This document shows, piece by piece, positions 1 to 37,161 of a DNA stretch of 37,161 bases. Source of the stretch: Methanosarcinales archaeon Methan_01 (GTDB taxonomy: Archaea > Halobacteriota > Methanosarcinia > Methanotrichales > Methanotrichaceae). Position numbers and translations under genes: made by a program. Numbering within the stretch: position 1 is the stretch's first letter; the number at the start of each line of letters is the position of its first letter. The notes below the pieces were generated by a model, which was given only the letters and a program-made list of their open reading frames with translations, was not told the DNA's origin and did not search any database. Location of the stretch: assembly GCA_001602645.1 (NCBI GenBank), contig LUYE01000028.1:1-37161 (forward strand). The letters run 5' to 3'.

Positions 1-207
1 GGCCACCAGGGCGAGTATGCAGGCATCTCCAGCGCCGCTCACGCGGGCCGCTTCGACGCCTACGCGTGCAACCCCCTGATCAAGGTCTGCTTCGCAAACC
101 CCGCCCTCATCTTCACCTGGGACGACATCCGCAAGGGATACGGAATGGGTGGAGCGAGAGAGTTCCGCGCGGCCGGCGAGAGATCTCTGGTCATGCCCGC
201 AGTGTAG
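1..207 (+). CDS. mcrA: Methyl-coenzyme M reductase subunit alpha, C-terminal fragment
   Basis: Only the last 68 codons are inside the window; the 5' part lies upstream. McrA is the catalytic alpha subunit of methyl-CoM reductase, the F430 enzyme that releases methane from methyl-CoM and CoB in the cytoplasm. The visible tail reads from GHQGEYAG through NPLIKVCFANP to REFRAAGERSLVMPAV and stop. This matches the family's very conserved C-terminus (GHQGxYAG, NPLxKVCFA, AIREFxPAGERSL). mcrA is normally the last gene of the mcr operon, which agrees with the T-rich stretch just after the stop. Two genes for McrA-modifying enzymes lie about 2-4.5 kb downstream on the other strand. Assignment is by motif recognition and is very secure despite the truncation. 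Confidence 0.95.
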   Translation, partial: GHQGEYAGISSAAHAGRFDAYACNPLIKVCFANPALIFTWDDIRKGYGMGGAREFRAAGERSLVMPAV

Positions 208-226
208 GCGAGAGCCTGCACACCCC

Positions 227-242
227 TTTTTTCTTTATTTTC
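227..242 (+). terminator. T-rich terminator after mcrA
   Basis: A run of TTTTTTCTTTATTTT starts about 20 bases after the mcrA stop codon. Archaeal RNA polymerase commonly stops at such T tracts, so this probably ends the mcr operon transcript. No strong hairpin precedes it. Confidence 0.6.
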
Positions 243-362
243 CAGCCGATCCTTCTATCCTCAAATTCCGGCTATATTCGTCATATCGGGAAAAAACTCC
301 TCATTATGGCGAGTTGATACTGAGATCCTCCAGATGAGATGCTCTGGGATGGGTTTTCCTGG

Positions 363-869
363 CTATCGATCCGAGGCGTTCTTCCGGATCAGATCTCGGA
401 TCTCCTCCCCCGAAGGCAGAAGCTTGATCCTATGATCTCTCAGGACTTTGGGAGCCTTCAGGGACGGCTCGTCGTTCAGCCTCAGGGCCACCAGATTCTT
501 CTTCATCCGGAGGCTCTCTCGAACCTCCCAGTCGACCCATTCGCAGTCTTGGAAGGTCTTGCCCACCAGGACGAAGACGATCGATGACGCCTCGATCCTT
601 TTCGTGATGCAGCGTCGGACGTAGACGGCGTTCTCGTTCTTGAAATGGACCTTCAATGCGAAGTCTATGAAGTCGAGGCGGGGGTCGACCCCCTTGGCGA
701 AGCTGCAGAACTCCCGGACCCGGTCCAGGTCTTCCGCCCGGAAGATGAGGAAGGCCCTCCTCCGGGGGAGGAGGGCCTGAGGCTTGAATACCTCCCCCCG
801 CGCCATCTCCTCCAGCCTCTCCATAGCCGATTTAGGCTCTGAAAATTCCGGATCGGCGATCTCAATCAT
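363..869 (-). CDS. TIR-like domain protein (MTH538/DUF1863, ThsB-like fold)
   Basis: 168 residues. After a 35-residue leader comes a TIR-like domain: beta-1 'RAFLIFRAEDLDRVREF' (residues 38-54), a central 'ITKRIEASSIVFVLVGKTF' (88-106), then 'WVDWEVRESL' (111-120). The last segment keeps the W-x3-E arrangement of the TIR catalytic Glu, here E115. The family (MTH538 TIR-like) includes ThsB, the NAD-derived signal producer of Thoeris anti-phage systems. No ThsA/SIR2 or other classic effector is visible nearby. The ATG lies 4 bases after the stop of the QueC-like gene, with GGAGGGAGTGA as its ribosome site inside that gene, so the two are translationally coupled. No signal peptide or membrane segment is seen, so it is presumably cytoplasmic. 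Enzymatic activity is inferred, not shown. Confidence 0.8.
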   Translation of the reverse strand: MIEIADPEFSEPKSAMERLEEMARGEVFKPQALLPRRRAFLIFRAEDLDRVREFCSFAKGVDPRLDFIDFALKVHFKNENAVYVRRCITKRIEASSIVFVLVGKTFQDCEWVDWEVRESLRMKKNLVALRLNDEPSLKAPKVLRDHRIKLLPSGEEIRDLIRKNASDR

Positions 870-873
870 CCCT

Positions 874-1476
874 TCACTCCCTCCCCAGGGGGTCGACGAC
901 GGCCTTTCGGGCGGTGCAGCTCCTGCAGATTCCGTTTCTACCGGGGTGGCAGCAGAAGGTCTCCTCGATGGGGAGGCCGTACCATCTGGCGGTGTTGAGG
1001 ACGTCCTCCTTTGTGAAGTTTATGAGGGGGGTGAGGATGGTGATGAAGTCGCCGAAGGCGGAGTTGATGGCGAAGTTGGCGTTTACGAGGAACTCCTCGG
1101 TCTGGTCCGGGAACCGACGGCTCTCATCCGATAGGAGGGCGATGGCCACGATCTTTATCCCTCGCTGGTAGGCGTAGGAGGCGGCGGCCATCAGAGCCAT
1201 GAGGTTTCTCCCCGGGAGGAAGGCGTTGATGTAGCTCGCTTTGCACTCTCCCCGGACGTCGGACTCTATCGATCTGCAGTAGCCGCTCAGGTCTATCCTC
1301 TCAGGCGGCGGAAGGTCGCACCTCTCAAAGACGCTCCTGCAGGCCTCCCACTCCTCATCGCTGGATATCTGGCCGAAGTCGATGAAGATGGGGTGCTGCT
1401 CCTGCCTCTCGTTGTTGAGGATCTTGCACATCACCAGGGAATCTATGTCTCCGGAGACTATCGGCACCACGGCCAT
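874..1476 (-). CDS. QueC-like PP-loop family protein, divergent
   Basis: 200 residues, related to 7-cyano-7-deazaguanine synthase (QueC). Family marks are FLPGRNL (86-92), TPLINFTKEDV (149-159) and a C-terminal Cys cluster with C175, C176, C184, C187. The PP-loop, normally SGGxDS, is SGDIDS (8-13). In the C-x7-C-x2-C-x2-C zinc motif the second Cys aligns with N181, perhaps replaced by the extra C175. I start at ATG 1476 because GGAGAGGAGAT sits 6 bases upstream; a longer form starting at 1512 would add 12 residues lacking family similarity. It is the first gene of a two-gene operon with the TIR-like gene. Methanogens need QueC for archaeosine, so a housekeeping role is possible, but the changed motifs and the partner suggest a specialised QueC-like enzyme of the kind found in bacterial defence systems. 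Confidence 0.78.
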   Translation of the reverse strand: MAVVPIVSGDIDSLVMCKILNNERQEQHPIFIDFGQISSDEEWEACRSVFERCDLPPPERIDLSGYCRSIESDVRGECKASYINAFLPGRNLMALMAAASYAYQRGIKIVAIALLSDESRRFPDQTEEFLVNANFAINSAFGDFITILTPLINFTKEDVLNTARWYGLPIEETFCCHPGRNGICRSCTARKAVVDPLGRE

Positions 1477-1550
1477 CTTGATATCTCCTCTCCAGGGGGA
1501 TCTGGAGCTCATTTATGCGGAATCCGCCGCATACCTCAACCCCCCCTCAA

Positions 1551-1562
1551 GCTATTTATCTC
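1551..1562 (-). promoter_or_regulatory. Probable TATA box of the QueC-like/TIR operon
   Basis: On the minus strand the sequence reads GATAAATAGC, an archaeal TATA-like element in otherwise GC-rich DNA. It lies about 75-85 bases upstream of the QueC-like start. It would serve both genes of the operon and implies a leader of roughly 50 bases. Confidence 0.4.
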
Positions 1563-1671
1563 CACCGCGCCACCTCGACCCACCTTCCATCTGCGTCGGA
1601 TCAACGGGATCTGCCACAAAATTGCCCCTCGCCAGGGCCCTGGATGATCGAGCTTGCCTTCATATGTAGGC

Positions 1672-1680
1672 AAATTTATC
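1672..1680 (+). promoter_or_regulatory. TATA box for a probable leaderless mRNA
   Basis: AAATTTATC lies 24-32 bases upstream of the ATG at 1704, which has no convincing ribosome site. That spacing puts the transcription start at or beside the start codon, as in leaderless archaeal mRNAs. Confidence 0.5.
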
Positions 1681-1703
1681 TCAGGCACCTCGAATATGGT
1701 AGC

Positions 1704-2141
1704 ATGTCAAAAAAGGTGAAGGTCATCTTCCTCTCCGCCCATAACTCCGCCCGGTCACAGATGGCCGAGGGGCTCCTCCGCCACCTCTACCCCGACCGTT
1801 ACATCGTCCGGAGCGCCGGGGTGAACCCCCGGGAGATGGACCCCCTGGCGGTGGAGGCGATGGCCGAGAGGGGGATAGACATCTCCCGGCAGAGGTCGAA
1901 GAGCGCAAAGGAGTTCTGGCGCACGGCCTTCGACGTGGTGGCCAAGATCCGCGACTTCGATTCCGAGCCCTGCCCCCTCTTCCCCAGCGGGAGGTGGAGG
2001 GCGTTCTTGCCCCTGGAGGACCCTTCGATGGTGGAGGATCCGGAGGAGCGGAGGCGGGCCCTCTCGGCGGCGAGGGACCGCCTGGAGCGTTGGATCGTCG
2101 AGACCTTCGGAGAAGAGACCTTCAGAGAAGATGGCGGGTGA
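1704..2141 (+). CDS. Low-molecular-weight phosphatase/arsenate reductase-like protein lacking the catalytic Cys
   Basis: 145 residues with the low-molecular-weight protein tyrosine phosphatase/ArsC fold. The P-loop reads F-L-S-A-H-N-S-A-R-S (9-18), where the family has C-x5-R with a nucleophilic Cys. Position 11 is Ser (TCC at 1734-1736), while R17 and the following QMAEGLLR helix are intact. In thioredoxin-linked ArsC a second and third Cys act in disulfide exchange. Here the position matching the second (in VTxC) is Arg, and only a Cys matching the third (CPLFP) remains. It should therefore be unable to work by the normal mechanism. The start was chosen because homology begins at MSKKVKVIF and a TATA box is correctly spaced for a leaderless mRNA. 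It converges with the MgmA-type gene, 6 bases apart. A role as a binding or regulatory pseudoenzyme is inference. Confidence 0.8.
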   Translation: MSKKVKVIFLSAHNSARSQMAEGLLRHLYPDRYIVRSAGVNPREMDPLAVEAMAERGIDISRQRSKSAKEFWRTAFDVVAKIRDFDSEPCPLFPSGRWRAFLPLEDPSMVEDPEERRRALSAARDRLERWIVETFGEETFREDGG

Positions 2142-2147
2142 AGGGGA

Positions 2148-3443
2148 TCAGACGATCCTGCCTCGGTACTTCGCGAGAAGGTCCATCACCCTCCTCACGT
2201 CCCTCCCCTGGACCCTCGCCTCCTCGAGGAGGGCGGAGTAGATCCCGCCATCGACGATCCTCGGGACGGGCCTGCAGCTCATCCCGTGGAGCATCAGGTT
2301 GAAGCATCGGGCTTCGGCCTCCGAGAGCCTCAGGGCCCGATAATCGCCGGCGTGCTCCCGGTAGAGGGGGTTATCCTCCTTCGGATATTCCAGGGCGAGC
2401 TTGGCGAGGGGCGTTCCTGGTATCGGCTCGGCGACGCTGGCGAAGACGTCCTCGAGCATCGCCTCCTCCATGAAGTCGAGGGTCGCCTGGTAGTCCTCCT
2501 CCGTCTCGCCGGGGTAGCCGACGATGAAGCTCCCCCCGACCTTGACCCCGGACTGGTGGGCGAGCTCCACCGCCTCCAGGTTCTTCTCGGGGGTCGTCCC
2601 CTTCTTCATCGCCCTGAGGATCCCGGGACTTCCCGACTCGATCCCGAAGAAGACCCAGCCGACGGTGTACTTTCGGATAGCCTCCAGGATCTCCTCGTCG
2701 ACGAAGTCGACCCTCATGTCCGGGACTGAGAGGTTCTTCGGACCCAGGATCTCGGCGAGGGACCGGAGGAGCTCGATGAGGGCCTCCTTGTTGACGGCCC
2801 CGCCGTAGCCGAATAGGGACCCAGTCCCGCCGCTGACGGCTACCCTGGTGACCCCCCTCCTCCTCATCTCTCTGACCTCCGCGAGGATGTTCTCGAGGGA
2901 CCGGGACCGGATCGATCGGCCGAAGAACCGGGGGACCTGGCAGAAGGTGCAGCCTCCAAGGCATCCCCGATGGGTCTCGATGTAGACGTTGGCGCCCCGG
3001 ACGTTCTGGCTTTTCAGGTCGTCGGGGATGAGGGGCATGACGTGGTCGAGATCGGAGACCGGGACCGGATCGGTCTTGACGACCTCGCCGTCCCGGCGGA
3101 AGGCGAGGCCGGGGATCTCCTCCGATGGCCCCCCCTCGACGAGGTCCCCGACTACTTCCTCCCCCTCGCCGACGACCACCGCATCGACCTCCAGCTCTCC
3201 GAGGACGATCTCGGGGACGAGGCCTACGGGGCCGCCGACGTATATCCTCGGAGATCTTCTCGCAAAATCCCGGATCCCGGGGTCGAGGAGCTGGGAGGTG
3301 GAGAAGAGGCTGAGGAGGGTCAGATCCCCGTCGGATGATAGGTCCCTGGTGATCGAGGCGGCGTGGCCCCGATCCCTGAGGACGCCGCCGAGGACGAGGG
3401 AGCCGTAGGTGTAGACCTTGGGGGATACGATCGTCGTCTTCAT
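2148..3443 (-). CDS. mgmA: B12-binding/radical SAM enzyme, probable McrA glutamine C-methyltransferase (MgmA, MJ_0865 family)
   Basis: 431 residues. The N-terminal half carries a B12-binding-like domain (VGGPVGL, then VVGEGEEVV). Next is the radical SAM core with C-x3-C-x2-C in GCLGGCTFCQV (C161, C165, C168), GGTGSLFGYGG, and FGIESGSPGILRAMKKG. This architecture fits cobalamin-dependent radical SAM methyltransferases. The family of MJ_0865 is known to C-methylate an active-site glutamine of McrA. Position next to mmp10 and close to mcrA supports that substrate. I start at ATG 3443 because GGAG lies 6 bases upstream and homologues begin MKxxIVSPKVYTYG. The gap to the mmp10 stop is 36 bases, so the two are probably co-transcribed. 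The radical SAM/B12 call is firm; the exact residue modified is inferred. Confidence 0.78.
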   Translation of the reverse strand: MKTTIVSPKVYTYGSLVLGGVLRDRGHAASITRDLSSDGDLTLLSLFSTSQLLDPGIRDFARRSPRIYVGGPVGLVPEIVLGELEVDAVVVGEGEEVVGDLVEGGPSEEIPGLAFRRDGEVVKTDPVPVSDLDHVMPLIPDDLKSQNVRGANVYIETHRGCLGGCTFCQVPRFFGRSIRSRSLENILAEVREMRRRGVTRVAVSGGTGSLFGYGGAVNKEALIELLRSLAEILGPKNLSVPDMRVDFVDEEILEAIRKYTVGWVFFGIESGSPGILRAMKKGTTPEKNLEAVELAHQSGVKVGGSFIVGYPGETEEDYQATLDFMEEAMLEDVFASVAEPIPGTPLAKLALEYPKEDNPLYREHAGDYRALRLSEAEARCFNLMLHGMSCRPVPRIVDGGIYSALLEEARVQGRDVRRVMDLLAKYRGRIV

Positions 3444-3479
3444 CTGAATCTCCATCCCCATGGTATCTTCATATCCGTC

Positions 3480-4703
3480 TCAGACTCCCAGGGCGTTGAT
3501 CTCATCGATCAGCTCGGCGAAGGCCTCCACCTCCACCTCCAAGACCTCTTCGGGGGTCATGCTGATGGACATCTCGCCGTCGACGGTCAGCCTGTCGGGG
3601 CCGCGCCGGACGAGCCTCTTGACCCCGTCCCTGGAGAGGACCCGTTTGATCTCGGGGTCGAAGGCCATCGTCCTCCCCGGGAGGATCACCGTCTCCTTCA
3701 GCCCCGAGAGGTCGAGGTCGAGGAGGTCCTGGATGGTGATGAGGCAGCCGATCTCCTTTTTTACGGCGACGACGTTGACGAGGTCGCAAAGCTCATCGAA
3801 GATCGCCGATAAAAGTGGTTGGGCGACGGAGCTGGTGATGAGGGTCGCCCCCTTCCGGACTTGGGGAAGCCTTCTTATCAGGTCTTTGTGGTGGGCGAGG
3901 GCGAAGGGGGACTTCGTCACGGGGTCCCAGAGGGGGGTTCCCGCCACCCTGAAGCTGTATCGATCGTTCGTCTCCGTCACGATATCCCGGAACTCCTCGA
4001 CGGTGTGGGGGACGACCCCGGGGATGATCGGCTCGTTTCCGAGGATCAGCCCCTGCTCCCGAGAGTTTGCAAACCTCATCAGGATCAGGTTTTTGACCCC
4101 CATCTCCTCCAGATCCCGGCAGGTCCGGTCGAGCTCGGGGCCGTCGTTGACCCCCGGGATGAGAACGGAGGCGGCGTAGACGTCGCACTCCTCGGCGAAC
4201 CGCCGGAGGTTCGCGAGGGCGGCCTCGGGGTGGCGGTCGTTCATCTGCTCTCTCCGAAGGGCCGGGTCCGTCGAGAAGACGGTGAAGGAGACCTCCTTCA
4301 CCCCCGCCTCGATCAGGTCGTCGGCCTCGTCGCCCTTCGTGAAGCCCTTGCCGCTGGTGTAGCCGAGGTGGATGGGAACCCCACCCTGCCCCACCATCCG
4401 GGCCAGGGGGAGGAGCTCTGGGTAACAGCTGAGGTCGCCGCCGCCGCTGATCGTCACCTTATCGGGCCTCCTCCCGAAGGCGGCTCCGGCCACCTCCATC
4501 GCCACCGTCGCCATCGGCTTGAAGCCTGGGTAAGCCTCGGCGATCGCCCGGGAGCAGTAGTCGCACCCCTTCTGAAAAGGTAGGCACCTCTTGCACCCGA
4601 AGGGCTTCAGCTCCTTCAGCTTTACTCCCTTGAAGTAGCAGTAGCTGCAAAAGCCCCTGCAGTCTATCCCCGGCCTTCCGCCGACGTCCGCCAGAATCTC
4701 CAT
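3480..4703 (-). CDS. mmp10: Methyl-CoM reductase arginine C-methyltransferase Mmp10 (radical SAM)
   Basis: 407 residues, the size of methanogenesis marker protein 10. This cobalamin-dependent radical SAM enzyme methylates an arginine of McrA, a modification that stabilises methyl-CoM reductase. Near the N-terminus is C-x3-C-x2-C (C15, C19, C22 in DCRGFCSYCYFK). A family-specific second Cys set follows: C37/C40 (CKRC) and C47/C50 (CDYC). Then come TISGGGDLSCYPELLPLA and FTVFSTDP. The C-terminal 150 residues match the family's cofactor-binding region. The start is ATG 4703, with GGAGAG 7 bases upstream; a TTG two codons earlier is too close to that site. It leads an operon with the MgmA-type gene. 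Confidence 0.9.
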   Translation of the reverse strand: MEILADVGGRPGIDCRGFCSYCYFKGVKLKELKPFGCKRCLPFQKGCDYCSRAIAEAYPGFKPMATVAMEVAGAAFGRRPDKVTISGGGDLSCYPELLPLARMVGQGGVPIHLGYTSGKGFTKGDEADDLIEAGVKEVSFTVFSTDPALRREQMNDRHPEAALANLRRFAEECDVYAASVLIPGVNDGPELDRTCRDLEEMGVKNLILMRFANSREQGLILGNEPIIPGVVPHTVEEFRDIVTETNDRYSFRVAGTPLWDPVTKSPFALAHHKDLIRRLPQVRKGATLITSSVAQPLLSAIFDELCDLVNVVAVKKEIGCLITIQDLLDLDLSGLKETVILPGRTMAFDPEIKRVLSRDGVKRLVRRGPDRLTVDGEMSISMTPEEVLEVEVEAFAELIDEINALGV

Positions 4704-5317
4704 CCTCAAACTCTCCTGACCTGGATCGGCCCGGAGGGGTAAAGCCTTTGCGGAATGGGCGGGTCTGAGAGGATCCAGCTGGAACGGAGACGGATCTCAG
4801 CCTGTCTTCGAGGTGGTGATCAGGAAGATGATGCTGCCGCCCCCATGGGTGAAAGAGCGTTTCAGGACCGTCGCAAAGCCAGCTCGCTCAATCGCCGCTC
4901 TTCAGATCGGAGATGGCGACTTTCATCTCGGCGCCCTCCTCCCGAAGATGGCTTCTTCCATCCCCGTCTCATCCGGGGGATGAATCGGGGAGATGATCGG
5001 CGACTAAGATAAATTAGTATTTAAAATTATCATAGTTGGGATGAATATGGGATGGTACGTTTTGATGTGATATGATTATTGGCATTTTCCATACAAAAAA
5101 TCGCGGTGTCGAAAAGTATAATAAGATGCTTGACCAACAGACAGTAATGATTCCTGATAAGGAATCAATATTGAATTAGAATGGGTCGGAATTAGAGCCC
5201 ATCTCAGATCGAGGGCGTTATGGAATATCGATCGTCCCTTGCGGCGATGATCCGAGATGGCGTCCTTGTGGGGTTCAAGAGTCTCCAACCCATCTCATTA
5301 TCGTGATCAGTGGAGAG
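4704..5317. other. Gene-poor, partly AT-rich intergenic region
   Basis: No convincing complete gene is visible. The left third keeps the GC-rich coding-like composition and includes a possible eroded gene tail (see 4797-4926). From about 5005 the DNA turns AT-rich (GATAAATTAGTATTTAAAATT), unlike the neighbours. It holds an 8-base inverted repeat with a GATA loop, TGATTCCT/AGGAATCA at 5148-5167. The short minus-strand reading frame at 5076-5288 has no recognisable motif. The shift in composition could mark an insertion-prone or regulatory segment between the mcr-maturation genes and the surface-protein locus. Confidence 0.5.
4797..4926 (-). pseudogene. Possible frameshifted C-terminal remnant of a methyltransferase-like gene
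   Basis: One minus-strand frame reads EEGAEMKVAISDLKSGD and stops. The overlapping frame continues as AAIERAGFATVLKRSF and then HGGGSIIFLITT to a stop at 4797-4799. The second part resembles the C-terminal strand pattern of class I SAM methyltransferases (ExAGFxxVxxRxF, Gly-rich turn, hydrophobic strand). A single frameshift near 4905 would join the two. No upstream domain is left. The resemblance is short and could be chance. Confidence 0.25.
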
Positions 5318-5326
5318 TATATATAG
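5318..5326 (+). promoter_or_regulatory. TATA box of the surface-protein locus
   Basis: GTATATATA lies 32-40 bases before the ATG at 5358. Transcription would start near 5348, leaving a short leader that still includes GGGGAG. It is the first clear promoter of the five-gene exported-protein cluster. Confidence 0.6.
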
Positions 5327-5357
5327 GAAGAGAGAGCAACATCACTGGGGAGAAATT

Positions 5358-5870
5358 ATGAGACGAATAGGATTTGACATCTGCCTGATGGGGCTTGTGG
5401 CCGTGATGCTGATGGGGACCGGGTCAGCGCAAACAGAAGGTTCGACTGTAATCTCATCCCAGTTTCCTTCGTATATAACGGTTATAGCTCCCGCAGGAAT
5501 AACCGACTGGACTATAAGTGTAGGAGATAACACGTATCCTGGAACTGCAACAGCGACCATCAGATCGAATTATGATGGTTCTGTCGATCTTAAGGTTCGC
5601 GATGCTCGGACGGGCTTTGTCTCCCCGATGGTGGCGGGCAAGATGACGAGCTCCACGGACCCGGCGGCAGCCGACTACCAGCTAGAAAATCCGATCGAGG
5701 TGGGGGCTACGACGACGGTGAGCCTCTCTGGAACAGAGCAGACGATATATACATTGGACTCCCCCGGAAATGAGCAACCTGCGATCTCTTTCGGCCAGGA
5801 AGTCACATACGACGATTATGCTGCCAGTTATTCCATGACCGTCACCTTCATCGGGACCGTCTCCTTGTAA
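5358..5870 (+). CDS. Small secreted beta-rich protein, copy 1
   Basis: 170 residues. A signal peptide (about 1-25: MRRIGFDICLMGLVAVMLMG then SAQ) precedes a Thr/Ser/Gly-rich body with no Cys. The body looks all-beta: SYITVIAPAGITDWTISVG, then DLKVRDARTGF, ending in SMTVTFIGTVSL. I do not recognise a named family. The gene at 6872 encodes a homologue with the same layout: I(T/R)(V/I)xAPAxxxxWT near the start, a KVxD/KDAD segment mid-protein, a long polar loop, and a final S(M/Y)xxxVTFxGS(V/L). Each copy is followed by a DUF916-like secreted protein gene, so the pair behaves as a unit. The start was chosen for GGGGAG 5 bases upstream and for the signal peptide; an upstream in-frame start at 5310 would overlap the promoter. 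Likely exported; function unknown. Confidence 0.8.
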   Translation: MRRIGFDICLMGLVAVMLMGTGSAQTEGSTVISSQFPSYITVIAPAGITDWTISVGDNTYPGTATATIRSNYDGSVDLKVRDARTGFVSPMVAGKMTSSTDPAAADYQLENPIEVGATTTVSLSGTEQTIYTLDSPGNEQPAISFGQEVTYDDYAASYSMTVTFIGTVSL

Positions 5871-5918
5871 AGCTTCTGAAAATGTGAGTTGAGATTCTAA
5901 TCGGAGGTGAAAAAGAGC

Positions 5919-6713
5919 ATGAGATCGAGATCATCTATATCCGCATGTTTTATCGTATTGGCCCTCCTGGCGATCGCTCCCGCTTCGGGCATAACAGTTC
6001 AGGGCATCGCTTTCGTCGCCGAGGTATCGCCTGGAGAACGGATCGCATATAATATGACCGCCACGTCCGATGCCAACGTGACCGAGGAGGTTCATGCCCA
6101 CGTTTATGGGATGACCCACGATGAACACGGCGAAAGGGTGGGCATTGAGCCTGACGTGATGCATCCCTACTCTGCGGCACCGTTCTTGAAGGTCGCTCCA
6201 GAAGTTGCGGTCGTAGAGCCGGGAGCCTCGCAACTGTTCGTCCTGGAGGGGGTGGTTCCTGAGGACGTTGGCGATGGCGGAAGATATGCCTTTGTCTCTA
6301 TCCACGCATCGGTCGATGAGGGCGATATGGTCGGGTTTGCGCCAGAGGTGCAAGTTCCAGTATTCCTGACGATAACGGGCTCCGAGATCATCGAGACCGG
6401 AGAAATCCGTGATCTGAATATATCCGAGGGAGATGATGGCGGTCTGGTGGCGACTTTTAGGTTTAACAACACCGGAAACTACCACTACAAGACCGACGGA
6501 AAGGTCGTATTGAAGGACGGCGAGGGGAACGTAGTCGACGAAGTCTCTCATTCCTCGGGGTCCAGCTCGCTGCTTCCGTCGGAAGGACGTACTTGCGTCT
6601 TCGAGCTCGCCGAAGAGGTGGACCTCGCTTCTGGCACCTACACCGTCGAGGCGATCGTGAGCAAGAGGGACGGAACGGTCTTGGATGCCGAAGAGGTGAC
6701 GGTCGAGGTCTGA
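5919..6713 (+). CDS. Secreted DUF916-like protein, copy 1
   Basis: 264 residues: a signal peptide (ISACFIVLALLAIAPASG), then two beta-sandwich domains. The first has VSPGERIAYNMTAT, HPYSAAPFLKVAPE, VEPGASQLFVLEG and VPEDVGDGGRYAFVSI. That order resembles the DUF916 family of WxL-interacting proteins in Gram-positive bacteria (P-x-SA, P-F/V-x-x-x-PG, VP-x-x-x-x-GxYxA). The second has FRFNNTGNYHYKTDGKVVLKDGEGN and ends in TVEAIVSKRDG. There is no C-terminal membrane helix, unlike the bacterial proteins. The ATG at 5919 is 8-9 bases after GGAGGTGA; a GTG at 5907 overlaps that site and is less likely. It pairs with the gene just upstream and is clearly paralogous to the gene at 7443. The relation to DUF916 is by pattern only. 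Confidence 0.75.
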   Translation: MRSRSSISACFIVLALLAIAPASGITVQGIAFVAEVSPGERIAYNMTATSDANVTEEVHAHVYGMTHDEHGERVGIEPDVMHPYSAAPFLKVAPEVAVVEPGASQLFVLEGVVPEDVGDGGRYAFVSIHASVDEGDMVGFAPEVQVPVFLTITGSEIIETGEIRDLNISEGDDGGLVATFRFNNTGNYHYKTDGKVVLKDGEGNVVDEVSHSSGSSSLLPSEGRTCVFELAEEVDLASGTYTVEAIVSKRDGTVLDAEEVTVEV

Positions 6714-6734
6714 GGGATAAACAACCTCGTATCA

Positions 6735-6757
6735 GGGACGCCCAGGGGGGGCGTCCC
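6735..6757 (+). terminator. Terminator-like hairpin after the first surface pair
   Basis: GGGACGCCC and GGGCGTCCC form a perfect 9-base stem with an AGGGG loop, 22 bases after the stop at 6713. It separates copy 1 of the gene pair from copy 2. It could end or attenuate transcription, although no T tract follows. Confidence 0.45.
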
Positions 6758-6871
6758 CTCCTCCTGTGGGATCTCGATGGGTGCGGGATCGGGGCGGTGG
6801 TCCGGCCGGTGGGCCTCGATCGGATTTGAAGAGCTTTCTATGACGGGGACGAACCAAGCTGAGGCGGACCT

Positions 6872-7426
6872 ATGAACCAAAAAAGCTCGATCACCTCATC
6901 GGCTCTGGGGATCCTCTTTCTTTTGGCTCTCCTCCTCGCCACCTCCCCTTCGGGCGGCCAGGCTCCGGGGCAGCTCTGCGGAAGCGCCACCGTCTGGGAC
7001 GAGGAGCCGGATTTTATCCGCATCACTGCTCCGGCTGACGTAGAGGGATGGACCCTCGCCCCAGGGGTCGTCAACCTCCGATCTGGAACGCTGAAGGTCG
7101 ATGCGTCCGCACCTTGGAGGGCAACGGCCAAAGATGCTGATCTGCGGACCTCCGGGCGATTGACGAAGTACGACGACGGCACAGGGACTTACGATACCGG
7201 GGTGAAGCTCAATAGCCCCCTGGTCATCTCAGCTTCGTCGGAGGGCGGAGATGAGGTCACCCTCTCCCCCGTCGGCCAGGAGATCATCTCAGGGGTTGCG
7301 ACCCCCGAGGGAGGCCGAGATGTGAGGATAGAGTTCAAGCAGCTGGTGGGCTGGAACGATCTGGGGCTTGAGAGCGGCTCCTCCTATCGGCTGGTGGTGA
7401 CCTTCGCGGGGTCTCTTACGGGCTAG
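6872..7426 (+). CDS. Small secreted beta-rich protein, copy 2
   Basis: 184 residues with a signal peptide (SALGILFLLALLLATSPSGGQA). The rest is polar and beta-rich, and homologous in plan to the protein at 5358: FIRITAPADVEGWTLAPG near the start, KDADLRTSGRLTKYDDG mid-protein, and YRLVVTFAGSLTG at the end. Sequence identity is low outside these blocks, so the duplication is old. A single Cys sits just after the cleavage region. The next gene begins 16 bases after its stop and encodes a DUF916-like partner, as in copy 1. Function unknown; probably a cell-surface or sheath-associated protein. Confidence 0.78.
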   Translation: MNQKSSITSSALGILFLLALLLATSPSGGQAPGQLCGSATVWDEEPDFIRITAPADVEGWTLAPGVVNLRSGTLKVDASAPWRATAKDADLRTSGRLTKYDDGTGTYDTGVKLNSPLVISASSEGGDEVTLSPVGQEIISGVATPEGGRDVRIEFKQLVGWNDLGLESGSSYRLVVTFAGSLTG

Positions 7427-7442
7427 GGGAGAGGATCGAATT

Positions 7443-8261
7443 ATGGGGTTGAAGCTCAACCTTCTGGCGCGCGCCCTTGGCGTCGCCGTCCTCTTATCCT
7501 CGGCCCTCGGCGCTGACTCCGCCGGGTTCGGGGTATCGGGGGCCATATTAAAGGCCGAAGCTCTTCCAGGGGAAGAGATCCGCCACCAGATGGTGGTGAC
7601 GGTCGCGGAGGAAGGTTCACCCCTGGAGCTGGCTGCCGAGGTGGTGGGGTTCGGCCAGGCCCTGGACGGCGGACCATTTAGGCTTGAGCCCGAGGACGAC
7701 GCCTGCCCCCATTCCGCCCGCGAATTTCTGAGGGCATCTCCGGAGAGGTTCCATATCGAGCCCGGCTCCTCCGAGGGCCTTCTCTTGGAGGGCGAGATCC
7801 CTTCAGATGTCGGGGCTGGCGGAAGATACGCCCTCGTCGAGATCAGAACCCTTCCCGTCGGCGATGGACCCCTCGGCATCGCCTTCACCGTATACGTCCC
7901 GATCTATCTGACGATCTCTGGGACGGAGCTGGTGGAGGCCGGCGAGATCACAGCCCTCGAGGTCGAGGAGGGGCCCTCGGGAGGTTTGGTGGCGTCATTG
8001 ACCTTCAAGAACACCGGAAACCACCACTATCGGCTTCGGGCTGGGGCCGTCCTCAGAGACGAAGGAGGGAAGATCCTGGCGGCGGGCGAGGCCCCTCTGG
8101 AGGAGGCCTCCATAATCCCCACCGCGTCGCGGCTCTTTGAGATCCGCCTCGATGGGGCGGGGGATCTCTCCAAAGGAGCCTTCCTGGAGGCGAGGGTGAC
8201 CTCGGAGGACGGCAGAGCCCTGGACGAAGATGAAGTCGCCTTATCCGGAGGTCTTCCATGA
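7443..8261 (+). CDS. Secreted DUF916-like protein, copy 2
   Basis: 272 residues: a signal peptide (LLARALGVAVLLSSALGADS), then the same two-domain plan as the protein at 5919. Shared blocks are LPGEEIRHQMVVTV, CPHSAREFLRASPERF, IEPGSSEGLLLEGEIPSDVGAGGRYALVEI, YLTISGTELVEAGEIT and FKNTGNHHYRL. Conservation of PxSAxxFL, VPxDVGxGGRYA and NTGNxHY across both copies shows that these are paralogues under constraint. The stop overlaps the start of the 1082-residue protein (ATGA at 8258-8261), so the two should be translated together. This coupling suggests that it works with, or escorts, the large surface protein. No membrane anchor is seen. Confidence 0.78.
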   Translation: MGLKLNLLARALGVAVLLSSALGADSAGFGVSGAILKAEALPGEEIRHQMVVTVAEEGSPLELAAEVVGFGQALDGGPFRLEPEDDACPHSAREFLRASPERFHIEPGSSEGLLLEGEIPSDVGAGGRYALVEIRTLPVGDGPLGIAFTVYVPIYLTISGTELVEAGEITALEVEEGPSGGLVASLTFKNTGNHHYRLRAGAVLRDEGGKILAAGEAPLEEASIIPTASRLFEIRLDGAGDLSKGAFLEARVTSEDGRALDEDEVALSGGLP

Positions 8262-11200
8262 CGATGGGCGGCGGGAACGCCCGGCGAGCGGCCGTCATCC
8301 TGTTTTTGGCCCTCGTCGCCATCCCCGGCGCGTCGGCGGGCCTCTACGTCGTGGACGTCGATCTTCCGCAGCAAAGCCCGGTCCACAACGTCGTAGTCAC
8401 CTACAACCTCCCCGCGGGGGTGATCTACAAGATTGGCAGCTTCAGCGCGAGCGGTGCTCCGATTTCATCGCATCAAGAGGTGGTGAGCACGCCCAACGAC
8501 GGGTCCGCCCCCGTCACCGTAACCTGGACCATCGAGAGCGTCTACAACACCGGGAACCAGGACATAGAGATCCAGTTCGACGGCATCGTCGCTGATGTGG
8601 CAGGAAACCAGGACGGAGTCCAGCTCCCCCCCGGCACCGTATCGTATACCTACGACGGCGGGCCGGGAGCCAAGACGGGGCGATCGCAGCCGACGGAGAT
8701 AGTGGAGCCGGATCTCAAGATCGAAAAGAGGCGCATAGGCAAAACCGGCAATCAGATCGATTATGAGCTTTCGGTCTACCACACCTTAGAGAGCCATTCA
8801 GACGCCTTTGACGTGGTGATAACCGACGTCGTACCTCAAACTAACAGATATAAACCTAATTCGATAATAATTTTTTCTGGTCCAACGGATCCATTGGGGA
8901 ATCCATTGGGAATCGCAGATGATACTGCCGTCCCTGTTCTAACGTGGTCTTTCGACAAGATTGATACAACATGGAAGGACGATAATAAGGTAAGGCTCAG
9001 ATACTCGATATTCGATAATCAACAGGGCTCCCCTTCGCCAACTACCAGAACCCTGGACTGGACCAGCGCCGAGGGTGATGGTTACGGCCAAGATAGGCAC
9101 TACTCGCTGGGATATGACGAGGAGTTTTTGATGGTGTCGATCTCCTGCGATGCTGAGAGCGTGTCGGTGGGTAAGGTGATCACCTACACCTACACCGTCA
9201 CCAACGTCGCCTTTGGCACCACCATAACTGGCATTACGCTGGTCGATAACAGGCTCGGACCAGTAACACTGAGTACGACGTCCCTGGGATTCGGAGGATC
9301 CGCCACCGGCACCAAAAGTTATACAGTTCAGGAGAGCGACTATCCCGGCCCCCTGGTGAACACCGCCACCGCCACCGGCACCTATAGCGGCACGATCGTC
9401 ACCGCAGTGGGCACCATCTCCGTCCCCTTCGGGATCGATCCCATAGACGTAACGAAGACGGCCCTCAACAAGACCGTCGCGCGGGGCGAGAGCGTCACTT
9501 ACATCATTGAGATCTGCAACAAATACGGGACGAATGAGCCGGGAGCGCCCGCATACGAAGTTGTCGCCGAGGACATCTTCAGCCATGAAGTGGAGTTCGT
9601 CTCCGCCGATCCCCCTCCAGCCCGCGATTACAGCGATGGAGAGCGCTTCCGCAAGATCGCTTGGACCTTGGGTACGATTGATGATAAGTGTGAGAAGATC
9701 ACCCTCGTGGTGAAGGTCCCCGAGAGGCAGGACTTCGAGTTCTCCTCGGAGAGCGGCGTCACCGGAGAGGGTTTCGTCAACGCCGCCAACCATTACACCA
9801 CCTCCCTCGACCCCTTCCCCCTCACTAACTGCATCTACGTCACCTACCTCAACGGGACGAGCAATAAGTACGAGACCATCTCGGACTGCGAGACCGTGGC
9901 CGTGGGGAGGGCGGGGACCGAATTGTCCACCCGGGAGCACGGCTCCGGCGCCTACGAGAGCGACGATCTGGTGAAGATGGAGACGGAGAACGACCTCATC
10001 TCCCTGGAGAAGGATATGGCCGCGACCTACGGGGCCACCACCCTGACACTGCCCAGAAACAGGACCGTCACCTACTCCTCCCGGTGGACCGGGGAGGCTT
10101 CGGCCAAAAACCGCGTCACCGGAGCTTCCATGGCCGAGTCTTATCGATATGCCACCACCCTCGACCGGGAGTCGGAGTTCTTCTTAAATGAGAACGAGTC
10201 GGAGATGGCGATCAGCGCCGAGTTCGACGGGACGGCTCAGATCGGCTTCTTGAAGATGCCCACCAACACCTCCACCTTCAAGGCGACCCCCATCTTCGAG
10301 TCCCGGGAGGATTACGCGGGAAGCTTCCGGATCATCGAGCGGGTCGACGAGTACGGCTCCGCCGCCGCCTCGAACAAGTCGGCAGAAGGACTGGGGATTG
10401 TCGTCGTCGATAAAAGGATCGGCGATGCCCAGAGGAGCTATGAGTCGGGCACAGGCAGCTACTCATCCGAGGAGCTGGTCAGGACCTACACCAACTACAT
10501 CGCAAAGGATATCCGCCTCAAATACTCGCCGACGGGCCTGAGGCTCACCGATGGCGCGTCGGCCAACGCCTCCGGAAAGTGGAAAGAGGGGATCAGCTCT
10601 GCGACCCCCGGCACGAGCCTCATCGCTGAGGAGTATTCGAGCATCACTGAACTTGATAAGGAGACGGTGGCTCGGGGCCTGAATGAGATGGAGACGGAGG
10701 CGAACTTTTCGGGCCGGGCGAGGTACAGGACGATCTTCTACGGAGCCTCGCCGGCCGGATTGGATAATACATCGACGAACGAATCAGAGAATGCATCCAC
10801 GAACTCATCGGCGAAATCTCGGCTGGTGCCCACCATCGACTTCGACGAGATCTACGAGGGCGACTACTCGATCGCGAGGCGGATCCTGATATCCGGAGCT
10901 TCGAGGTACGACCGGCCCCACCTGAACGTGACCAAGGGCTTGGAGGGGATCGAGGAGGAGACGCTCCCCTGGGGGAGCGATGAGCCTCATCTTCCGGGGG
11001 AGACGAAGACGAGGAAGATCGCCGCCTACGCCATCGGGATCGAGAACGACGGCAACCGGGCCCTGGGGCCGATCCGTGTCCAGGACCTCTTCCCGAAGGG
11101 TGCCGGCTACCTCAGATCCTCCCTGAGGCCGACGGAGATGACGGCCGAAAGCTGCAACTGGACCCTCACCCACCTGGCCATCGGAGATGTCGCCGAGATA

Positions 11201-11506
11201 GAGATAGAGCTGGACGTCACCGGCTGCCCCGGTCCGGAGCTGACGAACCGCGTCTTCGTCTGCGCAGGCGAGGGCGACGAGGAGATCTGCGCCGCCAACT
11301 TCAGCTCCCTGGAGATCGGCTGGCTATCGTGGCCTTCCGACGAGATCTCGGGAGCGAAGGCCGGAGAGCTCGACGAGGCAGAAGGGGGGCGCGAGGACTG
11401 CGGCGGATGGAGCCTCCCTAGCTGGGATTTCGAGCGCCTTGGGAGCGGAGCCGACCTGGCCTGCGAGCCCGCCTCTGCCGAAGACGACCTCGGGCTCTGT
11501 TCCTGA
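8258..11506 (+). CDS. Large secreted surface protein with DUF11-type domains and an internal duplication
   Basis: 1082 residues with a signal peptide (AAVILFLALVAIPGASAG). Residues about 25-530 contain DUF11/COG1361-type beta-sandwich domains, for example ESVSVGKVITYTYTVTNVAF, LVNTATATGTYSG and KTVARGESVTYIIEICN. Residues about 557-705 and 727-888 are two copies of another module (SGAYESDDLV/TGSYSSEELV, then SRWTGEASAKN/GKWKEGISSAT, LDRES/LDKET, and DYAGSFRIIER/EGDYSIARRIL). A DUF11-like domain with paired Cys follows (960-1030). Between the module halves is a run of N-x-S/T sequons (near 10760-10810), as expected for a heavily glycosylated surface protein. No C-terminal anchor or sorting motif is visible. 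Start ATG 8258 has GGAGGT 6 bases upstream inside the previous gene. It is presumably a cell-envelope structural or adhesion protein. Confidence 0.8.
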   Translation: MTMGGGNARRAAVILFLALVAIPGASAGLYVVDVDLPQQSPVHNVVVTYNLPAGVIYKIGSFSASGAPISSHQEVVSTPNDGSAPVTVTWTIESVYNTGNQDIEIQFDGIVADVAGNQDGVQLPPGTVSYTYDGGPGAKTGRSQPTEIVEPDLKIEKRRIGKTGNQIDYELSVYHTLESHSDAFDVVITDVVPQTNRYKPNSIIIFSGPTDPLGNPLGIADDTAVPVLTWSFDKIDTTWKDDNKVRLRYSIFDNQQGSPSPTTRTLDWTSAEGDGYGQDRHYSLGYDEEFLMVSISCDAESVSVGKVITYTYTVTNVAFGTTITGITLVDNRLGPVTLSTTSLGFGGSATGTKSYTVQESDYPGPLVNTATATGTYSGTIVTAVGTISVPFGIDPIDVTKTALNKTVARGESVTYIIEICNKYGTNEPGAPAYEVVAEDIFSHEVEFVSADPPPARDYSDGERFRKIAWTLGTIDDKCEKITLVVKVPERQDFEFSSESGVTGEGFVNAANHYTTSLDPFPLTNCIYVTYLNGTSNKYETISDCETVAVGRAGTELSTREHGSGAYESDDLVKMETENDLISLEKDMAATYGATTLTLPRNRTVTYSSRWTGEASAKNRVTGASMAESYRYATTLDRESEFFLNENESEMAISAEFDGTAQIGFLKMPTNTSTFKATPIFESREDYAGSFRIIERVDEYGSAAASNKSAEGLGIVVVDKRIGDAQRSYESGTGSYSSEELVRTYTNYIAKDIRLKYSPTGLRLTDGASANASGKWKEGISSATPGTSLIAEEYSSITELDKETVARGLNEMETEANFSGRARYRTIFYGASPAGLDNTSTNESENASTNSSAKSRLVPTIDFDEIYEGDYSIARRILISGASRYDRPHLNVTKGLEGIEEETLPWGSDEPHLPGETKTRKIAAYAIGIENDGNRALGPIRVQDLFPKGAGYLRSSLRPTEMTAESCNWTLTHLAIGDVAEIEIELDVTGCPGPELTNRVFVCAGEGDEEICAANFSSLEIGWLSWPSDEISGAKAGELDEAEGGREDCGGWSLPSWDFERLGSGADLACEPASAEDDLGLCS

Positions 11507-11676
11507 ACGGCTCCGCTCATCTTTTCAAGCCCGTCCGCGATCTCTCCCGGTCTCCAGCGTGGCACCCCCGAAGGATTGCCGGCGGCAGGGCCAGATCGGC
11601 CTCGATTTGAGGCTGCCGATCATTTCGTCAAGGCGAGGTCTGGGAAAAAATCGAGAGCCGGAAAACTATTAGTACC

Positions 11677-12861
11677 TTGAAGAATACCAAAAAGAGCGTG
11701 GCTCAGAAAAGGCCTTTTCACGTGATGATCATCCCCACTTTGGGTTGTCCATCCAGCTGCAGCTACTGCTGGTCCTCCGATGAACGGTCCCCCATAATGA
11801 CGATCGACACCGTAAAAGAGATCGTCGAATGGCTGAAAGATTTCCGGGACGACCCCGTCACCTTCACCTTCCACGGCGGCGAGCCGCTCCTCGCGGGCGC
11901 CGACTTCTATCGCGAGGCACTGGCCTCGATCACCCAGGGCCTCCGGCCTCGGAAGATCGCCTTCGCCCTCCAGACGAACCTCTGGAAGATGACCCCGGAG
12001 CTGGCCTCCGTCCTCGCCGAGTACCAGATCCCCATCGGCTCAAGCCTCGACGGTCCGAGGGACCTCAACGACCTCCAGAGATCGAAAGGATACTTCGATA
12101 AGACGATGGCAGGCTACGCGGTCGCAAAGGCCCACGGCCTCTCCGTCCAGTTCATCTGCACCTTCACCTCGCGCTCGATCGACTTCAAGGAGGATATCTT
12201 CAACTTCTTTTTAGAGAACGGCCTCACCCTCAAGCTCCATCCCGCCCTCCCATCGTTGAAGAGCGACGACCCCAATAAGTGGGCCCTCGATCCCGAGAAG
12301 TACGGCGAGCTCCTCGTCTACCTCCTCGACAAGTACCTGGAGAATATGGACGAGATCGAGGTAAGGAACATCAACGACCTCGCTAGATGCGTCTTCACCG
12401 GCCGGGGGACGGTCTGCACCTACGTCGACTGCATGGAAGACACCTTCGCCGTGGGCCCCGACGGCAGCATCTACCCATGCTACCGGTTTGTCGGGATGCC
12501 GGAGTGGGTGATGGGCCACGTCCGAGACCGGCCGACCCAGGCAGACCTCGCGGGGTCCGATGCGGGAAGGAGGATGCAGGATTTCAAAGAGCGGGTGGAC
12601 AAAGAGTGCAAAGGATGCCGACATCTCAGGTACTGCCGGGGAGGATGCCCCTACAACGCCATAGCGCCTTCCGGCGGGGAGCTATTGGGCGTCGACCCTC
12701 ACTGCGTCGCCTACAAGAGGATCTTCGACGAGATCGCCGACCGGTTCAATAAAGAGATCTTCGGCTCCTTCCCGATGGGGCCCACCTGCCTGCCCGCCGA
12801 GCCTCCCCGGGAAGGAAAGCCCGGGATCACGGCCCTGATCCAGAAGATCGTCTCGAGCTAG
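11677..12861 (+). CDS. Radical SAM/SPASM peptide-modifying enzyme (CbpB/Mhun_1560-like)
   Basis: 394 residues. The radical SAM motif is C-x3-C-x2-C in PTLGCPSSCSYCWSS, followed by FTFHGGEPLLAG and LQTNLWKMTPELA. SPASM-type Cys follow in the second half: TYVDCMEDTF, GPDGSIYPCYRFVG, and C-x2-C-x5-C-x3-C in CKGCRHLRYCRGGCPY. The pattern fits a methanogen family of putative peptide-modifying enzymes (TIGR04083 type, called CbpB), which usually act on a Cys-rich precursor peptide. No such peptide gene is visible in the flanking 170 and 90 bases. The start is uncertain: TTG 11677 is the longest option and GTG 11698 (MAQKRPFHVM) also fits the family; neither has a clear ribosome site. Cytoplasmic, with auxiliary Fe-S clusters expected. 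The family name is from memory. Confidence 0.75.
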   Translation: MKNTKKSVAQKRPFHVMIIPTLGCPSSCSYCWSSDERSPIMTIDTVKEIVEWLKDFRDDPVTFTFHGGEPLLAGADFYREALASITQGLRPRKIAFALQTNLWKMTPELASVLAEYQIPIGSSLDGPRDLNDLQRSKGYFDKTMAGYAVAKAHGLSVQFICTFTSRSIDFKEDIFNFFLENGLTLKLHPALPSLKSDDPNKWALDPEKYGELLVYLLDKYLENMDEIEVRNINDLARCVFTGRGTVCTYVDCMEDTFAVGPDGSIYPCYRFVGMPEWVMGHVRDRPTQADLAGSDAGRRMQDFKERVDKECKGCRHLRYCRGGCPYNAIAPSGGELLGVDPHCVAYKRIFDEIADRFNKEIFGSFPMGPTCLPAEPPREGKPGITALIQKIVSS

Positions 12862-12954
12862 AGGGCGGCGGCCGGGGATCTCTTCTCCCATCCCGTTCTC
12901 AGATCGCCCCGGGATCAAACCGTCCTCAGATCAGATCGTCCCGCTGTCCCTTAT

Positions 12955-13875
12955 TTACAGGATCGTCAGGATCGCGATGACCTCCAGGAGGTATATCGCG
13001 ACGAGCAGGCTCCCCTCAAACCTGGTGATCCTGTTGCCCAGGATCATGAACCCCAGAAGGAGGCTGATCAGCACCACCACGGGGAGGGTGACGGAGACGA
13101 AGGCCTCTCCCGCGGCCACGTCCCCCACCAGGGAGGAGGCTCCGAGGATGATCAGGGCGTTGAAGGCGTTGGCGCCCATGATGTCTCCCATGGCGATGTC
13201 TCCCCGGCCATTCTTGGCGGCGACGATGGCGGTGCTGATCTCGGGGAGGGAGGTTCCGATGGCGAGGAGGATCACCGCCACCACCCCCTCGGAGATCCCC
13301 AGGGTCGAGGAGATCGACTGGATCGCCTCGATCATGTAGTTTGCGCCGACGGACAGGATGAGGACCCCGCCGAAGAAGATGCCCAGGCGCCTGGGATCGA
13401 GCTTCTCGCTCCCCTTCGCCTCCCCCTTCCGGTGCTCGGAGATCTCGTGGTGGATGAAGGCGAAGTAGACGGCGATGAGAACGACCCCCTCGATCCAGGT
13501 TATTCTGTAGTCGAGGAAGACGACGTAAATCGCCAGCATCGAGGCCAGGAGGAAGGATAGGTCCGTCTCCAGGATCTTTCTGTCGATGTATATCCCGTAG
13601 AGGGCCGCTGCCGCGCCGAGGGCGAGGCCGGTGTTGGCCAGGATCGATCCGAGGACGTTTCCGGCGGCGATCTCGGGGGTGCCGCCGTCGGCGACCATCG
13701 CGACGATGGACGTCGAAAACTCCGGAAGGGCGGTGCCGAAGGCGACGACCGTCGCTCCGATGACGAACTCGGAGATCCCCAGGACCTTGGCGAAGTGGAC
13801 GGCGCTATCGGTGATCGCCCTAGCCCCGCTGTAGAGGGCGACGAGAGAGACGGCGAAGGTCAAAAACTCCAGCAA
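12955..13875 (-). CDS. CaCA-family cation/Ca2+ exchanger
   Basis: 306 residues, almost entirely hydrophobic helices. The two inverted alpha repeats of the Ca2+:cation antiporter superfamily are plain: GATVVAFGTALPEFSTSIVA near the N-terminus and VILLAIGTSLPEISTAIVAA in the second half. Each carries the acidic ion-binding Glu after G-T-x-L-P. The second repeat continues with GDIMGANAFNALIILG. Length is typical of the YrbG-like prokaryotic members, which exchange Na+ or H+ for Ca2+ across the membrane. The start is TTG 13875, the only one that includes the first helix. It converges with the radical SAM gene and diverges from smc, with AT-rich promoter DNA between. The ion specificity cannot be read from the sequence. 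Confidence 0.88.
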   Translation of the reverse strand: MLEFLTFAVSLVALYSGARAITDSAVHFAKVLGISEFVIGATVVAFGTALPEFSTSIVAMVADGGTPEIAAGNVLGSILANTGLALGAAAALYGIYIDRKILETDLSFLLASMLAIYVVFLDYRITWIEGVVLIAVYFAFIHHEISEHRKGEAKGSEKLDPRRLGIFFGGVLILSVGANYMIEAIQSISSTLGISEGVVAVILLAIGTSLPEISTAIVAAKNGRGDIAMGDIMGANAFNALIILGASSLVGDVAAGEAFVSVTLPVVVLISLLLGFMILGNRITRFEGSLLVAIYLLEVIAILTIL

Positions 13876-14115
13876 CGAACCAGCCCCGAATGGTTGGTCG
13901 TTGGTCCTCGTTAATTAATCAATCCATCTCTTTGCAGTCAAAGATAGGGGAAACCAAAATATAAACCATTGAATAGGTATTTTAATGAGAAGATACAACG
14001 TCTCCGGAGATAGATCGACCAGGGGGTCTTCGGGGCCATACCGGCTCCGAGATTGGGCGGCCGGAAGGTTGATGAGATCTCCCGGACCGGGTTGGAGTAG
14101 CAAAGGTGGTCGAGG
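13876..14115. promoter_or_regulatory. Divergent promoter region between the exchanger and smc
   Basis: 240 bases, AT-rich in the left half. TTAATTAA near 13911-13918 is a plausible TATA element for the exchanger, about 35 bases from its start. AAAATATAAACC near 13955-13966 is another TATA-like element. smc uses a TTG start at 14116 preceded by GGTGG. No gene is seen here. Confidence 0.4.
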
Positions 14116-17100
14116 TTGCACATCAAGGAGATAGAGCTCGTAAACTTCAAGTCCTTCGGCAGGAGGGCGGTGATACCCCTCAAAAACGACTTCATCGCCG
14201 TCACCGGGCCCAACGGCAGTGGCAAGTCCAACGTCGTCGACGCTCTTCTCTTCGCCCTATCCCTATCGTCCAGCAGGGCGATGAGGGCCGAGAGGCTTCC
14301 TGACCTCATTTACCGGGGGGACAACGGGAAAAACCCCGACTTCGCCCAGGTGACCGTCAAGTTCGACAACTCCGAGAGAGGCGTCCCCGTCGACGTGGAC
14401 GTCGTCGAGATATCGAGGAAGGTCAGGCTGACCAAGAACAAGTACCAGAGCATCTACTATTTTAACGGCAACCCCTGCACCCAGGCGGAGATCCACGATC
14501 ATCTCTCCCGAGCCGGGATCACCCCCGAGGGGTACAACGTGGTGATGCAGGGGGACGTCACCAGGATCATAGAGATGTCCTCCCTGGAGAGGAGGAGGAT
14601 CGTCGACGAGATCGCGGGCGTTGCCGAGTTCGATGAGAAGAAGAAGAAGGCCCTGGAGGAGCTGGAGGTGGTGAGGGAGAGGATCGACCGGGGAGACGTC
14701 ATCCTCGAGGAGGTCGAGTCCCAGCTATCGAGGCTCGCCGAGGAGAGGGACCGGGCCCTCGCCTACCAGGCCCAGAGGGAGGAGAAGCGGCGGATGGAGG
14801 CGTTCCTCCTTCTGGCGAAGCTGAAGGAGGCGGAATCGGAGCTCTCCGACCTCGAGGCTGAGGTCCTCGACCTCCGATCGGAGGAGGCGGAGCTCACCGG
14901 TCGGCGGGACCGTTGCAGGGCGGAGCTATCTTCCTTGGAGGGGGAGCTGAAGGGGCTGAACGCCGAGATCACCTTCAAGGGCGAGGACGAGCAGATCGAG
15001 GTAAAGCGGCGGATGGTGGAGGTGAAGGGACAGATCGAGGCGGACGAGGGGCGGATCGAGAGGTCCGACGGCGAGATCGCCGAGCTGGAGGCGGAGCAGA
15101 GGTCCGCCTACCTCGAGGCCGACCGCCTCGGCCGGGAGGCGGAGGAGCTCGCCTCGCGGGTCCGGGACGCTTCCATCCGGAAGGCGAGCATCCTCGCCGA
15201 GATCCAAGAACGGGAGGAGACCCTGGCTTCGTATAGAGAGAAGATAGCCCGGGCCGACGCCCGGTATGCGGAGGTGAGGGACCGGCTCGCCATCGCCAAG
15301 AAGGAGGTGGAGGAGGCCAAGTCGAGGGTGGCGGACCTGATGAGGGAGAGAGACCGCCACCTAGACGCCGCCAGGAGGCGTTCCATCGAGCGGGAGGAGG
15401 CGGCGATCGAGATCTCCGAGGCGAGGGAGGCGATGGCGGGGCTCGACCGGGAGAGGGGCCGGATCGGCCGGGAGCGGGATGAGCTGGAGGAGAGGATATC
15501 GATCTTCGAGGAGGAGAGGGACGACCTCGACTCCGCGCGGATATCGATAAGGCGAGAGATGGCGCGGGTCGATGAGAACCTCCAGCGGCTTCAGATGGAG
15601 CGGGCCCGGGCCGAGGCGAGCCTCCGGTCCGCGGGGGAGGGTTCTGGCTACAGCAGGGCGGTGGAGGCGATCCGATCCGCCATCAGTCGTGGAGAACTTG
15701 CTGGCCTCTTCGGGACGATCGCAGAGCTCGGAAACGTCAGCGAGGGTTACGCCACCGCCCTGGAGGTGGCGGCGGGGGCGAGGCTCCAGAGCATCGTCGC
15801 CGAGACCGACGGGGATGCGGCCCGGGCGATCGAGAGCCTCAAGAGGTCGAAGGCGGGGCGCGCCACCTTCCTCCCCCTCAACAAGATGGCATCGGGCACC
15901 CCACCGGCGGCTCCGAAGGAGCCGGGGATCGTCGACTACGCCATCAACCTCGTCGCCTTCGACCCCCGATTCCTCCCCGCCTTCTGGCACGTCTTCAGAG
16001 ACACCCTGGTCGTAGACGACCTGGAGACGGCCCGCAGGCTCATGGGCCGATATCGGATGGTGACCCTGGACGGCGACCTGGTGGAGAAGGGGGGGGCCAT
16101 GACTGGGGGCACCTTCAAGTCGCGGCTCAAGTTCGCCGCCGACGAGCGGCAGAGGCTGGAGGAGGCGAAGAGGAAGGTCCTGGCAGCCCAGGCCGAGAGG
16201 GATGCCCTGATCGAGCGGCTCGACCGGGTCGAGGGCGAGGTCTCCTCGGTCCGGAGAGGGGTGGAGGAGCTGGGCCGGGAGGTCTCGCGGATCGAGGTCC
16301 GGATCGAGGAGATCGACGGCCAGAGGGTCCGGCTCGAGAGGCTCGTCCAGGACCGGGAGAGGAGGCTGGCGGAGCTGGAGGCGGACGCCGCCGGGGTGAT
16401 GGAGGGGCTCGACCTCCTGGAGCGGGATATCGGGGGGAAGGAGGCCGAGGCGAGGGGGTTGGAGGAGCGGGCGAGGTCCCTGGAGAGGGACCTGGAAGGG
16501 TCGGAGATCCCGGAGCTATCGGCCCTCGCCGACGGCCTGGAGGCCGAAGTCCGGTCCCTCTCCCGGAAGGCCTCGGAGATCGAGGCTGAGATCACCAGCC
16601 ACCGCCTCCGGGAGGAGAGCCTCTCCGCCCGAAAGGAGGAGCTCTCGGGGCGGCGGGATGCCCGGGAGGAGAAGAAGAGGATGGCCCTGGAGAAGAAGGG
16701 CGCCGCAGCCGATCGGATCGCCTCGGCGAAGGTTGCCCTCGCCGACCTCGGCCGGAGGGAGAGGGAGATCGAGGAGGAGCTGACCGACCTGAAGGGGACG
16801 AGGAGCCGGCTCCTCGACGAGGTGATGGCCAAGGGGAGGGAGGTCGACTCCGCCGACCGGGAGCTCGAGCGGATCCGGGCCCGGTCCGCCGCGGCGGAGG
16901 GCGCCGCCCTGGAGATGAGGTCGACGGCCGACGGCCTGCGGGCCGAGATCGAGAGCTTCGGGATCGACGCCTCCGAGGAGCCACCCAAGAGCCAGACTAT
17001 AATCAGAAAGATCAACGCCCTGGAGAAGTCGATGGAGGAGCTGGAGCCGGTGAACATGCTCGCCATCGAGGAGTACGACCGGGTCTTCGACCGGCGAGAG

Positions 17101-17631
17101 ACCCTCCGGGACCGGCGAGAGACCCTCCAGCGGGAGAGGGAAGACCTCCTCGCGAAGCTCGACCGGTACGAGGAGATGAAGAGGGAGGCCTTCATGGCCG
17201 CCTTCGACGGGATCAACGATAACTTCAGGGATACCTTCAACCGCCTCTCCGATGGCGAGGGGGAGCTGGTCCTGGAGAGCGAGGAGGACCCCCTCAGCGG
17301 CGGGATGACGATCCGGGCGAGGCCAGCCCGGAAGGCCTTCCACCGGCTGGAGGCGATGTCCGGGGGGGAGAAGAGCCTCACCGCCCTCTCCTTCATCTTC
17401 GCGATCCAGAGGTTCCGGCCCGCCCCCTTCTACGCCCTGGACGAGATCGACATGTTCCTGGATGGGGCGAACGTCGAGAGGGTGGCGAAGCTGATCAAGG
17501 GCATCGCCAAGGCCGCCCAGTTCATCGTCGTCTCCTTGCGAAAGCCGATGATCCAGGAGGCGAAGTACGTCGTGGGGGTGACGATGCAGGAGAACAACAT
17601 ATCGACCGTCACGGGGGTGTGTTTGAACTGA
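14116..17631 (+). CDS. smc: Chromosome segregation/condensin ATPase SMC
   Basis: 1171 residues, the standard SMC length. The N-terminal ATPase half has Walker A GPNGSGKSN (31-39). Long charged coiled coils follow. The hinge lies at about 540-690, containing GLFGTIAELGNV, ALEVAAGARLQSIV and GGAMTGGTFK. A second coiled coil returns to the C-terminal ATPase half with signature motif MSGGEKSLTALSFIFA and Walker B FYALDEIDMFLDG. SMC dimers with ScpA and ScpB form the ring that organises and separates chromosomes. The start is TTG, since the family begins MHIKEIELxNFKSFG and GGTGG lies 6 bases upstream. The stop overlaps the scpA start by 13 bases, so the complex is made from one operon. Codon use is GC-rich, and the opposite strand therefore shows long spurious open frames. 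Confidence 0.97.
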   Translation: MHIKEIELVNFKSFGRRAVIPLKNDFIAVTGPNGSGKSNVVDALLFALSLSSSRAMRAERLPDLIYRGDNGKNPDFAQVTVKFDNSERGVPVDVDVVEISRKVRLTKNKYQSIYYFNGNPCTQAEIHDHLSRAGITPEGYNVVMQGDVTRIIEMSSLERRRIVDEIAGVAEFDEKKKKALEELEVVRERIDRGDVILEEVESQLSRLAEERDRALAYQAQREEKRRMEAFLLLAKLKEAESELSDLEAEVLDLRSEEAELTGRRDRCRAELSSLEGELKGLNAEITFKGEDEQIEVKRRMVEVKGQIEADEGRIERSDGEIAELEAEQRSAYLEADRLGREAEELASRVRDASIRKASILAEIQEREETLASYREKIARADARYAEVRDRLAIAKKEVEEAKSRVADLMRERDRHLDAARRRSIEREEAAIEISEAREAMAGLDRERGRIGRERDELEERISIFEEERDDLDSARISIRREMARVDENLQRLQMERARAEASLRSAGEGSGYSRAVEAIRSAISRGELAGLFGTIAELGNVSEGYATALEVAAGARLQSIVAETDGDAARAIESLKRSKAGRATFLPLNKMASGTPPAAPKEPGIVDYAINLVAFDPRFLPAFWHVFRDTLVVDDLETARRLMGRYRMVTLDGDLVEKGGAMTGGTFKSRLKFAADERQRLEEAKRKVLAAQAERDALIERLDRVEGEVSSVRRGVEELGREVSRIEVRIEEIDGQRVRLERLVQDRERRLAELEADAAGVMEGLDLLERDIGGKEAEARGLEERARSLERDLEGSEIPELSALADGLEAEVRSLSRKASEIEAEITSHRLREESLSARKEELSGRRDAREEKKRMALEKKGAAADRIASAKVALADLGRREREIEEELTDLKGTRSRLLDEVMAKGREVDSADRELERIRARSAAAEGAALEMRSTADGLRAEIESFGIDASEEPPKSQTIIRKINALEKSMEELEPVNMLAIEEYDRVFDRRETLRDRRETLQREREDLLAKLDRYEEMKREAFMAAFDGINDNFRDTFNRLSDGEGELVLESEEDPLSGGMTIRARPARKAFHRLEAMSGGEKSLTALSFIFAIQRFRPAPFYALDEIDMFLDGANVERVAKLIKGIAKAAQFIVVSLRKPMIQEAKYVVGVTMQENNISTVTGVCLN

Positions 17632-18329
17632 GCACCGTAGAAGCCCTGGAGGTCGTCGAGGCCTACGGGATCGAGCCCGACCCGATCATGGTCCTGCTGG
17701 ACCTCGCGAGGCGGGGGGAGATCGACCCGTGGGACGTGGACCTCTCCGAGGTGACGGAGAAGTTTTTGGAGAGGATCGAGGCCCTGGGGGATCGAGACCT
17801 TCCCGCCCTCGGCAGGACCCTCCTCTACGCCAGCATCCTCCTGAGGATGAAGTCCGACTCGATGGAGGGGGACGAGATGCCGGAGGAGGAGTTCGATGAG
17901 GTAGAAGAGCCCCCCGTCTTCAAGAGGCGGCTGACCGAAGGCCTCCCGACCCCTCCCATAAGGAGGAGGGCTAGGAGGCCCGTCACCCTCGAGGAGCTGA
18001 TATCCGAGCTGAGGAGGGCGGAGACCGTCGCCGATAGGAAGGTCGCGAGGGTGAGGGAGAGGCCCGAGCCGACGGTGGAGGAGGCGATGGAGCGGGCCCA
18101 CGATGAGGGGATCGAGGACCGGATCCGGGGCCTCCGGCCAGCGATCTTTGAGATGCTCGAGGATGCTGATAGGATCTCCTTCTCGGATCTACCTGAGAGG
18201 GACGTATTGAGCTACGTCTCCCTCCTCTTCATGGCGGGGAGGAGGGAGATTTGGATCGAGCAGGACGCCCTCTTCAGCGAGCTTTACATCATGAGGCACC
18301 CCGGCGGGCCTGGAGAGCCGGTGGCTTGA
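17619..18329 (+). CDS. scpA: Segregation and condensation protein A (kleisin)
   Basis: 236 residues. The kleisin N-terminal region is clear: PDPIMVLLDLARRGEIDPWDVDLSEVTEKFLERIEAL, then LGRTLLYASILLRMKSD. The middle is acidic and variable. The C-terminal winged helix (about 165-230) includes LPERDVLSYVSLLFMAGRREIWIEQDALFSELYI. ScpA bridges the SMC heads and binds ScpB. The GTG start overlaps the end of smc, and scpB begins 12 bases after the stop, giving a compact smc-scpA-scpB order. Confidence 0.93.
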   Translation: MFELSTVEALEVVEAYGIEPDPIMVLLDLARRGEIDPWDVDLSEVTEKFLERIEALGDRDLPALGRTLLYASILLRMKSDSMEGDEMPEEEFDEVEEPPVFKRRLTEGLPTPPIRRRARRPVTLEELISELRRAETVADRKVARVRERPEPTVEEAMERAHDEGIEDRIRGLRPAIFEMLEDADRISFSDLPERDVLSYVSLLFMAGRREIWIEQDALFSELYIMRHPGGPGEPVA

Positions 18330-18341
18330 GGGGGATAGATC

Positions 18342-19442
18342 TTGGCGGGGGAGGCTTCTGAGGAGGGGGTGGAAGGGGCGGGGAACGGGGAGGAGGCGGT
18401 AGTGGAGGCCGCCCTCTTTGCAGCCGGAAGGCCCCTCACGGCGGCGGAGATCGCCGAGCTGACGGACCTGCCCATAAGGGTCGCAAGGCGCTTCGCCGAC
18501 GAGCTCGTCCGGGAGTACTCCGAGAGGGCGGGCGGACTCGAGGTCAGGGAGTTTGAGGGGCGGTACGTCATGCAGGTCCGCTCCACCGTCGCCGATCGGG
18601 TGAGCAAGGTCGGCCCCCAGGAGCTGGATCCCCCGCTTCTGCGGACCCTGGCCGTCATCGCCCGTCACCAGCCGATCCCCCAGAGTGAGCTTGCGAGGGT
18701 GAGGGGCAACAAGAGCTACGGCCACGTCCGGGAGCTCCTGGAGCGGGGGCTGATCCGGGCCGAGAAGGACGGCAGGACCAAGATCATCACCACCACCAAG
18801 AGCTTCGCCGAGTACTTCGGCCTCGACTTCGACGACCCCGACTTCGTCAGGAGGGCTATGGAGGGACGGCGGCTTGGGGTCACCCCCATGTACAGGAGCC
18901 TCGCCGAGAGGATGGGCCTCGAGTACGACGTCGTCAACCCCTACCAACCCAACAAAAACGACATCCAGGCGATGAAGGGCCTCGACCTTCTGGTCATCGC
19001 GCCGGGCTATGCGGAGAGGGCAAGGGAGCACTATTCTGGGGAGCTGATCGAGGCTGGCGTCAGAACCTTCACCCAGCTGAAGGAGAGCATACGGCTGATC
19101 GCCGAGATGGCTGGATCAGCCGATCCTGCAAAGGCCGCATCCCTCCTCGAGGAGGTCGATGCCGTCCTCGCCGGTTACAGGGAGAGGGCGATAGGAGCCC
19201 AGCCGATCAAGCCGCTCTCGCCGATGATCGAGGAGATCTCCCTGGACCTGGGCATCTCGACGGACGAGAAAGGGATCCCTGCCGCTCCCGATTACAAAGG
19301 CGTGGAGGCCGAGATCCAGGTTCCGACCCACCAGCCCTACGAGATGGACATCATCGAGAGGATCAGGGAAAGGTACGAGGCGCTGTTGAAGGGCGTGGCT
19401 GATGTAGGAAGATCGAAGGAAGCGGATCAAAATGACGGATAA
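18342..19442 (+). CDS. scpB: Segregation and condensation protein B with a long C-terminal extension
   Basis: 366 residues; typical ScpB is about 180-200. The first half (about 18-170) is normal ScpB. It has two winged helices: EAALFAAGRPLTAAEIAEL and the RTLAVIARHQPIPQSELARVRGNKSYGHVRELLERGLI segment, ending in TTTKSFAEYFGLD. The remaining 190 residues are extra. They contain TPMYRSLAERMGLEYDVVNPYQP and LDLLVIAPGYAERAREHYSG, a helical stretch, and a Pro-rich linker. This part looks folded and constrained, but I do not recognise a domain. The start is TTG with GAGGGGG upstream; no ATG gives full ScpB. The last 11 bases overlap the next gene. Confidence 0.87.
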   Translation: MAGEASEEGVEGAGNGEEAVVEAALFAAGRPLTAAEIAELTDLPIRVARRFADELVREYSERAGGLEVREFEGRYVMQVRSTVADRVSKVGPQELDPPLLRTLAVIARHQPIPQSELARVRGNKSYGHVRELLERGLIRAEKDGRTKIITTTKSFAEYFGLDFDDPDFVRRAMEGRRLGVTPMYRSLAERMGLEYDVVNPYQPNKNDIQAMKGLDLLVIAPGYAERAREHYSGELIEAGVRTFTQLKESIRLIAEMAGSADPAKAASLLEEVDAVLAGYRERAIGAQPIKPLSPMIEEISLDLGISTDEKGIPAAPDYKGVEAEIQVPTHQPYEMDIIERIRERYEALLKGVADVGRSKEADQNDG

Positions 19443-19827
19443 GGACGAACTCGTCGCAGACTGCGAACGGTGCGGGCGCGAATTCCCGGCCGAAGAACTG
19501 ATCGAGGAGGGCGGAAGCCGGATATGCGAGGACTGCTACATCAGCGCCCACTCGAGGATCAAGGCCTGTGACCCCTGGGCCGTCCGGTCGAAGAAGATCC
19601 TGAGGGAGAAGGCCGGGCTCGTCGGCGCCGAGGGGCTGACCGACGTCCAGAAGGAGATCTACGACTTCATCGTATCCAAGGGTGGTGCCACGAGGGACGA
19701 GATCGCTGAAAGGTTCAGCCTACCGCCCGAGGAGCTAGAGAACCAGTTCGCGATCCTTCGCCACTGCGAGCTGGTGAAGGGGCAGAAGCGCAAGGACGGC
19801 GTCTACATCGTCCCCTTCGAGGAGTGA
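19432..19827 (+). CDS. Zinc-ribbon/winged-helix small protein
   Basis: 131 residues. An N-terminal treble-clef/zinc-ribbon has two CxxC pairs (C11/C14 in CERC, C32/C35 in CEDC). The C-terminal half (about 65-131) is a winged helix: LTDVQKEIYDFIVSKGGATRDEIAERFSLPPEELENQFAILRHCELVKGQ. It could bind DNA, RNA or a partner protein. The ATG overlaps the end of scpB by 11 bases in another frame, so translation is coupled to the SMC complex genes. This suggests a chromosome- or transcription-related job. No specific family name is certain. Confidence 0.8.
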   Translation: MTDKDELVADCERCGREFPAEELIEEGGSRICEDCYISAHSRIKACDPWAVRSKKILREKAGLVGAEGLTDVQKEIYDFIVSKGGATRDEIAERFSLPPEELENQFAILRHCELVKGQKRKDGVYIVPFEE

Positions 19828-19849
19828 GGATATCTCTGGTGGACCAAAG

Positions 19850-20662
19850 ATGGACGAAGGCGCCGTCAAAGAGCTCTATTGCTGGTTCTCCGATTACATT
19901 CGGGCCTTCAAGGCCGGCGATCCCGAAAAAGACGAGAACATACTCCTGAAGGAGGAGCACACCGCCCGCGTCCGCCAGGAGATCCGCGATATGGGGGAGT
20001 CCCTCGGCCTCGACGGCGAAGAGATCCGCCTCGCCGAAGCGATGGCCCTACTTCACGACCTCGGACGGTTCCCGCAGTACGCGACCTACGGAACCTTCTC
20101 AGACCGGCGATCCTGCGACCACGCCGCCCTATCCGTCGAGGTTCTCATCGATAGCGGGGTCCTGGACGCCCTCGATCCCGAAGAGCGGGAGCTGATCCTC
20201 AAGGCGATCTCCTATCACAACCGGGCCAGCCTTCCGGAGGACGAATCGGAGCGTTGCCTCTTCTTCTCCAGGCTCCTCCGAGACGCCGATAAATTGGACA
20301 TCTGGGCCATCCTCCTCGACTACTATCGGCGGCGCGAGGTGGTGGGATATCGAAATCTTGCCCTCGAGCTCGACCTCCCCGACGAGGCCGGGATCAGCGA
20401 GGAGGTCCTCAGGGATCTATCGGCGGGCAAGATCGTGAAGCTCTCCGATGTCAAGCGGCTCAACGACTTCAAGCTCCTCCAGGCGAGCTGGATCTTCGAC
20501 CTGAACTATTGGCCCGCCCTCCTGGCGGTGAGGGAGAGGGGCTACCTCGATCGGGCCCGGGAGGTTCTCCCCCGGACCGAGGAGGTCGATCGGATCATCG
20601 ACCTTCTGAGAGCCCGCCTGGATGAGAGGATCCGATCGGAACTGCCCTCGGATGAAGGTTGA
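19850..20662 (+). CDS. HD-domain phosphohydrolase
   Basis: 270 residues with the HD metal-dependent hydrolase fold. Metal ligands are recognisable: H37 (EEHTARVR), H69-D70 (ALLHDLGRF), H91 (CDHAALSVEVL), and the late D in RLLRDADKLDIW. These proteins cleave phosphoester bonds in nucleotides or related metabolites, but the substrate cannot be told from the sequence. It follows the zinc/winged-helix gene by 22 bases and probably ends the smc operon. No signal peptide, so cytoplasmic. Length is somewhat above the minimal HD domain, and the C-terminal 90 residues are helical. Confidence 0.85.
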   Translation: MDEGAVKELYCWFSDYIRAFKAGDPEKDENILLKEEHTARVRQEIRDMGESLGLDGEEIRLAEAMALLHDLGRFPQYATYGTFSDRRSCDHAALSVEVLIDSGVLDALDPEERELILKAISYHNRASLPEDESERCLFFSRLLRDADKLDIWAILLDYYRRREVVGYRNLALELDLPDEAGISEEVLRDLSAGKIVKLSDVKRLNDFKLLQASWIFDLNYWPALLAVRERGYLDRAREVLPRTEEVDRIIDLLRARLDERIRSELPSDEG

Positions 20663-20752
20663 TCGATCGGCTCCATCGGAGGCCCGCATATTTTAGCCCG
20701 CTCGCATCCGCCACCTCCACAACAACCCGGGGATCTTTTTCAAAATAAATCT

Positions 20753-20760
20753 TTTATATC
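20753..20760 (+). promoter_or_regulatory. TATA box for the Ig-like secreted protein
   Basis: TTTATATC, inside the AT-rich run AAATAAATCTTTTATATC, lies about 40 bases before the ATG at 20798. A short leader with GGGAGA would result. Confidence 0.55.
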
Positions 20761-20797
20761 AGTAGGTGGTAATATCTCCTTCAGGGAGATTGTTAGC

Positions 20798-21763
20798 ATG
20801 AAGGCGATTAGACTATTGATGGCCGTCCTGGTCATCGGCCTGTTCTCGGTCTCTCCCTCCCTCGGTGGAGACGGGGGGAGCGGCACGTCTTTGGGAGATA
20901 ACTGGCCCCTATGGGGAGAAGGCTTCGATCTCGGCGGCGATTGGGCCGTCGGGAGCGTAAAGGCGGATCAGCCCACCTCTTCGGCGGCGAAGAATGCCGA
21001 TGAGGTCATCGAAGGGGCGGCGTTGGAGGGGTCGGATGTCTACCCCGTCGACGACTGGGTCATCGATGATAGCTTCTACAGCGACGCTGCGGAGTATGAG
21101 GGGGAGGAGTTCGGATGGGGCGACACCATCGACCATCCCGGAATGCCGGGCCCCGATGAGAACGCCCTCTGGATAGTATTCCCTTACAGCACCAACGTCC
21201 GGACCACAAAGCTCGTCATTCAAAAGGGGAGGTTCGCGAAGGAGCTGATAATTCCGGGGATGGATGGGAAGTTGACGATCCACGAGTTGAAGCCCGACGG
21301 CACAGAACAGACCTACGTTCCCGAATGGCAGGTGAAGGCGAATAGGGCTTATAGGGTCTGGTTCTCTGCCGACTCCGTGGGCGACTACACCGTCTGGTAC
21401 GAGGTCAAAAACCAGGATACTATGGCCACGACCAAGAGCAATGAGGTCAAGTATCGGGTCTTCGAGAACCTTGCCGTCATCGTCCCCAACGAGGTCAAAT
21501 GTGAGGGACGTACCGCCACCCTGCGGGCCCTCGTATCGGGATGCTACGAACCCGTCTACCAGTGGTTCAAGGGGATCACCTCCGAGGATGGAACCCCCAT
21601 TCCTGGAGAGACTAGCAGCATTTACATCATAAGAAACGTCTCTCCGGAGGACGCGGGTTACTACACCTGCAAGGTGACCTGCAACGGATACGTCGATGAG
21701 GATGCGGGATATCTCCGGGTCTGCACCAGGGACGAGGAAGGGAACAATTGCAGGGGCAGATGA
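20798..21763 (+). CDS. Secreted protein with an Ig-like domain
   Basis: 321 residues. A signal peptide (LLMAVLVIGLFSVSPSLGG) is followed by an acidic Trp/Asp-rich region (30-115). Next is a domain with ENALWIVFPYSTNVRTTKLVIQKG (about 120-225). The end is an Ig-like domain (230-315): VKCEGRTATLRAL, YQWFKG, then the classic D-x-G-x-Y-x-C in SPEDAGYYTCKV. Six Cys cluster in or near the Ig domain (CEG, SGCYE, YTCKVTC, RVC, NNC), so disulfides are likely and fit an extracellular place. It has its own promoter and converges with the C25-type gene. Role unknown; surface binding or adhesion is a guess. Confidence 0.8.
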   Translation: MKAIRLLMAVLVIGLFSVSPSLGGDGGSGTSLGDNWPLWGEGFDLGGDWAVGSVKADQPTSSAAKNADEVIEGAALEGSDVYPVDDWVIDDSFYSDAAEYEGEEFGWGDTIDHPGMPGPDENALWIVFPYSTNVRTTKLVIQKGRFAKELIIPGMDGKLTIHELKPDGTEQTYVPEWQVKANRAYRVWFSADSVGDYTVWYEVKNQDTMATTKSNEVKYRVFENLAVIVPNEVKCEGRTATLRALVSGCYEPVYQWFKGITSEDGTPIPGETSSIYIIRNVSPEDAGYYTCKVTCNGYVDEDAGYLRVCTRDEEGNNCRGR

Positions 21764-21809
21764 TGCGGCGGCTGAATAGAGCTGGGATATAACTCTTCAT
21801 TAGGGAAAG

Positions 21810-21834
21810 GCCATGACCCTATCCGGGTCATGGC
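21810..21834. terminator. Bidirectional terminator hairpin
   Basis: GCCATGACCC and GGGTCATGGC form a perfect 10-base stem with a TATCC loop. It lies between two convergent genes, followed by ATTTT on the plus strand. It can serve both. Confidence 0.65.
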
Positions 21835-21862
21835 GACGTATTTTCGTCCCCATCAGACCTTT

Positions 21863-24800
21863 TCAGCTGAACTGGAGCTTGCAATCCATCGAAGCCTCCA
21901 TCATGTAGGCCTCGCCCGGAATCAATGGCTCGCTCCTCTCGACGTGGACCCATTTTCCGTCCCTGTAGTGCCAGAGGAATGCGGAGACTATCCCCTCCTC
22001 GACCGCCTCGGAGTAGGCATACCTCTTGTGGTTCGCCCTCACGGTGACGTTCGCCATAACGACCGTCTCGTTGGTGGGGGTTCCCACCAGGTTCCACCCC
22101 TCTTTCAGCTCCACCATGTAGGGGAGGTCCACAGGCTTCCCGGCTATCTCCAGGGAGAAGCTCTCCAGGCCGTCTATTATGTACCCCCTTCCAGGCTCTA
22201 GGTCGGTGACGTTGGCGGCGTGGTCGTCCTTGATGGTGTAGTTCCAGCCGTCTCCTGAGAGGACGAATATCCCCCGGTAGCTCTTTCGATCTAGGATCTT
22301 GGAGATGGAGGAATCTTTCGGCTTCAGGTGGAGGGAGAAGGGGGTCCAGCCCACCGAGACGTTGACGACCTGGACCTCACCAGGGACGACCCGGTACTCG
22401 ACGGTGTAGTTCCTCGCCTCTCCCAGGGTGGGGCTCAGAACCGGCCAGATCACCCGCTTCTCCGATCCTATCAGCTCCTCGCCGTGCCAGACCGCCCGTC
22501 CCCTCTCCTTCACCACGATCTCCTCGGCGTCTCTGGCGATCTTCACCTCGCCGATGAGGGCTGGAGGGGCGTTCAGGCTGAGATACCCGTCGGACGAGTC
22601 CTCTAGAATCCAGTAGATCCAGTCGCTGGACCACTCCGACGTAGGCTTGATCGATACCGAGACCTCGTTCGATTCGTTCGAATCGGTGACTTCGGAGGTC
22701 TCGATCTCGTAGGGAAGGTCCGGAGTCTTCGGGATCGTCGGCCTGAAGGCGGGATCTCCAAAGAGGGCGTATATGCTCGTCGTCTGGTTGAGCATATCCT
22801 CGATGGAGATGTACCAGGGCTGATATTCGTCGATCTTTTCGAGATCGATCCCCTCGGTGGCCAGGATCTTCGATACGTAGAGGTTGTTGGCAGCCATCAT
22901 CGCCTCGCCGATGGTGGCGTTCTCGAAGACGAGGGCCTGATGCATCCTTCCAGCGTAGTCGTCGGATACGAAGATCCAGGAGTTGGCGCTTGGCCCAGCG
23001 TAGTTCGCGGCCCCCGCCCTCAGGAAGGCCAGGGCCATGGAGTCCTCCAGCCTCGTCGGGATATATATGTCGATCCCGTCCCTGTAGGCGAAGACCTGCC
23101 CCTTCAGCTTGGTGGTGAGACAGGCCGATGTGGTGGTAGTCTGGGGGGCGAGGGTCATCTGCTTGACCTGCTCCTCGTCCAGGATCTGGTCCATGAGGGC
23201 CCAGATGGAGAGCTGCCAGCCCCAGTCGACCCCATGATAGTCGAAGTAGACGATGTTCTGGCCGCTGTTCATCTTCGATGAGACCCTCTGGTAGGTCGCC
23301 TCCTCCCACCGGAGGTTCTCGGCGTTCAGCCCCGCTGCCCTCAGGTACTCTCCAATCCGGAGGGGTATCGGCGACTGGGGCCATGTCGTGGGGTAATCGG
23401 CGGGCGAGGATATCACCAGGGCGGAGTTGCGCCATTCGCCTCCGATCCTTTCGTAGGCGAAGGTCCGGGCGACCGTCTGGGAGGCGTCGTAGACGCTGAG
23501 GCCGATGATCCTTCCGGTCGCCACGTCCTGGTAGCCGTCGTCGTCGAGCTCGATCCCGTACTCGCGGCATATATCGTACTCAAAGACCCCCGACGACTGT
23601 CTTCCTCCCGTCGATATGACGGGGAGTGACCCGGGGCCGCCCACCACCATCAGGTACTTGGGCGATATCCCCTGGTCCTCCACCAGGGCCCGGAGGTCCG
23701 CCTCCACCGCCGATGGATTGAGGTTCTGGGGGTCTGTCGCCGCGTCGAAGACGACCCCCCTCCTCGCCCCGGCCATCTGGGCAGATAGGAGGGATAGCTT
23801 CGGGATCTTGGTGTGGCTGAAGGCGGTGACGTTTATGGGGCTGGCAGACGTGGCGACGGTGACGGTGAAGTTCTTTGTTCGGTGATCTATCGTCTCAGAG
23901 CTCGTCCAGGCCTCGAGGTTGAAGGTCCAGGTCCCCGGCCTTCCGAGGAGGACGGTGGCGTTCGAGACCTTCCCGGGGCGGGAGTCGGTGAAGACCTGGC
24001 TGGCGGCCTTGCCATCGGGGTTGTAGTAGTTGAGAACGACCCTGGCAGGCTGCCTCGTCACCTCCCAGGATACGATGGCCCATCCAGGCGACGTCCTTTC
24101 TGGAAGGGTTATGTTGATGAAGGGTCCCTCGTCGAACCTCCTGGTTCCCGCGTCTTCCGTCTCCTCGTCATCGTCACTGTAATTCACGGAGATGCCCCCA
24201 TCCAGGGGCTGGGTCCATCCGGCGTCAAGGGCGTGGAGGATCATGATCTCCAGGTTAAGCGTGGCGAACTCCCGGGGCGCGAGGCTGTCGATCGTCCAGT
24301 TCAGCCTCGTCCCGCTGAAGAAGGCGCTGTCGGGGGTCGGCGCAAGCCCCGTCGATGGGTCTGTGAGGTCGACCTTCCCCGACGGGGAGCTCCACCAGGC
24401 CACCATCCTCCCCGGGAGGATCAGGTCGGTGAAGGTGACGTCCTTCAGATCCTCCTTGCCGCTGTTCTTGAGGGTGATCTTCAGGCGTACGATCTCTCCC
24501 TCCCGGTCGGAGGGTATCTCAGCGGGGTTCATCTCCACCTCCAGGACGAGGTCTTCGCCGACGTTCGTCCTCGTAAGATCCGACTTGGGCTTCGGGCTGA
24601 GGAGGGAGATGTCGCGAGAGTTGGTGAGGACCACCGACTCCACTTCGTCTCCTCTGGCCTTCATCTCCCGGATCAATAGCTCCCTGTTCCCCTCCAGGAT
24701 CGTGAGGTTCAGCTCGGCGAGCCGGGACCTGACGCCGTCGGAGATGGGGCCTGATGTTATCACCTGTCTCGACCCGAGGCGGGCCAGGTCCTCCTCCGTG

Positions 24801-26275
24801 GTGTTCGTCAGATCTTCACCGACGAAGAGGATCGGCCAGTTGAGGTAGGATGCGATGGATGCTGCTGTGAGCCCGGCGCTGTAGTTGTCACCGACCAGGA
24901 CCGCCCCTGGCGACTTATCCCACTTCGAGGCGACCTTCGAGGCCATCTCGAAGCTGTCGTTGTACTCGATCACCGCGTCGGAGCCCCAGAAGACGTCCCC
25001 TATCGCCAGGGTCCGTCCATCGAGCCTCTCCATAAGCCACTGGACCGAGGAGGACGGAGGCTGGAGCTCCGACCAGAGGGGGGTGTAGACGACGTCGTAC
25101 TCGAAGACCATCCCCGAGGCCCCCTCCTCCGCCAGATCTTCGATCCGGCCGACGGTCCCCTCTACGTTCTGGGTGGATATGGTGTACTCGATGTAGTCGT
25201 CGCTGAGCCTGACGAAGACGGGAGCCCCTGCCATCGACGAAACCACTCTCATATCCGCCGGCTCGACGGGGCTCACCACCACGAAGTCGGCCCGGTCCGA
25301 TATCTCCGCGAGGTTATACCCCTCGCTCCGATCGAAGGGGTCGCCGAGGGCCACGCCGAGCTTTGCGGGGCCCAGCTCCCGGGCCATCCTCCCGACCTCA
25401 TCGATGATCTCCAACAGCTGCTCCTCCTTCCACCGGCTCCAGAGCTGGCGGTTGTAGCTGCTGGACCCCGCCCTGGAGAGGTCTACTCCCGTATCGTTGT
25501 AGAACTCCTCTTTGCATACGTCGCAGAAGCAGTGATTCTCGTCAAGAAACCCGAAGTTGTAGAGGACGACTCCGTCGGCCTGGTAATCGTCGATCACCTC
25601 TTCGACACGGTCGTAGAGGAGATCTCTCGCATCGGGGTCCACGGGACAGAGCCTCTCGGAGACGACGACCCCCTCGGAGAGGACGGCGATCTGGGCCGAG
25701 TCGGGGTAGAGCTCCCGGTACAGATCCGGGACAGGACCGGATCTGTTGGCGGATTTCGTCTCCCCGTCCTCCGCGAGCATCCCCTGCAAAAGGCTTAAGG
25801 CGGCTCCTTTATCCGCCGCCGCCAGGACTTCCTCCTCGGAAGCTCCAGATTTGGAGTCATCGGGAACCTCCAGGGTGGCGGTGACGTAGGCTTTGATCCC
25901 CTCCTTCTGAGCAGCCTTCACCAGGCTCTTGGCGAGGTCCCCCTCGGCGTCGATCACCAGGGCCGAGACGTTTGCCGCCGCCATGGCGTGGAGGGTGGAG
26001 GTGGGGCCGTACCGCTCCAGGTCCGCCTGATCGATCCATCCGAGCCTCTCTTCTGCCCGGATCTCTCTCGGCATTATGAGGAGGGGCCTCCTCTCTATAC
26101 CGGCATCCTCCGACCAGATGGCAAGAGGCGTCGAGGCGACCGCTGCTCGCCAGTCGTCAGCCCCCACCAGGATGATCTCCTCCAGGGAATCCGATTTCGT
26201 CCCCCTATCCATCTGGCCGTCGGCGGCGATCGCGAGGATCGCAAACAACGCCACGATCGTCAAAAAGCCTCTCAT
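21863..26275 (-). CDS. Giant exported protein with gingipain-like (C25) domain, CWB2-like and TIM-barrel-like regions
   Basis: 1470 residues with a signal peptide (FLTIVALFAILAIAADG). Residues about 30-170 and 425-535 look like cell-wall-binding (CWB2) repeats. Residues 180-420 resemble a glycosidase-type TIM barrel, with DGVVLYNFGF and C-x-C-x2-C in HCFCDVCKEEF. Beta-sandwich domains follow (590-830). A clan CD peptidase-like region spans about 850-1140, with His1014 in YFDYHGVDWGW and Cys1052 in TTSACLT, as in gingipain C25 enzymes. The C-terminus has VELKEGWNLVGTPTNET, common in methanogen surface proteins. The ATG abuts the stop of the 528-residue gene, with GGAGGTG inside that gene, so the pair is coupled. 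No anchor helix. Protease activity is inferred from the His/Cys pair. Confidence 0.8.
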   Translation of the reverse strand: MRGFLTIVALFAILAIAADGQMDRGTKSDSLEEIILVGADDWRAAVASTPLAIWSEDAGIERRPLLIMPREIRAEERLGWIDQADLERYGPTSTLHAMAAANVSALVIDAEGDLAKSLVKAAQKEGIKAYVTATLEVPDDSKSGASEEEVLAAADKGAALSLLQGMLAEDGETKSANRSGPVPDLYRELYPDSAQIAVLSEGVVVSERLCPVDPDARDLLYDRVEEVIDDYQADGVVLYNFGFLDENHCFCDVCKEEFYNDTGVDLSRAGSSSYNRQLWSRWKEEQLLEIIDEVGRMARELGPAKLGVALGDPFDRSEGYNLAEISDRADFVVVSPVEPADMRVVSSMAGAPVFVRLSDDYIEYTISTQNVEGTVGRIEDLAEEGASGMVFEYDVVYTPLWSELQPPSSSVQWLMERLDGRTLAIGDVFWGSDAVIEYNDSFEMASKVASKWDKSPGAVLVGDNYSAGLTAASIASYLNWPILFVGEDLTNTTEEDLARLGSRQVITSGPISDGVRSRLAELNLTILEGNRELLIREMKARGDEVESVVLTNSRDISLLSPKPKSDLTRTNVGEDLVLEVEMNPAEIPSDREGEIVRLKITLKNSGKEDLKDVTFTDLILPGRMVAWWSSPSGKVDLTDPSTGLAPTPDSAFFSGTRLNWTIDSLAPREFATLNLEIMILHALDAGWTQPLDGGISVNYSDDDEETEDAGTRRFDEGPFINITLPERTSPGWAIVSWEVTRQPARVVLNYYNPDGKAASQVFTDSRPGKVSNATVLLGRPGTWTFNLEAWTSSETIDHRTKNFTVTVATSASPINVTAFSHTKIPKLSLLSAQMAGARRGVVFDAATDPQNLNPSAVEADLRALVEDQGISPKYLMVVGGPGSLPVISTGGRQSSGVFEYDICREYGIELDDDGYQDVATGRIIGLSVYDASQTVARTFAYERIGGEWRNSALVISSPADYPTTWPQSPIPLRIGEYLRAAGLNAENLRWEEATYQRVSSKMNSGQNIVYFDYHGVDWGWQLSIWALMDQILDEEQVKQMTLAPQTTTTSACLTTKLKGQVFAYRDGIDIYIPTRLEDSMALAFLRAGAANYAGPSANSWIFVSDDYAGRMHQALVFENATIGEAMMAANNLYVSKILATEGIDLEKIDEYQPWYISIEDMLNQTTSIYALFGDPAFRPTIPKTPDLPYEIETSEVTDSNESNEVSVSIKPTSEWSSDWIYWILEDSSDGYLSLNAPPALIGEVKIARDAEEIVVKERGRAVWHGEELIGSEKRVIWPVLSPTLGEARNYTVEYRVVPGEVQVVNVSVGWTPFSLHLKPKDSSISKILDRKSYRGIFVLSGDGWNYTIKDDHAANVTDLEPGRGYIIDGLESFSLEIAGKPVDLPYMVELKEGWNLVGTPTNETVVMANVTVRANHKRYAYSEAVEEGIVSAFLWHYRDGKWVHVERSEPLIPGEAYMMEASMDCKLQFS

Positions 26276-27862
26276 TCATCCCACCTCCTCGATGGTCAGG
26301 CCCGCCTCTCTCAGCGATTCCGCCGCCGCAGGATCTACTCCGCCCCCCCAGATCAGGGCCCTGGAGAGGCCGGATCCCATCATCTCGCCTAGGGCCGACG
26401 CGCTCTCCTCCGAGAGGGGAGAGCCGCAGATCACCAGCGGAGCTTTGATCTTCTTCGCCTCTTCGTAGGCGGCAAAGGCCTCCAGCTCGTCGGTTCCGGC
26501 GATGACCACCGCTTCTGCACCCTCGGGCCAGAAGGCAGAGGCGAAGAGCCACGACGTCTCGCAGATATCGGATCCCGCCATCCTCTCTGCAGGCATCATA
26601 TCCAGGATCCGCTCTTCGACCTCGGCGGAGACGACCGCCTCGTCGCCCAGGATTATCACCTTGGCCAGGGGCAGCTCTTCCAGCATCTGGATGTCCTCTT
26701 CAGAGAGCTCGCCGCCCCTCAGGGTGATGACGGGTACCGTTTCGTTCGCCACCCCCTCGGCGTAGGAAAGGGCTAGGGCCCGATATAGGAGGCCGTCACC
26801 GGTGACGATGGCGAACCGGACCGAGTCCACCACCAGAACCTCCGCCCCCTCCGCCGGCAGGGGGATCTGGTAAGAGTCGTGGAGGATAAACTCGACCCTG
26901 TACTTTCCAGGCTTGGTGGCCAAAAGCGTGAACTCGCCGATCCCGGACCGCCCCTCCCCGACCGATATGACCTGGCTTTGGGGCATCACCAGAACCTCCT
27001 GAGGCGCCACCACCTGGATCGATATCCTCTCGTCGACGTTCAGCTTTATCCTTATCGATCCGGCGTGAGTTCTGTTGGTCACCATCACTGTCGGCAGGTC
27101 GATGATCGCCTCATACTGGCGGATCTCCTGGTTCACTTCGATCTCCGCCGTCACCGTGGCGTTCTTCGAGGTGTCGCTGAGGGAGGTCGCTTCGATCTCG
27201 ATCGCTCGGAGCTCTCCAGCCCTCTCGCCCACGATCTCCAGGCCGAGGACCCGGCTCACCCCCGAGGAGAGGGTGAGGTTGTAAGGCATCTCCATCGCCT
27301 CGGTCCCGTCGAAGAGGGTCGCCGTCCATAGGGGAGGGAGGCGTGGCGTATCGATGGATATGACGTCCTTGAAGCGGCCCGCGTTTCTGACGTAGATCTC
27401 AAACTCTGCGGGCTCATCCGGATCTGCGGTCGCGGTGGACGATCTCGAATCGTCGATGCTGAGGCTGACCCCATAGCTCTCCTGGGCGATGACCTCCACC
27501 TCAAACTCCACCCGGAGCGGCAGAGAAGATACTTCATCGAAGAAGTAGACGAATCCGGGATAGGTTCCAGGGCTGATCTCCGGGGGCGTCGAGAAGTTTA
27601 TATCGACCTCCACATCTTCCTCAGGTCCCAAGACCTCAAACTCCGAGATCTCCATCGTGACCAGCTCCTTCGCCTTTCCGGCTACGGGGATGGTGGCGAT
27701 CCCGAAGATCGGCTCGTCGCCAGAGTTCGTCAGGGTTAGGGTTCGTTCGGTCAGCTCACCGGGATGGAGTTCCACTTCGAATCGGTCTATATCTGCTGTC
27801 AGCTCTGCCGCAGAAACGGCGACCAGCAGCAACGGGATGGCGAGCAGGCTTATCAGCTTCAT
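26276..27862 (-). CDS. Exported protein with beta-sandwich domains and C-terminal CWB2-like domain
   Basis: 528 residues with a signal peptide (ISLLAIPLLLVAVSAAEL). Residues 22-130 are a COG1470/NEW-like beta sandwich (VELHPGELTERTLTLTNSGDEPIFG), and more such domains follow to about 340 (FEIYVRNAGRFKDVISIDT). The last 180 residues resemble cell-wall-binding repeat 2: RFAIVTGDGLLYRALALSYAE, LPLAKVIILGDEAVVS, EAVVIAGTDELEAFAAYEEAKKIKAPLVICG. The stop touches the start of the 1470-residue gene, and both proteins share CWB2-like parts, so they probably act together at the envelope. No membrane helix besides the signal. Function unknown beyond surface association. Confidence 0.8.
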   Translation of the reverse strand: MKLISLLAIPLLLVAVSAAELTADIDRFEVELHPGELTERTLTLTNSGDEPIFGIATIPVAGKAKELVTMEISEFEVLGPEEDVEVDINFSTPPEISPGTYPGFVYFFDEVSSLPLRVEFEVEVIAQESYGVSLSIDDSRSSTATADPDEPAEFEIYVRNAGRFKDVISIDTPRLPPLWTATLFDGTEAMEMPYNLTLSSGVSRVLGLEIVGERAGELRAIEIEATSLSDTSKNATVTAEIEVNQEIRQYEAIIDLPTVMVTNRTHAGSIRIKLNVDERISIQVVAPQEVLVMPQSQVISVGEGRSGIGEFTLLATKPGKYRVEFILHDSYQIPLPAEGAEVLVVDSVRFAIVTGDGLLYRALALSYAEGVANETVPVITLRGGELSEEDIQMLEELPLAKVIILGDEAVVSAEVEERILDMMPAERMAGSDICETSWLFASAFWPEGAEAVVIAGTDELEAFAAYEEAKKIKAPLVICGSPLSEESASALGEMMGSGLSRALIWGGGVDPAAAESLREAGLTIEEVG

Positions 27863-28278
27863 CTGGGCACCACACTCGGTTGATCGCGGCTCATGGTTAT
27901 CGCCTTCGTCTCATCGGCTGAGGGCGGGGCATCTTCCGCCCCCCTTCCAGAGAGACTGGATTATAGTCCTGATCGGCGCCATCTGCTGATCCGTCCCGGC
28001 GGTTTGCCGGGCTGGGAACGCCGGTGAGAACTCTCAGGTCTTATTCGCGCCTTCGGAGGGACTGCTTGGATCATCTCCGTTTTCGGATATAAATCAATTA
28101 TATGCGCAGGTTATTTAGAAGAACTATGGATGAATAAGCTTTGCGGCCAAATTCTGGCCTAAAAGGTCGTCAATACCGGAATCTTCCGAGAACTCCCTCC
28201 ATCCTCGGTGAAGTAGGTCAGGCTCGCTAATTTTAGATCCCTGAGCGGCTTCCATCTGGAGATGGCATCACGACAAGT

Positions 28279-28286
28279 TATAAATG
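28279..28286 (+). promoter_or_regulatory. TATA box of the Trp/Tyr-rich protein gene
   Basis: TTATAAAT about 25 bases before an expected transcription start near 28305-28310. The start of translation is about 100 bases further on, an unusually long leader for this window. Confidence 0.5.
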
Positions 28287-28290
28287 GTGG

Positions 28291-28326
28291 GCCCATAATA
28301 CTAATATTGTATAACCACTTATGGGC
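28291..28326. repeat. Inverted repeat GCCCATAA/TTATGGGC at the transcription start
   Basis: Two perfect 8-base arms, 28291-28298 and 28319-28326, are separated by 20 AT-rich bases. They overlap the expected start of transcription. A related perfect 12-base palindrome, AGCCCATGGGCT, sits at 28380-28391. The shared GCCCAT suggests an operator set for one regulator or leader structures. Confidence 0.5.
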
Positions 28327-28349
28327 TAGGTGAGCTTATGGAGAGGGGG

Positions 28350-28404
28350 TCACCTCCTTTGGAAGTGGGCCGTCCACAGAGCCCATGGGCTGAAAGTGAG
28401 GTGG
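28350..28404 (+). promoter_or_regulatory. Possible ribosome-site-occluding leader hairpin
   Basis: TCACCTC (28350-28356) can pair with GAGGTGG (28398-28404), the ribosome binding site 5 bases before the TTG start. The pairing has 7 pairs with one G-U, extended after one mismatch by TTT/AAG. If it forms, translation would be blocked until the leader is remodelled. Inferred from pairing only. Confidence 0.35.
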
Positions 28405-28409
28405 GATAA

Positions 28410-29180
28410 TTGAATAAACAGATGGGATTTGTCATCGCCTTGGCCGCCCTCGTCTCGATGGCGGCGATCTCTTCAGCACAGCCGGGATATTCGATGCCGC
28501 ATTCGGACTACGATCCGTGGTCTGAGATGGGCGGCTGGTCGGGTTCCTGGGACGATAGCTGGTCGTTTTTGACGGGATACAGCTGGCCATATGAGTGGCG
28601 GGAGCCTTATACGACGACGGAGCCCACCACCTGGCCGACGGGGGATTACTCGGATGGCGAGCCGACGGCCACCAGGCCCGGAGGCTACCAGCCGGAGAGC
28701 ACGCCCTCCGCCTCGACGGGGTCTCCGATATCTTACCTCTCTGATGGCCTATCTCTCTCGGAGCATGAGGTGAGCAGCCTTCCGGGCGGCTCGAGCCTTC
28801 TGGCTCCAGGGGGGCCCGGCTCGCCCGTGGCTTCTGGAGGGCCGGAGGTTTTCCGGAGCTACTACGGCGGGACCGAGGCTTTCCGGAGATACAGCGGCGG
28901 ACTCCAGCAGTGGATCTACTACAGCGGAAGGTGGACCTACGGTCCCGCAGCTCTCTGGTTCGGCCAGCAGACGAACACCATAATAAGAAATGATCAGTAT
29001 CAGGTGATCTGGTCCTACGAGAGGTACCCCAACGGATACGAGGCGTGGCAGTACTGGGGGTACTGGTACCCAGGCTACCGGCACGCCTGGTTCGGTGCGG
29101 ATTACAAAGGCTGGCACCAGATCGCCGTTTGGGGGAGCCGCTCGGGATGGAGCAACCCCATATGGGTCTATGTCTGGTGA
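28410..29180 (+). CDS. Exported Trp/Tyr-rich protein
   Basis: 256 residues: a signal peptide (MGFVIALAALVSMAAISSAQ), then low-complexity Ser/Gly/Pro/Thr sequence rich in Trp and Tyr. In the middle is a near-repeat, GGPEVFRSYYGGTEAFRRYSGG. The C-terminal 100 residues are extraordinarily aromatic: QWIYYSGRWTYGPAALWFG, EAWQYWGYWYPGYRHAWFG, WSNPIWVYVW. No Cys and no membrane helix. The start is TTG with GAGGTGG 5 bases upstream; ATG 28422 lacks a ribosome site but would also keep the signal peptide. Preceded by a structured leader. It may be an envelope or sheath structural protein, or a carbohydrate-binding protein (aromatic platforms); I do not recognise a family. Confidence 0.75.
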   Translation: MNKQMGFVIALAALVSMAAISSAQPGYSMPHSDYDPWSEMGGWSGSWDDSWSFLTGYSWPYEWREPYTTTEPTTWPTGDYSDGEPTATRPGGYQPESTPSASTGSPISYLSDGLSLSEHEVSSLPGGSSLLAPGGPGSPVASGGPEVFRSYYGGTEAFRRYSGGLQQWIYYSGRWTYGPAALWFGQQTNTIIRNDQYQVIWSYERYPNGYEAWQYWGYWYPGYRHAWFGADYKGWHQIAVWGSRSGWSNPIWVYVW

Positions 29181-29366
29181 CCTCCAGAAGGTCTCCATCT
29201 TCCCGAGGAGGAAGATGCCAGCGAAACTCATAGGTTGAAGGAGGCGGATTTCAACCCCGCCTCGACCCTTTTCCCCTCGAATCTTTTGGCTCAACATCGC
29301 TGATCGACATCTATTTCCGGCGGTGTGGAGTGGAGGGGGCATGAAGTGGTTGACCCCTGAGGGGCG

Positions 29367-29861
29367 GTGAGGCCATTGGATCGAGATCGGGCGTACCTGG
29401 TGGCGACCCCCTTCAAGAAGCGGGACAAGAAGACCCTGAAGATAAGCGACTTCGTATTCGCCATATCTCTGGACCTGAAGTGGGGCCCACCTGAGAAGGT
29501 GAGAGCCCTCCTCCAGGAGGCGGCGGACGAGGGTCTCGTCCGGATCGAGGGGGATTACGTCCACTCCGCCTTCGAAGAAGGCCAGGCCGAGGTCCCCCTC
29601 GGCTTCAGCCCCCAAAAGGAGGAGGACCTCTTCGAGAAGGCCGTCCGCCTGATCGTCACCTCCACGGGGATGGGGAGAAGGGAGGTGATCTCGATGGTCA
29701 ACGAGAGGCAGGACTCCCTGATGGGGCTTGTGAACCTGGAGGCGGTCGCCCTCCTGGTGGCAAAAGAGATGGGGGTGGAGGTGAGGGAGCTGACGGACTT
29801 GGCCTACAGGAACCTGATCGAAGAGGCGAAGCAGGGCCATCGCGATGGAGCCCCATCTTGA
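29367..29861 (+). CDS. DUF2240-family archaeal protein
   Basis: 164 residues, cytoplasmic. The pattern fits DUF2240, a family confined to archaea: VATPFKKRDKKTLKISDFVFAISLDLKWGPPEKVRALLQEAADEGLV, then a spacer, GFSPQKEEDLFEKAVRLIVTSTGMGRREVISMVNER. The first part looks like a winged helix. Its function is not established; a nucleic-acid role is plausible. The start is GTG 29367 or TTG 29376; neither ribosome site is decisive. It stands alone between a surface-protein gene and a small secreted protein gene. Confidence 0.75.
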   Translation: MRPLDRDRAYLVATPFKKRDKKTLKISDFVFAISLDLKWGPPEKVRALLQEAADEGLVRIEGDYVHSAFEEGQAEVPLGFSPQKEEDLFEKAVRLIVTSTGMGRREVISMVNERQDSLMGLVNLEAVALLVAKEMGVEVRELTDLAYRNLIEEAKQGHRDGAPS

Positions 29862-29970
29862 GGGAAGCCCGCTCCGGGATGGGTCTTTAATGGATCATCC
29901 ATGATTTGAGATCTCGGTCAGCGGCAAAGGCTTTATCCTCGGCGTGCCCTCTGAAGCTGGGGGATTTCTC

Positions 29971-30483
29971 TTGATTTCGGCATCGTCGAGGTCCAGGGGG
30001 CTGTATCTCGCCTCATGTATTCTCTTATCCATCGGCGCCTGCCCGGCTTCTGCCGTCGACGAGGGTGGGACGGCGGCAGGTCTCTTCCGGATCGAGGATG
30101 GGGCTGTCGTCATCGACTGGTCGCCGGGGGTCGAGTTCGGCCTAGACTCTCCAGGCGCTGGGGAGAACCTGACGGCGGCCGGAATGGGCATGGAGAACCA
30201 TGGCCTCAACGCGACCCTCGGAGCCCCCCAGGCAGGAGAAGGATCTTCAGATCGGGGCGGGTCCGCCCCCCTCAGCCCTGGCGTCGTGGGCGCCTATGCT
30301 GGCCTCAGCGGCGCCCACCTGGGATGGGCCTCCGGAGGCCTCCAGGCCGGCGGCACCGGCCGCCCCGCCGAATATGGCCGGAGGGTCACCGACATCGTGG
30401 GGATCTTCTCCATCGATATGACGATCAAGCTAGGATCGAACAGCTCCTCCCCCGGGAGCGGGGAATGGATCGGCTGCCCCTAG
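29971..30483 (+). CDS. Small secreted Gly/Ser/Ala-rich protein, hypothetical
   Basis: 170 residues from a TTG start. A signal peptide (GLYLASCILLSIGACPASAV) precedes a Gly-rich body: FRIEDGAVVIDWSPGVEFGLDSPGAGENLTA, APLSPGVVGAYAGLSG, DIVGIFSIDMTIKLGSNSSS. Third-position GC and the signal peptide support a real gene. The other frames here are also open because of the GC content, which lowers certainty. The TTG has GGGGGAT 5 bases upstream; a GTG at 29944 would lengthen the N-terminus without a ribosome site. No family recognised. Confidence 0.55.
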   Translation: MISASSRSRGLYLASCILLSIGACPASAVDEGGTAAGLFRIEDGAVVIDWSPGVEFGLDSPGAGENLTAAGMGMENHGLNATLGAPQAGEGSSDRGGSAPLSPGVVGAYAGLSGAHLGWASGGLQAGGTGRPAEYGRRVTDIVGIFSIDMTIKLGSNSSSPGSGEWIGCP

Positions 30484-30608
30484 GGCCGCCAGCTCATCAT
30501 CACCAGTCCCGTCTCTCCCACTTTCGGCCCACCGGCCTTCGAAGCTTCTTCGGATCCGACCGTTTACTTTAATATCTTCCCGCTCCATCTCAGGACCGGG
30601 GGAATGCC

Positions 30609-31370
30609 ATGAAGGCTATGGCAATTTTATTCAGTCTATATGCTCTCGCCCTTCTGGGCGGAGCTGAGGAGGCCCCGACGCTGACCGTCGTCGGCGAGGG
30701 GATGGCTCTCGTCCCGGCGGACGTCGTGTACGTATCGATCAGCTTCACGGCCGAGGATGAGAATGTCACCGAGGCATCGCTGAAGAGCGCCGAGGCCATG
30801 AACCGGACTATAGAAGCTCTCATCGACGCAGGAGTCGATGAAGGCGCCTTCCAGGGCGGCCGCGGCAGGAGCGTCTCGACGATCAGGACTGCGAGCAGGG
30901 TCTGCAACAACTCGACCTGCGTGATCGTCGCGGAGGAGGGGGTGACCCTGGTCAAAGAGGAGGTGACTATCAGGTTCGACGCCAGCGACGAAGCCCTGAT
31001 AAACAGGAGCTTTGAGGTCGCTGGGGAGGAAGGCGCTGATGCCTACATATCCGGGTATGCCCTGGTTGAGCGGGGGGCGGCTGCTACAGAAGCCCGAGAG
31101 AAGGCGGTCCAGGATGCCAAGGAGGATGCCGAAGCTCTAGCCACCGCCGCGGGCCTTAAACTCGGAGAGCGGCTGGAGATCTTCGAGAGGTCGAGCCCCT
31201 CCGTCCGGGAGTTCCGTTCCTTCCGCGATCCTCTGGGGATCGGCATGATGGACCTCTTCGACCTCTTCTGGGATGAGTCCTACGCTCCCCGCGAGACGGC
31301 CGTATCTGCCGAACCGGGGATGATGGAGGTCAGATCTCGGGTCCTAGTCACCTATGAGGTCACGCCGTGA
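30609..31370 (+). CDS. SIMPL-domain (DUF541) exported protein
   Basis: 253 residues with a short signal peptide (AMAILFSLYALALLGGAEE). The SIMPL domain begins LTVVGEGMALVPADVVYVSISFTAEDENVTEA and includes the helix AMNRTIEALIDAGVDEGAF. A second part has GAAATEAREKAVQDAKEDAEALATAAGLKLGERLEI, the family's usual Ala/Glu-rich helix before the last strands. It ends RVLVTYEVTP. Bacterial relatives are periplasmic and linked to oxidative or envelope stress; the archaeal role is unknown. A TATA-like TTTAATATC (about 30567) lies some 40 bases upstream, and GGGGGA precedes the ATG. Confidence 0.85.
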   Translation: MKAMAILFSLYALALLGGAEEAPTLTVVGEGMALVPADVVYVSISFTAEDENVTEASLKSAEAMNRTIEALIDAGVDEGAFQGGRGRSVSTIRTASRVCNNSTCVIVAEEGVTLVKEEVTIRFDASDEALINRSFEVAGEEGADAYISGYALVERGAAATEAREKAVQDAKEDAEALATAAGLKLGERLEIFERSSPSVREFRSFRDPLGIGMMDLFDLFWDESYAPRETAVSAEPGMMEVRSRVLVTYEVTP

Positions 31371-31411
31371 CGGGGCGTTCCTGAACCTCCTGGGATCGCC
31401 CATCGTCAGAA

Positions 31412-31438
31412 TTATTTTTATTTATTTTTTCCCTTTAA
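31412..31438 (+). terminator. T-rich terminator
   Basis: TTATTTTTATTTATTTTTTCCCTTT follows the SIMPL gene by about 40 bases and stands out from GC-rich surroundings. It is a typical archaeal termination tract. Confidence 0.65.
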
Positions 31439-31517
31439 TCCCATTCGGTCCGGACCGTTCTGGCACTCCCTGTACTTTCGAAACATAATTTACTTATTCT
31501 ATAAAATCTATCAAAGG

Positions 31518-32516
31518 ATGATGGTCCAAATGAGATGGCTGAATCTTCTCCTCCTGACGTCGATCGTCGCGTCGGCTCCGGAGGCACTGGCTCTGCATTT
31601 CGTCGCTGACGATCTGATCTCCATCGACTCTCCGGTGGAAGACGACCTATTCGCCGGGGGGAACTCTGTGAACGTCAACTCTCCGGTAGATAGCGCCGTT
31701 ATCGTCGGCGGGATCGTGAGAGTTGACGCCCCGATCGAGGAGGATCTGATCGTCTTCGGGGGCGAAGTGGACATAAACTCCGACGTTGGCGGAAAGATCG
31801 TGGCTCTGGGGGGGACGATCAACCTCCGAGGGAGGGTCGAAAGGAACGTGGTGATGGCCGGCGGCCAGGTCAGGATCCTCTCCTCCTCTGAGATCGGGAG
31901 GGATGCGGCCTTGTCCGGCGGCGACGTCTACAACGCCGGGAACGTGACGGGGACCCTATGGGTCAGCGCCGGAAACTTCGTGAACGCGGGGACCGCTGGA
32001 GATGTGAGCTTCCAAAAGGTGGAGGCGGACGGGGGCGCAGAGAGGTCTGGGGCCTTGATATCGACCTTCAGCATCCTGGTGATTCTTGGGTTCTTTTTAG
32101 TAGGCCTGGTCCTCCTGAGGCTATTTCCAGGGTCCGTCTCCGCCGTAGATCGGGAGGTCAGGAGATCTCCGCTGATGACCGCCCTCCTCGGCCTGGGGCT
32201 TATCGTGGCCACGATGGTCCTGGCGACCGTATCCGCCCTCACGGTGGCGGGCCTTCCTCTGGCTCTCCTCCTATTGGCGCTCTTCGTCGCTGCTCTCCTC
32301 CTCGCAAACCTCTTCGTCTCCTTCGCCCTGGGGAAGTGGATCTCCTCGGCAGCCAACCAGACCCTGGGCGATCTTCCCGCCTTCGTCATCGGTTACCTGG
32401 TTCTCAGCCTCCTCTTCCTCATCCCCTACGCCGGATCCTTGATAGAGCTGGCATCCATCAGCCTGGGGTTCGGAGCGATCTTCAGCGCTGTAAACGAGTG
32501 CCGAAGGAGGTCCTGA
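31518..32516 (+). CDS. Bactofilin-like beta-helix ectodomain with C-terminal membrane helices
   Basis: 332 residues. A signal peptide (LLLLTSIVASAPEALAL) is followed by about 150 residues of short beta-helix-like repeats: SIDSPVEDDLFAGGNSVNVNSPVDSAVIVGG, EEDLIVFGGEVDINSDVGGKIVALGG, RNVVMAGGQVRI. This is the pattern of polymer-forming bactofilin domains. Four or five membrane helices follow (185-325), including FSILVILGFFLVGLVLL and LALLLLALFVAALLLANLFV. Bactofilins are normally cytoplasmic filaments; here the domain would be outside the cell. ATG 31518 sits just after AAAGGATG. Confidence 0.8.
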   Translation: MMVQMRWLNLLLLTSIVASAPEALALHFVADDLISIDSPVEDDLFAGGNSVNVNSPVDSAVIVGGIVRVDAPIEEDLIVFGGEVDINSDVGGKIVALGGTINLRGRVERNVVMAGGQVRILSSSEIGRDAALSGGDVYNAGNVTGTLWVSAGNFVNAGTAGDVSFQKVEADGGAERSGALISTFSILVILGFFLVGLVLLRLFPGSVSAVDREVRRSPLMTALLGLGLIVATMVLATVSALTVAGLPLALLLLALFVAALLLANLFVSFALGKWISSAANQTLGDLPAFVIGYLVLSLLFLIPYAGSLIELASISLGFGAIFSAVNECRRRS

Positions 32517-32789
32517 TGACGCTGAAGGGGATGGTACGGATTCGGACCCGGCCCACCGGATGGCGGCGGCCCCGGCTGGATCAGAGTAGAGGTAACGCCC
32601 CGAAGGCTATCCCTGAGATGGTGGCGAAAGGCACCATCCCAAGAACTTTTTTCGATTTGTCTTCTGCAGGATATCGCAAATTAATAACGAGAGGATCGGA
32701 TCTGACGCTTTCGAGAGCTATTTCGAGCTTACTATGAAAAAATCCATATACCAATACGCATCTAAATCAAGGATGAAGAAGCCCAGGTG

Positions 32790-33965
32790 ATGGACTTGAA
32801 GTCGATTATAGATGAGGCTCTGAACAGAGCTGAGCTCGAGGGCCGTACAGCTCCGCCGGGGGCCATGGAGAACGACGACGATCTCGAAGATGAGAGAGTT
32901 CGGTCGAGGGCCATGGAGAACGATGACGACCTGGTGGCGGTTCTGGAGCAGCTCACAACGGTTATTCGGGTAATCGGCTGCGGCGGGGGTGGGTCCAACA
33001 CCATCGAGCGGCTCGCCGAGACCGGGATCGAGGGTGCCGAGCTCTTCGCCATGAACACCGATGCTCAGCACCTTCTCCACATAAACGCAGACCGGCGCCT
33101 TCTGATCGGGCGGAGGACGACCCGGGGTCTGGGGGCGGGTAGCCTCCCATCCATCGGGGAGGAGGCGGCCAGGGAGAGCATCGACGAGATCAGGGCAGCC
33201 ATAGAGGGGGCGGACATGGTCTTCATCACCTGCGGCCTTGGAGGTGGGACCGGCACCGGGGCGGCTCCGGTGGTGGCGGAGGTGGCGAGGGAGATGGGAG
33301 CCCTCACCATCTCGGTGGTGACCCTCCCCTTCGCGGCGGAGGGGGCGATAAGGATGGCGAACGCCGACGTGGGGCTGAAACGGCTCCGCGAGGTCTCGGA
33401 CACCGTCATCGTCGTACCCAACGACCGGCTCCTGGAGGTCGTTCCCGATCTGCCCCTTCAGGCCGCCTTCAAGGTGGCGGATGAGGTGCTGATGCGTTCG
33501 GTCAAGGGGATCACCGAGCTGATCACCAGGCCAGGCCTGATAAATCTGGACTTTGCCGACGTCAGGACCATCATGTCCAACGGGGGCGTGGCCATGATCG
33601 GCCTCGGAGAGGCCCAGGGGGAGATGAAGAGCAAGGACTCGGTGATAAAGGCCCTAAGAAGCCCCCTCCTGGACGTGGACATCTCAGGGGCTACCTCGGC
33701 CCTGGTCAACGTGGTGGGAGGAACGAATATGACGATCTCCGATGCCGAGACGGTGGTAGAGGAGGTCTACGAGAGGATCAATCCGGAGGCCAGGATAATA
33801 TGGGGGGCCCAGATCGACCCGAGCCTCGAGAACGGCATCAGGACGATGCTGGTGGTCACCGGGGTCTCGTCTCCTCAGATCCTGGGAAAGGAAGACTCTA
33901 GACAGAGCCGGATCGTGTCCAAGCACGGCATAGACTTCCTCAGAAGACGAGGGACCGACATCTGA
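32790..33965 (+). CDS. ftsZ: Cell division GTPase FtsZ
   Basis: 391 residues. Tubulin-family marks: [12 protein letters not shown] (nucleotide binding), MNTDAQHL, the signature [30 protein letters not shown], and the T7 loop [11 protein letters not shown], whose Asp acts on the GTP of the next subunit. The order is that of archaeal FtsZ1, with an N-terminal helical tail before the GTPase core. That tail contains a duplicated AMENDDDL 16 residues apart. FtsZ forms the cytokinetic ring at the membrane. ATG 32790 is preferred over the adjoining GTG 32787. The C-terminus is short (FLRRRGTDI). Preceded by about 270 bases with no gene, including AT-rich promoter-like sequence around 32700-32770. 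Confidence 0.96.
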
Positions 33966-34016
33966 GGCCAAAGCCTGGAGCTTCTCGATTTAAACCAGTC
34001 AAGATCAAATGCTGCT

Positions 34017-34038
34017 CCGGCGGAGGTGGCTCCGCCGG
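34017..34038. terminator. Hairpin between convergent ftsZ and DUF1699 genes
   Basis: CCGGCGGA and TCCGCCGG form a perfect 8-base stem with a GGTGGC loop, between two convergent stop codons. Likely a shared terminator. Confidence 0.5.
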
Positions 34039-34040
34039 GG

Positions 34041-34361
34041 TCAGCGGCTCACCATGACGAGGCTGGCTGGCCGGGGCGGGGTAGTCTCCTGATTCTCTCC
34101 GGCGGAATCCTCCCGGAGGGACGGGTTCTTTGGGACGTCGCCGTCGACCACCAGTTCTACCTTCTGCATGTAAAGGAGGGTCTGGCCCACGCAGGGCAAC
34201 TCCTTGAAGGTTTCAGGATGGATGTAAATGGTCTTGAGCTTGTGGCAGGCCTGGAGCATTCTATATATGTCTCGGTTTGTGGGGACGAAGGCCACGACCA
34301 GCTCCTCGTCGGAGGGCATAAGCCGGGCCAGGTCGAACTCTGAGTTCAGGATTCGCATCAT
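34041..34361 (-). CDS. DUF1699-family methanogen protein
   Basis: 106 residues. The core LARLMPSDEELVVAFVPTNRDIYRMLQACHKLKTIYIHPETFKEL, then LLYMQKVELVVDGDV, fits DUF1699, a small family found in methanogens with no known function. The pattern suggests alternating beta strands and helices. The C-terminal 25 residues are polar and likely disordered. I start at ATG 34361, with GGTGG 7 bases upstream; the longer frame to 34436 has no family similarity. Convergent with ftsZ. Confidence 0.7.
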   Translation of the reverse strand: MMRILNSEFDLARLMPSDEELVVAFVPTNRDIYRMLQACHKLKTIYIHPETFKELPCVGQTLLYMQKVELVVDGDVPKNPSLREDSAGENQETTPPRPASLVMVSR

Positions 34362-34866
34362 ATAGAGACCACCACACATCCTTTCGCCAGAAGGCCCTCC
34401 CTGGGCAGCATAATCCCTCAGCCAACTCTTTTTCATTTTATATTACTAGCAACGATCCTCTCGTATATGAACCTGTTGATTTAAAATAACTGATGATTGA
34501 TCCCGAACCAATGTCATGTCTTATCAAGCCATGGCATTTCATCTGATGACGTGGCATATATCTTGGGATTCTTTGGAGGCCCCGCCTAGCCATCCTTGGA
34601 TAAAAAATGAGATCCCCCTCGAACTTCCATATATCTGGGCTAAAATGGATTGGGGAGGTCGCCAAGGCCGCCTTCTTCAAGGGCGACCCTCCGAGCGGCT
34701 CCAGCACGGCAAGGCCGCTCCCGCCATCGCGTCTCGGTCTGGTGGGGCCGAAGGCGGGTCGGCCGGGGCGCAAATGATAACATGCACCATGTCAATCGAT
34801 GGAGTTATAAGGTATAGAGATCGCTTAATAAATATTGTTATGGATGCTGAGACTGGATGTGAAGAT
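34362..34866. other. Intergenic region upstream of the winged-helix/ligase-like operon
   Basis: About 500 bases with no convincing gene. TTTAAAATAA near 34479-34488 may be a promoter for the DUF1699 gene on the minus strand. TTAATAAATATTG near 34826-34838 is a TATA-like element for the winged-helix gene. An open frame from 34516 runs through the region but has no family similarity before about 34867. Confidence 0.5.
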
Positions 34867-35166
34867 ATGGTGACAGAGAAGGTGAAACGGGAGCTTGAGA
34901 TGCTTAAAAGGCACCTGATAATCTTGAAGTACGTCGTGGAGAACGAGCCGATCGGCATCCTCAAGCTGGCTGAAGAGACGGGTATTCCCAGCCACAAGGT
35001 CCGATACTCTCTCCGGGTTCTGGAGCAGGAGGGGCTCATCGCCGCCTCGGCGCCGGGAGCCGTCACCACTGAGCAGACGGGGACCTTTCTTAGAGATCTG
35101 GACCAGGCCATAGATCGGCTCCAGGAGATGGCCCGAGGGCTCAAAGATATCAAGATAGAACGGTAG
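34867..35166 (+). CDS. Winged-helix transcriptional regulator, small
   Basis: 99 residues. A helical start (VTEKVKRELEMLKRHLIILKYVVENEPI) leads into a clear winged helix: GILKLAEETGIPSHKVRYSLRVLEQEGLIAASAPGAVTTEQ. A C-terminal amphipathic helix (FLRDLDQAIDRLQEMARGLKDI) may dimerise. No ligand domain. ATG 34867 has GGATGTGA just upstream; ATG 34840 is an alternative that would add 9 residues. The ligase-like gene begins 8 bases after its stop, so they form an operon. Likely a DNA-binding regulator; targets unknown. Confidence 0.78.
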   Translation: MVTEKVKRELEMLKRHLIILKYVVENEPIGILKLAEETGIPSHKVRYSLRVLEQEGLIAASAPGAVTTEQTGTFLRDLDQAIDRLQEMARGLKDIKIER

Positions 35167-35173
35167 CCTTTCG

Positions 35174-36487
35174 ATGCTCCCTTACCTAGAGATCGCAAGG
35201 GCTCTGGAGGATGCCTCCAGAGAGGAAAGGAGAGATGCCAGGGCTGATCTGTTGGCATCTCTTTTGAAGGCCCTGCCCCCCGAGTCCGTCCGTCCCGTCG
35301 CGAGGCTGCTATCGGGCCGACTCTGGCCCCCCTGGGAGCCGCGGGAGATGGGGATAGGGCCCGAGACCCTGGAAGAGGTCCTCGAAGAGATCTCCGGGCA
35401 GGTACCATCCCCCGAGGCGAAGGGGGCCGACCCGGGGGATCTGGCGGAGAGGATGGTTCAGGGCCGGTCTCAGCGGACCCTCTCCCCGACGACGCTGGAC
35501 GCCCTCCAGGTCTACGAGGCCCTCCGCCAGATATCATCTCAACGTGGGGTGGGCTCGACGTTCAGGAAGAGATCCATCCTGAGGGGCCTTCTTCTCAGCG
35601 CGTCGCCCCTGGAGGCCAAGTACATTGCCAAGACCGTCCGTGGGAGGATGGCGGTGGGGCTGGGGCCGTCCCTGTTGGCGGAGGCCATCGGTAGGGCCTT
35701 CGGCGTCGATCCGCTCCAGGTGAAGAGGGCGTACTCCTACAATCCTGATTACGGGACGGTCGCCCTCCACGCCCTCCGGGGGGAGGTCTGCGATCTGAGG
35801 CTCTCCCCTTCACATCCCTCACGGCAGATGGCGTTCCGGCGGGATGAGCACCCCTGGGATGCGATGGGGGTGGTAGGTCGGAGAGCTTATGTCGTCAGGT
35901 ACGGTGGGCTGAGGGTTCAGGTCCATAAATTGAGCGACCAGGTCTTCTTCTATACAAGCCAGCTTCGAAACGTCACCCATCCTCTTCGGGACCTGGCGGA
36001 GGAGGTGATCCGGGTCAAGGGAAACTTCATCTTGGAGGGGGAGCTAATCCTGGTCGAGGATGGTAGGATATTGCCCCTATCGGTGATCGTCGGGAGGATC
36101 AACCTCCGGGGAAGGTCCAGAGGCGAGGCGGTTTCGTCGCTGGCGGCATCGGATCTCCTATACCTGAACGGAAGGGACCTGATCGACGAGAGCTATGCCG
36201 AGCGGAGGCGGTCCTTGGTCCAAGTCCTGAGGAACGTGGCAGGAAGGCCCCTCGTTTCCAGGGTATTCCTCGCCGAGGAGGAGGTTTTAGAGGATCCAGA
36301 TGGGGCGAAGAAGTTCCTCGGAAGGTCTCTGGATCGGGGGTTCCGGGGGGTTATAATGCGCGATCCCGAGGGAGCTTATATTCTGGGCGGCATCAGTCGA
36401 TGGGACGAAGTGATATCAGAGATGCCGGAGGATCAAAATCCCCTCCAGGAGGATCGCCGGACTTACCCGGGAAGGGCGGGCCGTTGA
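35174..36487 (+). CDS. ATP-dependent DNA ligase homologue lacking catalytic motifs (pseudoenzyme)
   Basis: 437 residues against about 560 for archaeal ligases. The N-terminal DNA-binding domain (1-215) is recognisable: VARLLSGRLWPPWEPREMGIG, SILRGLLLSASPLEAKYIAKTVRGRMAVGLG. The adenylation domain keeps its outline but not its chemistry. Motif I, usually K-Y-D-G-x-R, is RYGGLR (242-247), so the AMP-accepting Lys is Arg (AGG at 35897-35899) and the Asp is Gly. Motifs III and IIIa are near-normal (TSQLRNVT, FILEGELI). Motif IV is FRGVIMRD rather than YEGVMVK, and motif V lysines are absent. The C-terminal OB domain is missing. The frame is uninterrupted, so it is probably made, perhaps as a DNA-end or nick-binding protein. 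Coupled to the winged-helix regulator. Confidence 0.82.
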   Translation: MLPYLEIARALEDASREERRDARADLLASLLKALPPESVRPVARLLSGRLWPPWEPREMGIGPETLEEVLEEISGQVPSPEAKGADPGDLAERMVQGRSQRTLSPTTLDALQVYEALRQISSQRGVGSTFRKRSILRGLLLSASPLEAKYIAKTVRGRMAVGLGPSLLAEAIGRAFGVDPLQVKRAYSYNPDYGTVALHALRGEVCDLRLSPSHPSRQMAFRRDEHPWDAMGVVGRRAYVVRYGGLRVQVHKLSDQVFFYTSQLRNVTHPLRDLAEEVIRVKGNFILEGELILVEDGRILPLSVIVGRINLRGRSRGEAVSSLAASDLLYLNGRDLIDESYAERRRSLVQVLRNVAGRPLVSRVFLAEEEVLEDPDGAKKFLGRSLDRGFRGVIMRDPEGAYILGGISRWDEVISEMPEDQNPLQEDRRTYPGRAGR

Positions 36488-36488
36488 C

Positions 36489-36504
36489 CGCCTCAAGAGA
36501 GGCG
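36489..36504 (+). terminator. Hairpin after the ligase-like gene
   Basis: CGCCTC-AAGA-GAGGCG begins just after the stop codon at 36487, and GTTTTCC follows about 8 bases later. A plausible terminator for the operon. Confidence 0.5.
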
Positions 36505-36677
36505 CAGCGGCGTTTTCCTGGAGGCGCTACGAATTGATCTCGGGATCTTCTTTACAAGTTCTAAATAGACATCTGCAGAAGCGTTTTCTGAGTTAATAGC
36601 CCACGAAAGTCTATATATGTGAAGAATACTCAGTTCCTTGAGAGCCGGTCAGCAGGGCGGTTCTTGTCAGAGGGGAG

Positions 36678-36687
36678 AATATTTAAG
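36678..36687 (+). promoter_or_regulatory. TATA box of the repeat protein gene
   Basis: AATATTTAAG lies 46-55 bases before the ATG at 36733, in an AT-rich stretch. A strong ribosome site, GGAGGAAGG (36719-36727), follows 5 bases before the start. Both suggest a highly expressed gene. A second TATA-like CTATATATG lies near 36611. Confidence 0.55.
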
Positions 36688-36732
36688 CTCAGTATGTGAA
36701 TAAGTTTAGAGAGGTATCGGAGGAAGGATTAG

Positions 36733-37161
36733 ATGACCAGAGGATTCTTGGCGGTTTCGGCGGCCTTTCTGATGGCTGCCATCATGTTATCGCCGGCGAT
36801 GGCATATACTATTTGCAGTTCAGCAGCTCCATCTTACACCATAGGATCGGGAACGCCTCATCAGTATTCAATAGGAACCATTGGCCTTGAGGCTTACTCG
36901 ATCGGTTCGGGAAGCCCCGAGCAGTACTCTGCCGGCGCCAGCGGCCTTGAGGCTTACTCGATCGGTTCGGGAAGCCCCTACCAGTACTCGGCCAGCACCG
37001 GCGGCATTCAGACCTACACCTTCGGCTTGGGAACACCTCATCAGTACAGCATCGGGTCTGGAGCCCTTCAGACCTACTCCATCGGCATGGGAACCCCCGC
37101 CGCCAGCACGGGATCCTGTCCTGTAGTGGCGCCAGCAGTCAAGGCCGAGCCGGAGGAGGTT
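36733..37161 (+). CDS. Secreted Gly/Ser/Tyr/Gln repeat protein, candidate sheath or amyloid-like structural protein (3' end outside window)
   Basis: 143 codons are visible and the frame is still open at the window edge. A signal peptide (FLAVSAAFLMAAIMLSPAMA) is followed by at least four 20-residue repeats. Their consensus is Y-S/T-I/F-G-x-G-S/T-P-x-Q-Y-S-x-G/S-x-x-(A/G)-L/I-(E/Q)-(A/T), starting at residue 35. A fifth, partial copy leads into a Pro/Ala region with one Cys. The Gly, Ser, Tyr and Gln content and evenly spaced Tyr resemble functional amyloid and fibre proteins. Methanotrichaceae make an amyloid sheath from a major sheath protein, but I cannot confirm that this is it. ATG 36733 has GGAGGAAGG 5 bases upstream. 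Confidence 0.75.
   Translation, partial: MTRGFLAVSAAFLMAAIMLSPAMAYTICSSAAPSYTIGSGTPHQYSIGTIGLEAYSIGSGSPEQYSAGASGLEAYSIGSGSPYQYSASTGGIQTYTFGLGTPHQYSIGSGALQTYSIGMGTPAASTGSCPVVAPAVKAEPEEV
36835..37074 (+). repeat. Four 60-base tandem repeats
   Basis: Units at 36835-36894, 36895-36954, 36955-37014 and 37015-37074, each coding for 20 residues, with a partial fifth from 37075. Units 2 and 3 are nearly identical over their first 24 bases (TACTCGATCGGTTCGGGAAG shared), which points to recent unit exchange, whereas units 1 and 4 have drifted. Confidence 0.85.

Follow-up and report, generated by a model that had tools for sequence, protein, structure and literature searches.

A family-specific secreted protein with a tyrosine decapeptide array and differing C-terminal domains in Methanotrichaceae

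The stretch of DNA analysed here (the window, 37,161 bases) ends inside an open reading frame rich in Gly, Ser, Tyr and Gln repeats, and this locus raises the question of what such a gene encodes in a Methanothrix-type methanogen. These archaea rank among the major sources of methane formed from acetate, and their filaments have been linked to anaerobic granulation. To our knowledge, few of their surface parts are known beyond the SH and S-layer proteins. A preliminary description had proposed a major structural sheath protein or functional amyloid, the repeats of which would stack into the fibres of the sheath itself. We arrive at another reading, to which we give about an even chance: the gene would encode a secreted modular envelope protein specific to Methanotrichaceae, with the array anchoring or assembling it and the C-terminal domain displayed as a surface or sheath-associated adhesin. 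Newly recognised here are the decapeptide register, the FAS1 tail, the family-wide presence with exchanged C-terminal domains, and the conserved promoter and leader.

The gene and its tyrosine decapeptide array

The reading frame opens at ATG 36733 and runs for 143 codons, with no stop before the window end (all features given here are on the forward strand). The window covers bases 1 to 37,161 of a contig of 60,372 bases (C19) and is directly followed by a scaffold gap of 32 Ns (C19:37162-37193), so the gene is broken by the assembly and this is not its genuine end. Past the gap, the gene evidently resumes in C19 with a linker made of a 33-bp array (37194 to about 37330), a FAS1 (fasciclin) domain beyond the window edge (37335-37685; Pfam PF02469, E = 3e-33, 115-116 bits against a cut-off of 22) and an acidic Pro-rich tail, with the stop at about 37787. 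We infer that both halves belong together because the gap, whose stated length breaks the frame, falls within the 33-bp array, and because uninterrupted relatives (G001, G003, G004 and G005) show the identical order of parts. The rest of the gene, which the preliminary description had left to be read, thus makes it a FAS1-domain protein, both from the C19 sequence past the gap and from the relatives.

The protein starts with a predicted signal peptide of 24 residues (36733-36804, cleavage between A-M-A and Y), strongly conserved family-wide. An array of ten decapeptides begins exactly at this predicted cleavage site (residues 25-124, 36805-37104), in line with the secreted repeat protein described earlier. 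Tyr is found at residues 25, 35, 45 and so on to 115, every interval being exactly 10, and most units follow the pattern Y-[S/T]-[I/A/F]-G, with Cys28 in unit 1. S, G, Y, T and A together make up about two thirds of the composition. Self-identity of the array is 0.36 at lag 10 and 0.55 at lag 20, values reached by 0 of 20,000 shuffles, and TRF on the DNA also gives a period of 60. From the exact Tyr spacing and these identities, each 60-nt unit is a pair of 10-residue units. The 20-residue, 60-base repeats first described are therefore real, but they form five 60-nt pairs of two decapeptides each, the first of them diverged (only 50-58% DNA identity to the other pairs). Units 2 and 3, previously called near-identical, share 82% identity and an identical 36-nt core, for which that wording is somewhat strong. 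The end of the repeat domain, a Cys at residue 129 and the start of an acidic-proline linker occupy the last bases of the window (37105-37161).

Tyr intervals are exactly 10 in 78 of 78 cases in genus g1 and 16 of 16 in genus g5 (genera carry our own labels), and 10 is the most frequent interval in genera g2 and g6. Repeat number does vary, as had been suspected, and differs between species: complete arrays in g1 and g5 contain 6, 8, 10 or 12 decapeptides, always an even count. In most genera outside g1 and g5, the array is degenerate, with few Tyr repeats; the role of the module therefore does not depend on strict repetition. Two cysteines, one at mature position 4 and one just past the array, are either both present or both absent; the pair occurs in no genus other than g1 and g5, and two g1 genomes (G004 and G007) lack it.

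AlphaFold gave a mean pLDDT of 37-39 (window protein and five relatives; one full-length relative), with no confident fold for the array, so its beta structure and self-assembly are something we can only infer. This low confidence, together with the low-complexity composition and the lack of a membrane anchor, would suit a soluble or gel-forming matrix protein, in which a disordered array condenses or sticks in a prion-like or mussel-type manner and the C-terminal domain binds the matrix. On the contrary, an exact 10-residue register over up to 12 units and the even counts suggest a regular fold, and the Cys pair on either side of the array a defined structure; we regard a matrix protein as unlikely. 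The even spacing of Tyr also recalls an electron-conducting ladder in direct interspecies electron transfer, which Methanothrix performs and for which the aromatic-rich MspA was proposed to conduct (PMC10470525). As there is no redox partner, Tyr accounts for about one residue in 10 and most genera keep few Tyr units, this purely speculative idea is hardly credible.

Comparison of the array with solved structures returned weak compositional matches only (designed beta-propellers, E 0.0013; flagellin hook motif, 0.006), and a search for viral relatives found none. As in curli-like proteins, a signal peptide is followed in this gene by regular repeats some 20 residues long. The repeats of the curli subunit CsgA have a similar length, are likewise rich in G, S, Q and Y, and could be strand-turn-strand, but no homology was recognised and the likeness is one of analogy.

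Family distribution, locus and upstream region

Relatives were sought with a profile of the N-terminal part in 50 Methanotrichaceae genomes. The gene was found in 47 of them, the three misses being 56-69% complete, and in 33 of the 33 well-assembled genomes, mostly as a single copy; additional or partial profile matches occur in G011, G045 and G053. Named relatives of the same genus are Methanothrix harundinacea MAGs, Candidatus Methanocrinis natronophilus Mx and Methanothrix sp. MAGs, which places the window in a Methanocrinis-type archaeon; in M. harundinacea 6Ac (G001), the ortholog is located at 533,672 of a chromosome of 2,559,043 bp. Outside the family, a class sample of 188 genomes yielded a single, marginal match (E 4e-4), which covers the signal-peptide part, and none of the 378 non-family genomes in a phylum sample of 393 had a match. 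Being present in every good genome of the family and specific to it, secreted and usually single copy, with an unusual repeat, an exchanged display domain and a highly conserved promoter, the protein offers a concrete candidate for studies of adhesion, granulation or sheath assembly.

Upstream of the array gene are genes for an ATP-dependent DNA ligase (35174-36487), syntenic in most genera examined, and for a winged-helix (HTH) protein (34516-35166) and FtsZ (32787-33965), both also syntenic. The order ftsZ, HTH, ligase, array gene is kept across genera, with a radical SAM gene between ligase and array gene in genera outside g1 and g5.

As for the start of the gene, the strong ribosome site reported before is confirmed: a conserved GGAGG (36719-36723) stands 9 nt before the ATG. 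The reported TATA box needs qualification. Two TATA-like sites are present, AATATTTAAG (36678-36687), which is TATA-like only in g1 and g5, and CTATATATG (36611-36619), and only the latter lies inside a promoter block (GAAAGTCTATATATGTGAAGAAT, 36605-36627) that all genera of the family have kept. Downstream of this block is a leader element, TTCTTGTC-AGA-GGGGAGAA (36661-36679), probably within the 5' UTR. Among the family sequences examined, the blocks at the gene read GAAAGTCTATWTATRYGAAGAAT and then, downstream, TTCTTCTC-(loop)-GGGAGRA. Within g1, identity over the 135 bp ahead of the start codon is 90-98%, as against 49-62% in the adjacent 73 bp and 63-73% in the ligase gene. Promoter and leader (window 36593-36732) are also kept across all family genera more strongly than the adjoining DNA. 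No other copy of the promoter block, with up to 3 mismatches, was found in the organism's own genome, so it does not mark a shared regulon.

In most sequences, the leader element folds into a small hairpin, with one G-G mismatch in the window gene. Apart from an A-U pair in place of C-G in g5, there is little covariation, so the hairpin is no more than suggestive; Rfam gave a chance match only. In genus g2, inspection by eye suggested a mini-ORF within the leader, upstream of the gene (GGAGG-ATG-TTC...); it was rejected, as its ATG is ATA in the window genus.

The conserved gene order, with ftsZ a few genes away, and the fact that plug proteins are unknown (PMC11576556) could point to a division or plug factor, that is, an outer-wall protein for filament septation. 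However, its own strongly conserved promoter sets the array gene apart from the ligase, the neighbours are DNA and regulatory genes, and domain evidence is absent, which leaves this role improbable.

The C-terminal domain and its linker

The C-terminal domain is FAS1 in g1, DUF4430 in g5 and SdrD_B in other genera, the last assigned by domain search in the members scanned and by eye in the rest. Scores in the relatives are 4e-8 for DUF4430 and down to 1e-14 for SdrD_B. Where the C-terminal domain differs, the signal peptide, the Tyr repeats, the promoter and the 5' leader are all retained, and in ligase and FtsZ trees g1, g5 and the SdrD_B genera stay separate groups. Such a swap of FAS1, DUF4430 and SdrD_B at one syntenic locus looks like an exchangeable display domain.

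Most g1 genomes also carry stand-alone secreted FAS1 proteins; in the organism's own genome, the sole FAS1 domain is that of the array gene. The FAS1 of the array protein clusters with the stand-alone secreted ones of its own genus, and in G005 the two are nearest neighbours. Owing to this clustering, it is plausible, with modest support, that the array gene took its FAS1 from a resident FAS1 gene or was converted by one.

Known FAS1 proteins (TGFBIp/periostin, the bacterial 1w7d, plant fasciclin-like arabinogalactan proteins) are comparable in having a secreted FAS1 along with a glycosylation-prone low-complexity region. They differ in that the array gene has relatives at the same locus without FAS1, and we know of no counterpart of the N-terminal Tyr decapeptide array among FAS1 proteins. 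The protein does not conform to an MSCRAMM/SdrD-type adhesin either: SdrD_B is found only in other genera, and the hydrophobic C-terminal membrane anchor looked for in the members was absent.

The linker shows three visible copies of a 33-bp-based unit, VNVTEPEEVPE, each with one N-glycosylation sequon. Sequons exceed shuffled expectation in most members, an excess that the tandem repeats inflate, and the mature net charge is as low as -96 among members. The stalk is probably glycosylated, by the evidence of these sequons. The G022 linker consists of arrayed ALNETV-type hexapeptides, and 29 sequons are found over the whole mature protein. G012 (genus g5) apparently has two DUF4430-like domains. 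The linker that separates them is interrupted by a scaffold gap; here too, the assembly broke within the repeat linker.

Relation to sheath proteins and proposed role

The organism very probably has a sheath, since its genome carries SH homologues, and the earlier assignment to the sheathed Methanothrix-type methanogens is borne out. One homologue (C19:59067-59795) is 78% identical to a probable main SH protein and lies about 22 kb downstream of the array gene; the other is at C19:58171-58872. These two SH-type genes adjoin each other (C19:58171-59795, some 21-22 kb downstream), and a fragment of a further copy sits at the contig end (60316-60372). The core of SH proteins consists of two six-stranded beta sheets; the AlphaFold models of the array protein that bear on such a core have a mean pLDDT of 37-39.

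For the major sheath proteins of Methanothrix, we used G023 (taken as M. thermoacetophila PT; 1,879,471 bases). It has SH candidates near 703-705 kb, which by their position would be Mthe_0667/0668, and, at the place expected for MspA, a secreted ORF of 575 aa and 60,948 Da; MspA has 60.9 kDa (PMC6242892). This ORF gave no blastp match to the array family at E <= 10, and the SH candidates of G023 gave a best E of 0.26 over 28 residues.

The array protein resembles MspA (Mthe_1069, ABK14853.1; Methanothrix thermoacetophila) in being secreted, in belonging to a sheathed methanogen of the same family, and in being rich in small and aromatic residues. Unlike it, MspA has 575 aa without decapeptides and no sequence similarity, and its homologues are found in few strains (PMC11576556), whereas the array gene is in all good family genomes. 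MspA was argued to be a secondary component, with other sheath parts unknown (PMC11576556). SH proteins of Methanospirillum and Methanotrichales, with their cap-domain variants, are also secreted in sheathed archaea and combine a constant core with exchangeable outer domains. The array protein, in contrast, bears FAS1, DUF4430 or SdrD_B and not caps, is usually single copy, and has no detectable similarity to the SH candidates tested.

The case for a major sheath protein or functional amyloid thus comes from the regular 20-residue Gly/Ser/Tyr/Gln repeats, similar to curli-type repeats, and from an organism among the sheathed methanogens, with SH genes. Against it, the protein has no detectable relation to MspA or the SH candidates, its full length is a FAS1 protein with relatives carrying other domains, separate SH-type proteins are present in the same genome, the gene is mostly single copy compared with the multicopy SH genes (PMC11576556), and most genera have few degenerate repeats only. 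We consider this original proposal a poor prospect; as far as sequence comparison goes, the array gene appears not to be a known sheath building block.

As for the modular envelope protein that we favour, export would be by Sec, with cleavage after A-M-A. The Tyr/Gly/Ser/Gln array would then form short beta-strands and, via self-association or binding of a surface partner, keep the protein in place within the sheath or the surface layer of the cell, and the flanking Cys pair, where present, may lock the array by a disulphide. The charged, probably N-glycosylated stalk would display the C-terminal domain to neighbouring cells or matrix, and the displayed domain could be exchanged without altering the anchor. 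Localisation at the surface or sheath is suggested by these sequence features, and an adhesive role for the C-terminal domain by analogy, as FAS1 and SdrD_B domains bind many things. More tentatively, the Tyr module and the conserved signal peptide might represent a new family-specific self-assembling or anchoring domain, a standard socket for swapped adhesion domains at one locus, under a family-wide promoter and mRNA leader. Mass spectrometry of granule EPS revealed a fasciclin-domain protein of M. concilii (PMC6367495); it need not be the array gene product, since family members in that genus carry SdrD_B.

Lastly, putative surface proteins occupy much of the window. Very large putative secreted proteins (1082, 1470 and 528 aa) are encoded at 8258-11506 and 21863-27862. 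A protein rich in Trp, Tyr and Pro (28410-29180), probably secreted and of no Pfam family, is kept in the genus near an SH-like ORF. At 29944-30483, a secreted ORF with no Pfam match has 60 C-terminal residues like the SH C-terminus (44% identity, E 9e-7).
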